DNA of 64,000 nucleotides from Tsuneonella dongtanensis (GCF_001698205.1 NZ_CP016591.1:682001-746000), one strand, 5' to 3'. Positions 1 to 64,000 are shown, numbered from the stretch's first letter. Notes: generated by a model not told the origin, from the letters alone. A program made the numbers and translations.

Positions 1-1668
1 CTTGCCGGGGTGGAGAACTACAACAAGGACGTCTGGGCCGGACGCGCGAGCCTGGAAATCGGCGGCTATGGCGAACCGGTCCTGATCCGTATCTCGGGCG
101 ACTATACCCGCGACCAGTCGGACCCGCGCAACGGCCACCGGCTGATCCCCGGCCTGCTCTCGGGCGCTCCGGTGCTCGACGACGTCTTTGACACGCGCGC
201 CGGCCTTGCGAGCCCGGAGCAGGACGTCGAAGCCTATGGCGTGGCAATGAATGTCTCGGTGGACCTGGGCGATGCCTTCACGCTTCGCTCAATCAGCGCG
301 TGGCGCCGGGACACCAGTTCGACACCCATCGATTTCGATAGTCTGCCCGCCGTCGACGTGGACGTGCCCGCGCTCTACCGAAACGAGCAAACGAGCCAGG
401 AATTCCAGGTTCTTTACGATAGCGGACCGCTCAGCGGCCTCGTCGGGTTCTATTACCTCGGCGCCAAGTCGCGGACCGATTTCGACGTGATCCTGGCCAC
501 GACCGGAACGCTGCTCAGCCTGCCGGGCCTCAATGCGTTCACGTCGGGCGACGTGCGCACCAGCACCTGGTCGGTCTTCGGTGACTTCACCTTCGACCTG
601 AGCGACCAGCTTAGCCTGTCGGCGGGCGGTCGCTACACCAGCGACATCCGCCGCTCCAGGATCCTGCGCCAGACGAAGATCGGCGGAGCCTCGCCGCTGT
701 TCGGTGGCACTGCGGTTCCAATCGCCACGGTCACCGACTTCCGCGGCCGTGCCAAGTTCACCGATTTCAATCCGCGCGCCTCGGTCAGCTTCAAGCCGAC
801 GCCCGATCACATGGTCTATGCGTCCTACGCGCAAGGGTTCAAGGGCGGCAGCTTCGACCCGCGGGGCGATGCGCGCATCGCTCCGGACACTGACCGCAAC
901 GGCGTGCGCAGCTACCAGGAAATCTACGACTTCTTCCTGTTCGACCCCGAAACGGTCGACAGTTACGAAATCGGCTACAAGGGCACCTTCATGGGCGGGA
1001 ACGGCCGTGTCGCCCTGACCGGCTTCTACGGCGATTACACCGACGTGCAGATACCCGGTTCGGTCGGTGTCGATGCCAACGGCGACGGCGTGTTCGAGAG
1101 CTTCGCAGGCGTCACCACCAACGCGGGCAAGGCGCGCTTCAAGGGGGTCGAACTGGAAACCTACCTGCGTTTCGCGCAAGGGTTCGCCGGGTCCGGTTCC
1201 TCGCTCAACTTCACCGGCTCGCTCGGCTACATCGACGGCGAGTACCTCGAGTTTATTCTCAACGGGGTGGACGTAAGCGACCTGCGCCGCATCCAGAACA
1301 CGCCGAAATGGACCGCCGCAGGAACTCTCGGTGCAAGCGTCCCGGTGGCGAGCGGCGATCTGTCGCTGTCCTCGACGGTCAGTTACCGCAGCGCGACCAA
1401 CCAGTTCGAGACGCCGAGCCCGTTCCTCGACCAGCCGGGCTATGCTCTGCTCGATGCCTCGATCGTGTGGACGGCTCCCGACGACAGGTTCAGCCTGGGC
1501 GTGCACGGCAAGAACCTCACCGATAAGCAGTACATCACCTCGGGCTACCAGTTCGGGACCGTAGCGGCGAACGGCACCTTCACGCCGACGCTCGGCCGCG
1601 AAGGCATCGCCACCGCGTTCTACGGCAACCCCCGCCAGGTCTTCGTGACGGGCACGGTCAAGTTCTAG
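1..1668 (+). CDS. TonB-dependent receptor, C-terminal part (5' end cut by window edge)
   Basis: This is the beta-barrel half of an outer-membrane TonB-dependent receptor, which uses TonB/ExbBD energy to import siderophores, vitamins or glycans. The reading frame is open from base 1, so the signal peptide, TonB box and plug lie outside the window. About 555 residues are visible, with alternating barrel strands, the family pattern of an arginine-rich RYTSDIRR strand, a [11 protein letters not shown] strand, SYEIGYKG, and a closing strand ending in phenylalanine (TVKF), as expected for BAM-dependent barrel insertion. The layout resembles the large sphingomonad receptors of unknown substrate. The substrate cannot be told from the barrel alone. 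It is followed by a strong nested hairpin and then dcd. Confidence 0.93.
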
Positions 1669-1681
1669 AGTCTCGTCGGCG

Positions 1682-1749
1682 GCGCGCGCCCGGGCTCCCG
1701 CAGAGTATCCCTCTGCGGGCAGCCGCTCCGGATAAGTCCGGGCGCGCGC
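1682..1749 (+). terminator. Nested double hairpin after the TonB receptor
   Basis: An inner perfect 9-bp stem (1697-1705 with 1711-1719, 5-nt loop) sits inside an outer 12-bp G+C stem (1682-1693 with 1738-1749). It begins 14 bp after the receptor stop and ends 35 bp before dcd. There is no T-tract, so it may be a Rho-assisted terminator or an RNA-stabilising end; it could also fold in the dcd leader. Confidence 0.55.
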
Positions 1750-1784
1750 TTGCTCCCCGACGCGCAGTGGGGAATCGTCGCACC

Positions 1785-2339
1785 ATGGCGATTCTCTCCG
1801 ACAAATGGATCCGTAACGAGGCCCGGCACGCCGGGATGATCGAGCCCTTCGTCGAGCACCAGAAGCGCGAGGGCTGCATATCGTACGGGCTGTCGAGCTA
1901 TGGCTACGACGCGCGCGTGGCGGACGAGTTCAAGATATTCACCAACGTGCACTCGGCAGTCGTCGACCCGAAGAATTTCTCCGAGCAGAGCTTCGTCGAC
2001 GTGAAGACCGACGTCTGCGTCATCCCGCCCAACAGCTTCGCACTGGCCCGCACCGTCGAATACTTCCGCGTGCCGCGCGATGTCCTGGTGATCTGCCTCG
2101 GCAAGAGCACGTACGCGCGTTGCGGGATCATCGTGAACGTGACCCCGCTCGAGCCCGAATGGGAGGGCCACGTGACGCTCGAATTCTCGAACACCACTCC
2201 GTTGCCGGCAAAAATCTACGCCAACGAAGGCGCGTGCCAGTTTCTCTTCCTCAAGGGCGACCAGCCGTGCGAGACGAGCTACGCCGACCGCTCGGGCAAA
2301 TACATGGGCCAGCGCGGAGTGACACTCCCCAAGCTCTAG
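1785..2339 (+). CDS. dcd: dCTP deaminase
   Basis: Converts dCTP to dUTP and ammonia, the main source of dUMP for thymidylate synthesis in Gram-negative bacteria. The protein is 184 residues, the usual length for alphaproteobacterial Dcd, when started at ATG 1785; an in-frame GTG at 1767 would add six unlikely residues. Trimer active-site motifs are visible: [13 protein letters not shown] near the N-terminus, the central GKSTYARCG with the serine and arginine that bind the triphosphate, the [13 protein letters not shown] stretch with the catalytic glutamate, and [10 protein letters not shown]. It belongs with nrdAB further along as part of deoxynucleotide supply. The neighbours are otherwise unrelated in function. 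Confidence 0.96.
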
Positions 2340-2422
2340 TTGGGCCCAGCCAAGCGAAGGTGACGTAGCGGCTTTGACTCCGCACTCCGGCAAGCGCATC
2401 GATTGCGCCGAAGGAGATTCAC

Positions 2423-3604
2423 ATGGGCAAGGCTTCTCGCGAGTTCGACATCGTCGTCTATGGTGCAACCGGTTATACCGGGCGGCTCGTCGCCGAGCAC
2501 TTCGTGCGCGAATACGGCGGCAAGGGCGACGCGCCCAAGTGGGCCATGGCGGGCCGGTCGAAGGAGAAGCTCGCCGAAGTGCGCGACCTGATCGGTGCTC
2601 CCGCCGATACGCCGCTGGTGATTGCCGATGCCAGCGATCCGGGCACGCTCGACGCGATGTGCCACCGCACACGGGTCGTCCTGACCACGGTCGGCCCGTA
2701 CCAGCTCTATGGAGACGAGCTCGTCGCCGCCTGTGTGCGATCGGGTACCGACTACGCCGACTTGTGCGGCGAGCCGGTGTGGATGCGGCAGAAGATCGAC
2801 GAGCACGAAGCCGCGGCCAAGGCGAGCGGTGCGCGCATCTGTTTTTCGAGCGGGTTCGATTCCATTCCGTTCGATCTCGGAGTGCTGATGACCCAGAAGG
2901 AGGCCAAGCAGCGCTTCGGTGCGGCGGCGCCGCGCGTGCGCGGACGGGTCCGGGGCATGTCGGGCGGCGCGTCCGGGGGGACGGTGGCGAGCCTCACCGA
3001 GACGATGAAGGCGGTGGCGAAGAATCCATCGCTGATCTCCATCCTCCGCAGCAGCTTTGGGCTTACCCCGGGTTTCGAGGGGCCCGACCAGCCGAGTGGC
3101 ATGATCCCGCATTACGAGGACGATCTCGGCAAATGGGCGGCGCCGTTCGTGATGGCCCCCATCAACACCAAGAACGTCCACCGCACGAACTTCCTGCTCG
3201 GTCATCCGTGGGGGACCGATTTCCGCTATGACGAGATGGTGCTCACCAGCCCCGGCGATGCCGGCAAGGCCGCGGCGAACGCGATCGCGTCGGTGATGAA
3301 GAACCCGTTCGGCGCCAAGCCCCCCAAGCCGGGCGAAGGGCCCAGCAAGGAAGAGCGCGAGAACGGGTTCTGGGACGTGCTCTACATCGCCGAGATGCCC
3401 GACGGGCGAAAGCTGCACTACGGGGTCAAGGGCAAGTACGATCCGGGCTACGGCTCGACGAGCCGGATGCTGGCCGAAACGGGCATGGCGCTGCTCAAAT
3501 CCGATGCGCCAGGCGGGATCGGCACGCCCGGGTTTTTCCTGGGTGAAGCGCTCGTGGAGCGTCTGGAAGCACGCGCTGAAATTTCGTTCGGGGTGGAGAA
3601 TTGA
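2423..3604 (+). CDS. Saccharopine dehydrogenase family protein (trans-acting enoyl reductase-like)
   Basis: NAD(P)-binding reductase-like protein of 393 residues. The N-terminus has a Rossmann fold beginning with FDIVVYGATGYTGRLVAEH, the form seen in the saccharopine-dehydrogenase-like group that includes mycobacterial trans-acting enoyl reductases and human SCCPDH. A VLTTVGPYQLYG stretch and the GFDSIPFDLG motif in the first half are typical of this group. A good ribosome site (AAGGAG at 2410-2415) precedes ATG 2423. No polyketide or lysine-pathway genes are nearby, so a role in lysine metabolism is unlikely; lipid or cofactor reduction is more plausible but is inference. Confidence 0.85.
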   Translation: MGKASREFDIVVYGATGYTGRLVAEHFVREYGGKGDAPKWAMAGRSKEKLAEVRDLIGAPADTPLVIADASDPGTLDAMCHRTRVVLTTVGPYQLYGDELVAACVRSGTDYADLCGEPVWMRQKIDEHEAAAKASGARICFSSGFDSIPFDLGVLMTQKEAKQRFGAAAPRVRGRVRGMSGGASGGTVASLTETMKAVAKNPSLISILRSSFGLTPGFEGPDQPSGMIPHYEDDLGKWAAPFVMAPINTKNVHRTNFLLGHPWGTDFRYDEMVLTSPGDAGKAAANAIASVMKNPFGAKPPKPGEGPSKEERENGFWDVLYIAEMPDGRKLHYGVKGKYDPGYGSTSRMLAETGMALLKSDAPGGIGTPGFFLGEALVERLEARAEISFGVEN

Positions 3605-3668
3605 CCGCCCGGCACTTTTCCGGCGAATTGCGCGTTACCTAGGGGAACAAGGGAAAGGAACTCTCGCC

Positions 3669-4154
3669 ATGTCCGCCATCGCCGCCTTCCTCGGCCGTCT
3701 GATGCTCGCATTGCTTTTCGTGCTCGCGGGCATTCCGAAGATCATCGATCCGTCGGGTGCGGCGGCCATGCTGGCATCGGCGAACCTGCCGACTGCGCTT
3801 GCCATGCCGACCGGTGTGTTCGAGGTGGTCGCGGGCCTGCTGCTGGCCCTCGGTTTCATGACCCGGCTCATCTCGATCCTGCTTGCCGGTTTCACGCTGC
3901 TGGCGACCTTCTTCTTCCACAACCAGTTTGGCGATCCGTTGCAGGCGGCGATGGCGCTCAAGAACGTGGCGATCGCGGGCGGGCTGCTGGTGGTCTTTGC
4001 CTATGGCCAGATGCGCTGGAGCTACGACCACATGCGCGCAACCCGCAAGGGTGAGGTCGCCGCCGCCAAGGCCGAAGCGCGCGCCCGCGAAGCCGAGATC
4101 AAGGCGGCCCGCGCCGAGGGCCGCGCAGAAGCCCTCGGCGACCGGACCGTCTAG
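3669..4154 (+). CDS. DoxX family membrane protein
   Basis: A 161-residue inner-membrane protein with four predicted hydrophobic segments, the first beginning MSAIAAFLGRLMLALLFVLAGIPK, and the DoxX/SURF4-type G-x-x-K-I-x-D-P pattern. Family members are linked to redox reactions at the membrane, but the exact role here is unknown. The C-terminal ~40 residues form a charged Ala/Arg/Glu helix (RATRKGE...ARAEGRAE), an unusually long cytoplasmic tail for DoxX proteins. ATG 3669 is preceded by a GGAAAGGAA purine run; the frame is open further upstream but lacks family similarity there. The stop shares the CTAG tetramer with the convergent receptor gene. Confidence 0.85.
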   Translation: MSAIAAFLGRLMLALLFVLAGIPKIIDPSGAAAMLASANLPTALAMPTGVFEVVAGLLLALGFMTRLISILLAGFTLLATFFFHNQFGDPLQAAMALKNVAIAGGLLVVFAYGQMRWSYDHMRATRKGEVAAAKAEARAREAEIKAARAEGRAEALGDRTV

Positions 4155-6283
4155 AAGCTCGCCCGGACGCTCAGCTTCACATTGCGTCCGGCAAGCGGGA
4201 CGAAGTCCTTCGTGAAGCTGGCGTGACGGCGTCCCTCGACGTCGAAGATGTTGTCCGCCTGAAGGAGCACGGTCACCGTGTCGTCTCCGGTCACGGGCTT
4301 CCACGCGATTGACGCATTCACGAAGGTGAATCCGTCGGTCGGCGTCTCGTTAGGAGCGACGCGATCCTGTGCGAAGAACCGCTGCACCTCGCCACGAAGG
4401 TCAAAGCGGTCGGTGCGCGCCTCGAGCGCGCCGAGCAGCGACACGGGCGGGATGCGCGGAAGGGGTGTGCCGTCCTTGAGCGAAGCACGCACGTAGTCGC
4501 CGCGCAGGTCGGCAAGCAGCGTGAACGGACCGCTGTCGATGATGGGATAGGTCAGCTCACCCTCCAGCCCGCTGTAGATGACCCCGCGCTGGACGGTTTC
4601 GAGGACGGGAAGTCCGTCAATCTCGTCGCCGGTTTCCTGCTGGTAGATATAGCCCGAGAAGCGGGTGCGGTAGGCGGCCACGCTGATCGTGCCAGGGCCG
4701 ATGCGTCCGCGGACGAACCCTTCGAGGCCCCATGCGCGCTCGATCCCGAGGTCGGGGTTGCCGATCTCGTATGCCTGGGTCGCGATATGCGCTCCGTCGG
4801 CCAGCAGTTCCTCGGCGCTCGGCGCACGCGCCACGCGGCTGAGGTTCGCGCCGAAACGCAATCCTTGCTCGGTTTCGTGGGCAAGCCCGACCGCACCCGA
4901 GAACGCATCGAAGTCGCGCGCGAATCCGAGCGGGCTGGAGCTTACCTGCGTGCGCTCGTACCGGCCTGCCAGTTCGACATGAACCGGGCCGGCCTCGACC
5001 TCCTGCAATGCAAAGAGCGCGAACTGGTCGGTCAGGTTGGGCGGTACGTACGCCTCGGCGCCGGTCGCACGAAAATCGCGGAAGGTGTACTGCAGCCCGA
5101 GCGAGCCCTGCCACGTTCCGCGGCGGTTCTGGATCAGCTCGGCACGCGCCTCGACGCCCTCGACGTCGAACACCGTGCCGGTCTCGTCGCCCTCGAACTC
5201 GGTGTGGGTGTAGTCGGAATATCCGACGCGGGTGTTCAGCGCCTTGAAGGGCCCCTCGCCTAGGGCGAGGCTTCCTCGCAGGTCGGCGCGGTACTGCCTG
5301 AGGCCGATGGAGATCGGGACCTCGCCCTCCTCCTCGCCTGCTTCGCCTTCGTCGCCATGGGCGTGGCCGGCGCCGGGGCGTCCGGGTACGCCGTAAAGCG
5401 TATCGTAGATACCTGCCGAAACGCCGAGATTGCTGTCACCCTGGAAAAAGGCGAACCCGCCGTTGGCGCTCCAGGTACGGGTGAAGCTGCTCGGAAGCAC
5501 GCTGAACAAGCCCGCGGCCTCACGTAGTTCGGCCGCTTCGTCGTCGTGGCCCTCTGCCGCTTCCTCCTCGGCCTCCTCGAGCAGTTCGGCCCGCAACCTC
5601 GGCGAAACGACGAACCCTGGGATGCGCATGTCGTCGGTATCACGCCACGATCCGTCGGCGTGCACCACGAAGCCGCCGCCGAGCGCCACGTCGAGCGAAG
5701 CGCCGCCTTCGAGGAGGTTGTAGGCCGTGTCAGCCGATGCGGCCGCGTCGAGGTGGAACGGCTCGTCGAGCCTGCGTTGCGGGATGCGCTTGTCGATCAC
5801 GTTCACCGCGCCGCCGATCGCCTGGCTGCCATACAGCAGCACCGCCGGTCCGCGCAGGACCTCGATCCGCTCGGCGGTCAAGGGATCGATCGACACCGCA
5901 TGATCTGCCGAGGTGTTGGAAGCGTCGATCGCGCCGATGCCGTCCACGAGCACCTTCACACGCTCACCCGAAAAGCCGCGCAGGACCGGCCGCGAGGCCC
6001 CCGGCGCAAATCCGGATGCGGTTACGCCCGGCTCGCGGGCCAGCACTTCGCCGACCTGTCCGGCCATGCTGCGCTGGAGCTCGATGCCCTCCATCACCGA
6101 GGTCCCGGCGAGTGTGTCGAGCTGGGTCAGCCCGCCCGCCGTGACGACGATCTCGTCGTTGGAGCGGCTATGGTAGTCGTCGTCCGTCGGGCGCGGCGGA
6201 GCGTCCTGCGCAAACGCAGGAGCGGCAAGGAGGGACGAGGCGAGGAGCGCTGCACGAAGCGCAATGGGATGATACAATGTCAC
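4151..6283 (-). CDS. TonB-dependent receptor, ZnuD-like (probable zinc receptor)
   Basis: Complete 710-residue outer-membrane receptor. A signal peptide (residues 1-25, ending AFAQ) leads to a TonB box-like NDEIVVTAGG (42-51) and a plug domain with LRGFSGERVKVLVDG and GAVNVIDKRIP. Two loops are rich in His and acidic residues (about 233-257 and 305-321, the latter with GHAHGDEGEAGEEE). Such loops are known in Neisseria ZnuD and related zinc receptors, so zinc or another transition metal is the likely cargo; this is inference. The last strand ends LSVRASF, a typical barrel C-terminus. No Zur site was identified with confidence in the upstream gap before tRNA-Gly. Convergent with the DoxX gene, sharing CTAG at the stops. 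Confidence 0.9.
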   Translation of the reverse strand: MTLYHPIALRAALLASSLLAAPAFAQDAPPRPTDDDYHSRSNDEIVVTAGGLTQLDTLAGTSVMEGIELQRSMAGQVGEVLAREPGVTASGFAPGASRPVLRGFSGERVKVLVDGIGAIDASNTSADHAVSIDPLTAERIEVLRGPAVLLYGSQAIGGAVNVIDKRIPQRRLDEPFHLDAAASADTAYNLLEGGASLDVALGGGFVVHADGSWRDTDDMRIPGFVVSPRLRAELLEEAEEEAAEGHDDEAAELREAAGLFSVLPSSFTRTWSANGGFAFFQGDSNLGVSAGIYDTLYGVPGRPGAGHAHGDEGEAGEEEGEVPISIGLRQYRADLRGSLALGEGPFKALNTRVGYSDYTHTEFEGDETGTVFDVEGVEARAELIQNRRGTWQGSLGLQYTFRDFRATGAEAYVPPNLTDQFALFALQEVEAGPVHVELAGRYERTQVSSSPLGFARDFDAFSGAVGLAHETEQGLRFGANLSRVARAPSAEELLADGAHIATQAYEIGNPDLGIERAWGLEGFVRGRIGPGTISVAAYRTRFSGYIYQQETGDEIDGLPVLETVQRGVIYSGLEGELTYPIIDSGPFTLLADLRGDYVRASLKDGTPLPRIPPVSLLGALEARTDRFDLRGEVQRFFAQDRVAPNETPTDGFTFVNASIAWKPVTGDDTVTVLLQADNIFDVEGRRHASFTKDFVPLAGRNVKLSVRASF

Positions 6284-6383
6284 GCGCGGCCAGATAACGA
6301 TTCACGCCTGAACCGCAAGTGGGGATGCGTCATTGCTCGCCGAACGGCGTTTCTCACGCGACAGACCGCTATTGTGGAAGAAA

Positions 6384-6458
6384 TGGAGCGGGCGAGGCGA
6401 TTCGAACGCCCGACCCTCACCTTGGCAAGGTGATGCTCTACCCCTGAGCTACGCCCGC
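6384..6458 (-). tRNA. tRNA-Gly (anticodon GCC)
   Basis: Read on the minus strand the 75-nt element starts GCGGGCGTAGCTCAG, has a D-loop with GGGGTAG, an anticodon stem ACCTT-GCC-AAGGT giving anticodon GCC, a T-arm with GTTCGAATC, and closes with the complementary acceptor strand CGCCCGC, discriminator T and an encoded CCA. The acceptor stem pairs over all seven positions. The gene is in a short gap between the divergent ZnuD-like receptor and thioredoxin genes; no integrase or attachment duplication is seen beside it. Confidence 0.97.
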
Positions 6459-6624
6459 TCACTGACGTTGGCCGGAGACGTATCGTCCCGGGCCGGGGAG
6501 GCGCGCGATTAGCAACAGGTCAGGCATGCCGCAAGCGCTAAATGGCACCCCGCGATTTCGCTTCACAATCGGCGGCAAAACCCCACATTGGCCCGGTACA
6601 ACAGCGACCGAAGGGAATGGATAC

Positions 6625-7533
6625 GTGGCCAGCATGGGGCTGAACCTCGAAGAGCAGAAGGCAGTCGACCGCTTCCGCAAGGATGTCGTCGAACCCTCGA
6701 TGACAAGCCTCGTGGTGCTCGATTTCTGGGCCGAATGGTGCGGGCCGTGCAAGGCACTCACCCCGGTCCTCGAAAAGGTCTGCGGCGAATATGCCGACAG
6801 GGGCGTGGTCCTCGCCAAGATCAACGTCGACGAGGAACAGTTCATCGCCGCGCAGTTCCAGGTACGCTCGATTCCCACCGTCTATGCGATGTTTCAGGGT
6901 CAGCCGGTCGCGGACCTGACCAATGCGCGCAGCGAATCGCAGTTGAAGGCGATGCTCGACCAGCTCCTGGCCCAGTTGCCGGTCGGGGGAGCGGACGAAG
7001 GCGGGCAGGACGTCAGCGAGTTCGTGGCCATGGGCGAACAGGTCCTCGCTGACGGTGACGGAGAGCGCGCGTCGATCATCTTCGCACAGGTCATCGAAAT
7101 GGCACCGGACAACGCGGCGGCGCATGCGGGGCTCATCCGCGCGCTGGTGGCCGCGGGCCGGGTCGAGGACGCACAGACTCATGTCGGCGCGCTGGAGCAG
7201 AAGATCGCGAGCGACCCCGCGGTCAAGGCAGCGATCACTGCGCTCGAACTCGCCGGCGAGAAAGTCGACGATTCGGAGCTCCAGACCCTGCGCGCCGCCG
7301 CTGCCGAACGGCCGACTGATATGGAAGCGCAGATGGCTTTCGCCGAAGCGGCCTTCGCAGCCGGGGAGCGTGACGCCGCGGCCGATACGCTGCTCGGCAT
7401 GATCCGGACCGATCGGGAATGGAATGATGGCGCCGCGCGCGCGACGCTGGTCAGGATGTTCGAGGCGGTCGGGCTGGAAGATCCCTGGGCCGTCGCCACG
7501 CGCCGGAAACTCTCGACGGTACTGTTCGGGTAG
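6625..7533 (+). CDS. Thioredoxin/CnoX-like protein with C-terminal TPR region
   Basis: A 302-residue co-chaperone-type thioredoxin. The N-terminal thioredoxin domain carries the canonical redox motif WCGPC (about residues 38-42) and the cis-proline in RSIPTVY. The remaining ~180 residues are Ala-rich helical repeats (for example ASIIFAQVIEMAPDNAAAHAGL), as in YbbN/CnoX, which protects proteins and hands them to GroEL. Unlike E. coli CnoX (SxxC), the active site here keeps both cysteines. GTG 6625 follows AGGGA at 6612-6616; ATG 6634 is an alternative. It is 2 bp from the next gene, a LON-domain protein, a pairing that suggests a protein-quality operon. Confidence 0.9.
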   Translation: MASMGLNLEEQKAVDRFRKDVVEPSMTSLVVLDFWAEWCGPCKALTPVLEKVCGEYADRGVVLAKINVDEEQFIAAQFQVRSIPTVYAMFQGQPVADLTNARSESQLKAMLDQLLAQLPVGGADEGGQDVSEFVAMGEQVLADGDGERASIIFAQVIEMAPDNAAAHAGLIRALVAAGRVEDAQTHVGALEQKIASDPAVKAAITALELAGEKVDDSELQTLRAAAAERPTDMEAQMAFAEAAFAAGERDAAADTLLGMIRTDREWNDGAARATLVRMFEAVGLEDPWAVATRRKLSTVLFG

Positions 7534-7535
7534 CC

Positions 7536-8147
7536 GTGGGCACGCGTCTCTCGATCTTCCCTCTGCCGGGTGCGATCCTGTTTCCCGGACTGCACCTACC
7601 GCTGCACATCTTCGAGCCGCGCTACCGTGCGCTTGTCGGAGACGCCTTGGCGCGCGACCGGCGGATTGCGATGATCCAACCGCAATCGATGGCCGATGGC
7701 GCTCCGCTCTATACCGTCGGTTGCGTGGGCAAGATCGACGAGGTCGAGGCGCTCGACGACGGTCGCTACAACATCGTGCTTGTCGGCGAGGCGCGATTCC
7801 GCGTGCGCCGCGAGCTCGTGGTGACCACCCCCTTCCGCCAGGTCGAGGCTGACCTGCTCCTCGAGGATGAGGGGGCAGCGCTCGCCAGCGTCGAGCGCGC
7901 AGGATTCGAACAGGAAGCGCGCGCCTTCGCCGAAGCCCAGGGTTACATCGTCGACTGGGACTCGGTGGCCCGTCTCGATGATCGCACCCTGATTGACGGC
8001 GTCAGCCAGATCGCCCCTTTCGATCCGGCCGCCAAGCAGGCGCTGCTCGAGGCCGAGACGCTGTCGCAGCGCTGCGAACTGCTGATCCAGCTGATGCAGT
8101 TCTTCGGCCGGAGCGATCCCGACGAGGAACGGGTTACGCTGCAGTAG
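7536..8147 (+). CDS. LON substrate-binding domain protein
   Basis: A 203-residue protein consisting only of the N-terminal substrate-binding domain of Lon protease: FPLPGAILFPGLHLPLHIFEPRYR at the start, the IAMIQPQ strand and a helical C-terminal half. No AAA or protease domain is present, so it cannot degrade proteins itself; it may bind unfolded chains or act as an adaptor (inference). It starts at GTG 7536, 2 bp after the thioredoxin/TPR gene, and is probably translated with it. The stop lies 2 bp from the convergent marC-like stop. Confidence 0.88.
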   Translation: MGTRLSIFPLPGAILFPGLHLPLHIFEPRYRALVGDALARDRRIAMIQPQSMADGAPLYTVGCVGKIDEVEALDDGRYNIVLVGEARFRVRRELVVTTPFRQVEADLLLEDEGAALASVERAGFEQEARAFAEAQGYIVDWDSVARLDDRTLIDGVSQIAPFDPAAKQALLEAETLSQRCELLIQLMQFFGRSDPDEERVTLQ

Positions 8148-8149
8148 GC

Positions 8150-8785
8150 CTAGAGGGTAAAGCTCGCCCGCAGCCCGTCGATCACGTACTGCGCGGCCAA
8201 TGCGGCCAGCAACACGCCAAGCAGGCGGGTGATCACCGCTTCGACCCGCGCGCCGAACAGCCGCATCAGCGGGCTAGCGGCGATCAATGCAAGGAGCGTC
8301 AGGAACAGCACGGCGGCGAGCGCGCCGAGTACGATGAGGGTGTTTTCCCACCCTTGCGCCTTGGCTGTCAGCAGCATCATCGAGGCGATTGCACCGGGTC
8401 CCGCGAGCATCGGCATCGCCATCGGGAACACCGAGACATCGTCCACTTCGGGCTTGCCCGCATGGTCGGCGACGACCTTTTCGGCCCGCTGCTCGCGGCG
8501 CTGGGTGCGCTTCTCGAACACCATGTCGAGCGCGATCACGAACAGCATGATGCCTCCGGCGATGCGGAAGCTGTCGAGTTCGATGTGCAGGGCGTTCAGC
8601 AGGTCCTCGCCGAAGAGAGCGAAGATCACCAGGATGACGCCCGCGATCAGGCACGCGCGCACGGCCATGCTGCGCGATTGCGCCGGGCTCGCGCCCTTGG
8701 TCAGGCCAGCATAAATCGGCGCGCACCCAGGCGGGTCGATCACCACGAAAAGGGTGATGAACGCCGAGAGGAAGAGTTCGAGCAT
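8150..8785 (-). CDS. MarC family integral membrane protein
   Basis: A 211-residue protein with six hydrophobic segments. It begins MLELFLSAFITLFVVIDPPGCAPIY, which matches the MarC/UPF0056 N-terminus with its conserved DPPG, and contains the internal AMPMLAGPGAIASM repeat-like segment. MarC proteins have no settled function; the original link to antibiotic resistance was withdrawn. A charged cytoplasmic loop (EKRTQRREQRAEK) separates the two halves. It follows the lipoprotein gene on the same strand by 7 bp and is likely co-transcribed. Confidence 0.9.
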   Translation of the reverse strand: MLELFLSAFITLFVVIDPPGCAPIYAGLTKGASPAQSRSMAVRACLIAGVILVIFALFGEDLLNALHIELDSFRIAGGIMLFVIALDMVFEKRTQRREQRAEKVVADHAGKPEVDDVSVFPMAMPMLAGPGAIASMMLLTAKAQGWENTLIVLGALAAVLFLTLLALIAASPLMRLFGARVEAVITRLLGVLLAALAAQYVIDGLRASFTL

Positions 8786-8792
8786 CGCGCGC

Positions 8793-9509
8793 TCAGCAAC
8801 TTGGCGGGGGGCTGCCGGCTGCGACCGGCGGAACCGACGACGTACGGCGGAACACTTCGGTCATCGCGCCGTCCTGCCGCGCGGTGACGACCAGCGTCCG
8901 GCGACAATCGGCGGCAAGCTCGGTGTTCCAGGCGAGCGTCCCGTCGTCCGACTGGCCCGCCTGCCATGCTTCGCCGCGGCGTGCGCGGGCCACGCGCTTG
9001 ACCCGGTTGGCCATGCCGCGCGGACATTCCGCCTTGCGTCCGCTGATCATCTCGCGCGGCGCATGGCCATCTTCCAGGTCGAACCCCTGGTCGACCACCC
9101 ATCGGTATCCGCCGTCGTTCTGGCGCTGCCAGATCGTAGCGAAACGGCTTGTCCGGCCCGAAGGATAGGACGCGGGACCCGTGGACAGCGCGAAGCTGCC
9201 GTCGCAGCTGACCCAAACCATGTCGGGCCCCCAGACGATCGCCTGCGCCGGATCCGCGACGCCCTTGAGCGCGGCCTGGACGTTCTCCCACGCCGGGCCC
9301 GGCCATACGGCGTCTTCGGTCGCGTACTCCCGGAACGCGGTCCAAGTACCCTTCTCTCGAGCGGCACGCGCGAAAGCGAGCTCGGCAGCGATGACGGTGC
9401 TCGGCTCGCCCCGCGGAGCGAGCGTCCTGCTCGCCGGGTCTGGGCGTGCGCCTGCGGCACATCCGGCCAGCAGAGAGGCAATGGCGAGGGAAGCGGCTGC
9501 GCGGATCAT
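8793..9509 (-). CDS. Predicted lipoprotein, NTF2-like
   Basis: A 238-residue protein beginning with a lipoprotein signal (ASLLAGCA, lipobox cysteine at residue 17). The mature part starts with AAELAFARAAREKGTWTAFREYATEDAVW, the pattern of SnoaL/DUF4440-like NTF2-fold proteins, followed by ASYPSGRTSRFATIWQRQNDGGYRWVVDQG, a common ending of that fold. No catalytic residues can be assigned. Positioned 7 bp upstream of the marC-like gene on the same strand. Confidence 0.75.
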   Translation of the reverse strand: MIRAAASLAIASLLAGCAAGARPDPASRTLAPRGEPSTVIAAELAFARAAREKGTWTAFREYATEDAVWPGPAWENVQAALKGVADPAQAIVWGPDMVWVSCDGSFALSTGPASYPSGRTSRFATIWQRQNDGGYRWVVDQGFDLEDGHAPREMISGRKAECPRGMANRVKRVARARRGEAWQAGQSDDGTLAWNTELAADCRRTLVVTARQDGAMTEVFRRTSSVPPVAAGSPPPSC

Positions 9510-9555
9510 CGGGAGGCTCTAGCGACCGGCGGCCGCGATGCCAATCGCCCTCGGA

Positions 9556-10452
9556 TCAGGACAGGATGGCGGGAACGGCGAGGCTCTCGTGACGATGCGC
9601 CGCGACCAGCGTGTTGCGCAGGAGAACCGCGATGGTCATCGGGCCCACGCCGCCGGGTACTGGGGTAATCGCGCCGGCGACAGCACTGGCCTCGTCGAAC
9701 GCGACGTCGCCGACAAGCCGCCCCTTGGCCGCGCCGGGTGCCGGGTCGAGCCGGTTGATGCCCACGTCGATCACGGTCGCGCCCGGCTTGATCCAGTCGC
9801 CTCTGACCATTTCCGGACGGCCGACCGCGGCGATCACGATGTCGGCACCGCGGACCACGGAGGGCAAGTCCCTGGTGCGGCTGTGCGCGATGGTGACGGT
9901 CGCATTGGCATTGACGAGCAGCTGCGCCATCGGTCGCCCGACAAGTTGCGATCGTCCGAGGACGACCGCGGATTGGCCCGAGAGGTCGCCGAGGCGGTCC
10001 TCAAGCAGCATCATGCAGCCGAAGGGGGTGCAGGGAAACAGCCCGTCCTGCTGGTTCGCAAGGCGCGCGATATTGGTGTCGGTGAGCCCGTCGACGTCCT
10101 TGTCGGGATCGATCAGCGCGATCACCGCTTTGTCGTCGAGGTGGGCCGGAAGCGGAAGCTGGACGAGGATGCCGTCGACCGCCGGATCGGCATTGAGCTG
10201 CCGGACAACCGCTTCGAGAGCCTCCTGCGTCGTATCGGCCGGCAGCCTGTGCTCGAAGCTTTCCATGCCCGCGGCGACGGTCGCCTTGCCCTTGCTGGCG
10301 ACATAGACCTGGCTCGCAGCATCGTCGCCTACGAGGACGACGGCCAGGCCGGCCTTGCGCCCCGCCTGCTTCTCGAACGCCCGGGCTGCTTCGGCCACCT
10401 TGTCGCGCAGGGCAGCGGCGAATGCCTTGCCGTCGATGATCTCCGCAGCCAT
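9556..10452 (-). CDS. folD: Bifunctional methylenetetrahydrofolate dehydrogenase/cyclohydrolase
   Basis: Interconverts 5,10-methylene-, 5,10-methenyl- and 10-formyl-tetrahydrofolate for purine and formyl-Met-tRNA synthesis. The 298-residue protein has the catalytic Y-x3-K (YVASKGKA), the [10 protein letters not shown] folate motif, the [11 protein letters not shown] loop, the nucleotide-binding [17 protein letters not shown] and the terminal [15 protein letters not shown]. Its ATG overlaps the yggT stop as TGATG, so translation is probably coupled. Length and motifs are all normal. Confidence 0.97.
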
Positions 10453-10733
10453 CAGATCGGCCTCAGGCTTTCGAGCACGATCACCACCGCGTAGATAAGC
10501 AGCAAAAGGACCATCGGCGAGAAATCGATCGCCCCGGTATCGGGGAGGACCCTGCGGATCGGACGCAGAACCGGCTCGAACAGCCGCGCGATCGCGTCGT
10601 GGACCGCGACGAAGAACTGGTTGTCGCGTCCGATCACGTTGAAGCTGAACAGCAGCCCGATGATGAACCAGATGATGACGAGCATGTTCGCCGTGTTCGC
10701 GAGCATGATGAAGATCTGGATCAGCGCGTCCAT
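10452..10733 (-). CDS. YggT family membrane protein
   Basis: A 93-residue protein with two hydrophobic segments ([19 protein letters not shown] and [20 protein letters not shown]) separated by a soluble loop with [20 protein letters not shown], a YggT hallmark. Related proteins in other bacteria and chloroplasts have been tied to membrane organisation, division or osmotic response; the precise role is unsettled. It lies between argB and folD, overlapping folD by one base. Confidence 0.93.
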
Positions 10734-10807
10734 CGAAGGTCCTCTTGCGTGCCTGCCGCCGCCTCTAGCCGAGACCGCGGTGGTGTATCAATGCCCTAAT
10801 ACGGCTT

Positions 10808-11713
10808 TCAACCCGCCCGGATGAGCGTGCCGGCGCCGCGGGCGGTGAAGAATTCGAGCAGCATCGCGTGCGGTACGCGGCCATCGAGCACCACCGCCGC
10901 TTCGCATCCCGCCTCAACCGCGTGGACGCAGGTCTCGAGCTTGGGGATCATTCCGCCGCTGATCGTGCCGTCCTGCTGGAGCCGGGCAATGTCGGCCGGG
11001 GTAAGGTCGGTCAGAAGCTCGCCCGACTTGTCGAGCACCCCGGCCACGTCGGTCAGCAGGAACAGCCGCGCCGCGCCGAGCGCCGCGGCGACCGCGCCGG
11101 CCATCGTATCCGCGTTGATGTTGTAGGTGTGGCCGTCCTCGCCAGCGCCGATCGGGGCGATCACGGGGATCATGCCTGCCGAGACCGCGGTGTCGATCAG
11201 CGTCGTGTCCACCACCGATGGCTCACCCACGAAGCCGAGGTCGATCGCCTGCTCGATGTGGCTGTCGGGATCCTTGCGGGTGCGCTCGACCTTGGTTGCG
11301 GTGACCATGCCGCCGTCCTTGCCCGAGACGCCGAGCGCCTTCCCGCCGGCCTGGGCGATCCAGCCGACCAGTTCCTTGTTGATCGCGCCCGACAGGACCA
11401 TCTCCGCAACCTCTGCGGTGGCCTTGTCGGTGACGCGCAGCCCGTCGACAAAGGTGCTCTCCACGCCCAGCTTCTTGAGCATCGCGCCGATCTGCGGGCC
11501 GCCCCCGTGGACGACAACCGGGTTGATGCCGACCGCCTTCAGCAGGACGATGTCTTCGGCGAAGTCTCGCGCCGCCTCTGGGTCGCCCATCGCGTGGCCG
11601 CCGTACTTCACGACGAAGGTCCGCCCGGCATAGCGCTGCAGGTACGGCAGCGCCTCGATCAGCACTTCGGCCTTGGCGAGCATCGCCTGGGTGTCGCCGT
11701 TCATCCTTCGCAT
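10808..11713 (-). CDS. argB: Acetylglutamate kinase
   Basis: Phosphorylates N-acetyl-L-glutamate in arginine synthesis. The 301-residue protein shows the amino-acid-kinase motifs [22 protein letters not shown], the [17 protein letters not shown] nucleotide site and [15 protein letters not shown] near the end. The long N-terminal helix ([17 protein letters not shown]) is that of the hexameric, usually arginine-inhibited ArgB form. The start at 11713 has an alternative ATG at 11704 (residue 4). No other arg gene is adjacent; yggT and folD follow after 74 bp. Confidence 0.96.
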
Positions 11714-11852
11714 CCTTCGCAGTCCGGCACGCAGTGGCGCGCGCTTAGCCGCAAGAGACGGGCGAGGAAAGCGCTGCGGTCAGGGACGGTGAATGTTCGG
11801 GTGCGGGATCCGGTCGGAACACGGCACTCGCGCCTGCATCCTGACGCGAGAC

Positions 11853-11882
11853 GGGCGGCGCACCCATCAGGATGCGCCGCCC
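11853..11882 (-). terminator. Hairpin downstream of the PA2169-type gene
   Basis: A perfect 10-bp G+C-rich stem (11853-11862 with 11873-11882) with a 10-nt loop begins 25 bp beyond the stop of the minus-strand gene ending at 11908. There is no strong T run, but position and strength suit transcription termination. Confidence 0.6.
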
Positions 11883-11907
11883 GCCACGTTTCCGGTCAGA
11901 GCCGCGA

Positions 11908-12396
11908 TCAGTTAATCGCGTGCTTGAGCTGGCTCATCTGGTCGTGCCCGGCCTTGACCGAGGTCCATGCCTCTTCGACCGCCATGCGCGCGTCGGCGGG
12001 CAGGTCCTTGTGCTTGAGCGCGGTTTCGAACTTCTCCTTGAGATAGTCCTCGCCGCTTTCGACCGAGTTCACGATCGCTTCGTCGTCGCGGCCCACCACG
12101 GCTTCCTTGAGGTTGATCCACCCGCGATGGATCGCGCCAGCGGTGGTGCCGTCGTCCTCGGGGTTGCCGCCCATCCGGGCGACCGCGGCCTGGAGCTTGC
12201 TCACCGCCGCCTGGCGCTCCTGCGCGCGGGCGTTGAACATCTCGGCGAAGCGGGCGTTCTCGGTGTCCGCGGCGGCCTTCTGATAGCCGTTCACCGAATC
12301 GATCAGCGTCGCGATGAGGGTGTTGAGCGTGGTCGTGTCGGTGACATCGGCGGTGTTGCCGGGGGTACGGTCGAGCGTGGTGTTGTCATAGGTCAT
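11908..12396 (-). CDS. PA2169/DUF2383-type four-helix-bundle protein
   Basis: A 162-residue ferritin-like helical protein: TTTLNTLIATLIDSVNGYQKAA opens helix one and AEMFNARAQERQAAVSKLQ lies in helix two, followed by a GAIHRGWINLKEAVVG turn and a charged C-terminal pair of helices. This is the PA2169 family, of unknown function but often found with stress genes. ATG 12396 is chosen because AAGGA stands about 10 nt upstream; the frame stays open upstream without family similarity. Transcribed alone and followed by a hairpin. Confidence 0.88.
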   Translation of the reverse strand: MTYDNTTLDRTPGNTADVTDTTTLNTLIATLIDSVNGYQKAAADTENARFAEMFNARAQERQAAVSKLQAAVARMGGNPEDDGTTAGAIHRGWINLKEAVVGRDDEAIVNSVESGEDYLKEKFETALKHKDLPADARMAVEEAWTSVKAGHDQMSQLKHAIN

Positions 12397-12526
12397 GATT
12401 TTGAAATCCTTCATGAAATGGAGGTTACATGAATAGAGCGGTTGGCGCGCGTCAACGTTCCGCGACCCGCCGATGGGCACGCACGGTTCGGCTTGCGGGC
12501 GGGCGCGGCAGCCGCGATGAGGGGCG

Positions 12527-13090
12527 ATGACCCGCCCCGCCAGGCCGCCCCGCTTCGATGCCCGCTGGCAGGACCGGCGGAGCCGCGCGCGGCGCTGGCG
12601 CAGGCGCGGCCCGATCGGCGGCATCGCCCTCCTCGCGCTGGTGCTGGGGGCGAGCCTTCTCGTCACTCGCTGGAGCGCGCGGCAGGGCCCGTGGGAGACC
12701 CTGCCCGCCCGCATTGGCGTGTGCGGCAGCGCGGCGAGCTGGCAGGCCTGCGCGATCGACGGCGACACGCTGTCCATCGCCGCGCCGGGCGGCGTACGGC
12801 GACGGGTGCGGCTGACGGGCTACGACGCGCCCGAGATCGACGGGGGCTGCCTTGCCGAAAGGCAGCTCGCCGTCCGGGCCCGGGCGGAGCTGGCCCTGTG
12901 GCTGAGCGAGCGGCCCGCCAGGGTCGACGGGGGCGCCGACCCGCCGCGCGACCGCTATGGCCGCGAACTGCGCCGGGCGCGGCGCATCGATGGGAACGGC
13001 AGGAGCGAGTGGCTGGACGATCACATGGTCGCCGCCGGGCTCGCCCGGCGCGATGGACCGGGCGTTGCGGCAGGCTGGTGCGGCGGCTGA
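12527..13090 (+). CDS. Membrane-anchored thermonuclease (SNase) family protein
   Basis: A 187-residue staphylococcal-nuclease-like protein. An Arg-rich N-terminus (RRSRARRWRRRG) and one hydrophobic segment (GIALLALVLGASLLV, about residues 31-45) anchor it, so the domain probably faces the periplasm. The OB-fold nuclease part has DGDTLSI, a RVRLTGYDAPE strand supplying the conserved arginine and glutamate, and DRYGREL with the second arginine; these correspond to R35, E43 and R87 of the S. aureus enzyme. The domain closes with WLDDHMVAAGLARR. All three key residues are kept, so activity on nucleic acids is likely. Confidence 0.85.
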   Translation: MTRPARPPRFDARWQDRRSRARRWRRRGPIGGIALLALVLGASLLVTRWSARQGPWETLPARIGVCGSAASWQACAIDGDTLSIAAPGGVRRRVRLTGYDAPEIDGGCLAERQLAVRARAELALWLSERPARVDGGADPPRDRYGRELRRARRIDGNGRSEWLDDHMVAAGLARRDGPGVAAGWCGG

Positions 13091-13112
13091 TCGGCGAGGC
13101 GAAGTTCGCAGA

Positions 13113-13130
13113 CCTGTCACACCTGTCACA
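13113..13130. repeat. Tandem 9-bp repeat CCTGTCACA x2
   Basis: Two exact copies in direct contact just after the thermonuclease gene, in a 241-bp gap. Short CCTGTCACA tandems could be a protein-binding site or chance; no partner site was found in the window. Confidence 0.5.
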
Positions 13131-13263
13131 CAGTCCAGGGAAGAAACTCCGGCCAGGGGCGAAAGGGTGCCGCCTTGCGCCGCGGAGGCGTGGTTTCGGG
13201 GGGTCTGCGGGTCCGGCGCCATCGGGCAGGATGGAGCAGATTTCGCGCCTGTAGGAAAACGAA

Positions 13264-13295
13264 ACGGCCGCCCTCCCGCAAAGGAGGACGGCCGT
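13264..13295 (-). terminator. Rho-independent terminator for the hydrophilic-protein gene
   Basis: A 13-bp stem with one mismatch (13264-13276 with 13283-13295, 6-nt loop). Read on the minus strand it is followed by GTTTCGTTTTCC, a T-rich tail, and it begins 37 bp past the stop at 13332. It could also stop plus-strand reading from the thermonuclease gene, but the T-tail favours minus. Confidence 0.8.
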
Positions 13296-13331
13296 CGTTA
13301 TCCGCGAGGTCTCGTCGGATAAATCGGCGGA

Positions 13332-13766
13332 TTATTCCTGCCCGAAGTCCGGGTCGGAATCGTCGCTCGCTCGGCGGCTGCCGAATTCGGACTGCTCGGC
13401 CTGCCGGGCGCCCTCGCTGTCGGGGGCGAAACGGCCTTGCGAGTCCTGCTCGTCGCGCTCGGACTGTTCGTACTGCCCGGGGGCCTCGCCGCCCTGGCCG
13501 CGGTCACCATAGCCGGCCGGCGCGCCGCTGTCGGTGCCGCGATCGCCCTCATCGACTTGGCCCGGCTCGCGCCGTTCCTGCTCGAACTGGGTATCGCCCA
13601 CGCGGCCGCTGTCGCTGCCGGGCGCGCCATAGTCGTCGCGGTCCTCGCCGGGGTGCATCCCGCCGTTGGGATCGGGACGCGCCGCGCCCGAGTGGTCGGC
13701 GGACTGGCTCTGGCTCTGCTGGCCACTCGACTGCGACTGGCGCTGGCTGTCGTTCTGCTGGTTCAT
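13332..13766 (-). CDS. Low-complexity hydrophilic protein (probably disordered)
   Basis: A 144-residue protein made almost entirely of Ser, Gln, Asp, Glu, Gly, Arg and Pro with no hydrophobic core. It starts MNQQNDSQRQSQSSGQQ and repeats acidic/Gly blocks such as EDRDDYGAPGSDSG and DEGDRGTDSGAP. No domain is recognised; the composition resembles desiccation- or stress-induced hydrophilins, which is inference. ATG 13766 has an AGAGG site about 8 nt upstream. The reading frame is supported by the adjacent T-tailed terminator downstream and the expected G+C codon bias. Neighbour of the accessory nuclease patch. Confidence 0.7.
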   Translation of the reverse strand: MNQQNDSQRQSQSSGQQSQSQSADHSGAARPDPNGGMHPGEDRDDYGAPGSDSGRVGDTQFEQERREPGQVDEGDRGTDSGAPAGYGDRGQGGEAPGQYEQSERDEQDSQGRFAPDSEGARQAEQSEFGSRRASDDSDPDFGQE

Positions 13767-14016
13767 CGGATCATCCTCTCTCAACGCCCGCTTGGCGCGG
13801 GCACACGGGATGAAAGGACGGGCAGACCCAAGGTTTCCGCCCATGCGCCGGAGCGGCAGCCGCTTGCGCCAAGCGGTTGGAATAAGGTCAGAAACTTGAT
13901 GGTTGTTAGGGTTCTTCGAGGGTCTCAGGCGTGGTTCTAGGGCTCTTCGATCCGTATCTTGCGCTGCCTGCAGGATCCATTTTCCTACACCGCGCTTCTT
14001 TTGCTCGATTGCGGAA

Positions 14017-14397
14017 ATGAAAAATTGGTCAAGAACCGGCAAATGGAAGCGTGCAAAGATTGCGCGATTGATGGACCGTGACGGCCCCGACTGCTGGCTG
14101 TGTTCCCGCCCCATGCCCGATCCGCCCAAGCGCGCGAACAAGCGCCGCTCGCTCGAACACCTGACCCCACGCAGCCTCGGCGGCGACGACAGCGAGGCGA
14201 ACTTGGTGGTGTGCCATCAGCACTGCAACGCACACCTCAAGGATCGTCCCCGCGAGCAGAAGGAGAAGATGCGGACGAAGTGGCATCGGGCTTTCAAAAA
14301 AGGCCCACCCCTAACCCCTCCCGCAGGCGGGAGGGGGACGTGGTTGCGCCGATTTTTCCTCTCCCGCTTGCGGGAGGGGCCGGGGGTGGGCAAGTAA
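14017..14397 (+). CDS. HNH endonuclease, C-terminus encoded by a palindromic repeat
   Basis: A 126-residue HNH-type nuclease. Zinc ligands appear as C26-x2-C29 (CWLC) and C66-x3-C70 (CHQHC); the catalytic set is the EHLTP histidine (H48), the asparagine of ANLVV (N62) and H73. The family's usual end is near the KWHRAFKK helix; residues after about 96 (KGPPLTPP...REGPGVGK) are translated from the repeat at 14303-14391 and are probably not functional. ATG 14017 gives a basic N-terminus (KNWSRTGKWKRAK); the frame is open further upstream without similarity. It stands immediately before the DUF559 nuclease gene. Confidence 0.85.
   Translation: MKNWSRTGKWKRAKIARLMDRDGPDCWLCSRPMPDPPKRANKRRSLEHLTPRSLGGDDSEANLVVCHQHCNAHLKDRPREQKEKMRTKWHRAFKKGPPLTPPAGGRGTWLRRFFLSRLREGPGVGK
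14303..14391. repeat. Palindromic REP-like doublet
   Basis: Two units in inverted orientation. The first (14303-14337) contains a self-complementary CCCCTCCCGC/GCGGGAGGGG hairpin with a 2-nt loop; the second (about 14358-14391) contains the mirrored CTCCCGC/GCGGGAG hairpin and ends GGGGGTGGGC, complementary to the GCCCACCCC that opens the first. About 20 bp, including TTTTT, separate them. This is the architecture of interspersed REP/BIME elements of alphaproteobacteria. It overlaps the 3' end of the HNH gene and ends 12 bp before the DUF559 start. Confidence 0.85.
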
Positions 14398-14403
14398 CCC
14401 GTT

Positions 14404-14826
14404 GTGCCCGAATGGAAACCCCGCAACACCCTGCGAGCCCGGACCCTGCGCCGCCAGGCCACCCCGGCGGAACGCGAGCTCTGGCGCCACCTGTCACGCG
14501 GCCAGCTCGACGCGAAGTTCAGCCGCCAGATGCCGGTCGGCCCGTTCTTCGCCGACTTTCTCTACCGCGAACTGAAACTGGTGATCGAACTCGACGGCGA
14601 GAGCCACGACCTTGCACCCGACGCCGACGCCAGCCGCGACCTTGCACCCGACGCCGACGCCAGCCGCGACCGCTGGATGGCGCGCGCGGGCTACACCGTG
14701 CTGCGCATCGCTAATGCGGAGGTGCATGACAATCCCGAAGGCGTGGCCACCGAGATCCGCGACGAGATCGAGCGATACTGCGCTGCTTCGGGAGTACGAT
14801 GGATCAATCTTGTATTGCGTTTGTAG
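14404..14826 (+). CDS. DUF559 (Vsr-like PD-(D/E)xK) endonuclease-domain protein
   Basis: A 140-residue protein of the DUF559 family, related to very-short-patch-repair nucleases. It opens with the family helix RARTLRRQATPAERELWRHL, then FFADFLYRELKLVIELDGESH, which supplies the acidic residues D51, E62 and D64 of the nuclease core, and closes with GYTVLRIANAEV and a DNPEGV helix. An exact 10-residue duplication (DLAPDADASR twice, residues 69-88) sits straight after the active-site strand. Start is GTG 14404, right after the palindromic repeat. Function is unproven in this family. Confidence 0.85.
   Translation: MPEWKPRNTLRARTLRRQATPAERELWRHLSRGQLDAKFSRQMPVGPFFADFLYRELKLVIELDGESHDLAPDADASRDLAPDADASRDRWMARAGYTVLRIANAEVHDNPEGVATEIRDEIERYCAASGVRWINLVLRL
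14608..14667 (+). repeat. Exact 30-bp tandem duplication inside the DUF559 gene
   Basis: Copies at 14608-14637 and 14638-14667 are identical base for base and keep the frame. The identity suggests a recent slippage or duplication event. Confidence 0.97.
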
Positions 14827-14845
14827 CTGACGCATTGGGCCAGGA

Positions 14846-15733
14846 ATGGTTATTGATCTTCCGCAAAATTTCCAAATGAACGCGATCAACCGTTTCACCA
14901 CTCAGGTGGTGCGCCGGGATGGCAAACCCTCGTCTGGAGAAATGACGTTTAATTTCGGAAAACTAGGCTTTATTGACGGAAGCGGATATACGGTACTAAG
15001 TAACACAATCGGTTGGTTGCTAAGTTATGGAGTGAAAGTTCAATTCATAAATTACAATCGCCCAGAAAATCATGCAATTCAATACCTTGATGATTGCGGA
15101 TTTTTTGAGAAGTATATCAATCGTAAAATACGCAGTGCGGCCTCTCGTCGTGGTACCACGCTTCCGTGTACTCATGTTGAGCAGGAATATGGCTTCACAT
15201 GGGTAGAGCATCAACTAAGCCCATGGTTATGCCGCACCCTATGGGTCAGGCCTAGTCAAATCTCAAGTATTAAGGCTTGCGTTAAAGAGGTTATAAATAA
15301 TATTGCTGACCATTCTACTGTGGATACCGGATTTGTGCACGCTCAGCACTATCCCAACGCCCACAATCTAAAGATAACCATGTCAGACTTTGGGGCTGGC
15401 ATACCTAGTACGATACGGGCGCGGTACGGCGCGATGTCGGACTTCGAGGCTATCGAGGAGGCCGTCAAGGATGGCGTCACGGCCAAAAGTAGGCCAAACA
15501 ATATGGGTGCGGGTCTGAGTTATCTTGTTGACACCGTGATTGCGAACCGAGGCTCGGTGCACATTCAGTCCTTGTCTGGAAATTTGGCGTGCTTATGTGA
15601 TACCAGAGGTAGGCTTAAGCAGCAGCGCGGGAGAGCCACCGGCGTGTATCCAGGTACTCTCATTGAAATTGGGCTGGATACGAGGCTCTTCGTCGGCGAT
15701 GACGATGACGAACGGATTGATTTTGAATGGTGA
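14846..15733 (+). CDS. STAS-like/GHKL ATPase fusion protein, putative switch kinase
   Basis: A 295-residue protein of two parts. Residues about 31-90 look like a STAS/anti-anti-sigma-type fold (FNFGKLGFIDGSGYTVLSN, then YLDDCGFFEKY). Residues 140-245 form a GHKL ATP-binding domain with an N-box (E148, N151/N152, D155, H156 in EVINNIADHS), a G1 box DFGAG (181-185) and a G2 box GAGL (221-224). No phosphoacceptor His domain or membrane segment is seen, so it resembles SpoIIAB/RsbW-type switch kinases more than sensor kinases. ATG 14846 is the first in-frame start; ATG 14876 is an alternative. The DNA is A+T-rich (lines at 14941 and 15061 hold 23 and 20 G+C in 60, against 40 in 60 at 16501), which points to transfer. 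It overlaps the next gene by 7 bp. Confidence 0.85.
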   Translation: MVIDLPQNFQMNAINRFTTQVVRRDGKPSSGEMTFNFGKLGFIDGSGYTVLSNTIGWLLSYGVKVQFINYNRPENHAIQYLDDCGFFEKYINRKIRSAASRRGTTLPCTHVEQEYGFTWVEHQLSPWLCRTLWVRPSQISSIKACVKEVINNIADHSTVDTGFVHAQHYPNAHNLKITMSDFGAGIPSTIRARYGAMSDFEAIEEAVKDGVTAKSRPNNMGAGLSYLVDTVIANRGSVHIQSLSGNLACLCDTRGRLKQQRGRATGVYPGTLIEIGLDTRLFVGDDDDERIDFEW

Positions 15734-16023
15734 TCCATGTTCTCGACATCGTAAAGGCATGCAACACGGCGGCACAAGGCGCTGAGGTTGCGTCTGCGGT
15801 GCGTCGAGCATTAGAGAACGGCCAAAGCGTTACGTTATCGTTCGAAGGCGTAAACGAAACTCCATCTTCATTTATAAACTCGTCGATTGTTGATCTAGTC
15901 TATAACGATCCTCCGGAGGCTCTGCGTGAGCGCCTGTTGATCTCCAATATCACAGATCAAATCGCTACAATGATTACGCGTTGCCTTCGCAATGGCCGCA
16001 ATGCTTCAACCGCTGTAGCGTAG
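15727..16023 (+). CDS. STAS-like (DUF4325) protein, partner of the ATPase
   Basis: A 98-residue single-domain protein. VTLSFEGVNETPSSFINSSIVDLVY matches the DUF4325 STAS-like pattern of a beta strand, then a serine-rich turn before the helix, where SpoIIAA-type proteins carry the phosphorylated serine. It starts inside the ATPase gene (ATGGTGA, 7-bp overlap), so the two products are probably made together and interact. A partner-switch role is inference from the pair. No sigma or anti-sigma target is adjacent. The stop is 2 bp from the convergent nrdB stop, and composition remains A+T-richer than nrdB. Confidence 0.8.
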   Translation: MVIHVLDIVKACNTAAQGAEVASAVRRALENGQSVTLSFEGVNETPSSFINSSIVDLVYNDPPEALRERLLISNITDQIATMITRCLRNGRNASTAVA

Positions 16024-16025
16024 CT

Positions 16026-17093
16026 TTATTCCGCCGCCACGCTCCCGCCAGTCGCATCCCCGAACATATCCGGCTCGCCGGCGTCCTCGACGTCGTTCGC
16101 GCCTTCGCCGCGCTTGGCTTTCTGGCGCTGGTCGAAGCTCGACCAGACGTCGTTCCAGTTGCCGCGGGTGGCCGCCTTCGAATATTCGGTGGCGCGCGTC
16201 TCGAAGAAGTTGGCGTGCTCCACGCCGTTCAGCAGCGGGGCGAGCCAGGGGAGGGGGTGGTCCTCGACCATGTAGATCGGCTGGAAGCCGAGCTGGCCCA
16301 GTCGCCAGTCGGCGATGTAGCGGATGTAGCGCTTGATCTCCTTGGCGCTCATGCCCGGGACCGGCCCCTGCTCGAACGCGAGGTCGATGAAGGCGTCTTC
16401 CAGCCGCACCGTCTTCTGGCAGGCGTCGATGATGTCTTCCTTCACCGCCTTGGTCAGGCAGCCGCGTTCCTGCACGAAGGCGTGGAACAGGCGGGTGATG
16501 CCTTCGCAGTGGAGGCTCTCGTCGCGGACCGACCAGCTGACGATCTGGCCCATGCCCTTCATCTTGTTGAAGCGCGGGAAGTTCATCAGCATCGCGAAGC
16601 TGGCGAAGAGCTGCAGTCCCTCGGTGAAGCCGCCGAACATGGCGAGCGTGCGGGCGATGTCCTCGTCGGTATCGACGCCGAATTCCTGCAGGTAATCGTG
16701 CTTGGCCTTCATCTCCTCGTACTCGAGGAACATGCCGTACTCGCTCTCGGGCATCCCGATCGTGTCGAGCAGGTGGCTGTAGGCGGCGATGTGGACCGTT
16801 TCCATGTTGCTGAACGCGGTCAGCATCATCTTGATCTCGGTCGGCTTGAACACGCGGCCGTACTTGTCGTGGTAGCAATCCTGCACCTCGACGTCGGCCT
16901 GCGTGAAGAAGCGGAATATCTGCGTGAGCAGGTTGCGCTCGTGGTCGGACAGCTTCTGCGCCCAGTCGCGGCAGTCCTCGCCCAGCGGCACTTCCTCGGG
17001 CAGCCAGTGGACCTGCTGCTGGCGCTTCCAGAACTCGTAGGCCCACGGATATTCGAAGGGCTTGTAGGTCTTGCGGGCTTCGAGCAGCGACAT
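16026..17093 (-). CDS. nrdB: Ribonucleoside-diphosphate reductase, beta subunit
   Basis: Small subunit of class I ribonucleotide reductase, carrying the iron-oxygen centre and tyrosyl radical. The 355-residue protein shows the metal-ligand helices: DCYHDKYGRVFKPTEIKMM-region, MFLEYEEMKAK and DESLHCEGITRLFHAF, where the Glu/His ligands lie, and a C-terminal tail (EPDMFGDATGGSVAAE) that docks to the alpha subunit. ATG 17093 has AAGAGGA about 9 nt upstream. It follows nrdA after a 331-bp gap with its own possible hairpin, so it may have its own promoter. Its 3' end abuts the transferred STAS gene with no terminator between. Confidence 0.96.
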   Translation of the reverse strand: MSLLEARKTYKPFEYPWAYEFWKRQQQVHWLPEEVPLGEDCRDWAQKLSDHERNLLTQIFRFFTQADVEVQDCYHDKYGRVFKPTEIKMMLTAFSNMETVHIAAYSHLLDTIGMPESEYGMFLEYEEMKAKHDYLQEFGVDTDEDIARTLAMFGGFTEGLQLFASFAMLMNFPRFNKMKGMGQIVSWSVRDESLHCEGITRLFHAFVQERGCLTKAVKEDIIDACQKTVRLEDAFIDLAFEQGPVPGMSAKEIKRYIRYIADWRLGQLGFQPIYMVEDHPLPWLAPLLNGVEHANFFETRATEYSKAATRGNWNDVWSSFDQRQKAKRGEGANDVEDAGEPDMFGDATGGSVAAE

Positions 17094-17424
17094 CGCGTAG
17101 GTCCTCTTGGGGTCTGTCAGGCGGCCTTCGCGGCCGGGTTTGCGGGGCCTTCGCAGGGCCGCCCGATATAGGAATTCAGGGCGGCGATTCGAAGGCGGTT
17201 GGTTTCATTGACGCGGGGATAACCATGTGCGGAACCGGGGGCGGATTCGCGGATTATTCCAGCAACGGTCGGACGGGTCATCGAGCCTCGCCGGTCGCAT
17301 GAGGGAAAGAGCGGACGGTGTTCCGAATTTTCCCCTTTTCGCGGGGCACCGTCCCGCACCCTCGCGCCCTGCCGGCTTGCCGGCGGGGCGCACCCGTTTC
17401 GGGGGATGCGGCGCCCGGCTTCCA
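17094..17424 (-). other. Gap between nrdA and nrdB
   Basis: 331 bp with no convincing gene. It holds the nrdA-proximal hairpin at 17364-17391 and the nrdB ribosome site; no second NrdR-like palindrome was found here. A purine-rich stretch and a GATTATTCC motif are present without clear meaning. Confidence 0.6.
17364..17391 (-). terminator. Hairpin after nrdA
   Basis: Arms GCGCCC-x-GCCGGC and its complement (17364-17376 with 17379-17391) pair except for one position, with a 2-nt loop. It starts 33 bp past the nrdA stop. No T-tract; may attenuate read-through into nrdB rather than end it. Confidence 0.5.
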
Positions 17425-19440
17425 TCACTGGCAGGCCAGGCACTCGTCGTAGTCGGTCGTCGGCAGTTCGTACTTCGCCGCCTCGGGGGTGTTGTCCGCT
17501 TCCACCCCACCGGCGAACCCGGCGCGCTGCACCGACTTCGAGCGCAGGTAGTAGAGGCTCTTGATGCCCTTCTCCCACGCCTGGAAGTGGAGCATCGCGA
17601 GGTCCCACTTGTCGACGTCGGCGGGGATGAAGAGGTTGAGGCTCTGCGCCTGGTCGATGAACGGCGTGCGGTCGGCCGCGAACTCGAGCAGCCAGCGCTG
17701 GTCGATCTCGAACGAGGTCTTGTAGACCGCCTTTTCCTCCGCGGTGAGGAAGTCGAGGTGCTGGACCGAGCCGCCCTTCTCGAGGATCGAGTTCCACACG
17801 TTGGTCGAGTTCTTCGACTTCTTCTCGAGCAGCTTTTCCAGATACGGGTTCTTCACGATGAAGCTGCCCGACAGCGTCTTGTGGGTGTAGATGTTCGCCG
17901 GGATCGGCTCGATGCAGGCGCTGGTGCCGCCGCAGATAATGCTGATCGAGGCGGTCGGCGCGATCGCCATCTTGCAGCTGAACCGCTCCATCGCGCCGGC
18001 GTCTTCGGCATCGGGGCACGCGCCGCGCTCCTGGCCGAGCACCATGCTCGCTTCCTCCGCCTTGGCGGCGATGTGCTTGAACATCTTCAGGTTCCACACC
18101 TTCGCCATCGGGCTTTCGAAGCCGATGTTCTTCATCTGCAGGAAGCTGTGGAAGCCCATCACGCCCATGCCGACGCTGCGTTCGCGCATCGCCGAGTACT
18201 TGGCCCGCGCCATCTCGTCCGGCGCGCGGTCGATGTAGTCCTGCAGCACGTTGTCGAGGAAGCGCATGACGTCCTCGATGAAGGCCTTGTCGCCTTCCCA
18301 CTCGTCCCACTTTTCGAGGTTGAGCGACGACAGGCAGCAGACCGCGGTGCGATCGTTGCCGAGGTGGTCGATGCCGGTGGGCAGGGTGATCTCGGAGCAC
18401 AGGTTCGAGGTCGAGACCTTGAGCCCAAGCTCGCGGTGATGCTTGGGCATCATCCGGTTCACGGTGTCGGAGAACACGATGTAGGGCTCGCCCGTCGCAA
18501 GGCGGGTCTCGACGAGCTTCTGGAACAGGCTGCGCGCGTCGACCTTGGCGCGGACCTCGCCGGTCTTGGGGCTCTTGAGCTCCCACTCCTCGCCGGCGCG
18601 GACGGCCTCCATGAAGGCGTCGCTGACGAGCACGCCGTGGTGCAGGTTCAGCGCCTTGCGGTTGAAGTCGCCCGAGGGTTTGCGGATCTCGAGGAACTCC
18701 TCGATCTCGGGGTGCGAGATGTCGAGATAGCACGCCGCCGAGCCGCGCCGGAGCGAGCCCTGGCTGATCGCGAGGGTCAGTGAATCCATCACCCGCACGA
18801 ACGGGATGATCCCGCTGGTCTTGCCGTTGAGGCCGACCGGCTCGCCGATCCCGCGCACGTTGCCCCAGTAGGTGCCGATGCCCCCGCCGCGACTGGCGAG
18901 CCACACATTCTCGTTCCAGGTGCCGACGATGCCTTCGAGGCTGTCGCTCACCGAATTGAGGTAGCAGCTGATCGGCAGGCCGCGATTGGTGCCGCCGTTC
19001 GACAGCACCGGCGTCGCCGGCATGAACCACAGCTTGGAGATGTAGTCGTAGAGCCGCTGCGCGTGGTCGGCATCGTCGGCATAGGCATCGGCGACGCGCG
19101 CGAAGAGGTCCTGGTAGCTTTCGCCGGGCAGGAGATAGCGATCGGTCAGCGTATCCTTGCCGAATTCGGTGAGGAGCGCATCGCGCGACGCGTCGGTCTG
19201 CACGTCGAAGCGCCGGTCGGCGATCTTCTTGCTGTCGTCTTCGGCCGGCTTGACCGCCGCCTTGACCGCCTCGGCCATGGCCTCGGCCGCCATCCCGGCA
19301 ACGAGGTCGTCGCTGCCCTTGTCCACTCGTTCCATTTTCACCGCCGCACGCTTGGGGGCGGGCGCATCGCTCGAAGCCGCCGTGTCAGCAGTCGTCTCTT
19401 CGAGCCCCATGGCCGCCTCGTTCCCAGTCCTGAATTCCAT
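17425..19440 (-). CDS. nrdA: Ribonucleoside-diphosphate reductase, alpha subunit
   Basis: Catalytic large subunit that reduces ribonucleoside diphosphates. The 671-residue protein has the ten-stranded barrel motifs: SNLCSEITLPT with an active-site cysteine, the CCLSSLNL strand, the PTASISIICGG loop near the C-terminal cysteine pair, and a terminal CLACQ supplying redox cysteines regenerated by thioredoxin or glutaredoxin. There is no full N-terminal ATP-cone in the visible sequence; the first ~45 residues are a variable acidic/Ala stretch. ATG 19440 is used; ATG 19410 with GAGG upstream is a fair alternative. A candidate NrdR site lies about 250 bp upstream. Confidence 0.95.
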   Translation of the reverse strand: MEFRTGNEAAMGLEETTADTAASSDAPAPKRAAVKMERVDKGSDDLVAGMAAEAMAEAVKAAVKPAEDDSKKIADRRFDVQTDASRDALLTEFGKDTLTDRYLLPGESYQDLFARVADAYADDADHAQRLYDYISKLWFMPATPVLSNGGTNRGLPISCYLNSVSDSLEGIVGTWNENVWLASRGGGIGTYWGNVRGIGEPVGLNGKTSGIIPFVRVMDSLTLAISQGSLRRGSAACYLDISHPEIEEFLEIRKPSGDFNRKALNLHHGVLVSDAFMEAVRAGEEWELKSPKTGEVRAKVDARSLFQKLVETRLATGEPYIVFSDTVNRMMPKHHRELGLKVSTSNLCSEITLPTGIDHLGNDRTAVCCLSSLNLEKWDEWEGDKAFIEDVMRFLDNVLQDYIDRAPDEMARAKYSAMRERSVGMGVMGFHSFLQMKNIGFESPMAKVWNLKMFKHIAAKAEEASMVLGQERGACPDAEDAGAMERFSCKMAIAPTASISIICGGTSACIEPIPANIYTHKTLSGSFIVKNPYLEKLLEKKSKNSTNVWNSILEKGGSVQHLDFLTAEEKAVYKTSFEIDQRWLLEFAADRTPFIDQAQSLNLFIPADVDKWDLAMLHFQAWEKGIKSLYYLRSKSVQRAGFAGGVEADNTPEAAKYELPTTDYDECLACQ

Positions 19441-19652
19441 TGTCGCCCCGTCCGTTTTCCATCGCGGCCCACCCGGTTTCCCCTCCCGGTGTTCCGCATT
19501 CGTTCGATTCGGAGCCGAAGGCCCCGCCTACCATTTCCGGACACCGAGCGGGGATAAACTTTTCCCCAGATCGGTCCCCATGGTCGGGTTCGAAGGGCCC
19601 TGCGAGACGTAGTCCACTGTGCCCGGCGCATATGGTGCGTGCCGCGCGCAAA

Positions 19653-19666
19653 AACTAGGTCTTGTG
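19653..19666. promoter_or_regulatory. Weaker second NrdR-like site
   Basis: AACTAGGTCTTGTG matches 9 of 14 positions of the better site at 19687-19700. Centre-to-centre spacing is 34 bp, slightly longer than the usual three-turn spacing of tandem NrdR boxes, which weakens the case. Confidence 0.3.
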
Positions 19667-19686
19667 GGTCCCCCTCGGTCTCCAAC

Positions 19687-19700
19687 CACTATGGATAGTG
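19687..19700. promoter_or_regulatory. Candidate NrdR operator
   Basis: CACTATGGATAGTG is a perfect 14-bp palindrome. Its arms match the NrdR-box consensus (acaCwAtATaTwGtgt, from memory); only the central AT pair differs. NrdR represses ribonucleotide reductase genes in most bacteria, and this lies upstream of nrdA. No nrdR gene is in the window. Confidence 0.55.
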
Positions 19701-19935
19701 AATCAACCACGACTCGCGCGCAATAGGCTCAACGCCCGATTAACCGTGTTCGGGCGCTACCACGGGCGGTGTATTAGCCTTGTGCAACGCAGCGACGCGC
19801 CGGATTTCCACGGCTCGCGCGAAGCGCAAGAGGCAATCACGCTTCTGCGAAATTTTTTTTGTCCCCGGCTTGGATTGAATCGATCGAATCCGGCGTCGCA
19901 ATTTCCGAATCCCGGAACGCAACCGGCGGCGAGAA

Positions 19936-20604
19936 TCAGGCCGCGAGGCAGGCCCCCGGATCGTCCGCAGCGGCGCGCGCCGATTCGTTCTGTCCCGGTC
20001 CCGGTGCGATCTTCGCGACGATGCACGGCGTCCGCCCGAGCTTCACGACCAGAAGATGGGAAGTCGGCGGTGCAGGATAGGGCGCTTCGGCCACTTCGAA
20101 CCGCACGATCAGCGAATCGGGTTCGAAATGCCCGTTGACCGCAGACACGTCGTCGCCGCGCCACTCGGCAGTTTTCCCGAAGGAACTGAACCCGCCGCCA
20201 CCGATGCGGTTGGTCGCCAGCCGATGCGCCGTGCCGGCCGGATCGACCAGGGTCATCGACTGGCGCGCATCGGAGTCGGTTATACGGAGATCGAACGGAG
20301 ACGGAGTGCGGCACTCGGTTTCGATCAGCGGCATTTCCACGCGCACCTGACGGACTACCCGGCAGTTCTCGAGCGAGGAGTAGACCTGCACCCGCCCCGG
20401 CGCCGCCCGGTCGGGGGTAGCGCCTGCCGTGGGCCCTGCGGGCGTGGGCCCTGCGGGCGTGGGCCCTTCGGAAGGAAGACCGGTGGGCTTCGGCGCGGGT
20501 TCGCTTTGCGCTGGAATGCGGTCGCCGGTTTCTTCCCGGGATGAGTTCGGCGAGCAGGCAGCGAGCAGGAGGATTGGCGAAGCCGCGAGGAAAAGACGGG
20601 TCAT
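19936..20604 (-). CDS. Predicted lipoprotein with Pro-rich tandem repeat
   Basis: A 222-residue protein with a lipoprotein signal (PILLLAACS, cysteine 17). A Pro/Gly/Thr linker with GPTPA repeats follows (residues about 47-60), then a compact domain of about 150 residues with four cysteines (ENCRV, ETECR, TPCIV, GACLA). No family is recognised. The domain ends in LLVVKLGRTPCIVAKIAP, which looks like a beta-rich fold. Likely an outer- or inner-membrane-tethered periplasmic protein. Preceded by the alpha/beta hydrolase gene on the same strand with a 34-bp gap. Confidence 0.7.
   Translation of the reverse strand: MTRLFLAASPILLLAACSPNSSREETGDRIPAQSEPAPKPTGLPSEGPTPAGPTPAGPTAGATPDRAAPGRVQVYSSLENCRVVRQVRVEMPLIETECRTPSPFDLRITDSDARQSMTLVDPAGTAHRLATNRIGGGGFSSFGKTAEWRGDDVSAVNGHFEPDSLIVRFEVAEAPYPAPPTSHLLVVKLGRTPCIVAKIAPGPGQNESARAAADDPGACLAA
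20431..20460 (-). repeat. 15-bp tandem repeat in the lipoprotein linker
   Basis: Two exact 15-bp units (20431-20445 and 20446-20460), followed by a partial third. In frame with the gene, they encode the GPTPA repeats. Confidence 0.9.
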
Positions 20605-20638
20605 GCCCGGTCAACCCGCCAGGCGCGCTCGGGGTCCC

Positions 20639-21538
20639 TTAGCCGGCAGGGCCTTGCGCAGCGCGCGCGTGCGCCGCGATGGCGTCGGCCAGTTCGTCGA
20701 CCAGCTCGACCGGCAGGTCATGGCCCATGCCGGGTACGGTCTTGAGCTGGGCGCCCGGTATGTGCCGTGCGGTGTCGATGCCGGCGGGCAGCGGAACCAG
20801 CGGGTCGTCCTCGCCATGGATCACCAGCGTCGGCACGCGGACCGATTGCAGCCGTTCGCGCCGGTCGCCGTCGGCGACGATCGCGGCGAGCTGGCGCGGG
20901 AAACCTTGCGGATAGAAGCTGCGTCGGATCAGCATTCGGCTGCGTTCGCGCGCGGCGTCCGGGTCCGGCCGATATGCGGGACTGCCGATCGCATGCAGTA
21001 CCTTTACCCCGTGTTCGACCAGAACGTCCTCGTCCTGCGACTTGGGGCGCCGGGTGAGCGCCGCCACGGCCTCGCGCTTTGCCGGCGGCAGCTTGCGGTG
21101 CCCGGTGGTCGACATGATCGAGGTCAAGCTGAGCAGCCGGTCGGGATGGCTGAAGGCCATGTGCTGTGCGATCATCCCGCCCATGCTCGCGCCCACGACA
21201 TGCGCCCTGTCGATCCCCAGCGCGTCGAGCAGCCCGATCCCGTCCGCGGCCATGTCGGCAAGGCTATAGGGCACGCGGGGCTTGAGGCCGAAGCGCGCCG
21301 CGAGCAGCAGTCTCAGGATGCCGGGCGATTTCGCGCCGTCGAACTTGTGCGAAAGGCCGATGTCGCGGTTGTCGTAGCGGATCACCCGGTAGCCTCGCGC
21401 CACCAGCGCTTCCACCAGTTCCATTGGCCACAGCGTCATCTGCGCGCCAAGACCCATGACGAGCAGCATGGGCGGAGCGGCGGGGTCGCCGTGCTCGTCG
21501 TATTCGAGAGTTATTCCGTTGGCTTCGACTTGCGGCAT
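20639..21538 (-). CDS. Alpha/beta hydrolase
   Basis: A 299-residue serine hydrolase of the alpha/beta fold. The oxyanion region is LLVMGLGAQ, the nucleophile elbow VVGASMGGMIA, the acid probably in HGEDDPLVP, and the histidine in GMGHDLP. YDNRDIGLS after strand four is typical of the group that includes many carboxylesterases and lactonases. Substrate is unknown. It lies 3 bp after the POT transporter gene on the same strand. Confidence 0.88.
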   Translation of the reverse strand: MPQVEANGITLEYDEHGDPAAPPMLLVMGLGAQMTLWPMELVEALVARGYRVIRYDNRDIGLSHKFDGAKSPGILRLLLAARFGLKPRVPYSLADMAADGIGLLDALGIDRAHVVGASMGGMIAQHMAFSHPDRLLSLTSIMSTTGHRKLPPAKREAVAALTRRPKSQDEDVLVEHGVKVLHAIGSPAYRPDPDAARERSRMLIRRSFYPQGFPRQLAAIVADGDRRERLQSVRVPTLVIHGEDDPLVPLPAGIDTARHIPGAQLKTVPGMGHDLPVELVDELADAIAAHARAAQGPAG

Positions 21539-21541
21539 CGT

Positions 21542-22927
21542 TCAGGATTCTCCGGCATTGCGGCGCTCGAGCGTATCGAGCCGGTTTCGTAACAGGGGAC
21601 CGAACACAAGGAAAAGCGTCGTTCCGGCCAGCGCGATGCCGGCATGGACCACGAAGAATGTCGCAGCGCCCCAGGGCTCGTAAAAGCGTGCAAGCCAGCC
21701 CGAAGTGATGCCCGTGACGAACGCCGTCAGGTAGACCCCGGCCATCATCAGCGCGTTCACCTGTTCGGGCGCTCGCCGCGAGGTGAAGGACAGGATCTGC
21801 GGCCAGAAGAACATGAAGCCCGCGCCGGAAAAGAAGAACGCGAGTGCGGGCCAGATCAGCGAACTCTTGCCGTTCGCTTCGGCCTGCATCGCACCGCCCG
21901 CGAGCGAGAGCATCGCGCAGGCCATCACGACACCGCCCAGCGCGATCTTGGTGAAGTCGTGGGGTTCGTTCCCGCCACGCGCCATGGCGCGCCAGAGCCA
22001 GATCAGCACCGGCACGATCACGATCGAGGCGAGCGCATCCTCCGAGGCGAACCAGGGGACCGGGACAGCGCCCAACGCCGTCATCAGGTCGACCTGCTCC
22101 GCCACCCAGATCATCCCCACGTTGCTCATCTGGTCGTAGATCAGGCCGATGACCGTGGTCATCATCATGACGAGGACGACCAGTCCGACGATCGACCAGT
22201 CGCTGCCACGCATCGGCACTGCCGCCTCGGTGCGCTTGTGGCGCGGGGTGTCGTCGGCAAAGTGCTTCCAGCCTGCGATATAGACCGCCGCCGCCAGCAG
22301 CATGACGATCCCGGCGAGCCCGAAGCCGACATGCCAGCCGTAAACTTGCGCGAGCAGCCCGCAGACGAACGGGCCGAGTGTCGCCCCGATGTTGATGCCG
22401 GTCGAAAAGATCACGTAACCCTTGGAGCGGTTGGCTTCGTCGTCCGTGCAGTAGAGGTGCCCGACCTGTGCCGCGACGTTGCCCTTGAGCAGGCCCGAGC
22501 CGATGACGAGTGCGACGAGCGCGATGAGGAAGCTGACGTCGAACGCCATTGCGAGGTGGCCGACGGTCATGAACGCGATGCCGGTCAGCACGGTCTTGCG
22601 CGCGCCCAGCCAGCGGTCGGCGATCAGTCCGCCGAGCATCGGGGTGAAATAGACGAAGCCCGAATAGAGGCCGAAGGTCTGGCTGGCGAAAGCCTGCGTG
22701 GACAGTTCGCCGAAGACGCTCGTCACCCACGCGCGGTAGGCGTCCATTCCGGCGACCTTCTCGATCCGCCCGGGCAGCAGGATCTCCTGCACCATGTAGA
22801 GGATCAGGAGCCCGCGCATGCCGTAGAAGCTGAACCGCTCCCACGCCTCGGTCATCGCGAGATAGGCGACCCCGATCGGCTGGCCGAGAAAGGTGCGCTC
22901 CGTGGCGCTGGCGACAACAGTGGCCAT
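21542..22927 (-). CDS. POT/PTR-family proton-dependent oligopeptide transporter
   Basis: A 461-residue inner-membrane transporter of the PTR2/POT branch of the major facilitator superfamily. The E-x-x-E/R-F-x-x-Y-G motif appears as EAWERFSFYGMRGLL in helix one, and YFTPMLGGLIADRWLGARK is the PTR2 signature in helices two-three. About 12-14 hydrophobic segments follow. Family members import di- and tripeptides with protons. ATG 22927 has AGGGAG 9 nt upstream and is preferred to the GTG at 22954. The alpha/beta hydrolase follows at 3 bp, so the pair may take up and process related substrates (inference). Confidence 0.92.
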   Translation of the reverse strand: MATVVASATERTFLGQPIGVAYLAMTEAWERFSFYGMRGLLILYMVQEILLPGRIEKVAGMDAYRAWVTSVFGELSTQAFASQTFGLYSGFVYFTPMLGGLIADRWLGARKTVLTGIAFMTVGHLAMAFDVSFLIALVALVIGSGLLKGNVAAQVGHLYCTDDEANRSKGYVIFSTGINIGATLGPFVCGLLAQVYGWHVGFGLAGIVMLLAAAVYIAGWKHFADDTPRHKRTEAAVPMRGSDWSIVGLVVLVMMMTTVIGLIYDQMSNVGMIWVAEQVDLMTALGAVPVPWFASEDALASIVIVPVLIWLWRAMARGGNEPHDFTKIALGGVVMACAMLSLAGGAMQAEANGKSSLIWPALAFFFSGAGFMFFWPQILSFTSRRAPEQVNALMMAGVYLTAFVTGITSGWLARFYEPWGAATFFVVHAGIALAGTTLFLVFGPLLRNRLDTLERRNAGES

Positions 22928-23007
22928 GCGGCGGGTCTCCCTGAAGGGCGGCACCCCTCGCCGCAGGGTGGGAGACTAGGGCGCGTCGCTACGCTGTCAA
23001 TCTGGCG

Positions 23008-24588
23008 TCACGGGACCAGCACCGTGTCGCGCGCGACTTCGGCGGTATCGGGATAGTCGAGCGTGTAGTGAAGGCCCCGGCTCTCGTGGCGCTTCAGCGC
23101 GCTGCGGACTATGAGGTCGGCGCACTGGTGGAGGTTGCGCAGTTCGATGAGGTCGGTGGTGACGCGGAAGCTGCCGTAGTAGTCCTCGATCTCCTGCGCG
23201 AGCAGGTCGATCCGGTGCGCCGCGCGCTCCAGCCGCTTGGTTGTGCGCACGATGCCGACGTAGTTCCACATCATCCGCCGGATCTCGGTCCAGTTCTGCT
23301 TGATGACCACCTCTTCGTCGGAATCGGTCACGCGGCTTTCGTCCCATTCGCGGATCGGCGGGGGATCGTCCATCTCGTCCCACGCAGCGAGGATGTCCTC
23401 GGCTGCCGCCTCGCCGAACACGAAACATTCGAGGAGGCTGTTCGAGGCGAGCCGGTTGGCGCCGTGGAGCCCGCTCTCGGTCACTTCGCCCGCCGCCCAC
23501 AGGCCCGGCAGGTCGGTCCGTGCGTCGAGCCCGATCAGCACGCCGCCGCAGGTATAGTGCTGCGCGGGCACGACCGGGATCGGCTCTTTCGTCATGTCGA
23601 TGCCGAGGCCGGTCAGCTTCTCGTCGATGTTGGGAAAGTGCCCGCGCACGAACTCCGGGTCGAGGTGGCTGATGTCGAGGTGGACGAAATCGAGGCCGTA
23701 GCGCTTGATCTGGTCGTCGTTGGCGCGGGCGACCACGTCGCGCGGAGCCAGTTCGGCGCGCGGGTCGTAGTCGGGCATGTAGCGGTGGCCGGTCTCGGGG
23801 TGCTTGAGCAGCCCGCCTTCGCCGCGCACCGCCTCGGTGATGAGGAAGTTCTTGACGTCGAGGTTGTAGAGGCAGGTCGGGTGGAATTGCATCATCTCCA
23901 TGTTGGAGACGCGGGCCCCCGCGCGCCACGCCATCGCGATGCCGTCGCCCGTCGCGCCCCGGGGGGCGGTGGAGAACTGGTACACGCGCCCCGCGCCGCC
24001 GGTGGCGAGGATGGTCGCGCGGGCGACGTGGGCCTCGACCTGGCCCGTCGCCTCGTCGAGCGCGTAGACGCCCCACACGCGGCCAGAGCCGGAGAACTTT
24101 TCCCCGTGGCGCCCGGTGATGAGGTCGATGCACGCGCGGCCCGGCAGCATCGTCACGTTTGGATTGGCCTCGGCCGCCTTGAGCAGCGCCTCCTGCACCG
24201 CCCAACCGGTCGCATCGTCGACATGGACGATCCGCCGATGGCTGTGCCCGCCCTCGCGGGTAAGGTGGAGGGTATCGCGATCCTTGTTGAACGGCACCCC
24301 AAGCTCGATGAGCCGGTCGATCGCCGCGGGCGCGTTCTCGATCACGAACTCGACCGTTTCGCGGCGGTTGAGGCCAGCGCCGGCGACCATCGTATCGCGG
24401 ATATGGTCCTCGAAGGTGTCGCCGGCATCGAGCACCGCGGCGATCCCCCCCTGCGCCCAGGCGGTACTGCCGCCGGTCAGGGTCCCCTTGGCGAGAACCA
24501 GCACCTTGCGCGTCTCTGCCAGCGCCAGCGCTGCGGTTAGGCCGGCCGCGCCGGAGCCGATGACGATGACGTCGTGGGTAGCGGTCAT
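23008..24588 (-). CDS. nadB: L-aspartate oxidase
   Basis: FAD enzyme that makes iminoaspartate, the first step of de novo NAD synthesis. The 526-residue protein has the FAD-binding VIVIGSGAAGLTAALALAE, the THGG-equivalent HSHRRIVHVDD substrate segment, the catalytic arginine region in APRDVVARA, and GANRLASNSLLECFVFG near the flavin. The start at ATG 24588 gives the normal N-terminus; the frame continues upstream without similarity. No nadA or nadC is in the window, which is less common than a nadABC cluster. Confidence 0.93.
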   Translation of the reverse strand: MTATHDVIVIGSGAAGLTAALALAETRKVLVLAKGTLTGGSTAWAQGGIAAVLDAGDTFEDHIRDTMVAGAGLNRRETVEFVIENAPAAIDRLIELGVPFNKDRDTLHLTREGGHSHRRIVHVDDATGWAVQEALLKAAEANPNVTMLPGRACIDLITGRHGEKFSGSGRVWGVYALDEATGQVEAHVARATILATGGAGRVYQFSTAPRGATGDGIAMAWRAGARVSNMEMMQFHPTCLYNLDVKNFLITEAVRGEGGLLKHPETGHRYMPDYDPRAELAPRDVVARANDDQIKRYGLDFVHLDISHLDPEFVRGHFPNIDEKLTGLGIDMTKEPIPVVPAQHYTCGGVLIGLDARTDLPGLWAAGEVTESGLHGANRLASNSLLECFVFGEAAAEDILAAWDEMDDPPPIREWDESRVTDSDEEVVIKQNWTEIRRMMWNYVGIVRTTKRLERAAHRIDLLAQEIEDYYGSFRVTTDLIELRNLHQCADLIVRSALKRHESRGLHYTLDYPDTAEVARDTVLVP

Positions 24589-24853
24589 AGCCGCGTCATG
24601 CCGAGGTCGCCCGGGACCCGCAAGCGCCGGTTGACCTGCCTCCGCGGAACTCGTCGACAGCCGTACCTTCGGCACTGCGCCGCGTCCGATCCTGCCACCC
24701 GCGGAATCATCTGCGATTCGCCCATGCGGGACCACGATCCGCTCGGGACACGGCACGCGCGGAACGCTCTGTCGATTCCCAGATTTCGCGGCGCGGACCG
24801 CGATGTTAACCATCCCGGCGCAGGGGATAGGGACGGGAAGGGTCGCAACAGAC

Positions 24854-25042
24854 ATGAAAATCGCACACCTCGCGTGCGCGTTCGGTCGGCACAGTGTCGA
24901 CATGGGCGCGGTGCGGCGCATTCACGGCGGATCGGTCAGCCGTTGCCGCCATTGCGCCACGCCGATGGAGGAAAGCATGCCGCACCACTGGACGGTGCAG
25001 TACGTGCGCGACGCGGGGCTGGCCGACCGCCTGCTGCGCTAA
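24854..25042 (+). CDS. Small zinc-ribbon-like hypothetical protein
   Basis: A 62-residue protein beginning MKIAHLACAFGRHSVDMG and carrying one CRHC pair plus histidines. The composition, a GGAAGGG site about 11 nt upstream and the G+C bias support translation. No function can be given; a half zinc knuckle that dimerises is possible. It lies in the gap between divergent nadB and a small membrane protein gene. Confidence 0.55.
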   Translation: MKIAHLACAFGRHSVDMGAVRRIHGGSVSRCRHCATPMEESMPHHWTVQYVRDAGLADRLLR

Positions 25043-25090
25043 TTTCCGGTTTCGCTTGGCGTGGGCCTGTCGCCGGCCTAGCGGCTGGCG

Positions 25091-25480
25091 ATGCAGGCAA
25101 TCGCCCTTGTACTGGTATTGCTCTTCGCCCTGTGGATCGCGGGCGCGGGTGTGTTCGCGCTCGCCCGCCCTGCCGCCGCGCGCTCGGCGATCGGTCGATT
25201 CGCCAGTAGCCACAGGGTCAACCTGATCGAGCAGGCGGGCCGCGGCATCGCCGGGGCCGCGCTCAACGTGCGTGCTCCCGCGGCTTGGACGCCGGACCTG
25301 TTCACCGTCGCCGGCTGGGCGATCGTGGTCACCTCAGTGCTGCTCGCGGTCCTCCCGCTCCGCTGGCATGCCGCCTATGCGCAGTGGTGGTCGCGTAATC
25401 TGCCCTTCTGGGCGGTGCGGTTGGCGGGAGTGGCCGCGCTGGCCCTTGCGGGGGGGCTTGCGCGCGCCGCGATCGGCTAG
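25091..25480 (+). CDS. Small integral membrane protein
   Basis: A 129-residue hypothetical protein with three hydrophobic stretches: LVLVLLFALWIAGAGVFAL, TVAGWAIVVTSVLLAVLPL and LAGVAALALAGGLARAAIG. The loop between the first two has basic residues. No family recognised. Convergent with the methyltransferase gene, sharing CTAG at the stops. Confidence 0.7.
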   Translation: MQAIALVLVLLFALWIAGAGVFALARPAAARSAIGRFASSHRVNLIEQAGRGIAGAALNVRAPAAWTPDLFTVAGWAIVVTSVLLAVLPLRWHAAYAQWWSRNLPFWAVRLAGVAALALAGGLARAAIG

Positions 25481-26214
25481 CCGCGCGAGACCACGAGGCG
25501 ATAGCCCGCGTCGATGCTGTCGCGTCCGAGCAGATGGCCATAGCGCGCCTTCCAGGTTCCGTCCGCAAGGTCGGCTTTCAGTCGCTCGAGACCCTCCTCG
25601 ACCCGTTCGATCAGCCAGAACGAAGAGATCGCCTTGCGCACCAGGGGATCGAGATAGGCCTCCGGGCGCCGCCAGTAGGCGTAGAGGAACCCGTCGGTGC
25701 AGTCGTGCGGAACAGGCAGGGGGCTAATCTCGACTGCGCCGAGCCTCTCGACGTATTCTTCCATGGTCGGCATGAACTGCCGATCGAGTTCGGCCATCTC
25801 CGGGAAGTAGTCGAGCACCCACTGCACGCCGGCAAGTGGATCGAACGTGCAAAGAACGATCGTGCCACGGGAAACACGGCGCAGTTCGGCAAATCCCGCA
25901 GCACGGTCGGTCCAGTGATGGACGGTCATGACGCCCATCACCGCGTCGAAGCTGTCGTCTTCGAAAGGCAGCGCCTCGGCCACTCCCTGCACGCACGGCG
26001 CGGCGCCTGCCGGTCGCTGCGCGATCATCTCGGCGGAGGGTTCGAGCGCGGTGACCTCGCGGTCCGACGGTTCGTAACTCCCCGCCCCGGCACCGACGTT
26101 TAGCACTTTGCGCGCGTCCCCCAGCGCGGTCTCGATCGCCGCCGCGATGCGCGGGTCGGGCCGCCGAAGGTTCGCATAATCGAGCCCGATCGTGTCGTAG
26201 AGCGGCGCGTTCAT
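25477..26214 (-). CDS. Class I SAM-dependent methyltransferase
   Basis: A 245-residue methyltransferase. Motif I is KVLNVGAGAGSYEP, the acidic strand EVTALEPS follows, then EALPFEDDSFDAVMGVMTVHHW, typical of UbiE/COQ5-like Methyltransf_11 enzymes. Substrate unknown. Its ATG overlaps the stop of the upstream ABC ATPase as ATGA, so the two are probably coupled; this makes a link to the exported or imported compound possible, but is inference. Confidence 0.88.
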   Translation of the reverse strand: MNAPLYDTIGLDYANLRRPDPRIAAAIETALGDARKVLNVGAGAGSYEPSDREVTALEPSAEMIAQRPAGAAPCVQGVAEALPFEDDSFDAVMGVMTVHHWTDRAAGFAELRRVSRGTIVLCTFDPLAGVQWVLDYFPEMAELDRQFMPTMEEYVERLGAVEISPLPVPHDCTDGFLYAYWRRPEAYLDPLVRKAISSFWLIERVEEGLERLKADLADGTWKARYGHLLGRDSIDAGYRLVVSRG

Positions 26215-27146
26215 TCGGTGCTGGTCAGCTGGACGAACACGTCTTCGAGGTCCGCCTCGCGCGTGGTCACGTCCTCGATCACGAAGCCCTGCTCCTGCAC
26301 CAGGCCGAGTACTTGGCCCGCGGTGATCTTGTCCTTGTCGTAGGTGATCTCGACGGTCCGGTCGCCTTTCTTCGCGCTCTTCTTGAAGGCGGCGTGCGCG
26401 GGCGGGCCGGCAAGATCGCGGTCGACGGTGATCTCCACCACCTTCTCACCCATCATCCCGACGAGTTCGCGGGTCGGCTTGTTGGCGATCAGTTCACCGT
26501 GGTTGATGATCGCGATCCGGTCGCAGAGCTGTTCGGCTTCTTCGAGGTAGTGGGTGGTCAGCACCACCGTCACGCCCTCACGGTTGAGGCGGGTGACGAG
26601 CTCCCATAGCTGGCGGCGCAGCTCGACGTCGACGCCCGCGGTCGGCTCGTCGAGCACGAGGATCGGCGGGGCATGCACCATCGCTTTGGCGACCAGCAGC
26701 CGCCGCTTCATCCCGCCGGAGAGCGTGCGCGCATAGGCATCGCGCTTGTCCGCCAGGCGCACCGCGTCGAGCAGTTCTTCGGACCTCCGCTCGCCCTTCG
26801 GCACACCATAGAACCCGGCCTGGTTCTCCAGCACCTCGAACGGAGTGAAGAACGGGTCGAAGACGATCTCCTGCGGCACGATACCGATCGAGCGCTTGGC
26901 GTTGCGCGGATGGACGTCGATGTCGAAGCCCCAGATTTCCGCACTTCCGCTGGTCTTCATGACCAGCCCGGCAAGGATGTTGATGAGCGTGGACTTGCCG
27001 GCGCCGTTGGGGCCGAGCAGGCCGAAGATCTCGCCCTGCGGAACGTCGAAGCTGACGCCCTTCAGTGCGAGCTTGCCCTCGCTGCCTTTCTCGCCGGCAT
27101 AGCGCTTCACGAGGTTGTCGATGCGGATAGCGGGGGGCGTGGTCAT
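26211..27146 (-). CDS. ABC transporter ATP-binding protein (ABC-2/CcmA type)
   Basis: A 311-residue ATPase with Walker A GPNGAGKST, Q-loop in GIVPQEIVF, signature LSGGMKRR, Walker B ILVLDEPTAGVD and the H-loop TTHYLEEAE. The extra C-terminal ~80 residues (from VVEITVDRD) are the usual DUF4162-like tail of drug/polysaccharide exporters. No permease gene is adjacent, so the membrane partner is elsewhere, or the ATPase serves another role. Start at ATG 27146; it overlaps the methyltransferase by 4 bp. The gene is divergent from the CHCC-finger gene, 22 bp apart at the upstream GTG. Confidence 0.92.
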   Translation of the reverse strand: MTTPPAIRIDNLVKRYAGEKGSEGKLALKGVSFDVPQGEIFGLLGPNGAGKSTLINILAGLVMKTSGSAEIWGFDIDVHPRNAKRSIGIVPQEIVFDPFFTPFEVLENQAGFYGVPKGERRSEELLDAVRLADKRDAYARTLSGGMKRRLLVAKAMVHAPPILVLDEPTAGVDVELRRQLWELVTRLNREGVTVVLTTHYLEEAEQLCDRIAIINHGELIANKPTRELVGMMGEKVVEITVDRDLAGPPAHAAFKKSAKKGDRTVEITYDKDKITAGQVLGLVQEQGFVIEDVTTREADLEDVFVQLTSTE

Positions 27147-27168
27147 GCGGGCCAAGTAGAGGCGTTGC

Positions 27169-27450
27169 GTGGAGCCCGCAACATCGGTATCCGCGCCGCT
27201 CATGAGCATACCGCCGCCCGAAGTCAGCAAGGTCACGACCACCCGCGTCTGGTGCGATGGCGCCACCGACATCCGCAGCGGCGAGAACTATCGCCCGGCC
27301 GCGCTCGGCCACCCCAAGGTCTGGCTCGAGATCGACGAGCACGGCTACGTCGATTGCGGCTACTGCGACCGGCGCTTCGTGCTCGAGGGCGGCCCGGCCG
27401 ACGGCGTGGACCAAGCCACCCTCAGGGACATCTCTTCGGGCGCCAGCTAG
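27169..27450 (+). CDS. CHCC zinc-finger protein (respiratory complex I 6-kDa subunit-like)
   Basis: A 93-residue protein (or 82 from ATG 27202) with the zf-CHCC pattern: LGHPKVWLEIDEHGYVDCGYC and DRRFVLEGG. In mitochondria and alphaproteobacteria this fold is the accessory subunit NDUFS6/6-kDa of complex I, with zinc held by three cysteines and one histidine; here H of LGHP and C/C of CGYC are clear. GTG 27169 has AGAGG 6 nt upstream, whereas ATG 27202 has none. It is not near a nuo operon. Confidence 0.8.
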   Translation: MEPATSVSAPLMSIPPPEVSKVTTTRVWCDGATDIRSGENYRPAALGHPKVWLEIDEHGYVDCGYCDRRFVLEGGPADGVDQATLRDISSGAS

Positions 27451-27482
27451 CTTTCGCGCGGTGAAGCGCCCATATCGGCGCC

Positions 27483-28904
27483 ATGACCGCCGATCCGCAC
27501 GCGCTGCTCTACGCTTCCGGCCAGCTTTCGCCCGACGAGGCGAAGGCGCTCGCCGCCGAAACCCTCGCCCGGTGCGAGGATGGGGAGCTCTACCTCCAGT
27601 TCCTTGCGACCGAGGCGTTCCTGTTCGACGACGGGCGGCTCAAGACCTGCGACTATTCGCGCGATTCGGGCTTCGGCCTGCGCGGCGTGTCGGGCGAGAT
27701 GACCGGCTTCGCCCACGCGAGCGAGATCAGCGCCGCCGCCATCCGCCGCGCCGGTGAGACCCTGCGCCTGCTCGATCCGGCGCGGAACCCGCTGGCCGCG
27801 CCGCCGCCGCGGTCGAACCGGCATCTTTACACCGAAGCCAGCCCGCTCGACGCGGTGCCGCTGGAAAAGAAGATCCGCCTGCTCGAGGAGATCGACGCGG
27901 CCGCTCGTGCGCGCGATCCGCGGATCGTGCAGGCCACCGCGAGCCTTTCGGGCAGCTGGTCGGCGATCGAGATCGTGCGTCCGGACGGCTTCGTCGCGCG
28001 CGATGTCCGGCCGCTGGTGCGGCTCAACGTTTCTGTCGTCGCTGAGGCGAACGGGCGGCGCGAGACCGGCAGTTTCGGTTTCGGCGGGCGCTACCTTTAC
28101 GACGACCTGTTCGACGTGACGAAATGGACCCGCGCAGTGAACGAGGCTGTCGACCAGGCGCTGACCAACCTCGAAAGCGTTCCGGCCCCGGCCGGCGAGA
28201 TGACCGTGCTGCTCGGGCCCGGCTGGCCCGGCGTGTTGCTGCACGAGGCCGTCGGCCACGGGCTGGAGGGCGATTTCAACCGGAAGGGCACCAGCGCCTT
28301 TTCCGGTCGCATCGGCACCCGCGTCGCGGCGCCCGGGGTGACGGTGGTCGATGACGGAGCCATCGCGAACCGCCGCGGCTCGCTGTCGATCGACGACGAG
28401 GGGACACCGACGCAGGAAAACGTGCTCATCGAAGACGGTATCCTCAAGGGATACATGCAGGATCGCATGAACGCCCGGCTGATGGGCGTCGCGCCGACCG
28501 GCAACGGGCGCCGCGAAAACTACGCCCACGCACCGATGCCGCGGATGACCAACACTTTCATGCGCGGAGGCAAGGACGATCCGGGCGAACTGCTGTCTCG
28601 CGTAAAGAAGGGCATCTTCGCCAAGAGCTTCGGCGGCGGGCAGGTCGATATCGTCAATGGCAATTTCACCTTCTCGTGCACCGAGGCCTATCTCGTCGAG
28701 GACGGCAAGCTCGGCGCACCGATCAAGGGCGCGACGCTAATCGGCAACGGCCCCACCGCGCTGACCAAGGTGATCGGCATCGGCAACGACATGGCGCTCG
28801 ACGAAGGCGTGGGCATGTGCGGCAAAGGCGGCCAGTCCGTCCCGGCCGGGGTCGGCCAGCCGACCCTGCTCGTCTCGGGCCTGACCGTCGGCGGCACGGC
28901 CTGA
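27483..28904 (+). CDS. tldD: Metalloprotease TldD
   Basis: A 473-residue peptidase of the TldD/PmbA family; TldD and TldE form a heterodimeric metalloprotease that trims unfolded or antibiotic peptides such as microcin B17. The zinc site is HEAVGHGLEGD (HExxxH), with further ligand region in the GNFTFSCTEAYLVEDGK stretch. The N-terminal domain has GFGLRGVSGEMTGFAHASEI. TldE is not in the window. It begins 32 bp after the CHCC-finger gene. Confidence 0.95.
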   Translation: MTADPHALLYASGQLSPDEAKALAAETLARCEDGELYLQFLATEAFLFDDGRLKTCDYSRDSGFGLRGVSGEMTGFAHASEISAAAIRRAGETLRLLDPARNPLAAPPPRSNRHLYTEASPLDAVPLEKKIRLLEEIDAAARARDPRIVQATASLSGSWSAIEIVRPDGFVARDVRPLVRLNVSVVAEANGRRETGSFGFGGRYLYDDLFDVTKWTRAVNEAVDQALTNLESVPAPAGEMTVLLGPGWPGVLLHEAVGHGLEGDFNRKGTSAFSGRIGTRVAAPGVTVVDDGAIANRRGSLSIDDEGTPTQENVLIEDGILKGYMQDRMNARLMGVAPTGNGRRENYAHAPMPRMTNTFMRGGKDDPGELLSRVKKGIFAKSFGGGQVDIVNGNFTFSCTEAYLVEDGKLGAPIKGATLIGNGPTALTKVIGIGNDMALDEGVGMCGKGGQSVPAGVGQPTLLVSGLTVGGTA

Positions 28905-28952
28905 TCCACAAAGTCAGCGTGCGTTCAGCGCATTCGTGGTAGATAGCGTGCC

Positions 28953-29360
28953 ATGATGATCGAGCGCTTCCCTCGGCTGGCGACCGCCCTCTTGGCTGTG
29001 TCCCTTGCCGGCGTTCCCGCGCTTGCGAGCGATGCGGACGCTGAAGGCGAGGCCGAGCTTGCCAAGATCCTCGAAGGGCGGGTGGCCGGTGAACCGGTCG
29101 ATTGCATTCGGGACGGTCCGAGCGACTCGCTGGAGATCGTCGACCACATAGCGTTGGTCTTCAAGCGCGGCGACACGATCTACGTCAACCGGCCCGCCGG
29201 AGCCCAGTTGCTCGATTACTGGGATCTGCCGGTGGTCTACCGCTTCGCGTCGCGCCTGTGCCGGCTCGACCGGGTCGAGCTGCGCGACCGCCATTCGCAT
29301 ATTCCAGGGCCGAACCTGTTCCTGGACCAGTTCGTACCTTATACCCGTCCCGACCGTTGA
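28953..29360 (+). CDS. Secreted hypothetical protein, paralogue 1
   Basis: A 135-residue protein with a signal peptide (to ALAS, about residue 26). The mature part has AKILEGRVAGEPVDCI, then TIYVNRPAG and a final NLFLDQFVPYTRPDR. It shares these blocks with the next gene (AKMLEGRVAGEPRSCI, TIWVNRTAN, NVFLTDFVPYTRAD), so they are tandem paralogues. Two cysteines fall at the same places and may form a disulfide. No family name is known to me. ATG 28956 is a close alternative start. Confidence 0.75.
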   Translation: MMIERFPRLATALLAVSLAGVPALASDADAEGEAELAKILEGRVAGEPVDCIRDGPSDSLEIVDHIALVFKRGDTIYVNRPAGAQLLDYWDLPVVYRFASRLCRLDRVELRDRHSHIPGPNLFLDQFVPYTRPDR

Positions 29361-29371
29361 GGAGAAAGCCC

Positions 29372-29764
29372 ATGCGCCTGATCGCCACTGCCGCCGCTCT
29401 TGCTGCCGCCGCTTTGGCCGCGGGCCCCTCGGTCGCTGCCGAGCGGCTGACGGGAGAGGCCAAGCTGGCCAAGATGCTCGAAGGCCGCGTCGCCGGCGAA
29501 CCGCGCAGCTGCATCAACACCTTCACCAACCGCGAATCGACCGTGATCGACGAGACGGCGGTGGTCTATGGCCGCGGCCGGACGATCTGGGTGAACCGCA
29601 CCGCGAACCCCGACGATCTGAATCGCTGGGATGCGCTGCTGGTACGCCAGCACGGGCCACAGCTTTGCCGGCAGGACATCGTCACGACTTTCGATCCGTC
29701 GACCGGCATGTACACGGGCAACGTGTTCCTGACCGATTTCGTCCCCTACACCCGGGCCGACTGA
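29372..29764 (+). CDS. Secreted hypothetical protein, paralogue 2
   Basis: A 130-residue exported protein with a signal peptide ending SVAA (about residue 23), a GAGGAG site 7 nt before ATG 29372, and the same two-cysteine domain as the preceding gene. It begins 11 bp after paralogue 1, so both are likely expressed together. The N-terminal helix and VNR and VPYTR motifs are conserved between the copies, while the middle has diverged. Confidence 0.78.
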   Translation: MRLIATAAALAAAALAAGPSVAAERLTGEAKLAKMLEGRVAGEPRSCINTFTNRESTVIDETAVVYGRGRTIWVNRTANPDDLNRWDALLVRQHGPQLCRQDIVTTFDPSTGMYTGNVFLTDFVPYTRAD

Positions 29765-29774
29765 GCGCGCATCG

Positions 29775-30323
29775 GTGACCATGGCGCCCCGCCGATGGGC
29801 GGCGGACCTGCTGCATTTCTGGTTCCATGCGCTCGGCCCCGGCGACTGGTGGGGCGGCTCGCCCGAGCTTGATGCGCGAATTGCCCGCCGTTTTGGTCGC
29901 GAGCTGAACGCCCTGCGCGTTCGCCCCGCGCGCGAGTTTCTTCGCGACCGTCAGACCGCGCTCGCCGCGATCCTCTTGTTCGACCAGGTCCCGCGCAACG
30001 TACACCGCGGAACGGCGCGCGCGTTCGCGACCGACCCCCTGGGTCGGGCGATCACGAGGCGGTTCATTGCGATGGGGTGGCACCGTTCGCTCGACCGTCA
30101 TGCGCGCGCGTTCGCCGGCATGCCCTTGATGCACAGCGAGGCGATTGCCGACCAGCGGGCCAGTCTGGCCTATTTCCGCAAGGTGCCCGGCAATTTCGCT
30201 TTCGCGCGAAGCCACTGGCGGATGATTGCCCGGTTCGGGCGATATCCCCACCGCAACCCGGTGCTCGGCCGGCGATCGACACCGGCCGAGCGAGCCGCGG
30301 TTGCGGCGGGGAATGCCTGGTAA
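29775..30323 (+). CDS. DUF924 family protein
   Basis: A 182-residue helical protein (TPR-like) with LHFWFHALGPGDWWGGSPELDARI, ILLFDQVPRNVHRGTARAFATD and the final FARSHWRMIARFGRYPHRNPVLGR, all hallmarks of DUF924. The function is unknown. Start is GTG 29775, with ATG 29781 as alternative. It lies 10 bp after the secreted paralogue but is cytosolic. Confidence 0.9.
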   Translation: MTMAPRRWAADLLHFWFHALGPGDWWGGSPELDARIARRFGRELNALRVRPAREFLRDRQTALAAILLFDQVPRNVHRGTARAFATDPLGRAITRRFIAMGWHRSLDRHARAFAGMPLMHSEAIADQRASLAYFRKVPGNFAFARSHWRMIARFGRYPHRNPVLGRRSTPAERAAVAAGNAW

Positions 30324-30326
30324 GGC

Positions 30327-30785
30327 TTACTGGGCGTCGCTCAGCTGTCCGCGGATCGCGCCATTGGGATAGGCTGCGTTGTGGACGTTCACGTAGAAGT
30401 CTGACGGATTGCCCTGCAGGCGGTTCTGGGTCCACTCGCGGGCGTCCTTGCAGCCCTGCCAGCGGCCTTCGTTCGACTTTTCGAGGGTGAAGACCGGCGG
30501 GCCGTTCGTTCCCGCGCGACCATAGTGGATATGCGCCGCGGTGGGCGCATCGATGCCGGCGACGTCCTTGATCTCCCAGCAGACCTGACCGAACCCGTCG
30601 GTTACCGAGATTTCGGCCCGGCCGAACCCGTCGGGATCGCCGCCGCCGACTTCATTGGCGCCGGTCAGCGTGGCCTTGTAGGTATCGGAGGTCGCGTCGA
30701 CGACCTCTTCCTCGATCGTGGCGCAGCCTGCGAGTGCGACCGATCCGGCCAGCGCTGCAATGGCGAATATGGATTTCGTGTTCAT
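30327..30785 (-). CDS. CHRD-domain lipoprotein
   Basis: A 152-residue lipoprotein (SVALAGC, cysteine at about residue 20) with one CHRD domain: TYKATLTGANEVGGGDPDGFGRAEI at the start, AAHIHYGRAGTNGPPVFTL in the middle with the family histidines, and YVNVHNAAYPNGAIRGQLS at the end. CHRD domains occur in chordin and many bacterial extracytoplasmic proteins of unknown role. ATG 30785 has GGAGAGG 5-6 nt upstream; an earlier start lacks it. Confidence 0.9.
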   Translation of the reverse strand: MNTKSIFAIAALAGSVALAGCATIEEEVVDATSDTYKATLTGANEVGGGDPDGFGRAEISVTDGFGQVCWEIKDVAGIDAPTAAHIHYGRAGTNGPPVFTLEKSNEGRWQGCKDAREWTQNRLQGNPSDFYVNVHNAAYPNGAIRGQLSDAQ

Positions 30786-30935
30786 CTCGACCTCTCCTTG
30801 TTGGATGTGCATGCCGCTCCACCCAACGGCTCACGAACCCGGTAACGGGCGGGGCGCGCAGGACGTTCCACGCGCAATTGACGACGGGGCTGCGGACGCC
30901 CAATCCTTGCACGGTCGCGCAAGGAGAGAATTGCC

Positions 30936-31898
30936 ATGACCACCCCCCAGCAGCCTATCGGTTCGCCCTTCGGATACCGCTCGACGGCGCGCGAAGTGGT
31001 CGCCGGCATCGACATGTCCGGCAAGCGCGTGGTCGTCACCGGGGGTTACTCGGGCATCGGGACCGAGACCGTGCGGGCCATCGCCGAGGCCGGGGCCGAA
31101 GTTATCGTCGGCGCGCGGCGGACCGGACAGGCGGAAGACGTGCTCGCCGGCTTCATCGGTTCGATCGCGATCCTCCCGCTCGACCTTTCCGACCCCGCGT
31201 CAATCGACGCCTTCGCCGAAAGCGTCTCCGGACGCTTGGACCGCATCGACATCCTGATCAACAACGCCGCGGTGATGGCAAGCCCGCTCCAGCGTGACGC
31301 GCGGGGCTACGAAGGCCAGTTCGCGACCAATCATCTGGGACACTTCCAGCTCACCGCGCGGCTCTGGCCCTTGCTCGAAGCCGCGGGCAAGGCGCGTGTG
31401 GTTGCCCTGTCCTCGATCGGGCACCGCATCTGCCCGCCCGATCTCGACGATCCGAACTACGAGCGGCGCGACTACGACAAGTGGAACGCCTACGGCCAGG
31501 CCAAGAGCGCCAACGCGCTGTTCGCACTGCATCTCGACAAACTCGGCGAACCGCACGGAGTGCGCGCGTTCTCGGTCCATCCGGGCGGGATCATGACCGA
31601 CCTCCAGCGCCATCTCACCGACGAAGAGCAGGTCGCGATGGGCTGGGTCGATGCGGAGGGCAACGTCAACGAGCGCTTCAAGACCACTGAGGAAGGCGCC
31701 TCGACAACCGTCTGGGCGGCGACCTCTCCGCTGCTTGACGGCAAAGGCGGGGTCTATTGCGAAAATTGCGATGTCGCTGCACCGGCGAGCGTGGACACTC
31801 CAATGGCTGGCGCACAGCCGCACATCCGCGACGAAGCCTTGGCCGAGCGGCTGTGGGCCAGGTCCGAAGAACTGACCGGGGTCGAATTCAGGCCCTGA
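30936..31898 (+). CDS. Short-chain dehydrogenase/reductase
   Basis: A 320-residue SDR oxidoreductase. The cofactor motif is VVTGGYSGIGTE (TGxxxGIG), followed by NNAAV, the catalytic serine in VALSSIGH and YxxxK in YGQAKSANALF. It resembles the WW-domain/retinol-dehydrogenase-like SDR group. Substrate unknown. AAGGAGAG lies 8-9 nt before ATG 30936. It overlaps the convergent nth gene by 11 bp at the 3' ends. Confidence 0.9.
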   Translation: MTTPQQPIGSPFGYRSTAREVVAGIDMSGKRVVVTGGYSGIGTETVRAIAEAGAEVIVGARRTGQAEDVLAGFIGSIAILPLDLSDPASIDAFAESVSGRLDRIDILINNAAVMASPLQRDARGYEGQFATNHLGHFQLTARLWPLLEAAGKARVVALSSIGHRICPPDLDDPNYERRDYDKWNAYGQAKSANALFALHLDKLGEPHGVRAFSVHPGGIMTDLQRHLTDEEQVAMGWVDAEGNVNERFKTTEEGASTTVWAATSPLLDGKGGVYCENCDVAAPASVDTPMAGAQPHIRDEALAERLWARSEELTGVEFRP

Positions 31899-32538
31899 GT
31901 GGGGCGGCGAACTCGCACAGGTCGTTGACCGGGCAGCGCGGGCATTGCGGGCTGCGCGCCTTGCACACGCGCTTGCCAAGCTGGATCAGCCAGAAATGCC
32001 CTTCGTGGAAGGCCCACTCGGGTGCGCGGGCCTCGAGCTGCTCGGCGGTCCTGTCGGCCGTCTTCGCACTCGTCAGCCCGATGCGATTGCACACGCGGTG
32101 GACGTGGGTGTCGACCGCGATCGTGTCGGTGCCGAAGGTGAACTGGAGCACGATGTCGGCGCACTTGCGCCCGATGCCCGGCAGCGCCATCAGCCCTTCG
32201 CGCGTGTCGGGCACCACGTCGCCGTGCCGTTCGAGCAGCGCGGCGCAGAAAGCGCGGATGTTGCGCGCCTTCATGTTGTAGAGGCCTGCGGGCTTGATCG
32301 CCGCGGCGATAGTTGGCTCGTCGAGTTTCAGCATCGCGCGCGGCGTGCGGGCAAGCTTGAACAGCGCCTTCGTGGCGGCGGCGGTGTTGCGGTCGAGCGA
32401 CTGGGCAGAGAGCATGCAGGCGATACAGCTGCGGAAGGCATCGGGCTGTCCCTTCGGCCCCTTCGCACAGCGGATGCGGCCGGGCATCGCCTCGCTCAAC
32501 CGGCGAAACACCTCCTCGACCTGCTCTTCGTCCAACAT
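31888..32538 (-). CDS. nth: Endonuclease III
   Basis: Base-excision repair glycosylase/AP lyase for oxidised pyrimidines. The 216-residue protein has the LSAQSLDRN motif with the conserved glutamine, the HhH motif LPGIGRKCADIV with the catalytic lysine, VDTHVHRVCNR with the catalytic aspartate, and a C-terminal 4Fe-4S loop C-x6-C-x2-C-x5-C (CKARSPQCPRCPVNDLC). Everything is canonical. It is the last of three Nth-like genes in the block 31888-34690 on the minus strand, and 6 bp follow the upstream paralogue. Confidence 0.95.
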   Translation of the reverse strand: MLDEEQVEEVFRRLSEAMPGRIRCAKGPKGQPDAFRSCIACMLSAQSLDRNTAAATKALFKLARTPRAMLKLDEPTIAAAIKPAGLYNMKARNIRAFCAALLERHGDVVPDTREGLMALPGIGRKCADIVLQFTFGTDTIAVDTHVHRVCNRIGLTSAKTADRTAEQLEARAPEWAFHEGHFWLIQLGKRVCKARSPQCPRCPVNDLCEFAAPLRA

Positions 32539-32544
32539 GACCGC

Positions 32545-33258
32545 TCAGCGGTCGGGCACGCGCGCGGTTCCGGTGGGGCAGAGCGACAGGGCCGGGCACT
32601 CGCGGCACAGCGGCGCGGCGGGGCGGCAGAACTGCTGGCCGAGCTTCTTCATCAGCAGGTGATGCTCGTCGAATTCGCTCGCGCTCCACTCGGGCGGCAT
32701 CGCAGGGCTTAGGCTGTCGAAAGCACGAATCGTGTCGGCACGCGGCGGCACCAGTTTCATGCGCTGGCTGACACGGATGTGATGGCTGTCGAGCACCAGC
32801 GCGCGGCGATCGAAGGTGCTGGCGTTCATCACCCCGGCGGCGACCTTGCGCCCCACGCCGGGCAGGTCCTCGAGCCACGCCATCGCGTCCTCGGTGGTCA
32901 GCGCGCCGAGGTGGGAAAGGTCCATGCGGCCCACCCGCTCGACCACGACGCCGAGCGCCGACCTGACCCGCGCGGCGGCGATATCGGGAAATGTCTGAGT
33001 GGCCAGTTCGGCCTCCAGTTCCTCCACCGGTGCGGTGGCGACCGCGTCCCACGAACCGTACCGCGCGAGCAGGCGCTCGGTCGCGGCATTCGACGTCGGC
33101 GTGAGGGTCCGCGCGCCGATTACCCCTTGCACCAGCACCCATTCGGGCTTGCGCCACTCGGCCGCGGCGCGGTCGATCCGCCCGAAGCGCTGGATCAGCA
33201 GCGCCTGCAGCCGGCGCAACACCTCGGTGCGGGGATCATCGAGCGGGAGCTGGCTCAC
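32545..33258 (-). CDS. Endonuclease III-like HhH-GPD protein, paralogue A
   Basis: A 237-residue HhH-GPD protein with LPGVGRKVAAGVMNAS (lysine kept), VLDSHHIRVSQ (aspartate kept) and an iron-sulfur loop CRPAAPLCRECPALSLC. The place of the Nth LSAQ motif reads IGART, so the base-inserting glutamine is replaced by arginine. Substrate choice may therefore differ from Nth. GTG 33258 overlaps the kinase stop as GTGA, suggesting coupled translation. It is clearly related to paralogue B (34025-34690), sharing WxLVQGxIG and DEHHxLMKxLG. Confidence 0.85.
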   Translation of the reverse strand: MSQLPLDDPRTEVLRRLQALLIQRFGRIDRAAAEWRKPEWVLVQGVIGARTLTPTSNAATERLLARYGSWDAVATAPVEELEAELATQTFPDIAAARVRSALGVVVERVGRMDLSHLGALTTEDAMAWLEDLPGVGRKVAAGVMNASTFDRRALVLDSHHIRVSQRMKLVPPRADTIRAFDSLSPAMPPEWSASEFDEHHLLMKKLGQQFCRPAAPLCRECPALSLCPTGTARVPDR

Positions 33259-34052
33259 CGGATGGCGACCGGGACGCGATCGGGCGACTGGTCGACGATC
33301 AGGTCGGCGGGTTCCTCCGCCAGCATGGCGCGGGTGACTCGCTCGTAGTGTTGCACGAATCGGGTGATCTGCTCACTGGTCATGCCGCGGAGGCCGAGGT
33401 GCGCTTCCTGCTCGCAGCGCCACCGCTCGACCACGGCGAAATCCGGCGCGCGCAGGAGGATGCGCAGGTCGATCCGGTCGAAGAGCGCGGCGTAGTCGGT
33501 GGCGAGCCGCCGATTGACCCAGCGCCGCCAGGTTCCGTCCGCATCCTCGTCGCGTTCGAGCGCGTTGACCGGTTCGACGAGGGCCGCGTCGGTCTGGGCG
33601 CGCGCGCCGATGCACCAGCCTTCGAGAAGGACCACGTCGACGGGTCCCGCCACCGTCCGGGTTCCGGTGCGATCATCGCTGCCCTTGTCGAACCGCGGCA
33701 CGATTGCCGATTGCCCCGCCAGCAGCGCGTCGAACGCCCGCGTCAGCAAACCGATGTCGTGCGTCCCCGGAACCCCGCGCGTGGCGAGCAGCGGGTGGAC
33801 CGTCTCGGCCAGCGCCTTGCGTTTCTCCCGTGTCAGATAGAAATCGTCGAGCGCGAGGATGGCAGTGCCCAGGCCCTTCTCCGCCAGCAGCGCGGCGATG
33901 CGCGGGGCCATCGTGCTCTTGCCCGAGCCTTGCGCACCGGCGAGCCCCACGAGGACCGGACGGCCCAGTGCGGAGTGGCAGGCAGCGACGGCGTCGGCCA
34001 CAGCCACATCCGCCGCGTCCCAGCCTAGGTCCGGGACCGGCCGGTCGGGCAT
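33255..34052 (-). CDS. Plant-type D-glycerate 3-kinase-like P-loop kinase
   Basis: A 265-residue PRK/uridine-kinase-like protein. The P-loop is GLAGAQGSGKST, followed by LALDDFYLTREKRKALAE, PGTHDIGLL, VPRFDKGSDDR and VVLLEGWCIGAR; this set is the plant-type glycerate 3-kinase (GLYK) signature. The likely reaction is D-glycerate + ATP to 3-phosphoglycerate. ATG 34052 lies inside the upstream Nth-like gene (28-bp overlap), and its end overlaps the next Nth-like gene by 4 bp, so it is translated within this repair-protein cluster. No other glycerate-pathway gene is nearby. Confidence 0.85.
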   Translation of the reverse strand: MPDRPVPDLGWDAADVAVADAVAACHSALGRPVLVGLAGAQGSGKSTMAPRIAALLAEKGLGTAILALDDFYLTREKRKALAETVHPLLATRGVPGTHDIGLLTRAFDALLAGQSAIVPRFDKGSDDRTGTRTVAGPVDVVLLEGWCIGARAQTDAALVEPVNALERDEDADGTWRRWVNRRLATDYAALFDRIDLRILLRAPDFAVVERWRCEQEAHLGLRGMTSEQITRFVQHYERVTRAMLAEEPADLIVDQSPDRVPVAIR

Positions 34053-34690
34053 AGCGAGAGCGCGGGGCAGTCTGGGCACTTGGGGTTCTTGGGTGTGCAC
34101 ACCTCCCGCCCCAGTTCCTTCATCAGCATGTGATGCTCGTCGATCGTCGCCGCGTCCCATCCCTCGGGCAACTGCGGCATCAGCACGTCGTAGGCCTTGG
34201 CGGTATCCTCGCCTGCCGCGATCAGCCCCAGCCGCGCGAGGATACGCAAGTGGTGCGTGTCGAGCACCAATGAGGGCCGATCGAGCGTGGTGGTGTTGAC
34301 CACCTGCGCGGCGATCTTGCGCCCCGCGCCGGGCAGCGCCTCGAGCCAGGCAACGGCCTCGGACGTGTCCATCTTCTCGAGCAGCGACAGGTCGACCCGG
34401 CCCACCTTCTCGCAGATCGCGCCGAGAACCCCGTGCACGCGCTTCGCCGACTGGTTCGGAAATCGCACGCCCTTCAGCGCCTTGGCCAGTTCATCGAGTC
34501 GCAGCGCCGCCACCGCGTCCCACGATCCCTGCTCTGCCAGCACCCGGTCCGCCACCACGCTCGACGCCTCGCTCGGCATGCGGCTGCCGATCAGCCCTTG
34601 CACCAATGCCCACTCAGGCTCGCGGCGGTCTTCCGGGCGGCGGCGCATGTGCCCGAAGCGCTGGACGAGCGCATCCTGCAGGCGTTTCAA
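34025..34690 (-). CDS. Endonuclease III-like HhH-GPD protein, paralogue B
   Basis: A 221-residue relative of paralogue A with LPGAGRKIAAQVVNTTT, VLDTHHLRILARL and an iron-sulfur loop CTPKNPKCPDCPALSLC. Again the Nth glutamine position reads IGSRM. The first in-frame standard start is TTG 34690, but alignment with paralogue A suggests extra N-terminal residues; a strong CAAGGAG at 34718-34724 stands 8 nt ahead of an ATC codon at 34706-34708, a possible rare start. Its 3' end overlaps the kinase start by 28 bp. Promoter probably lies between it and guaA. Confidence 0.82.
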   Translation of the reverse strand: MKRLQDALVQRFGHMRRRPEDRREPEWALVQGLIGSRMPSEASSVVADRVLAEQGSWDAVAALRLDELAKALKGVRFPNQSAKRVHGVLGAICEKVGRVDLSLLEKMDTSEAVAWLEALPGAGRKIAAQVVNTTTLDRPSLVLDTHHLRILARLGLIAAGEDTAKAYDVLMPQLPEGWDAATIDEHHMLMKELGREVCTPKNPKCPDCPALSLCPTGRSRT

Positions 34691-34776
34691 AATCGCGGTC
34701 GTGCGGATCTCGGCGGCTCCTTGCGTCGCCGAGCGATTTGGCCGGATTGATCCCCCGGATCAATCCGCGTCGCAAA

Positions 34777-36351
34777 TCACTCCCACTCGATCGTGCCCGG
34801 CGGCTTGCTGGTGTAGTCGTAGACCACCCGGTTCACGCCCTTCACCTCGTTGACGATGCGCGTGGCCACGCGGCTGAGGAATGCGCTGTCGAAGGGGTAG
34901 ACGTCGGCCGTCATGCCGTCGGTGCTGGTCACGGCGCGCAGGGCGAGGACGTGATCGTAAGTGCGGTAGTCACCCATCACGCCCACGGTGCGGACTGGCA
35001 GCAGGACCGCGAAGGCCTGCCAGATTGCGTCGTAGAGACCGGCGTTGCGGATTTCCTCGAGGTAAACCGCGTCGGCCTTCCTCAGGATGTCGCAGCGTTC
35101 CTTGTCGACCGCGCCGGGGATGCGGATGGCGAGGCCGGGGCCGGGGAAGGGATGCCGACCGACGAAGATCTCGGGGAGACCCAGCTCGCGCCCGAGTTCG
35201 CGGACCTCGTCCTTGAACAGCTCGCGCAAGGGTTCGACCAACGCCATGTTCATCCGCTCGGGCAACCCGCCGACGTTGTGGTGGCTCTTTATCGTGACGC
35301 TCGGCCCGCCGGTGAAGCTGACGCTCTCGATCACGTCGGGGTAGAGCGTGCCCTGCGCCAGGAAGTCCGCGCCGCCGATCTTGCGGGCCTCTTCCTCGAA
35401 CACGTTGATGAATTCGCCGCCGATGAACTTGCGCTTCTTTTCGGGGTCGGTGACGCCTTCGAGCCCCGCCATGAAGCGCGCCTCGGCATCCACGACGACG
35501 AGCGGGATGTTGTAGTGGTCGCGGAACATGCGTTCGACCTGCTCGCGCTCGTTGAGGCGCAGCAGTCCGTGGTCGACGAACACGCAGGTCAGCTGATCGC
35601 CGATCGCCTCGTGGATCAGGATCGCGGCGACCGAGCTGTCGACCCCGCCCGACAGACCGCAGATGACCCGGCCCGAGCCGACTTGCTCGCGAATCTGCGC
35701 GATCTTGGTCTCGCGATAGGCGGCCATCGTCCAGTCGCCTGCGAGCCCGCACACCCGGTGCACGAAGTTGGCGATCAGCTTGCCGCCATCGGGGGTGTGA
35801 ACGACCTCTGGGTGGAACTGCGTGCCGTAGAACTTGCGTTCTTCGTCGGCGATGACAGCGAAAGGCGCGCCGTCGCTGGTGGCGACGATCTCGAAACCGG
35901 GGGCGAACTGGGTGACCTTGTCGCCGTGGCTCATCCAGACCTGGTGCCGCTCGCCGACCTGCCAGAGGCCGTCGAACAGCGCGCAATCCTGCGTCACGGT
36001 CAGGAACGCGCGGCCGAATTCGCCTTCCCATTCGCCCTGGTTGCCCGCCTCGACCCGGCCGCCGAGCTGGTGGCTCATCACCTGCTGGCCATAGCAGATG
36101 CCTAGGATCGGAAGCCCTGCCTCGAACAGCATCTGCGGCGCGCGGGGGCTGCCTTCCTCGGGCACTCCCGCGGGCGAGCCGGACAGGATTATTCCCTTTG
36201 GCTGCAGGCGGTGGAATGCCTCTTCTGCTTGGGTGAAAGGCGCGATCTCCGAATAGGCGCCTGCCTCGCGCACGCGGCGAGCGATGAGCTGGGTCACCTG
36301 GCTGCCGAAATCGACGATGAGGATGGAATCGGGAAGGGTCGCGCTGTCCAT
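34777..36351 (-). CDS. guaA: GMP synthase (glutamine-hydrolysing)
   Basis: Converts XMP to GMP using ATP and glutamine. The 524-residue protein has an N-terminal class I amidotransferase domain with the GICYGQQ nucleophile cysteine and HPEVVHT histidine/glutamate, the ATP-pyrophosphatase P-loop SGGVDSSV, and the C-terminal dimerisation domain ending PPGTIEWE, which is invariant in the family. The [12 protein letters not shown] loop is also typical. guaB is not in the window. Confidence 0.97.
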
Positions 36352-36687
36352 GCGGGGCCGTTAGGCGGCGGGTCCGCGCAGGTCCAGTCCGGTCGGCGAG
36401 CGGATCGTTGCTGCAATTGCACCCCGCTACCCACTGCGCTGCCGATCGGCGCAACGGTTGCGTCTCAGACAACGGCCGGATCAGAGCCGGCGCTCTCGAT
36501 AAGCATCTGAAAAGTGATGAAGAACACTCTGTGGATAGTGTCGGCGACGGACACGAAAACGGGATTCGCCAAATGCACCGGCACCTGCAGTTTTTGCGAT
36601 TGCGAATGCCATGCTGCAATGCACAATCAGCTTGGAAGTCCGGGAAGGAGGGTGGCGAAGGCGCAGGGACTACGAAAGGGATTCTCT
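36352..36687. other. Gap between guaA and the UrcA-family gene
   Basis: 336 bp between divergent genes. A frame open from 36514 into the UrcA gene encodes a Cys-rich stretch but lacks a ribosome site, so it is taken as leader rather than protein. TTGCGATTGCGAATGCCATGC-like repeats of TGCGA/TGCAA occur at 36585-36625. No RNA structure was recognised. Confidence 0.55.
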
Positions 36688-36990
36688 ATGCTGAAGTTCG
36701 TACCGGGGATCGCCGTCGCGATCGCCCTGACCGCAACCGCCATCCCGCTCAACGCCGAAGAAGGCGAGACTGTGCGGGTAGCCTATGGCGACCTCGATCT
36801 CAGGAAGGCAGGCGACGTGTCGCGCCTCAAGAAGCGGGTCGTTGGCGAGATCAGGAAAGTCTGTGGCACCACCGCGCTGCCGGTCTACGGAACAAGCGAC
36901 TGCGAACGCGACGCGACGAGGCGCGCCATGATCGAGATCGAGCGGCACCGGGTGCGCTACGTGGCACTGGCCCCGCAGCCGGTAGGCTGA
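36688..36990 (+). CDS. UrcA family protein
   Basis: A 100-residue exported protein: signal peptide to PLNA (about residue 23), then ETVRVAYGDLDLRKAGDVSRLKKRV and two cysteines (KVCGT and DCERDA) that probably pair. This is the UrcA pattern found almost only in Caulobacterales and Sphingomonadales, of unknown role. GAAAGGG is 8 nt before ATG 36688. The UrcA name comes from an uranium-responsive promoter gene in Caulobacter; metal response here is not shown. Confidence 0.85.
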   Translation: MLKFVPGIAVAIALTATAIPLNAEEGETVRVAYGDLDLRKAGDVSRLKKRVVGEIRKVCGTTALPVYGTSDCERDATRRAMIEIERHRVRYVALAPQPVG

Positions 36991-37090
36991 CACCAGCCGA
37001 CAGAGAGGCGATTGCGAGCGCGCAGCACGGCGGGTAAGTGCCGGCGGCGCACCGCAATCGCCTCGGCTGCCGTGCTACCGGGGAGAGCAA

Positions 37091-38323
37091 GTGCAGCAGC
37101 GCGCGAGCATCTGGTTCGTATTCACGGTCGTGCTGATCGACATGATCGGCTTCGGCCTCGTCATGCCCGTGCTGCCCGGACTGATAATGCATCTGGGCAA
37201 GATGCCCGTCGACACCGCTGCGATCTGGGCCGGTTGGCTCGGCGCGGGCTATGCGGCGATGCAGTTCGTGTTCGCCCCCATCATCGGCAACCTTTCCGAC
37301 CGGTTCGGACGCAGGCCCGTGCTGCTCGCATGCCTGTTCGCGTTCGGTTGCGACTACCTGCTGCAAGGCCTTGCGCCGAGCCTGTGGTGGCTTGTGGTCG
37401 GGCGCGTGATTGCAGGGATCACGGGCGCAAGCTTCGCGGCTGCCTATGCCTATATCGCCGACGTCACCGAGCCCGCTGACCGCGCGGCGGCCTTCGGGAC
37501 GATGGGGATGGCTTTCGGCTTCGGGTTCATCATCGGTCCGGCTCTCGGCGGGTTCCTGGGCGAATTCGGTCCGCGCGTTCCCTTTCTCGCCGCTGCCGGC
37601 CTTGCGTTTGCCAACGTGCTCTTCGGCTTCTTCTTCCTGCGCGAGAGCCTCTCGCCGGAACGGCGCCGGCCGTTCTCGCTCGCGCGCGCCAACGCCTTTG
37701 CGGCGCTCAAGGTGCTGTCTCGCCAGGATCGCACCGTGCTTTGGCTGGTGGCAGCCCTCGGCGTGTGGGCCCTCGCCCATACGGTCTACCCATCCATCTG
37801 GGCCTATTTCGCGATCGAGGCCTATGGCTGGAGCCCTGGCCAGATCGGCCTGTCGCTGACCATGGTGGGGGTCGGCAGCGCGCTCGTGCAGGGTCTGCTC
37901 ATGCGCTGGCTGATCCCGCGGGTAGGGGAAGTGCGCGCGGTCGTGATCGGAGTGATCGCGCTGGTTGCGGTGACCATGGTCTTCGCCTTCGTGCGATACC
38001 ATCCGGTCATCTATGTAGCGCTGGTAGTGAACGGGCTCCAGGGTCTCGTCCAACCATCGATCAACTCGCTCAATAGCAGGGCGGTCGACGCAGAAAGCCA
38101 GGGCGAGCTCCAGGGCGCGAGCCAGGCGATCGGCAGCCTGGCGATGATCGCGGGTCCGCTGCTCTACACGGGCATCTTCGCCAAGTTCGCCGGACCCCAG
38201 GCCGTGTTCGATTTTCCGGCCATGCCGCTCGTGGTCGCTTCGGCCATCGCGGTCGGCGCGATGATCCTGGTCGTGATCGGGACACGCCGTGTGAGAGATC
38301 ATTGCACGGGCGATGTTGCGTAG
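37091..38323 (+). CDS. Tet/TCR-type MFS efflux transporter
   Basis: A 410-residue, 12-helix major-facilitator protein. Motif A between helices two and three reads GNLSDRFGRRPVLL, and motif C-like glycines are in helix five (GMAFGFGFIIGPALGGFLG), the drug:H+ antiporter-1 pattern of TetA-type pumps. Such sphingomonad homologues are common chromosomal genes, and tetracycline resistance cannot be inferred. Start is GTG 37091 after a GGGGAG site. The last three codons and the stop fall inside the first hairpin of the duplicated element at 38315. Confidence 0.9.
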   Translation: MQQRASIWFVFTVVLIDMIGFGLVMPVLPGLIMHLGKMPVDTAAIWAGWLGAGYAAMQFVFAPIIGNLSDRFGRRPVLLACLFAFGCDYLLQGLAPSLWWLVVGRVIAGITGASFAAAYAYIADVTEPADRAAAFGTMGMAFGFGFIIGPALGGFLGEFGPRVPFLAAAGLAFANVLFGFFFLRESLSPERRRPFSLARANAFAALKVLSRQDRTVLWLVAALGVWALAHTVYPSIWAYFAIEAYGWSPGQIGLSLTMVGVGSALVQGLLMRWLIPRVGEVRAVVIGVIALVAVTMVFAFVRYHPVIYVALVVNGLQGLVQPSINSLNSRAVDAESQGELQGASQAIGSLAMIAGPLLYTGIFAKFAGPQAVFDFPAMPLVVASAIAVGAMILVVIGTRRVRDHCTGDVA

Positions 38324-38384
38324 GACGCAACACAGGACGAAGTTTTCTCATTTGTAGAAAGCTCGCCGCAAGATTATTTCGTGG
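38315..38384 (+). repeat. Duplicated ~70-bp element, copy A
   Basis: Begins with a perfect GTTGCGT/ACGCAAC hairpin (38315-38331) and ends TTATTTCGTGG. It aligns without gaps to copy B at 38635-38704, with about two thirds identity (45 of 70 by eye), highest in the TCATT...AAAGC...TTATTTCG half. The MFS stop codon is within its hairpin. Confidence 0.75.
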
Positions 38385-38385
38385 G

Positions 38386-38634
38386 TCGAGCCGGGCGACG
38401 CCAGTCCTCTCCCCCCAGAAATCAGGCGTCTCCGGCACTCGCCTCCGACCACGTCCCCCCCGGGTCCCGAGGCGCCTTCGCCCCCGTCGCACGCGGCGGC
38501 CGCGAATGGAAAGCGGGGCGGCGACATCTCCTCTCCCTCCCAGTCGTCGCCCCGTCTTTCCCCCTCCCCGCTGCCTTTCTCAGGTCACCCGCACGCGGCC
38601 ATGACCTCATGAAGCCGTGCGCCAACCCCATCGT
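38386..38634. other. Spacer between element copies
   Basis: About 250 bp, rich in C-runs on the plus strand, with no convincing gene or repeat. Confidence 0.5.
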
Positions 38635-38704
38635 GTTGCCTGTTTCGCAACTTGGGTGCGCTTCTTGTCATTAGTGAAAAGCCCGACGAAATCTTATTTC
38701 GCGG
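38635..38704 (+). promoter_or_regulatory. Duplicated ~70-bp element, copy B, leader of the micro-ORF
   Basis: Begins GTTGCCTGTTTCGCAAC (hairpin 38635-38651, GTTGC with GCAAC) and ends TTATTTCGCGG. It lies 37 bp upstream of the GAGGAG ribosome site of the micro-ORF at 38754. Conserved length and block positions relative to copy A suggest a promoter or RNA element. TTGTCA at 38666-38671 could act as a -35, but no well-spaced -10 is evident. Confidence 0.55.
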
Positions 38705-38753
38705 CCGTTGCTGTCGCCCTAGCGCGAAGCACATCATTCAGAGGAGCATAAAA

Positions 38754-38834
38754 GTGCGTGTACTGTCCCAGATCCTGGCCTTCGTGGCCGCGAGTTCGAT
38801 CAGCCTGCTGACCCTCGGCGCGACGATCGCCTGA
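38754..38834 (+). CDS. 26-residue hydrophobic micro-ORF
   Basis: GTG 38754 follows GAGGAG (38741-38746) at 7 nt. The peptide begins VRVLSQILAFVAASSIS and is one membrane-spanning helix with a basic first turn. Too short for family recognition. Support comes from the ribosome site, the leader element and the hairpin holding its stop. It could be a small membrane protein or a leader peptide. Confidence 0.55.
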   Translation: MRVLSQILAFVAASSISLLTLGATIA

Positions 38835-38862
38835 TTCACCGATCCCGGGCGCCGAATCAGGC
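38829..38862. terminator. Hairpin shared by convergent stops
   Basis: GCCTGATTC (38829-38837) and GAATCAGGC (38854-38862) are perfect complements around a 16-nt loop. The micro-ORF stop and, on the other strand, the acyl-CoA synthetase stop lie in the two arms, both as GCC TGA TTC. Likely a bidirectional terminator, without a T-tract. Confidence 0.65.
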
Positions 38863-40419
38863 GGCCGGGGCGAGTGTTTCCGCCAGCGCCCGCAGTTCTG
38901 TCTTGAGGAGTTTGCCGATGTGGCTGCGCGGCATTTCGTCGATCGTATAAAGCATCGAGAGACGCTGGGTCTTGCCGAGCCTGGCGTTGGTATCGGCAAG
39001 GATCGAGGGCAGGTCCTCTTCGCCATGTCCCTCGGCAAGGAGCACGAACCCGACCGGGGTCTCGCCCCAGGCGCGGCTCGGCATGCCGATCACTGCGGCC
39101 TCGACGACGCGCGCATCCGCCTCGAGCGCGACCTCGAGGTCGGACGGGTAGATGTTGAACCCGCCCGATATGATCATGTCCTTCGCGCGCCCGACGAGTT
39201 CCACGAAGCCGTCGGCATCGATCCGCCCGATGTCGCCCATGCGCTGCCATGTCTCGCCGGTCGCGGGGTCGATCCAGTAGCCCTCGCGCGTCTTGCCCGG
39301 CTGGTTCTTGTAGCCCGACATCATCGTCGCACTGCGCCCGACGAGGTTGCCTGGCGTGCCCGGCGGCACCTCGTTGTCGTCGTCATCCAGGACCTTCAGT
39401 TCGCTCACCGGAGAGGGGCGACCGACCGTGTGCAGCTTGTCCGGGAATTCGTGCGCGTTGAGCAGACAGACCACGCCGCCTTCCGTCATCGAGTAGATCT
39501 CGACCAGCCCGCCCGGCATCCGCGCCAGCACCTCGCGCTTCAGCTCGGCCGAGAAGGGCGCCGACGTGCAGTACTTCAGGCGCAGCGATGACAGGTCGAA
39601 CCGGTCGAAATCAGGGAAGTCCATCAGCCGCTGGTACTGGACCGGCACCAGCATCGTCATCGTCGTACCGTCGGTCTCGGCATGGCTCAGCCAGCGGCCG
39701 CAATCGAACTTGCCCATGATCCGCACCGTCCCGCCTGCCAGAAGCGGCGGAAGAAACGCGACCATCGTGGTATTGGAGTAAAGCGGGGTCGAGGTCAGGC
39801 TGACGATGGCCTCCCCGGTCGCGATGAGGCTCGATGCCGTCGTCGCGAACTGGCGCCAGCGCATCAGGTGCGAATGGACGATGCCCTTGGGAATACCGGT
39901 CGTCCCGCTCGAATAGATGATGTTGAAAGGGTCTTTCTCGGCGGGCGCGAATGGCGCTGCGCGGGTACCCGGTCCGGCCATCCACGTGTCGAGTTCTTCG
40001 TCGAGGACTACCTTCACCATGCCGGGGAAGCAGTCCGGGCCAAGCTCGTTGAGCTTGGCCCGGTCGATGAAGATGTGACTGGCGCCGCTGTCCGCCGCCA
40101 TGCCCGCCAGCTGGTCCGCACTGGCACTGGTGGTCAGCGGAGCAGCAACCCCGCCCGCGCGCACGGCGGCAAGAAAGACGAGGGCATAGGGAATGGTCGA
40201 GGTGCCGAGGATCGCCACCGACTGGCCGCGCTCGAGCCCGACCTCCTGCAGCCGCGCCGCGATCCGCTCGATCCGGTCGCCCAGCTCTCCCCATGACAGT
40301 TCCCCGTCCTCGTCGCGCAACGCCGGAAGGTCGGGCTGAATCGCGGCCCAGTCGGCCAGTATCTGCGGGAACGCGCCGAACGGTTCGGCAAGGCGATGAG
40401 CGATGTCGTCTCGGGTCAT
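38857..40419 (-). CDS. AMP-binding acyl-CoA synthetase/ligase
   Basis: A 520-residue ANL-superfamily enzyme that adenylates a carboxylic acid and joins it to CoA. The P-loop-like motif is YSSGTTGIPKG, with YSMTEGG as the A5 motif, GDIGRIDADGFVELVGRAKD for A7/A8 and a C-terminal lysine in SHIGKLLKTEL. Substrate cannot be told. ATG 40419 is used; the frame extends upstream without similarity. Convergent with the micro-ORF. Confidence 0.9.
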   Translation of the reverse strand: MTRDDIAHRLAEPFGAFPQILADWAAIQPDLPALRDEDGELSWGELGDRIERIAARLQEVGLERGQSVAILGTSTIPYALVFLAAVRAGGVAAPLTTSASADQLAGMAADSGASHIFIDRAKLNELGPDCFPGMVKVVLDEELDTWMAGPGTRAAPFAPAEKDPFNIIYSSGTTGIPKGIVHSHLMRWRQFATTASSLIATGEAIVSLTSTPLYSNTTMVAFLPPLLAGGTVRIMGKFDCGRWLSHAETDGTTMTMLVPVQYQRLMDFPDFDRFDLSSLRLKYCTSAPFSAELKREVLARMPGGLVEIYSMTEGGVVCLLNAHEFPDKLHTVGRPSPVSELKVLDDDDNEVPPGTPGNLVGRSATMMSGYKNQPGKTREGYWIDPATGETWQRMGDIGRIDADGFVELVGRAKDMIISGGFNIYPSDLEVALEADARVVEAAVIGMPSRAWGETPVGFVLLAEGHGEEDLPSILADTNARLGKTQRLSMLYTIDEMPRSHIGKLLKTELRALAETLAPAA

Positions 40420-40493
40420 GATGCGTACGCTAGTCCGGCGCGGGTAAGTGGCAAGAGGCTTTGCGGACGATCCGGCGCCGGTTAGCATGCGGC

Positions 40494-41273
40494 ATGAGAA
40501 TTCTTTTGCTCGCCGCGCTGCTTGCGGGTTGTGCCCCCACGGTCGAGCCCGTTTCGACCTCGATCGCGCCGCGCGGGCCGATACTCGCGGTATTCGCCCA
40601 TCCCGACGACGAGCTGGTGGTATCGCCAGCGATCGCCCGCGCGATCCGTGATGGCATACCGGTGACCATGGTCTTTGCGACGAGCGGCGACCAGGGCCCG
40701 GGCGTCACCGCGATGGCCAAGGGCGCCGAACTTGCGGCGATCCGCGAGAAGGAAGCGATGTGCTCCGCTGAGGCGCTCGGGGTGAGCGACGTGCGGTTCC
40801 TGCGCCTCGGCGATGGAACGCTGGCGGACCGTCCACAGGACGCGGCGAGCCCCGCTCTCCGGTTGGGCGCAGAGCTCCGGGCAGTCCTTGCCAGCCGGCG
40901 GTACGCCACGATCATCACCTGGGGCCCCGACGGCGGGTACGGCCACGGCGACCACCGGATGGTCAGCGCCATGACGACGCAGGTCGTGCAGGCGATGGGC
41001 GCCGACCGGCCCGAGCTGCTCTATGGCGGCATTGCCAAGGGAACGCTGCCACCGGTCGAGGAGATGCAGCGCTGGGCCACTACCGACCCCGCACTGCTGA
41101 CCGTCCAGGCCGCCTACGACGAGAGCGATCTCGCTGCCGTGCGCAAGGCTGCGCAGTGCCACGTCACCCAGTTCGACGCGGCCACTCGCGCGGAGCTTCC
41201 CGACGTGTTCCACGCCTCGATCTGGAGCGGCGCGGCGCATTTCCGCCCCGCCTTCGCGAAGGCGGGGCGGTAG
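40494..41273 (+). CDS. PIG-L family deacetylase lipoprotein
   Basis: A 259-residue zinc deacetylase-like protein with a lipoprotein signal (LLLAALLAGCA). The zinc site motif AHPDDEL and the later GHGDHRM (third ligand) are intact, as in LmbE/PIG-L N-acetylglucosaminyl or thiol-conjugate deacetylases. Being lipidated, it acts outside the cytoplasm, so a glycan or peptidoglycan-type substrate is more likely than a mycothiol-like one (inference). ATG 40494; an upstream frame extension lacks the signal. Confidence 0.87.
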   Translation: MRILLLAALLAGCAPTVEPVSTSIAPRGPILAVFAHPDDELVVSPAIARAIRDGIPVTMVFATSGDQGPGVTAMAKGAELAAIREKEAMCSAEALGVSDVRFLRLGDGTLADRPQDAASPALRLGAELRAVLASRRYATIITWGPDGGYGHGDHRMVSAMTTQVVQAMGADRPELLYGGIAKGTLPPVEEMQRWATTDPALLTVQAAYDESDLAAVRKAAQCHVTQFDAATRAELPDVFHASIWSGAAHFRPAFAKAGR

Positions 41274-41279
41274 CGGTCG

Positions 41280-42701
41280 CTACTGCGCCAGAGCCTTGAT
41301 CAGGTCGAACAGATAGTCTCGGCCAGTGTAGACCGAGCGCACCTCGACCCGTTCATTGAGCCCGTGCGCGCCGCTCCCTTCAGGACCGGACCAGAGGCCC
41401 GGCACGCCGTAGGTCGGGATGCCGGCGCCGCCAGTGTAGACCGCGTCGGTCGCGCCCGTGGACATGGTCGGGATTACCGGCACCCCGGGGTAATACTTTG
41501 CCGACAGCTTTTCCATCGGCCCGATCAGCGCGGGATCGAGCGGCGGCGCCTTGGCGACCGGCTTGTCGTCGCGGCCATAGGTGATCTTGATCGCGTCGTT
41601 CCCGATCACCCGGGCAAGCTCGGCACGAATCTCGTCGCGCGAATGACCGGGGAAGATGCGGCAGTTGACGTTCGCCTCGACCCGTTGGGGCAGAGCATTC
41701 AGGGCATGCCCGCCGTCGATCAGTGTCGCGACGCAGGTCGTCCGCAGCATCGAATGGAAGGTAGGGTCCGTGTCGAGGACCGCCAGCGCCGCCGTGTCGC
41801 CGGGGTTCTTGACGATGGCGACCATCGCTCGGCCGAGGTCGTCGGGCCGGGCGGCGCCGGCCTTCGCGAAGAAGGCGCGGGTCGTGTCGTTTAGTTCGAC
41901 CGGGAATTCGTGCCGGGAAATCCGCTCCAGCGCCCGCGACATGTCGTAGATCGCGTTGTCCGGCACGGGGCGGCTCGAATGCCCGCCCGGGTTGGTCGCG
42001 ACCAGCTTGTAGTCCTGGTAGACCTTCTCGCCGACCTGGATCGTCTGGACGAGCAGGGTTCCCTTGCCGTCGGTGCGGCCGCCGCCGCCTTCGTTGAGAG
42101 CGAAGGCCGCGTCGATCAGGTCGCGCCGTTCCTTGGCGAGCCATTCGGCGCCGTTGAAGGCGTTGTCGGTCTCTTCACCGCAAGTGAGCGCCATCTTGAT
42201 CGTGCGCTTGGGCTTGGCACCGGCTTCCTTGAGCCGGATCAGCGCGTCGGACCACACAGCCGCCTGGAACTTGTCGTCGGCGGTCCCGCGGGCGTAGTAG
42301 TAGCCGTCCTCCTCGATGAGCGTGAACGGGTCGCGCTCCCAATCCGAGCGCTTGGCGGCGACGACATCGATGTGCGCCAGCAGCAGCATTGGCTTCAGCG
42401 TCTTCGAAGTTCCCGGCAGCACGGCTACGAGCCCGCCGTCGTTGGGGTGTTCGGGGACCGAGAACAGCGTCAGCTGATCGTCGGAAAAGCCGGCCGCCTT
42501 CAACCGCGTGGCGACCTGCTCCGCCGCCTTGGTGCAACTGCCGTTCGGCAGCGAGGTGTCGGTTTCCACCATCTCCTTGTAGAGTTCGAAGAAACGGCTC
42601 TGGTCGGGACGCAGCGGCCCCATGGGCTCGATCTTCATCTGTGCGGCGACAGGCGAAGCGGCCAGTGCTGCGGCGAGCGCGACCATCGGCAGGAATTTCA
42701 A
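41280..42701 (-). CDS. Secreted M20-family metallopeptidase
   Basis: A 473-residue exported zinc exopeptidase. Signal peptide ends near ASPVAAQ (about residue 21). Zinc ligands are in MLLLAHIDVVAA (His/Asp), GTADDKF (bridging Asp) and TCGEETDN (catalytic and ligand Glu), with a final HGLNERVEV histidine. Length and motifs suit the M20A/carboxypeptidase-like group, which releases amino acids from peptides. Start is TTG 42701 with GGGGAG about 8 nt upstream. It diverges from gyrB, 96 bp apart. Confidence 0.88.
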   Translation of the reverse strand: MKFLPMVALAAALAASPVAAQMKIEPMGPLRPDQSRFFELYKEMVETDTSLPNGSCTKAAEQVATRLKAAGFSDDQLTLFSVPEHPNDGGLVAVLPGTSKTLKPMLLLAHIDVVAAKRSDWERDPFTLIEEDGYYYARGTADDKFQAAVWSDALIRLKEAGAKPKRTIKMALTCGEETDNAFNGAEWLAKERRDLIDAAFALNEGGGGRTDGKGTLLVQTIQVGEKVYQDYKLVATNPGGHSSRPVPDNAIYDMSRALERISRHEFPVELNDTTRAFFAKAGAARPDDLGRAMVAIVKNPGDTAALAVLDTDPTFHSMLRTTCVATLIDGGHALNALPQRVEANVNCRIFPGHSRDEIRAELARVIGNDAIKITYGRDDKPVAKAPPLDPALIGPMEKLSAKYYPGVPVIPTMSTGATDAVYTGGAGIPTYGVPGLWSGPEGSGAHGLNERVEVRSVYTGRDYLFDLIKALAQ

Positions 42702-42756
42702 GGCATTCTCCCCTCGGTGTGGACGCGCTTTTCAGCACCAATCCCCTGTGGATGGA

Positions 42757-45335
<2,579 letters not shown>

Positions 45336-45428
45336 TCAGCGGCGTCCGCGGAAAAGGACGAACAGGACGAGCCCGACGGCCGCCAGCAGCGCCACAAGCG
45401 CAGCAATGACGAGCGTGTCGGTTTCCAC
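45336..45428 (-). CDS. 30-residue single-span membrane microprotein
   Basis: GTG 45428 lies 7 nt after AAGGAAGG. The product is an acidic N-terminus (VETD), a hydrophobic helix (LVIAALVALLAAVGLVLFV) and a basic end (FRGRR), the charge layout of an N-out, C-in membrane peptide. Its TGA is immediately after the gyrB TGA on the other strand. The strong ribosome site and clean topology argue for expression; no family is known to me. Confidence 0.6.
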   Translation of the reverse strand: METDTLVIAALVALLAAVGLVLFVLFRGRR

Positions 45429-45551
45429 TTTCGCACCTTCCTTCAAAAACTTGGGTTCACCCCTCTAACAAAGGTTAGCGGGCATTCGTTCCATCGGCTC
45501 GTCGCTTGTTCGGCACTTGCGGCAACCGCGCCACAGGAGCATTCCGAGCGC

Positions 45552-47273
45552 ATGAGTCGCCAATCTTTTGCGCCCCTGTCTGCGCTTGCCGCCATACTGT
45601 CGCTCGGTGCCTGCACGACCGTGCCCGCCGCACCGCCGGAGCCGGTGACGGTCCGCATCGCCGGGCTCAACGATTTCCACGGCAACCTCGAGCCGATCCG
45701 CCGCCAGCAGACCGTGCCGGGCGCGAACGGCGTTCCCAAGCAGGTCCGGGTCGCAGGCGCGGCCCACCTTGCCAGTGCTGTCGCCGCGGTGCGAGCGAAG
45801 GGCGAGCACAGCCTGGTCATCGCGGCCGGTGACCTCATCGGCGGCAGCCCGCTGGTCTCGTCCTATTTTCTCGACGAACCGGCGATCGGCGCGATGAACC
45901 GCATCGGTCTCGACTTCAACGCGGTCGGTAACCACGAATTCGACCGGGGCTGGCGCGAACTCAAGCGTATGCAGGATGGCGGCTGCGAGAAGCTGTCGCT
46001 GCGCGAGCCCTGCGCGGTCGAGCCGGACTTTTCCGGCGCGCGGTTCCGCTTTCTCGCTGCAAACGTCGCGATGCCCGACGGCACGACCCTGTTTCCGGCC
46101 TTCGGGATGCGCGAGTTCGGCACGGGCAAGCGAGCCGTCAATGTCGGAGTGATCGGCCTGACGCTCAAGGAAACGCCCACGCTCGTCACGCCGAGCGGCG
46201 TCGAGGGGCTGACTTTCGGCGACGAGGCGCGGGCGATCAATCAGGCAGTCGATGCGCTCGTCGCGCAAGGCGCCGATGCGCTCGTGGTGGCAATCCACCA
46301 GGGGCTCTACACCGAAGTCGGTTACAACGACAAAAGCTGCGGCGGGGTCTCGGGGCCGCTCATCGACATTCTCAGGGAGGTTGACCCGCGGGTGGACCTC
46401 GTGATCTCGGGCCACACCCACCGCGCCTACGTGTGCGACTTCGCGAAGATCGACCCGGCCCGCACTTTCCTCGTCACCAGCGCCGGGTACGGTGGGTCAT
46501 ACCTCACCGACATCGCGTTGACGATCGATCCCGCGCGTTCGGACGTCATTGCCAAGAGCGCCGACAACGTGGTGGTCCAGGTGGCCGACGGGTCGGAGGT
46601 CGCGGATTTCGGGGCCTTCCTTCCGAACGGCGAGGTCAGCGATTACGTCGCACGCTATGTTGCGGCGGCGGAGGACGCCGCCTCCCGGCCGGTCGGCCGT
46701 ATTTCGGGTCCGGCCCCCGATCCGGGCCCGGCAACGGAGGAAACCCAGCTCGGCAACCTCATCGCCGACGCGCAGCTGTTCGGTACCCGCGCTGCGGGCG
46801 CCGAGATCGCGCTGATGAACAACTCAGGGATACGGGTCGCGCTGACCCCTTCGGCCGACGGAACGGTGACCTACGGCGACATCTATGCCGTCCAGCCGTT
46901 CGGCAATACGCTTGTGACGAAGACCTTTACCGGAGCGCAGCTGGTCGCGCTGCTCGAGCAGCAGTTCGACGATGACGGGTTCGTGCAGACGTTCTCGACG
47001 TCCGAAGGTTTCAACATCGCCTACGACATGCGCCGCCCGGCGGGCAGCCGGCTTGTATCCGCAACCCTTCAGGGCAAGCCGATCGATCCGGCGCGAACCT
47101 ACCGGGTCACGATGAACAGCTTCCTCGCGGCCGGCGGAGACAGCTTCACGGTGTTCACGCAAGGCACCGAAACGGTCATCGGCGCGGTCGATCTGGATGC
47201 GATGGAGGAGTACTTGCGCGCGGTCGACGTGCGGCAGCTTCCCCCGCTGGGCCGGGTGCGCGAAATCCGCTAG
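45552..47273 (+). CDS. Lipoprotein 5'-nucleotidase/metallophosphatase
   Basis: A 573-residue periplasm-facing enzyme with lipobox LSLGAC. The calcineurin-like N-terminal domain shows LNDFHGNLEP, AAGDLIGGSP, GNHEFDRG, and a VISGHTHRAY histidine pair, so both metal sites are complete. The C-terminal 5'-nucleotidase domain has MNNSGIRV and TFTGAQLVALLEQQF. Likely acts on extracytoplasmic nucleotides or UDP-sugars. Convergent with the TetR gene, sharing CTAG. Confidence 0.92.
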   Translation: MSRQSFAPLSALAAILSLGACTTVPAAPPEPVTVRIAGLNDFHGNLEPIRRQQTVPGANGVPKQVRVAGAAHLASAVAAVRAKGEHSLVIAAGDLIGGSPLVSSYFLDEPAIGAMNRIGLDFNAVGNHEFDRGWRELKRMQDGGCEKLSLREPCAVEPDFSGARFRFLAANVAMPDGTTLFPAFGMREFGTGKRAVNVGVIGLTLKETPTLVTPSGVEGLTFGDEARAINQAVDALVAQGADALVVAIHQGLYTEVGYNDKSCGGVSGPLIDILREVDPRVDLVISGHTHRAYVCDFAKIDPARTFLVTSAGYGGSYLTDIALTIDPARSDVIAKSADNVVVQVADGSEVADFGAFLPNGEVSDYVARYVAAAEDAASRPVGRISGPAPDPGPATEETQLGNLIADAQLFGTRAAGAEIALMNNSGIRVALTPSADGTVTYGDIYAVQPFGNTLVTKTFTGAQLVALLEQQFDDDGFVQTFSTSEGFNIAYDMRRPAGSRLVSATLQGKPIDPARTYRVTMNSFLAAGGDSFTVFTQGTETVIGAVDLDAMEEYLRAVDVRQLPPLGRVREIR

Positions 47274-47902
47274 GCCGCCCGCAGTCCCTTGACCCCCCGC
47301 GCCCCGCGATCGGCGGCGCAGAGCCCTGCGAACAGCGTGTCGACGATCCGCCCGAGCTTTTCCTCGCTCAGGCGGTGGTCGAGGTAGGTCAGCGCTTCGG
47401 CGAAGATATAGGGGTGCACCATCTGGTTGATGAGGCTCAAGGCCTCGTCGATCGCCAGCCCCTCGAATGCGCCCTCCGCCTGCGCCTGCGCGATAAGCTC
47501 GCACAGGTAGTGATCGGCCAGGTCGACGTAGCTGCGGACGCGTTCGAAATGCACCGAGCCCAGTTCGCAATAGACCCTGAAGGCCGCCGGATCGGCGCGA
47601 AAGCGTTCGCGCTGCAAGACGAAGCGGCGGGCGAAGAATTCGAACATCTTGCGATTGGGCGGGAGGTCGGTCGCCAGCACCTCTTCCATGATGGCGATGT
47701 GCCCGACGAACCAGTTCTCGACGATGGCGTCGAACAGGTCGGTTTCCTCGGGAAAGATCGCCTCCACCCTCGCGCGGGGGAACCCTCCTCCCGATGCCAG
47801 GGCAGCGCGGGTCACGTCGTGACCGGTCTGTTCGATCATGCGCATCGCGGCGCGGACGAGGCGCACTTTCTCGCTGGCGGGATCTGGCCCGGCGCCGGTC
47901 AT
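47270..47902 (-). CDS. TetR family transcriptional regulator
   Basis: A 210-residue repressor-like protein. The N-terminal helix-turn-helix spans about RLVRAAMRMIEQTGHDVTRAALASGGGFPRARVEAIFP, with the usual TetR spacing, and the remainder is an all-helical ligand/dimer domain (NRKMFEFFARRF, LINQMVHPYIFAEAL). The turn glycines (SGGG) are one residue longer than the standard. Target and ligand are unknown. ATG 47902 has GGAG 7 nt upstream. Confidence 0.82.
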   Translation of the reverse strand: MTGAGPDPASEKVRLVRAAMRMIEQTGHDVTRAALASGGGFPRARVEAIFPEETDLFDAIVENWFVGHIAIMEEVLATDLPPNRKMFEFFARRFVLQRERFRADPAAFRVYCELGSVHFERVRSYVDLADHYLCELIAQAQAEGAFEGLAIDEALSLINQMVHPYIFAEALTYLDHRLSEEKLGRIVDTLFAGLCAADRGARGVKGLRAA

Positions 47903-47984
47903 GGTCAAGCTCCCGTCGTGCCTACGCCGGACTATGTAGAGGCTGACGCGCGTGGCGTGAAGGGCCGCGCGCGTTGATTTTTCC

Positions 47985-48410
47985 TCACATTGTCGTGCGC
48001 CGCCAGGTCACGTCCTCGGTAAACGGACCGGTCACCGGCGCGTTCTTGTCGGCGAGCTTGTACACCGCGCCATCGGCGATCGCATAGACGTCGTCTCCGA
48101 TCAGGATGCGGCTATTGTCCGAATACCAGTTGTAGGTACCCTTGGTGACGGTGCCGTCGGCCGCGGTCAGGGTCCAGCTGTCGTTCGGACCGAGCGCGAG
48201 CGTGCTCGTCTTACCGTCGGCGCCGGTCTGGCTGTATGAGCCTTCGTACTTCACGCTGGTGCGCGCATTCGTGGGCACGGCCGGGAAAGTGGCCTCTGCC
48301 ATCGGAGCGGTCGCGGCGGTGGTATCGGCGGGAGCGGGTTCGGTCTTCGCGCCGCCGCACGCGGCAAGGGCGAACGAAGTGGCGGCGGCAAGCATCAGGC
48401 GGGTTTTCAT
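47985..48410 (-). CDS. Small predicted lipoprotein
   Basis: A 141-residue lipoprotein (SFALAACG) with an Ala/Pro/Thr linker and a beta-rich C-terminal domain (SVKYEGSYSQTGADGKTSTLAL, then VTKGTYNWYSDNSRILI). The repeated glycine-aromatic strands look like a small barrel or lipocalin-like fold. ATG 48410 with GGAGAG upstream; the frame extends upstream without similarity. No family recognised. Confidence 0.72.
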   Translation of the reverse strand: MKTRLMLAAATSFALAACGGAKTEPAPADTTAATAPMAEATFPAVPTNARTSVKYEGSYSQTGADGKTSTLALGPNDSWTLTAADGTVTKGTYNWYSDNSRILIGDDVYAIADGAVYKLADKNAPVTGPFTEDVTWRRTTM

Positions 48411-48462
48411 GGGCGACTCTCCGTTGGCGTTGCCAAACCAACGGACGAGCACTGTCGAAGTT

Positions 48463-49257
48463 TCAGCCCTTCTTCGGCGGCAGGGGGAAAAACCCCGACG
48501 TGCGTGCGACATAGTCGGCATAGGCCGGTCTCCGCTTGGCCATGCCGGCTTCGAGCAGCGGCTTGCCCGACCATCGGGTGAGGGTGAAGGTCAGGAACAG
48601 CGGCCCGATCACCGTCGCCGCAGCGACCAACCAGCCGGCGCTCGCGGCTGCCAGCCAGATGCCCCACCACGCGCAGGCATCGCCGAAATAATTGGGATGC
48701 CGGGTATAGCGCCACAGCCCCTTGTCCATCACCTGGCCCTTGTTCGCGGGATCGGAGCGGAAGCGGGCGAGCTGCCAGTCGCCGACCCATTCGAAGAATA
48801 TCCCGACCAACCACAGCGCAAAGCCGACCAGTGCGAGGCCGCTGATCGGCTGGACGCTCCCCGCCGCGACAATTCCCGCCTGCGCCGGGCTCGAGACGAG
48901 GAACAGGAGAACCGCCTGGCCGAGGAATACCTTGGTCAGCGCTGCCGATGCGAACTGTCCCTGTTCGCGGGGCTTGCGCATCATGCGGGCATAGCGCGGG
49001 TCTTCTCCCTCGCGGCGCCAACGGCGGAAGAGATAGATGGCGAGGCGCCCACCCCATAGGACCGCCATCGCCATGATCAAGGTCGCGAGCGGCCCCGGCT
49101 CGGCGATCCGCAGCCAGCTGACCAAGGCCAGCAGTGCCATGCCGCCGCCCCAGAAGCTGTCGATGAACGAGACGTCGTTTATCTGAAGCGAAATGGCCCA
49201 GAGCAGCAGGACCAGCCCCAGCAGGATCGCGGCGTTGCCAAGAAGGGCTTCAACCAT
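48463..49257 (-). CDS. DUF1295 membrane protein (steroid 5-alpha-reductase-like)
   Basis: A 264-residue integral membrane protein with six to seven hydrophobic segments. The C-terminal part has GLWRYTRHPNYFGDACAWWGIWL and the KPLLEAGMAKRRPAYADYVARTSGFFPLPPKKG end, the DUF1295/ICMT-like signature for NADPH-dependent reductases or methyltransferases of lipids. It overlaps the upstream acyltransferase by 8 bp, so a membrane-lipid role is likely. Confidence 0.9.
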   Translation of the reverse strand: MVEALLGNAAILLGLVLLLWAISLQINDVSFIDSFWGGGMALLALVSWLRIAEPGPLATLIMAMAVLWGGRLAIYLFRRWRREGEDPRYARMMRKPREQGQFASAALTKVFLGQAVLLFLVSSPAQAGIVAAGSVQPISGLALVGFALWLVGIFFEWVGDWQLARFRSDPANKGQVMDKGLWRYTRHPNYFGDACAWWGIWLAAASAGWLVAAATVIGPLFLTFTLTRWSGKPLLEAGMAKRRPAYADYVARTSGFFPLPPKKG

Positions 49258-49879
49258 CGCGTTTCATCCTTTCGGCTTCTTCGGCCAGCCGCCGGAATCG
49301 CAGGCAGTCGGGCATCTTCGACAGGTAGAATTCCGCGAACTTCGCAAGATCGGCGGCAAGGTCCTCGCTCGGCCAGATCGGCGCGCCAATCCCGCCGCGC
49401 ATCGTCTCGTGATTCACCCACGCCGGCACGATCGGCACGCCCGCCGCGCGCGCTATGTGCCAGAAGCCGGAGCGCCATTCGCCGCTGCTGCTGCGCGACC
49501 CCTCGGGCGCCATGACCAGCGCCAGTTCATCGGACGCCTCGAAAGCCTGCGCGACCTGATCGACGTAGTTCGAACCGCGTTTCGAGCGGTCGACGCTGAT
49601 CCCGCCCATGTCCTGCATGAAGCGGGTCATCGGCCACTTGAACAGCGTGTGCTTGCCCATGAAGCTCGGAAGGATGCCGAGCCTGTGGGTCGCGCCGATG
49701 AAGAATACGAAATCCCAGTTCGAGGTATGCGGCGCGCCGGTGATGACGAACTTCGGCACACCCGGGTGCTCGCCCTCGATCCGCCAGCCCTTCCACCGAT
49801 AGAGCTCGATGAGGATGCGCCGCACGAGGCGCGAGAGGAGCGACGCGTCGCTGCCTGCCAAAGAGCGTCCGCCTGTCAC
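49250..49879 (-). CDS. Lysophospholipid acyltransferase family protein
   Basis: A 209-residue PlsC-type acyltransferase. The catalytic H-x4-D is APHTSNWDF, the second block is FKWPMTRFMQDMGGI, and the third PEGSRS. It probably attaches an acyl chain to lysophospholipid or a related acceptor. GTG 49879, with AGGA about 5 nt upstream, is preferred; the frame continues upstream to TTG 49933 without similarity. Overlaps the DUF1295 gene. Confidence 0.87.
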   Translation of the reverse strand: MTGGRSLAGSDASLLSRLVRRILIELYRWKGWRIEGEHPGVPKFVITGAPHTSNWDFVFFIGATHRLGILPSFMGKHTLFKWPMTRFMQDMGGISVDRSKRGSNYVDQVAQAFEASDELALVMAPEGSRSSSGEWRSGFWHIARAAGVPIVPAWVNHETMRGGIGAPIWPSEDLAADLAKFAEFYLSKMPDCLRFRRLAEEAERMKRDG

Positions 49880-49943
49880 TGCATCCTGTCTCCCACCGGA
49901 CCGCTGCTTCGCACGCCCGAAGGCAGCGGACAAGCCGCCCCGG

Positions 49944-51551
49944 TCACATCCGGAACACGCCGAACGCGGGCCGCTCCGGAATGGGCGCTTCGAGCGTCGC
50001 GGCGAAGGCGAGGCCGAGGACGTCGCGCGTCTGCACCGGGTCGATCACGCCGTCGTCCCACAGGCGGGCGGTGGCGTAGTACGGGTTGCCCTCGTCCTCG
50101 TACTTCTGGCGGATCGGGGCCTTGAACTCCTCGGCCTCTTCCGGGGTCCACTTGTCGGCGTCGCGGTGGACGGTGGCCAGCACCGATGCCGCCTGCTCGC
50201 CGCCCATCACGCTGATGCGGGCGTTGGGCCAGGTGAACAGGAAGCGCGGGCCGTAGGCGCGGCCGCACATGCCGTAGTTGCCCGCCCCGAAGCTGCCGCC
50301 GATGACTACGGTGACCTTGGGTACGGTGGCGGTGGCGACCGCGGTGACGAGCTTCGCGCCGTGCTTGGCGATGCCCTCTGCCTCGTATTTGCCGCCGACC
50401 ATGAAGCCCGAAATGTTCTGCAAGAACAACAGCGGGATGCGCCGCTGGCAGGCGAGTTCGATGAAATGCGCGCCCTTCATGGCGCTTTCGGAAAACAGCA
50501 CGCCATTGTTGGCGAGGATCGCCACCGGAATGCCCCAGATGTGCGCGAATCCGCAGACGAGGGTACTACCGTAGAGCGCCTTGAACTCGTGGAATTCGCT
50601 GCCGTCGACGATCCGGGCAATCACCTCGTGCACGTCGTAGGGCGCGCGGACGTCGTCGGGGATGAGAGCGTAGAGATCGTCGGCGTCGAACTTCGGCGCT
50701 CTGGGAGTGACGATTTCGACATTATCTGCCGCCGAAGTATTCGCGCCCAGGTGACTGACGATATCGCGCACGATGGTCAGCGCATGCTCGTCGTTCTCGG
50801 CCAGGTGATCGACCACGCCGGACTTGCGCGCATGGAGGTCGCCGCCGCCCAGGTCCTCGGCCGAGATCTCCTCGCCCGTCGCGGCCTTCACCAGCGGCGG
50901 TCCGGCGAGGAAGATCGTGCCCTGTTCGCGCACGATCACGGTCTCGTCGGACATCGCGGGCACATAGGCCCCGCCCGCGGTGCAGCTGCCCATCACGCAG
51001 GCGATCTGCGGGATGCCGAGCGCCGACATGTTGGCCTGGTTGAAGAAGATCCGCCCGAAGTGCTCGCGGTCAGGGAAGACCTCGGCCTGGTAGGGCAGGT
51101 TCGCCCCGCCGCTGTCGACGAGGTAGATGCACGGCAGACGGTTCTCGGTCGCGATTTCCTGCGCGCGCAGGTGCTTCTTGACCGTCATCGGGTAGTAGCT
51201 GCCGCCCTTCACGGTGGGATCATTGGCGACGATCATCACCTGCCGGCCGGACACCCGCCCGATGCCGCAGATCATCGAGGCGCCGGAAACGTCGCCTTCG
51301 TACATCCCGTTCGCGGCGAGCTGGCCGATCTCGAGGAAAGGCGAGCCTGGATCGAGCAGCCGCTCGACCCGGTCCCTCGGGAGCAATTTCCCGCGCGAAA
51401 CGTGGCGCTCGCGGTGATTTTCCGGCCCGCCGAGCGCGGCTTCGGCAACCTTGGAGCGCAAGGATTCGGCGAGGCCCTTGTTGTGCGCGAACCGCGCCTT
51501 CGCCTCGGCGCTCTCGTGATCGAGCTTTGTCGTCAGAACGGGGGCAGACAT
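49944..51551 (-). CDS. Acyl-CoA carboxylase carboxyltransferase subunit (methylcrotonyl-CoA type)
   Basis: A 535-residue biotin-dependent carboxyltransferase. [36 protein letters not shown] at the start and [15 protein letters not shown] in the C-terminal domain are typical of methylcrotonyl-CoA carboxylase beta (LiuB/MccB), used in leucine breakdown. The next minus-strand gene upstream is an isovaleryl-CoA dehydrogenase, which performs the preceding step, supporting this assignment. The biotin-carrying alpha subunit is not in the window. AGGAG stands 5 nt before ATG 51551. Confidence 0.9.
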
Positions 51552-51615
51552 CTTCTCTCCTTGACCCGCGCCCTAACGCTCTTGCATCCACTCGCCAAGC
51601 GGGGAGGACAGCGCA

Positions 51616-52656
51616 GTGTTCAAGTGGATCGTCGCGGCCATGCTGGTCGCTTTCTCCCTCCCCAGTTCTGCCTCGGCGCAGGAGGGCATATACCAGCCGC
51701 CGGTTCCCCCACCGTGCCGCCGGGTGGGGGACGTGCCCGGCTTGACGATCGATCCGCAGATCGCCGCGAATCTAGCCGAGATCGGCCTCGACCGCGCGGG
51801 GGTGTTCGAACGGATGCAGGAAACCTCGATCCCCGAGACGATGGGCTGCTGGGCGATGCCGGTGGGCAACTTCGACAGCCAGCTCGTCTCGGTGGGAATG
51901 GCGCAGTGGAACTACGGCACGGGCAGCCTGCAGCCGGTGCTCAAGGAATGGCGCGCGTCCTTCGGATCGAAGCGCAAGGCAAAGCGCGAACTCGCGCGGC
52001 TGGCCCCGACCTACGGCAAGCTGCTGTTCTCGAAAGGCTGCCTTGCGGTGCCGGTTTCGGACGAATGCCGGGCCGGCATCCTCGCCGCGCACGGACCCGA
52101 CGGGAAGCTCAACCCCGTCATCTTGAGCGAGCTCACCGCGCTGTTCGAGAGCGACGCGATGCTGCAGGTCCAGCTCGATCACTACCTCGCCTTGCTCGGC
52201 GACGTGCGCGGCGAACTGCAGCGCGTCTTCCCCTACGGCCCGATCACCCCGCGCAAAGTGCGCTGGGCGATCGACACCCGGGTCCAGCAGAACCGCCTCC
52301 CGCCGAGCGAGGACATCGCGCGCCTGCGCCAGAAGCTCGTGGCCATGCCCCCCGAGGAACGCTGGCAGCGGCTGGATGCGATCTTCGACTGGTACGAGGC
52401 GCTCTCCAAGACCATCGACCAGGACGGGATCGGTCGCGACTACGCCTGGAACGTCGTCCAGTGGCGCTGCCTGATGGAGATCGGCCGGATCGACGACGAG
52501 CAGTACGAACTGCTTCACATCACCTTCCTGCGCAGCCGCTCCGCGACCGGCAACTCGGGCCGCTGGCAGGCGCTTACCTTTTCGCGACGCGGCAAGATCA
52601 TCCTCGGCGTCGGCAGCGTCAGCGGCGTGCGCGACGGGAGCTGCACCGGGTCCTAG
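51616..52656 (+). CDS. Secreted hypothetical protein, lysozyme-superfamily-like
   Basis: A 346-residue exported protein; signal peptide ends SSASAQ (about residue 22). A segment AQWNYGTGSLQPVLKEW resembles chitosanase or peptidoglycan-type hydrolases, where a catalytic acid normally lies just before, here possibly E of the ETMGCW stretch. Eight cysteines could form disulfides. The assignment is weak. GTG 51616 has GGGGAGGA about 8 nt upstream. It is placed on the opposite strand between the isovaleryl-CoA dehydrogenase and carboxyltransferase genes. Confidence 0.65.
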   Translation: MFKWIVAAMLVAFSLPSSASAQEGIYQPPVPPPCRRVGDVPGLTIDPQIAANLAEIGLDRAGVFERMQETSIPETMGCWAMPVGNFDSQLVSVGMAQWNYGTGSLQPVLKEWRASFGSKRKAKRELARLAPTYGKLLFSKGCLAVPVSDECRAGILAAHGPDGKLNPVILSELTALFESDAMLQVQLDHYLALLGDVRGELQRVFPYGPITPRKVRWAIDTRVQQNRLPPSEDIARLRQKLVAMPPEERWQRLDAIFDWYEALSKTIDQDGIGRDYAWNVVQWRCLMEIGRIDDEQYELLHITFLRSRSATGNSGRWQALTFSRRGKIILGVGSVSGVRDGSCTGS

Positions 52657-52658
52657 AC

Positions 52659-53825
52659 CTACCCCGCCGCGCCGATCAGTTCGCGGCCGATCAGCATGCG
52701 GCGGATCTCGTTCGTCCCCGCGCCGATGTCGAGCAGCTTGGCGTCGCGCAGGTAGCGTTCGACCGGCCAGTCCTTGGTATAGCCCGCGCCGCCCAGCGCC
52801 TGGACCGCTTCTCCCGCGACGCGGAAGGCGTTCTCGCTCGCCAGCAGGATCGCGCCCGCGGCGTCGAAGCGGGTGGTCTGTCCCGCATCGCAGCTTTTCG
52901 CGACGGCGTAGGTATAGGCGCGCGCCGATTGCAGCGCGACGTACATGTCGGCGACCTTGGCCTGCATCAGCTGGAACGCGCCGATAGGCTTGCCGAACTG
53001 CTTGCGCTCGCGGAGGTAGGGGATGACCGTGTCGAGGCAGGCCTGCATGATTCCGAGCTGCAGCCCGGCGAGCACCACGCGTTCGTAGTCGAGCCCGCTC
53101 ATCAGCACGCCGACGCCGCCGTTGAGCGGGCCCATCACCCGCTCCTCGGGAATCTCGCAATCGTCGAACACCAGCTCCGCCGTGGGGCTGCCGCGCATCC
53201 CCATCTTGTCGATCTTCTGGCCGATCGAGAAACCCGGGTCGTCCTTCTCGATCAGGAACGCGGTGATGCCGCGGCTGCCGGCGTGACCGTCGGTCTTGGC
53301 ATAGACCACCAGCGTGTCGGCGTACGTCGCGTTGGTGATCCAGAACTTGGTGCCGTTGAGCACATAGCCGCCCTGTACCGCGTCGGCCTTGAGCTTCATC
53401 GAGACGACGTCCGACCCGGCCGAAGCCTCGGACATCGCGAGGCTGCCGACATGCTCGCCGCTGATGAGGCCCGGCAGGTACTTCGCCTTCTGCTCGGCAT
53501 TGCCCCAGCGGCGGATCTGGTTGACGCAGAGGTTCGAATGCGCGCCGTAGCTGAGGCCGACGCTGGCCGAGGCACGGCTGATTTCCTCGACCGCAATGAC
53601 GTGTTCGAGATAGCCCAGGCCAAGGCCGCCGAACTCCTCCTCCACGGTAATGCCGTGGAGGCCGAGCTCACCCATCGCCGGCCACAATTCCTGCGGGAAC
53701 CAGTCCTCGCGGTCGGCGCGCTCTGCAAGCGGGGCAACCTGCTCGTCGGCGAAGCGGGCGGTCGCCTCGCGGATCATCTCGGCGCTTTCGCCGAGCTGGA
53801 AATCGAAATCGGGGGTGGCGCGCAA
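52659..53825 (-). CDS. Isovaleryl-CoA dehydrogenase
   Basis: A 388-residue acyl-CoA dehydrogenase of the leucine pathway. Motifs include [16 protein letters not shown] for FAD/substrate binding, [38 protein letters not shown], and the terminal [35 protein letters not shown]; the glutamate in the LDYERVVLA region is where isovaleryl-CoA dehydrogenases place the catalytic base. TTG 53825 (after GGAG) gives the usual MRATPDFDF-like N-terminus. Paired with the carboxyltransferase downstream, but interrupted by an opposite-strand gene. Confidence 0.9.
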
Positions 53826-53931
53826 GGCTCGTCTCTCCTGTTCGTGGCCTGCGCATAGGACCGCGCTTGCGGCCATGCAAATCCTGCCTTTCCAGACACT
53901 TGCGCTGGGATCAAGTTCGACTCATAAGGTG

Positions 53932-53960
53932 TTGAACACAATCCGGAATTCCGATAGATT
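53932..53960 (+). promoter_or_regulatory. Candidate promoter of the histidine kinase gene
   Basis: TTGAAC (53932-53937) and TAGATT (53955-53960) are separated by 17 bp, the optimal spacing for the main sigma factor. The A+T-rich patch differs from flanking sequence. It supports a start at GTG 53980. Confidence 0.45.
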
Positions 53961-53979
53961 TCCCGCTGGATCGCAAATC

Positions 53980-55500
53980 GTGAAACTGGAAGGTAACCCG
54001 TCAGGGCCATTGGGGGCCACGCCGTCTGCCGCGTTCTGCGGCGAGGACGACCGCGTCACCGTGCTCGCCAGCTACGCGCCGGATGCGATCGAGGATGATC
54101 CCGAACTGGCCGGCATTGCCGCGTTCGCCGCACAGCTCACCTCCAGCCCGATAGCGCTCGTCAGCCTGGTCGAGAGCGAGCGGCAGCGCTTCCTCGTGCG
54201 TGAAGGGCTGGAAACGCGCGAAACGCCGCGCCCGCTGAGTTTCTGTGCGCACGCGATGCTCGGCGACCAAGTCATGGAAGTATGCGACGCGACCCAGGAC
54301 CCGCGGTTCGCCGAGAACGAACTCGTGACCGGCGATATGGGTCTTCGCTTCTACGCGGGTGCGCCGCTCGTCTCTCCCGAAGGGGCTCCGCTCGGTGCGC
54401 TCTGCGTGATCGACACGGTGCCGCGGCCCGAAGGTCTGACGGATCTCCAGCGCAATGGTCTCGAAGTGCTGGCACGTGCCGTGATGCGGCGGCTGGAGAC
54501 GCAGCGGACCGAACTGGCAACCAATGCCCGGGAAACCGAAAGCGCTCGCACGATGCGGGAGATCGCCGACCTCTTGCCCGCCATCATCTGGTCGGCGGAC
54601 GGCGATGGGAACTTCGACTACTTCAACTCGCGCTGGAAAGAGATAACCGGGCTCGATCGACCCAAGGTGACCGACGACTGGCGACCCGTGGTCCATCCCG
54701 AGGATACCGACGCGGCATTTGGCGCCTGGGGCGACAGCGCGCAGACCGGCAAGCCGTTCGAGAGCGAATATCGCCTCAAGCATGCGGACGGTTCCTGGCG
54801 CTGGACGCTTTCGCGTGCGATCCCGCTCCTGGGCGCGGATGGCACGATCCGCCGCTGGTACGGCACCTTGACTGATGTCGACGACGGTCACCGCGTGTCG
54901 GAAAACCGCGACCTGCTCGCCAAGGAGCTGTCGCACCGCATCAAGAACATATTCGCGGTCGTCGCGGGGCTGGTTTCGATCCGCGCGCGGCGGCACAAAG
55001 AGGCGAAGGAATTCGCGACCGAACTCATCGACGCAATTCGCTCGCTGGGCCGCGCGCACGACTTCGTCCGCCCTGTCGAAGGCGTGAAAGGCGACAGCCT
55101 GCGCGGCCTGCTGAAGGAGCTCATGGCGCCCTATGGTGACGACCGTGCACGCGTGACGATCGGAGGCGCCGATTGCGAGATCGGCCCGCGCGCGGCCACC
55201 CCGCTGGCGCTGATCTTTCACGAACTCGCGACCAACTCGGCCAAGTACGGCGCGCTGTCGGTGGAGATCGGCCGGGTCGAGATCGAGATCGACTGCGGTT
55301 CCGATGCCGAGCGGGCACGGATATCCTGGCGCGAGCACGGCGGGCCGCCGGCGCCGCAGGTGCCGGGCACCGAAGGCTTCGGCTCGCGGCTCGTCCAGAT
55401 GTCGATCGAGGGCCAGCTTGGCGGCACGATGGATCGCCGGTTCGAGGCAGGTGGCCTCGCGGTCGACCTGTCGATTCCGCTGAAGTCGATCCGCAGCTAG
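53980..55500 (+). CDS. GAF-PAS HWE-type sensor histidine kinase
   Basis: A 506-residue soluble kinase. A GAF domain (about residues 25-165, with PIALVSLVESERQRFLV and FCAHAML...CDATQDPRF) is followed by a PAS domain (about 190-305, IIWSADGDGNFDYFNSRWKEITG) and an HWE/HisKA_2 kinase domain with the phosphoacceptor ELSHRIKNIFAVV and a GHKL part FHELATNSAKYGAL. No membrane segment is present, so it senses a cytosolic cue. HWE kinases often feed the alphaproteobacterial general stress pathway; no response regulator is adjacent. ATG 53875 is an alternative start giving 541 residues. Confidence 0.9.
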   Translation: MKLEGNPSGPLGATPSAAFCGEDDRVTVLASYAPDAIEDDPELAGIAAFAAQLTSSPIALVSLVESERQRFLVREGLETRETPRPLSFCAHAMLGDQVMEVCDATQDPRFAENELVTGDMGLRFYAGAPLVSPEGAPLGALCVIDTVPRPEGLTDLQRNGLEVLARAVMRRLETQRTELATNARETESARTMREIADLLPAIIWSADGDGNFDYFNSRWKEITGLDRPKVTDDWRPVVHPEDTDAAFGAWGDSAQTGKPFESEYRLKHADGSWRWTLSRAIPLLGADGTIRRWYGTLTDVDDGHRVSENRDLLAKELSHRIKNIFAVVAGLVSIRARRHKEAKEFATELIDAIRSLGRAHDFVRPVEGVKGDSLRGLLKELMAPYGDDRARVTIGGADCEIGPRAATPLALIFHELATNSAKYGALSVEIGRVEIEIDCGSDAERARISWREHGGPPAPQVPGTEGFGSRLVQMSIEGQLGGTMDRRFEAGGLAVDLSIPLKSIRS

Positions 55501-55534
55501 CCGCCCGCGGGCGACCTCGCTACGCTGGCGGGCG

Positions 55535-56281
55535 ATGCTCGAATTCGTCGATGTCGAAAAGCGCTTCGGTGCGGTCGTCGCGGTGGACGGCGTTTCGCTG
55601 ACCGTGGCGCGCGGCGCGTCCGTGGCCCTTGTTGGCGCGTCCGGATCGGGCAAGTCGACGCTTCTCGGCATGATCAATCGCCTCGTCGAGCCCGATGCCG
55701 GCCGCATTTCGTTCGACGGTACCGATGTCCGCGCGGTCGAGCGGACCGCCCTGCGCCGACGAATCGGCTACGTCTTCCAGTCGATCGGCCTGTTCCCGCA
55801 CATGGACGTGGCGGCGAACGTCGGCATCGGGCCGAAGGTGACGGGCCAGTCGCTGTCGCCGGAGCGGGCGGGCGAGCTCCTCGACCTCGTCGGGCTCGAT
55901 CCCGCATACGGCACCCGAATGCCCGATGAGCTGTCCGGCGGGCAGCGCCAGCGCGTCGGAGTCGCCCGCGCCCTGGCCGGCAATCCCGAAGTCCTGCTGA
56001 TGGACGAGCCGTTCGGCGCGCTCGACCCGGTCACCCGCGACGCGCTGGGCAAGCGGGTGCGGGACCTGCACGAGCGGCTCGGCCTGACGACCGTTCTCGT
56101 GACGCACGACATGGCCGAGGCCCTGCTGCTCGCCGATCGGGTGATCGTGATGGAAAGTGGCCGGATCGCCGCCGACGAGACGCCGCGGGCCTTGCTCGCC
56201 GGAGCGGGCGGCAGCGCCGCGCAGGCGCTCGTCGCGGTTCCCCGCGCGCAGGCCGACGCGCTCGAGGTGATGCGCCGGTGA
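55535..56281 (+). CDS. Osmoprotectant ABC transporter, ATP-binding subunit
   Basis: A 248-residue ATPase of the quaternary-amine (OpuC/ProV) type. Walker A GASGSGKST, Q-loop FQSIGLFPHMDV, signature LSGGQRQRVGVARALA, Walker B VLLMDEPFGALDPV and H-loop VTHDMAEAL are complete. The CBS tail of ProV is missing, as in short OpuCA forms. Its stop overlaps the permease start as GTGA, so the two form one operon. Confidence 0.92.
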   Translation: MLEFVDVEKRFGAVVAVDGVSLTVARGASVALVGASGSGKSTLLGMINRLVEPDAGRISFDGTDVRAVERTALRRRIGYVFQSIGLFPHMDVAANVGIGPKVTGQSLSPERAGELLDLVGLDPAYGTRMPDELSGGQRQRVGVARALAGNPEVLLMDEPFGALDPVTRDALGKRVRDLHERLGLTTVLVTHDMAEALLLADRVIVMESGRIAADETPRALLAGAGGSAAQALVAVPRAQADALEVMRR

Positions 56282-57807
56282 GCGAGGTCTTTGAAACGCT
56301 CTGGACGCTCGGCGACAAGCTGGCGGCCCATGTCGTGCTGTCCGCTGCGGCGCTGGCGCTGGGCATCGCCGTGGCCCTGCCGCTGGCCGTCTGGGCCAGC
56401 CGCTCGCGCACGGTCGAGCGGATCGCGCTCGGCTTCGCCAGCCTCGTCCAGACGATCCCGGCGCTCGCGCTGCTGGCGCTGTTTTTCCCGATACTGCTGA
56501 GCCTGCGCGCCCTTTTCGGCGAGGGGCTCCCGGCGCTCGGTTTCCTGCCGGCCCTGCTGGCGCTCGCGCTCTACGCCCTGTTGCCGATCCTGCGCAACGC
56601 GGTCACCGCGCGGGCCGAGATGGCGCCCGGAGTCCTGCAGGCGGCGGACGCGGTCGGGATGACAGGGTGGCAGAAGCTGCGGCTGGTCGAAGCGCCGCTC
56701 GCCGCGCCCTTCGTGATGGCGGGGATACGCACCGCAGCGGTCTGGACAATTGGCGCGGCGACCCTCTCGACCACGGTCGGCCAGCCGAGCCTGGGCGATC
56801 CGATATTCGCAGGCTTGCAGACCCAGACGTGGTCGCTGGTGGTCGCCGGGTGCCTCGCGTCGGCGGGACTCGCGCTGGCGGCCGACGGGCTGCTCGCGCT
56901 CGTCGAGCGGGGCATGAAGGCACGGCGACCGGCCCTCGTGTGGACCGGCACCGCGCTGATCGCGGCTGGGCTGGCGGCTGCGCTTCTTGCCGGAACCGGA
57001 CGCGACCGGGATACCGTCGTCGTCGGAGCGAAGAATTTCTCCGAGCAATATATCCTCGCGCGCCTGATCGGGGACCGCCTGGAAGCCGCGGGATACGCTG
57101 TCGAGTATCGCGAAGGACTGGGCTCGGCGGTGGTGCACCGGGCGCTGACCAGCGGCCAGGTCGACGTCTACGTTGACTATTCCGGGACCGTCTGGGCGAA
57201 CGAGATGAAGCGCGATGGCACCCCGCCGCGCGCGGAGATGCTCGATGCGATCGCGGCGTGGGAAAAGGGCAACGGCGCGCGCATGCTCGGGGCGCTGGGG
57301 TTCGAGAATGCCTACGCCTTCGCGATGAAGCAGGAACGTGCCGGCGTGCTGGGCATCGCCTCGCTCGCCGATCTGGCGGCGAAAGGCCGCAATCTTACGC
57401 TCGGCGGCGACCTCGAGTTCTTCCGCCGGCCCGAATGGCGGGCGGTCGACGCGGCCTATGGCCTCGGCGCGCTCACCCGGCGCAACTTCGCCCCGACCTT
57501 CATGTACGATGCACTCGGTTCGGACGAGGCGGACGTCATCACCGCGTTCTCGTCGGACGGCCGGATCGCCGCCGACCGGCTGGTTGTCCTCGCCGATCCG
57601 CGCGGAGCACTGCCCGCCTACGACGCGATACTGCTCATCTCTCCCGGACGTGCCGACGATCGCCGCTTCACCCGGGCGCTCATGCCGCTCGTGGGGGCGA
57701 TCCCGGTCGAGGCGATGCGCGAGGCGAACTTCATGGTCGACCGGCCGGAAAGCAAGAAAACGCCTGAGCAGGCCGCGCGCTGGCTGGCGGAGCGGGTGGG
57801 GAGCTAG
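56278..57807 (+). CDS. Osmoprotectant ABC transporter, fused permease and substrate-binding protein
   Basis: A 509-residue fusion. Residues about 1-215 are a binding-protein-dependent permease (EAA-like loop ADAVGMTGWQKLRLVEAPLAAPFVMAG), then a hydrophobic anchor, then from about residue 245 a substrate-binding domain (VVVGAKNFSEQYILARLIGDRLEAAG, and VDVYVDYSGTVW). This OpuBB-OpuBC style fusion fits glycine betaine/choline/carnitine import. With the ATPase it makes a two-gene system. CTAG is shared with the convergent DUF2147 gene. Confidence 0.92.
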   Translation: MSEVFETLWTLGDKLAAHVVLSAAALALGIAVALPLAVWASRSRTVERIALGFASLVQTIPALALLALFFPILLSLRALFGEGLPALGFLPALLALALYALLPILRNAVTARAEMAPGVLQAADAVGMTGWQKLRLVEAPLAAPFVMAGIRTAAVWTIGAATLSTTVGQPSLGDPIFAGLQTQTWSLVVAGCLASAGLALAADGLLALVERGMKARRPALVWTGTALIAAGLAAALLAGTGRDRDTVVVGAKNFSEQYILARLIGDRLEAAGYAVEYREGLGSAVVHRALTSGQVDVYVDYSGTVWANEMKRDGTPPRAEMLDAIAAWEKGNGARMLGALGFENAYAFAMKQERAGVLGIASLADLAAKGRNLTLGGDLEFFRRPEWRAVDAAYGLGALTRRNFAPTFMYDALGSDEADVITAFSSDGRIAADRLVVLADPRGALPAYDAILLISPGRADDRRFTRALMPLVGAIPVEAMREANFMVDRPESKKTPEQAARWLAERVGS

Positions 57808-58214
57808 TCGGCCTTCTTCCAGAGCTGGGTCTGGCAGAACGGACCGATGCAGCCCTTCACCTCGAGCGTGGTGGCGTTGCGCCGCTTGAGCACCGAGCGA
57901 TACGACTTCCCGCTCTTGGGATCGTAGATCGTCCCCCGCCACACCAAACCGTCGGACTTGAAGTTCGTCAGGATCGGCAGGCCGAGCAGCTTGCGGCTGC
58001 GCTTCGCCTTGTCGGGGTTGTAGATGTCGCGCTGGTCGAGGCCCTGCGGCGGCGGCACGAGGAACTTCGCAAGCCGCCCGCAGCGTGTCGCGCCGCATTC
58101 GCCGATGCGGACCTGGCCGTCCTTCTCCTCGGTGGTCCAGAGGCCGTCGACCGAATCGGCGGCGGCGAGCGGTGCAGCGGCGAGCGTGGCGATCATGACG
58201 ATAAGCGCTCTCAC
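57804..58214 (-). CDS. DUF2147 exported protein
   Basis: A 136-residue exported protein: signal peptide to PLAAA, then DGLWTTEEKDGQVRIGEC, NPDKAKRSRKLLGLPILTNFK and YRSVLKRRNATTLEVKGCIGPFCQTQLW, all DUF2147 signatures. Four cysteines are likely paired. Related proteins occur in many proteobacteria, with no known function. GTG 58214 has AGGAGGAG 8 nt upstream; 5 bp separate it from the methyltransferase gene on the same strand. Confidence 0.88.
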   Translation of the reverse strand: MRALIVMIATLAAAPLAAADSVDGLWTTEEKDGQVRIGECGATRCGRLAKFLVPPPQGLDQRDIYNPDKAKRSRKLLGLPILTNFKSDGLVWRGTIYDPKSGKSYRSVLKRRNATTLEVKGCIGPFCQTQLWKKAD

Positions 58215-58219
58215 GCGGA

Positions 58220-59284
58220 CTACTCCTCCTTGTCGAACCCTACGCCGTGCGGCCAGCCGGGTGCGGCGAGGCCCATGACCTTGAAAAGATGGCCCATCTG
58301 GTCGTCTGCCACAAGCCTGTCGCGGCCTGCGAAAAGCTCGCTGCGCAAGTGCGGGGCGCGCTGCGCGAGTGCATCGGCGCGGGTTTCGATGCCGAGCGCC
58401 TTGAGCCAGGACCCTTGCGTCGGCGTGCCCATCCACGTCACCCCGCGCGACTGCGCGACCTTCGCCAGCGTGGCGAAGTCGACGTGCGCGGTCAGGTCCG
58501 CCTCGCCGGGCGACGAGAACGGGTCCACCTTGCGATGCGCGCGTACCGCCTGCATCGTCGAGCCGGCGCGCAGGTCTGTGTGGCCATAGTCGATCAGCAA
58601 TGCGCACCCACCCTGCGCGGCGAGGCGTCCGGCGATCTCGTAGACCACGGCTGCGGCGGCCGGGCTCGTCTCTATGATCGTGCCCTGCCGGCCTTCGCGC
58701 CATTCGGGCGGGACCGCGGCGTCCATCGGCTGCGCGCCCGCGACATGGATGAAGGTGTCCCCGTCGAGACCCACCATGCGCTCGCGCCAGCCTTCGGCGG
58801 CGCGGACGAGCTGCCGCACCGGCAGAGCGTCGAGGAATTCGTTGCCGACGATGAGCAGCGGAATGTCCATCGGAAGCGTGCCGAGGTCGCCGTGGAAGCG
58901 GGCCTCCGGAACCGCCTCGAGCTGGATCTTCTTCAGCGCGGGCGAGCTTTCCACGAAATGGATTTCGGGCTCGAGGCCATAGCGTTTCGCGGTGCGCATC
59001 GCGTCGCGCGCAAGGGTACCGCGCCCGGGGCCGAGTTCGACGTAGGCGACCGGCTCCGGACGGCCGGCGCGGATCCACATGTCGGCCAGCCACAGCCCGA
59101 TCAGTTCGCCGAACATCTGGCTGATTTCCGGCGCCGTGACGAAGTCGCCGTCGGTACCCAGCGGGTCGCGGCCCGCATAGTAGCGCGCATTCGATTCGGC
59201 CATGAAATGGGCCAGGCTGATCGGCCCGGTATTGCGGATCAGCCGGCGGAACATGTCCGCCAGCGGCATCTTGTCTTCGGTCAT
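58220..59284 (-). CDS. MidA/NDUFAF7-family SAM-dependent methyltransferase
   Basis: A 354-residue COG1565 enzyme. The N-terminus has GPISLAHFMAESNARYYAGRDPLGTDGDFVTAPEISQMFGELIGLWLADMW-type sequence (only parts quoted), then YVELGPGRGTLARDAMRTA as motif I and IVGNEFLDALPVRQLV. The mitochondrial homologue methylates an arginine of a complex I subunit; the bacterial substrate is unknown. It follows lgt at 13 bp on the same strand. Confidence 0.88.
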   Translation of the reverse strand: MTEDKMPLADMFRRLIRNTGPISLAHFMAESNARYYAGRDPLGTDGDFVTAPEISQMFGELIGLWLADMWIRAGRPEPVAYVELGPGRGTLARDAMRTAKRYGLEPEIHFVESSPALKKIQLEAVPEARFHGDLGTLPMDIPLLIVGNEFLDALPVRQLVRAAEGWRERMVGLDGDTFIHVAGAQPMDAAVPPEWREGRQGTIIETSPAAAAVVYEIAGRLAAQGGCALLIDYGHTDLRAGSTMQAVRAHRKVDPFSSPGEADLTAHVDFATLAKVAQSRGVTWMGTPTQGSWLKALGIETRADALAQRAPHLRSELFAGRDRLVADDQMGHLFKVMGLAAPGWPHGVGFDKEE

Positions 59285-59297
59285 CGGGCGGCGGAGA

Positions 59298-60185
59298 TCA
59301 TGCTGTCGCGGGCTGGGCCGGCTGGCTCCCGATCGGCGGGCGGGTCAGTGCGCGGATCACGAAGAACAGTCCGACCAGGATCAGCGGAATGGTGAGCCAC
59401 TGGCCCATGCTGAGCCCGGTCGAGCGCGCGAACTCCTGCAGCTGGGCATCGGGTTCGCGGAAGAACTCGGTGACGAAGCGGGCCATGCCGATGCCGGCGG
59501 TGAATACGCCGACGAGCAGCCCCGGCCGCCAGCGGGCTTTCGTTTTCCAGAACAGGAGCAGCATGACGAGAACCATCAGCGCACCCTCGAGCCCGGCCTG
59601 GTAGAGCTGGCTCGGGTGACGCGCGAGCTGGGTCGGATCTTCCGGGAAGATCATCGCCCAGGGCACGTCCGGGCCAGCAGCGCGGCCCCACAGCTCGCCG
59701 TTGACGAAGTTGGCGAGGCGACCGAACAGCATGCCGAAGGGTACGCACGTCGCGATGTAATCGGCGGTGCGCAGGAAGCTGATCTTGCCCTGGTGGCAGA
59801 CCCACGCGATCGCCACCAGCACGCCCATCACACCGCCGTGAAAACTCATCCCGCCTTCCCACAGCTTGAGGAATTCGAGCGGGTGGGTCAGCAAGTAGAA
59901 ATCCGGCGAATAGAACAGAGCATAGCCGAGCCGTCCGCCGAGGATGATGCCGATCGTGCAATAGAAGAACAGGTCGTCGGCGTGGCGCTGCGCCATCGGG
60001 CTGCCGGGCGCCTTGATCATCTTCGTGAGGTGCCAGTAGCCGAGGACGATTCCGGCCAGGTACGCGAGTGAATAGAATCGCAGCTCGAAGAAGCCGAGGT
60101 CGATTCCCCTACGTAACCCGAGGTCTTCGAAGTGGATGGCCTGCCCGGAAAGCTGGGACGTCTCCGCCAGTAGTGACAGCAGCAC
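59298..60185 (-). CDS. lgt: Prolipoprotein diacylglyceryl transferase
   Basis: Inner-membrane enzyme that adds diacylglycerol to the lipobox cysteine, needed for the several lipoproteins in this window. The 295-residue protein has seven hydrophobic segments, the Lgt signature GRLANFVNGELWGR with catalytic arginine and asparagine, MSFHGGVMGVLVA with a conserved histidine, and YLAGIVLGYW. GTG 60185 is the start. Neighbour upstream on the opposite strand is an acyl-CoA synthetase. Confidence 0.95.
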   Translation of the reverse strand: MLLSLLAETSQLSGQAIHFEDLGLRRGIDLGFFELRFYSLAYLAGIVLGYWHLTKMIKAPGSPMAQRHADDLFFYCTIGIILGGRLGYALFYSPDFYLLTHPLEFLKLWEGGMSFHGGVMGVLVAIAWVCHQGKISFLRTADYIATCVPFGMLFGRLANFVNGELWGRAAGPDVPWAMIFPEDPTQLARHPSQLYQAGLEGALMVLVMLLLFWKTKARWRPGLLVGVFTAGIGMARFVTEFFREPDAQLQEFARSTGLSMGQWLTIPLILVGLFFVIRALTRPPIGSQPAQPATA

Positions 60186-60309
60186 GTTTGATCCTTACCT
60201 TTGGGATATCCCGCACGGTGGATGCCCCTGTTCGCGCGCGTCTTTGGCATAGCGCAGCGGCGGGCGAAACCCCGGCACACATAAACTGGCTAGAGGATTG
60301 CAGCGAACG

Positions 60310-62016
60310 ATGGCGACCGATCTCGACAGGGACATTCAGCGAATTGCCGACCATGTCACGAGCCCCGGCCAGATGTTCGAGACGAAGACGGTCGAACGGC
60401 GAGGGGTGCCGATGCCGGCTTTCCTCAACGCCCCGCCGACGCTGGCGCATTACATGGCGCATTTCTCGGTCCTGCATAAGGATGCTGTCTTCATCGTCGA
60501 CGGAGACCAGCGGCTGACCTTCGGCGAAATGTATGCTGCTGCGTCGAACGTGGCGCACGGCCTGGTCACCCGGCACGGGATGCAGCGCGGCGACCGCGTG
60601 GGCATCGCCGCGCGCAATTCGGCCAACTGGATCGCCGCCTACATGGGCGTGCTGATGGGCGGCGGTTGCGCCACCCTGCTCAACGGCTGGTGGACCGGCG
60701 AAGAGCTCGCCTACGGCATCAACCTGTGCGAGTGTTCGCTCGTGCTCGCCGACCCGCAACGCGCCGCGCGGCTCGACGGGATCGAGCATGACGCCAAGGT
60801 CGTGGTGTTCACTCACGACGGACCGCCGTCGGCCGGTCTCGAGCCGGTCTGGGCCGAAGGCGACACCGCCGCGACGATGCTCGGCACGCTCGGGCCGGAC
60901 GACCTTGCTACCATTCTCTACACCTCGGGCTCGACCGGTTTTCCCAAGGGCGCCTATTCCGATCACCTCGGGGTGGTCAGCGGGGTGATGAACTACGTCT
61001 GCCAGATGGCGACGCTGCTCCAGCTCTTCACCGAGCGCGGCGAGGCGCCGAGCGTGCAGCCGAGCGCGCTGGTCAGCGTTCCGCTGTTCCACGTGACCGG
61101 CGAAATCCCGCTGTTCCTTCAGAGCTTCGCAATGGGCCGCAAGCTCGTCCTGATGCCCAAGTGGGACGCGACCGAGGCGCTGCGCCTGCTCGACGAAGAG
61201 AAGATCACCTACTTCGTCGGCGTTCCGCTGATGAGTTACGAACTGGCCACCCACCCCGACCGCGACAAGTACGACCTGTCGCAGTGCAAGAGCTTCGCCG
61301 CCGGCGGCGCGCCGCGCCCCCCCGAGCACGTGAACAAGATTCGCGAGGCGTTTCCCGACGGCTTCCCGCTGCTGGGCTATGGCCTGACCGAGACCAACGC
61401 GGTCGGCTGCGGCAACCTCAACGAGAACTACATGGCCAAGCCCGGGTCGACCGGGACGGCGTCGCGCCCCCTAGTCGACCTCGCGATCCTCGACGACGAC
61501 GGCAAGCCGCTCGATCAGGGCAAGGTCGGCGAAGTGTGCATTCGCTCGGTGTGCAACTTCCTCGGCTACTGGAAGAACGAGGACGCCACCCGCGCCGCCT
61601 ATACCGACGACGCCTATTTTCGCACCGGCGACCTCGGCTACCTCGACGAGGACGGCTATCTCTTCATCGTCGACCGCAAGAAGGACATCATCATCCGCGG
61701 GGGCGAGAACATCAGCTGTATCGAGGTCGAGCAGGAGATCTACGCCCACCCGCACATCGCCGAATGCTCGGTCTTCGGGATTCCCGACGAACGGCTCGGA
61801 GAGATTCCGGCGGCGGTTTACCTCGTCAAGGAGGGCCACGACGTCGATCCCGAGGACCTCAAGGAATTCCTCGCCGAGCGGCTCGCCAAGTTCAAGATTC
61901 CGCAGTTTCTCTGGCATGTCGAGGATGCGCTGCCGCGGCTTGGCACCCAGAAGATCGACAAGCCGACCCTGCGCGCGCGCTATCAGGCGCTCGCCGAAAA
62001 AGCCGGAACCGCTTGA
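60310..62016 (+). CDS. Fatty-acyl-CoA synthetase-like AMP-binding enzyme
   Basis: A 568-residue ANL enzyme. Motifs LYTSGSTGFPKGAYSDH (A3), YGLTETNAV (A5), GDLGYLDEDGYLFIVDRKKD (A8) and the C-terminal lysine in LGTQKIDKPTL are present. It is a different branch from the enzyme at 38857-40419, and resembles fatty-acid CoA ligases of FadD type more closely. ATG 60310 has AGAGGA about 10 nt upstream. Its stop overlaps the glnD start as TTGA. Confidence 0.9.
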   Translation: MATDLDRDIQRIADHVTSPGQMFETKTVERRGVPMPAFLNAPPTLAHYMAHFSVLHKDAVFIVDGDQRLTFGEMYAAASNVAHGLVTRHGMQRGDRVGIAARNSANWIAAYMGVLMGGGCATLLNGWWTGEELAYGINLCECSLVLADPQRAARLDGIEHDAKVVVFTHDGPPSAGLEPVWAEGDTAATMLGTLGPDDLATILYTSGSTGFPKGAYSDHLGVVSGVMNYVCQMATLLQLFTERGEAPSVQPSALVSVPLFHVTGEIPLFLQSFAMGRKLVLMPKWDATEALRLLDEEKITYFVGVPLMSYELATHPDRDKYDLSQCKSFAAGGAPRPPEHVNKIREAFPDGFPLLGYGLTETNAVGCGNLNENYMAKPGSTGTASRPLVDLAILDDDGKPLDQGKVGEVCIRSVCNFLGYWKNEDATRAAYTDDAYFRTGDLGYLDEDGYLFIVDRKKDIIIRGGENISCIEVEQEIYAHPHIAECSVFGIPDERLGEIPAAVYLVKEGHDVDPEDLKEFLAERLAKFKIPQFLWHVEDALPRLGTQKIDKPTLRARYQALAEKAGTA

Positions 62017-64000
62017 ACCAGCAACGCATCCCCCACCAGCGCGAGGTCATCGATCGCCGCGCGCTCGCCGATGACATCGCCGGGCTGGTCGCCGCGAAGG
62101 GCGCCGGAGCTCGGCCCGAGATCGTCGCCGCGCTCAAGGCTGCGCTCGAGGCGGGCCGCGCCGAACTCGACCGACGGCTCGAGGAAAAGCCGAGCGCTGG
62201 GCACGAGATCACCGGCGGGCACTCGTTCCTGATCGACCAGATCGTCCGCACGATCCACGACCACGTGATCGCCGACGTCTATCCGGCGATCAACCGGTCG
62301 ACCGCCGAACGGCTGACGCTGGTCGCGGTCGGCGGCTACGGCCGCGCCGAGATGGCGCCGCATTCGGACGTCGACATCGCCTTCATCCACCCGACCCGGC
62401 AGGCCCAGTGGTGCGAGCAGGTGATCGAGGCGATGCTCTATTATCTCTGGGACCTCGGCCTGAAGGTCGGCCATTCGAGCCGTTCGGTCGACGACACGAT
62501 CCGCATGGCCAAGTCAGACCTTACGATCCGGACCGCCCTGCTCGAGGGGCGCTACATCTGGGGCGACCAGGACCTTTACGACGAGGTCAGCCGCCGTTTC
62601 GCCGACGAGGTGGTCAAGGGCACCGAGAAGCAATTCGTCACCGACAAGCTGGAAGAGCGCAACGCGCGGCACAAGCGCATGGGCGACAGCCGCTACGTGG
62701 TCGAGCCCAACGTGAAGGACGGCAAGGGGGGGCTGCGCGACCTTCAGACGCTCTACTGGATCGGGAAATACATCCACAAGGTGCGGGTTGCCGCGGACCT
62801 CGTCGAGGTCGGGCTGTTCACCGCGGCCGAGTACCGCAGCTTCCGCCGCGCCGAGGGCTTCATGCTGGCGGTGCGCTGCCACCTCCACACGATCACCGGC
62901 CGGGCCGAGGACCGCCTGACGTTCGACCTCCAGCGCGCGGTCGCCGCGCGGATGAATTTCGCCGACCGGCCTGGCAAGAGCGCGGTCGAGCGCTTCATGC
63001 AGTTCTACTTTCTCCAGGCGAAGCGCGTCGGTGCGCTGACTGGAGTGTTCCTCGCCCACATCGACGAGCAGTTCGCCAGGTCGCGGGCGCGCAAGGGCTT
63101 GCTCGCCAGCTTCACCCCGCGTGCGCGCGAACTGAAGGGGTACCGGGTCTACGGGGGGCGCATAGCCGCGCCCGGCGACGACTGGTTCGCGAAGGACCCG
63201 GTGCGCCTGATCGAGGTGTTCCAGCTCGCCGAGGCGAACGGGCTGGAAGTGCACCCGGAGACGATGCGGCAGGCGTCGCGCGATTCCGGGCTCATCCGCG
63301 GGGCCGTGCGCGACGATCCGCGCGCCAACGCCCTGTTCCTCGACCTTCTCGCGGGCCGCAACGATCCCGAGACGGTGCTGCGCTGGATGAACGAGGCGGG
63401 GGTCTTCGGCCGCTTCGTGCCCGACTTCGGGCGGGTCAACGCCCAGATGCAGTTCGACATGTACCACCACTACACGGTCGACGAGCACACGATCCGCGCG
63501 ATCGGCCTCCTGAGCCGGATCGAGAAGGGCGAACTGACCGCCGACCATCCCCGGTCCGCGCGGCTGATCCACGAGGTTGCGAGCCGGCGCGTCGCCTATG
63601 TCGCGGCGCTGCTCCACGACATCGCCAAGGGTCGCGGCGGCGATCACTCAGTGCTCGGCGGCGACGTGGCGGAGGAGCTGTGCCCGCGCTTCGGTCTTGA
63701 CGAGGGCGAGACGGCGCTCGTCGCGTGGCTCGTGCGCCAGCACCTGCTCATGAGCCGCACCGCCTTCAAGCGCGATTTGACCGACCCCAAGACGATCGAG
63801 GATTTCGTGTCCGAGGTCCAGGGCCTCGAGCGGCTGCGGCACCTGATGATCCTGACGGCGATCGACATCCGCGCGGTCGGTCCGGGGACGTGGAACTCGT
63901 GGAAGGGCCAGCTTCTCGGCGAGCTCTACGATTCCGCCGAGGAACGCCTGCGTCTCGGCCACATGAGCCACGGCCGCAAGGAACGGGTGGCGGCCAAGAA
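62013..64000 (+). CDS. glnD: [Protein-PII] uridylyltransferase (3' end beyond window)
   Basis: Bifunctional sensor that uridylylates PII at low glutamine and removes UMP at high glutamine. 662 codons are visible, open to the window edge. The nucleotidyltransferase motif GGYGRAEMAPHSDVDIAF (residues about 107-124) and the RYVVEPNVKDGKGGLRDLQTLYWI block are followed by the HD-domain start YHHYTVDEHTIRAI (about 485) and HDIAKGRGGDHS (about 536). The ACT domains are outside. TTG 62013 overlaps the previous stop as TTGA; the start gives the usual IPHQR-type N-terminus. Confidence 0.95.
   Translation, partial: MNQQRIPHQREVIDRRALADDIAGLVAAKGAGARPEIVAALKAALEAGRAELDRRLEEKPSAGHEITGGHSFLIDQIVRTIHDHVIADVYPAINRSTAERLTLVAVGGYGRAEMAPHSDVDIAFIHPTRQAQWCEQVIEAMLYYLWDLGLKVGHSSRSVDDTIRMAKSDLTIRTALLEGRYIWGDQDLYDEVSRRFADEVVKGTEKQFVTDKLEERNARHKRMGDSRYVVEPNVKDGKGGLRDLQTLYWIGKYIHKVRVAADLVEVGLFTAAEYRSFRRAEGFMLAVRCHLHTITGRAEDRLTFDLQRAVAARMNFADRPGKSAVERFMQFYFLQAKRVGALTGVFLAHIDEQFARSRARKGLLASFTPRARELKGYRVYGGRIAAPGDDWFAKDPVRLIEVFQLAEANGLEVHPETMRQASRDSGLIRGAVRDDPRANALFLDLLAGRNDPETVLRWMNEAGVFGRFVPDFGRVNAQMQFDMYHHYTVDEHTIRAIGLLSRIEKGELTADHPRSARLIHEVASRRVAYVAALLHDIAKGRGGDHSVLGGDVAEELCPRFGLDEGETALVAWLVRQHLLMSRTAFKRDLTDPKTIEDFVSEVQGLERLRHLMILTAIDIRAVGPGTWNSWKGQLLGELYDSAEERLRLGHMSHGRKERVAAK

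Follow-up and report, generated by a model that had tools for sequence, protein, structure and literature searches.

A two-gene module in Tsuneonella dongtanensis is VapK-VapS-like in its core, yet judged by its sequence it is neither a VapKSC nor a CapKS system. We consider it fairly probable that this pair is a mobile kinase/substrate switch of the CapK-CapS/VapK-VapS type that has been stripped of its built-in output and acts in trans, likely in defense. The module lies on the plus strand of the 64-kb stretch of DNA that we analyzed (the window; positions are counted from its first nucleotide). The first gene, K (14846 to 15733), encodes a 295-aa protein composed of a STAS-like domain (about residues 1 to 100), a GHKL kinase domain (about residues 103 to 282), and a tail. 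The second, S (15727 to 16023), encodes a stand-alone STAS protein of 98 aa assigned to DUF4325 (PF14213, Pfam E = 2.6e-12). The two genes overlap by 7 bp (15727 to 15733, plus strand), exactly as a preliminary description of this locus had reported; in the overlap, ATGGTGA, K ends in E-W-stop and S begins with M-V. An overlap of the same length is found in most homologous pairs. An open run of 295 codons occurred in none of 2,000 base shuffles of the region. No promoter-like match was found in the window upstream of K on the plus strand, so the window copy may be weakly expressed.

Predicted kinase K and predicted substrate S

The domain assignments made earlier, STAS plus GHKL for K and a DUF4325 STAS protein for S, agree with Pfam, conserved motifs, and structural models. 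In Pfam the GHKL domain of K falls below threshold (HATPase_c, E = 7e-4). The model of K (pLDDT 91.4, pTM 0.90) places this domain best on SpoIIAB (1l0o/1til; Z 13.8 over 134 residues, rmsd 2.6); SpoIIAB chains occupy ranks 1 to 5 with Z scores of 13.2 to 13.8, and CheA scores 10.3. The ATP-binding motifs are intact, and residues of the N, G1, and G2 boxes are invariant among 41 homologues (E148, N151, N152, H156, D181, G183, G185, N219, G221, and G223). In PADLOC 2023 the only match of K, to DrmA (E = 5.6e-9), covers 103 residues of a 1,750-position profile in its ATPase stretch; we took it as a generic GHKL match and rejected the assignment.

Both the model and the alignment of K start directly with the STAS domain, and neither contains an HTH at the N terminus. 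From the alignment, the STAS domain of K is degenerate and, unlike S, does not conserve a serine that could accept phosphate (position 46: S in 9 of 41 proteins, A in 11 of 41); it is therefore more likely to be regulatory than a substrate. In the same domain, F42 is aromatic (F, Y, or W) in 37 of 41 homologues and is a candidate equivalent of the aromatic residue that stacks on single-stranded DNA (ssDNA) in published relatives, W68 in CapK and F54 in VapK (PMC13373217).

The K tail codons (15689 to 15730, plus strand; FVGDDDDERIDFEW) specify an acidic-aromatic C terminus whose conservation and predicted disorder are indicated by alignment and model pLDDT. An aromatic residue occupies at least one of the last four positions in each of the 41 aligned K proteins, 40 of 41 have a tryptophan within the last seven, and the median net charge over the last 14 residues is about -6. 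Residues 288 to 295 are predicted to be disordered (pLDDT < 50). In overlapping pairs the codon for the terminal tryptophan overlaps the start codon of S (NTGG). Gene overlap does not appear from the alignment to be the sole cause of this residue, because eight of nine nonoverlapping relatives also end in F or W (L011, L034, L035, L036, L013, L107, L121, and L123), the compared rows being homologous and non-independent; in the ninth, L015, K ends in WFI. The words “acidic” and “C-terminal tail” are absent from the main text of the study describing CapKS and VapKSC (PMC13373217), and the conserved, disordered tail appears to be unreported. Its nearest analogy is the acidic tip of SSB (MDFDDDIPF): besides contacting partner proteins, this tip sits transiently in the DNA-binding domain of SSB itself as long as that domain is not filled by ssDNA (PMC7145534).

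The profile of S (A5; 38 rows comprising the window clade and a few outliers) matches the solved structure of Escherichia VapS (PDB 9z7o) with E = 2.7e-13, and the SSFxN motif of S aligns with SPFFN of VapS. The predicted phospho-acceptor, Ser47, aligns with residue 66 of the 9z7o chain, which corresponds to VapS Ser48 on our inferred tag length of 18 residues. Position 47 is S or T in 38 of 38 proteins and position 48 is S in 38 of 38. The model of S (pLDDT 89.2) consists of the STAS domain only: Ser47 starts a helix (residues 47 to 60), as the phospho-serine of SpoIIAA does, and the last helix ends at residue 96 of 98, with neither a DNA-binding domain nor a C-terminal wHTH in the 98-aa model. 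Structural comparisons by VIA-align were middling (Z 6.5 for RsbV, 6.2 for SpoIIAA, and about 6 for RsbS), and Foldseek returned no significant match for S (best E = 0.024). Sequence profiles are more informative for S than Foldseek.

Relatives in temperate phages and bacterial chromosomes

Single-sequence scans recovered one relative in genome contigs and none in viral contigs, and an alignment-based scan of IMG/VR recovered 68 viral loci. Relatives detected by tblastn in streptococcal temperate phages share 31% identity with K over 93% of its length. In the streptococcal phages whose region we examined, K is followed by S with a 7-bp overlap, and the pair sits between the lysin gene and the attachment end. 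K matches phrog_3364 (E = 1.3e-38) and S matches phrog_9989 (E = 1.2e-9), both annotated as of unknown function. The published VapK and CapK proteins were not found in our plasmid, phage, and E. coli searches, and PADLOC 2023 contains no model for the pair.

We compared 47 nonredundant loci, most of them viral; wherever the contig end does not truncate the locus, K is followed by S with hardly an exception. The preliminary description had raised the case of homologous pairs tied to a fixed, unrelated partner; in these loci no third gene was fixed and none recurred downstream, the only other widely recurrent neighbor being lysin, most often upstream. The K and S distances are correlated (0.70 in 39 loci, whereas none of 2,000 permutations exceeded 0.40), which together with the existence of K-S fusions supports, at the sequence level, a co-inherited functional unit.

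A tree of 60 K-type proteins places the window K in a 45-member clade (100/100) drawn mostly from viral contigs and distinct from the VapK proteins, which form a clade of their own (100/98), and from naturally fused K-S proteins, which form another (100/97). Its immediate subclade (100/99) contains a prophage copy beside a Mom-like gene (G037), two viral contigs, a Caulobacterales MAG, and a copy directly 3′ of a complete Type I restriction-modification (R-M) operon, hsdM-hsdS-hsdR (G968; L112 1457 to 9100). Another bacterial copy, that of G601, adjoins a phage tape-measure gene. By PIN profile, a PIN gene lies directly downstream of K and S in 7 of 7 VapK-clade loci, and none was detected in the stand-alone-clade loci scanned or near the window pair; L035 and L015 contain a PIN gene by the same profile.

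Several relatives depart from the two-gene arrangement. Temperate phages also carry VapKSC-type operons of three genes, a PIN gene among them, next to the integrase gene at L015 5584 to 7376 (Streptococcus phage Javan172) and L121 4001 to 5813. Apparent fusions of STAS-GHKL with a C-terminal DUF4325-like STAS domain are present at L012 1914 to 3158, L038 366 to 1565, L110 1414 to 2634, and L111 1423 to 2682, which form their own clade, and at L125 1162 to 2331 and L129 1093 to 2406. Six STAS-GHKL proteins of about 330 to 365 aa (L030, L037, L039, L124, L127, and L130) do not have the acidic-aromatic tail, and no DUF4325 partner was seen near them. On Bradyrhizobium plasmid pBsp2S1a, S in a decayed pair (L010 6061 to 8415) is separated from a K fragment by an IS5-family transposase gene.

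The abundance of copies in temperate phages raises the possibility that the module regulates its carrier, with K sensing damage, S tuning the lysogeny/lysis decision, and chromosomal copies representing stranded remnants. Some pairs do adjoin repressor and integrase genes, including a VapK-type copy and that of Francisella phage KIRK, for which a table of temperate phages gives a 293-aa protein together with a DUF4325 protein, flanked by repressor and integrase. However, most copies lie beyond lysin at the contig edge, outside the control region: in 28 of 35 nonredundant viral contigs no more than 5 kb separates the pair from an end, versus about 28% expected under uniform placement. Intact non-prophage copies also occupy variable or defense loci, as in the window and G968, and S carries no DNA-binding domain. 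We regard self-regulation of the prophage as rather unlikely on these grounds.

Comparison with known kinase/STAS switches

The nearest kin of the pair are CapK/CapS and VapKSC (Chambers et al., EMBO J 2026, PMC13373217). When ssDNA activates CapK, an HTH-STAS-GHKL protein, this kinase phosphorylates a conserved serine of CapS, a STAS-wHTH protein, and immune operons are derepressed (PMC13373217). In VapKSC, VapS inhibits the PIN toxin VapC, and mutation of VapS S48, VapK F54, or the VapC catalytic residue abolishes about 2 logs of protection against phage Bas42 (PMC13373217). CapKS and VapKSC together portray the kinase/STAS core as pluggable into different immune outputs (PMC13373217). We found no paper on a stand-alone K/S pair in the literature searched.

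The window pair shares with VapKSC a STAS-GHKL kinase without an HTH and, behind it, a small STAS protein that has an aligned S/T and is homologous in sequence to the solved VapS. It differs in having no gene for the PIN toxin VapC, in an S protein of 98 aa that does not extend into the C-terminal VapC-inhibiting region (VapS residues 94 to 116), in the placement of K in a separate clade, and in the overlap of the K and S genes. Membership in VapKSC was rejected on the absence of PIN. With CapK/CapS the pair shares the kinase/STAS gene order, the expected serine target, and a link to defense loci including R-M; the copy behind the Type I operon in G968 recalls the published linkage between R-M and capKS. 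In contrast to CapK/CapS, the window K has no HTH and S no wHTH, and nrdB on the other strand, rather than an immune operon, lies downstream. No output gene was found in the window or at related stand-alone loci.

On the strength of these relatives, K is putatively an ssDNA-responsive kinase, and the pair is probably a DNA-damage-sensing switch. In the reading that we favor, an output-free switch acting in trans, ssDNA arising from DNA damage or phage replication would activate K, which would in turn phosphorylate Ser47 of S or its invariant neighbor, Ser48. Phosphorylated S could then release, or bind, a partner encoded away from the pair. The locations of the module suggest that this partner would be a host or phage protein reached in trans and that the net effect would be a stress or anti-phage response protecting the lysogen or host. 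By analogy with the SSB tip, we propose that the tail of K may occupy its own ssDNA groove and hold the kinase off until ssDNA displaces it. An anti-phage or stress role, which the preliminary description had entertained, is likely given the CapKS/VapKSC kinship and the defense-type locations, both of which bear on it indirectly.

A more specific version of this scheme is possible but tentative. The phage-borne pairs may constitute a third class of ssDNA-sensing kinase/STAS systems, each a complete two-gene defense or superinfection-exclusion module in which S acts on a conserved host or phage target in trans and an SSB-like acidic-aromatic tail holds K off until ssDNA displaces it.

The description of the pair as a SpoIIAB/SpoIIAA-type core is borne out by the fit of the GHKL domain to SpoIIAB (Z 13.8) and the homology of S to solved VapS. 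As in SpoIIAB/SpoIIAA and RsbW/RsbV, K has the GHKL serine-kinase fold and S a STAS fold with a serine starting a helix. An ordinary partner switch, in which K would be the anti-sigma factor of a host sigma factor and S the anti-anti-sigma factor, would account for these folds. Unlike the known pairs, K adds an N-terminal STAS domain and the conserved acidic-aromatic tail. The earlier observation that the module contains no sigma factor, phosphatase, or effector held for the surroundings of the pair in the window, and neither a sigma factor nor a phosphatase recurs among the neighbors of relatives, although ones encoded elsewhere could act in trans. Among solved structures, S is closest in sequence to the antitoxin VapS rather than to RsbV or SpoIIAA, and a single module would need to find sigma factors from Streptococcus to the alphaproteobacteria. 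Control of a sigma factor seems improbable to us.

A role in counterdefense, in which the phage pair cross-phosphorylates the S proteins of host CapKS or VapKSC or soaks up the ssDNA signal, we find quite doubtful. It would explain why phages carry homologues of a host immune regulator that have no output of their own, but the pair is also found in bacterial chromosomes at defense-type sites, and S is strictly kept, although a decoy kinase could do without it.

Taken as a switch acting in trans, the pair belongs to a branch of the CapKS/VapKSC core that is widespread, carried mostly by phages, and without visible output; its members occur in Streptococcus phages and in the prophages and chromosomes of alphaproteobacteria, some of them at defense-type loci. 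The branch raises the question of what a switch that lacks an attached effector targets. It also gives phrog_3364 and phrog_9989 a functional hypothesis with named residues, and, if our proposal holds, the tail of K would be a specific and easily testable regulatory element.

The acquired segment, its nuclease neighbors, and the nrdB spot

The K/S DNA is alien to its host, and its composition and distribution support the recent acquisition that the preliminary description had read from its A+T richness. The two 60-bp counts given there (23 and 20 G+C) are reproduced as 0.38 and 0.33. The pair as a whole is 48.5% G+C against 66.4%, and, ranked within the window, all other stretches of the same length (1.18 kb) have at least 62.7% G+C. 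Likewise, GC3 is 0.49 for K and 0.50 for S, compared with 0.78 to 0.80 for two nuclease genes upstream and 0.90 to 0.93 for argB and nrdB. K was found in none of ten other genomes of the genus searched. The low-G+C segment extends approximately from 14760 to 16025, between the DUF559 gene and nrdB (16026 to 17093, minus strand), the next gene after S. Its left edge is the end of homology to the congener G008 (L018), near 14759, with homology restarting at nrdB.

The nucleases are a small HNH gene (14017 to 14397, plus strand; Pfam HNH_4, E = 5.5e-6) and a PD-(D/E)XK-like DUF559 gene (14404 to 14826, plus strand; Pfam E = 1.4e-29). All four genes that had been called in the locus are present as ORFs in their places. 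The TTG start at 13903 proposed for the HNH gene is probably too early, because homology with the congener starts near an ATG at 14017, which we favor. The idea of a single accessory patch stands for K and S. It fails for the nucleases: with low G+C and GC3 confined to K and S, the alien tract is the pair alone, and both nuclease genes are host-like in composition and lie outside the module. The end of G008 homology near 14759 sets the 3′ end of the window DUF559 gene at the insertion edge.

That the HNH and/or DUF559 proteins are the output of the pair in a nuclease-effector defense island, as their adjacency and the PIN nuclease output of the related VapKSC might suggest, is highly improbable, since G008 keeps HNH and DUF559 beside nrdB without K or S, the nucleases differ from the pair in composition, and no nuclease recurs next to the 47 nonredundant homologous pairs, the HNH gene near the Caulobacterales copy being of a different kind. 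We rejected the two nucleases as effectors on synteny and composition, and with them the nuclease part of the defense role suggested earlier.

Anchoring on nrdB in ten congeners, we observed that the gap 3′ of this conserved gene (window 16023 to 16026; L017 to L026) is an accessory spot whose contents vary from species to species in the genus. In G002 it is occupied by RmrA/RmrT (RosmerTA; PADLOC, 9e-141 and 6e-41) and in G010 by a SIR2 protein (PADLOC Aga_SIR2, 2e-33), with a weaker SIR2-like protein in the spot of G005. G004 carries DUF3644/PDC-S19 there, G003 an HNH protein that has a DpnI_C-like HTH, and G001 a beta-lactamase-family gene. The spots of G007 and G008 contain unknown genes (in G008 together with HNH and DUF559), and no recognized accessory gene was seen in those of G006 and G009. 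“Defense spot” is a descriptive label for this gap rather than a tested enrichment, and a defense-type location is seen in few chromosomal copies of the pair.

Two further features mark the nuclease genes. The DUF559 gene contains a 30-bp tandem duplication (14608 to 14667, encoding DLAPDADASR twice) that the G008 copy does not have. A G+C-rich, REP-like inverted-repeat element spans 14304 to 14395 in the HNH/DUF559 interval; G008 carries it at L018 5699 to 5787 and 6142 to 6254, with the extra copy after DUF559.
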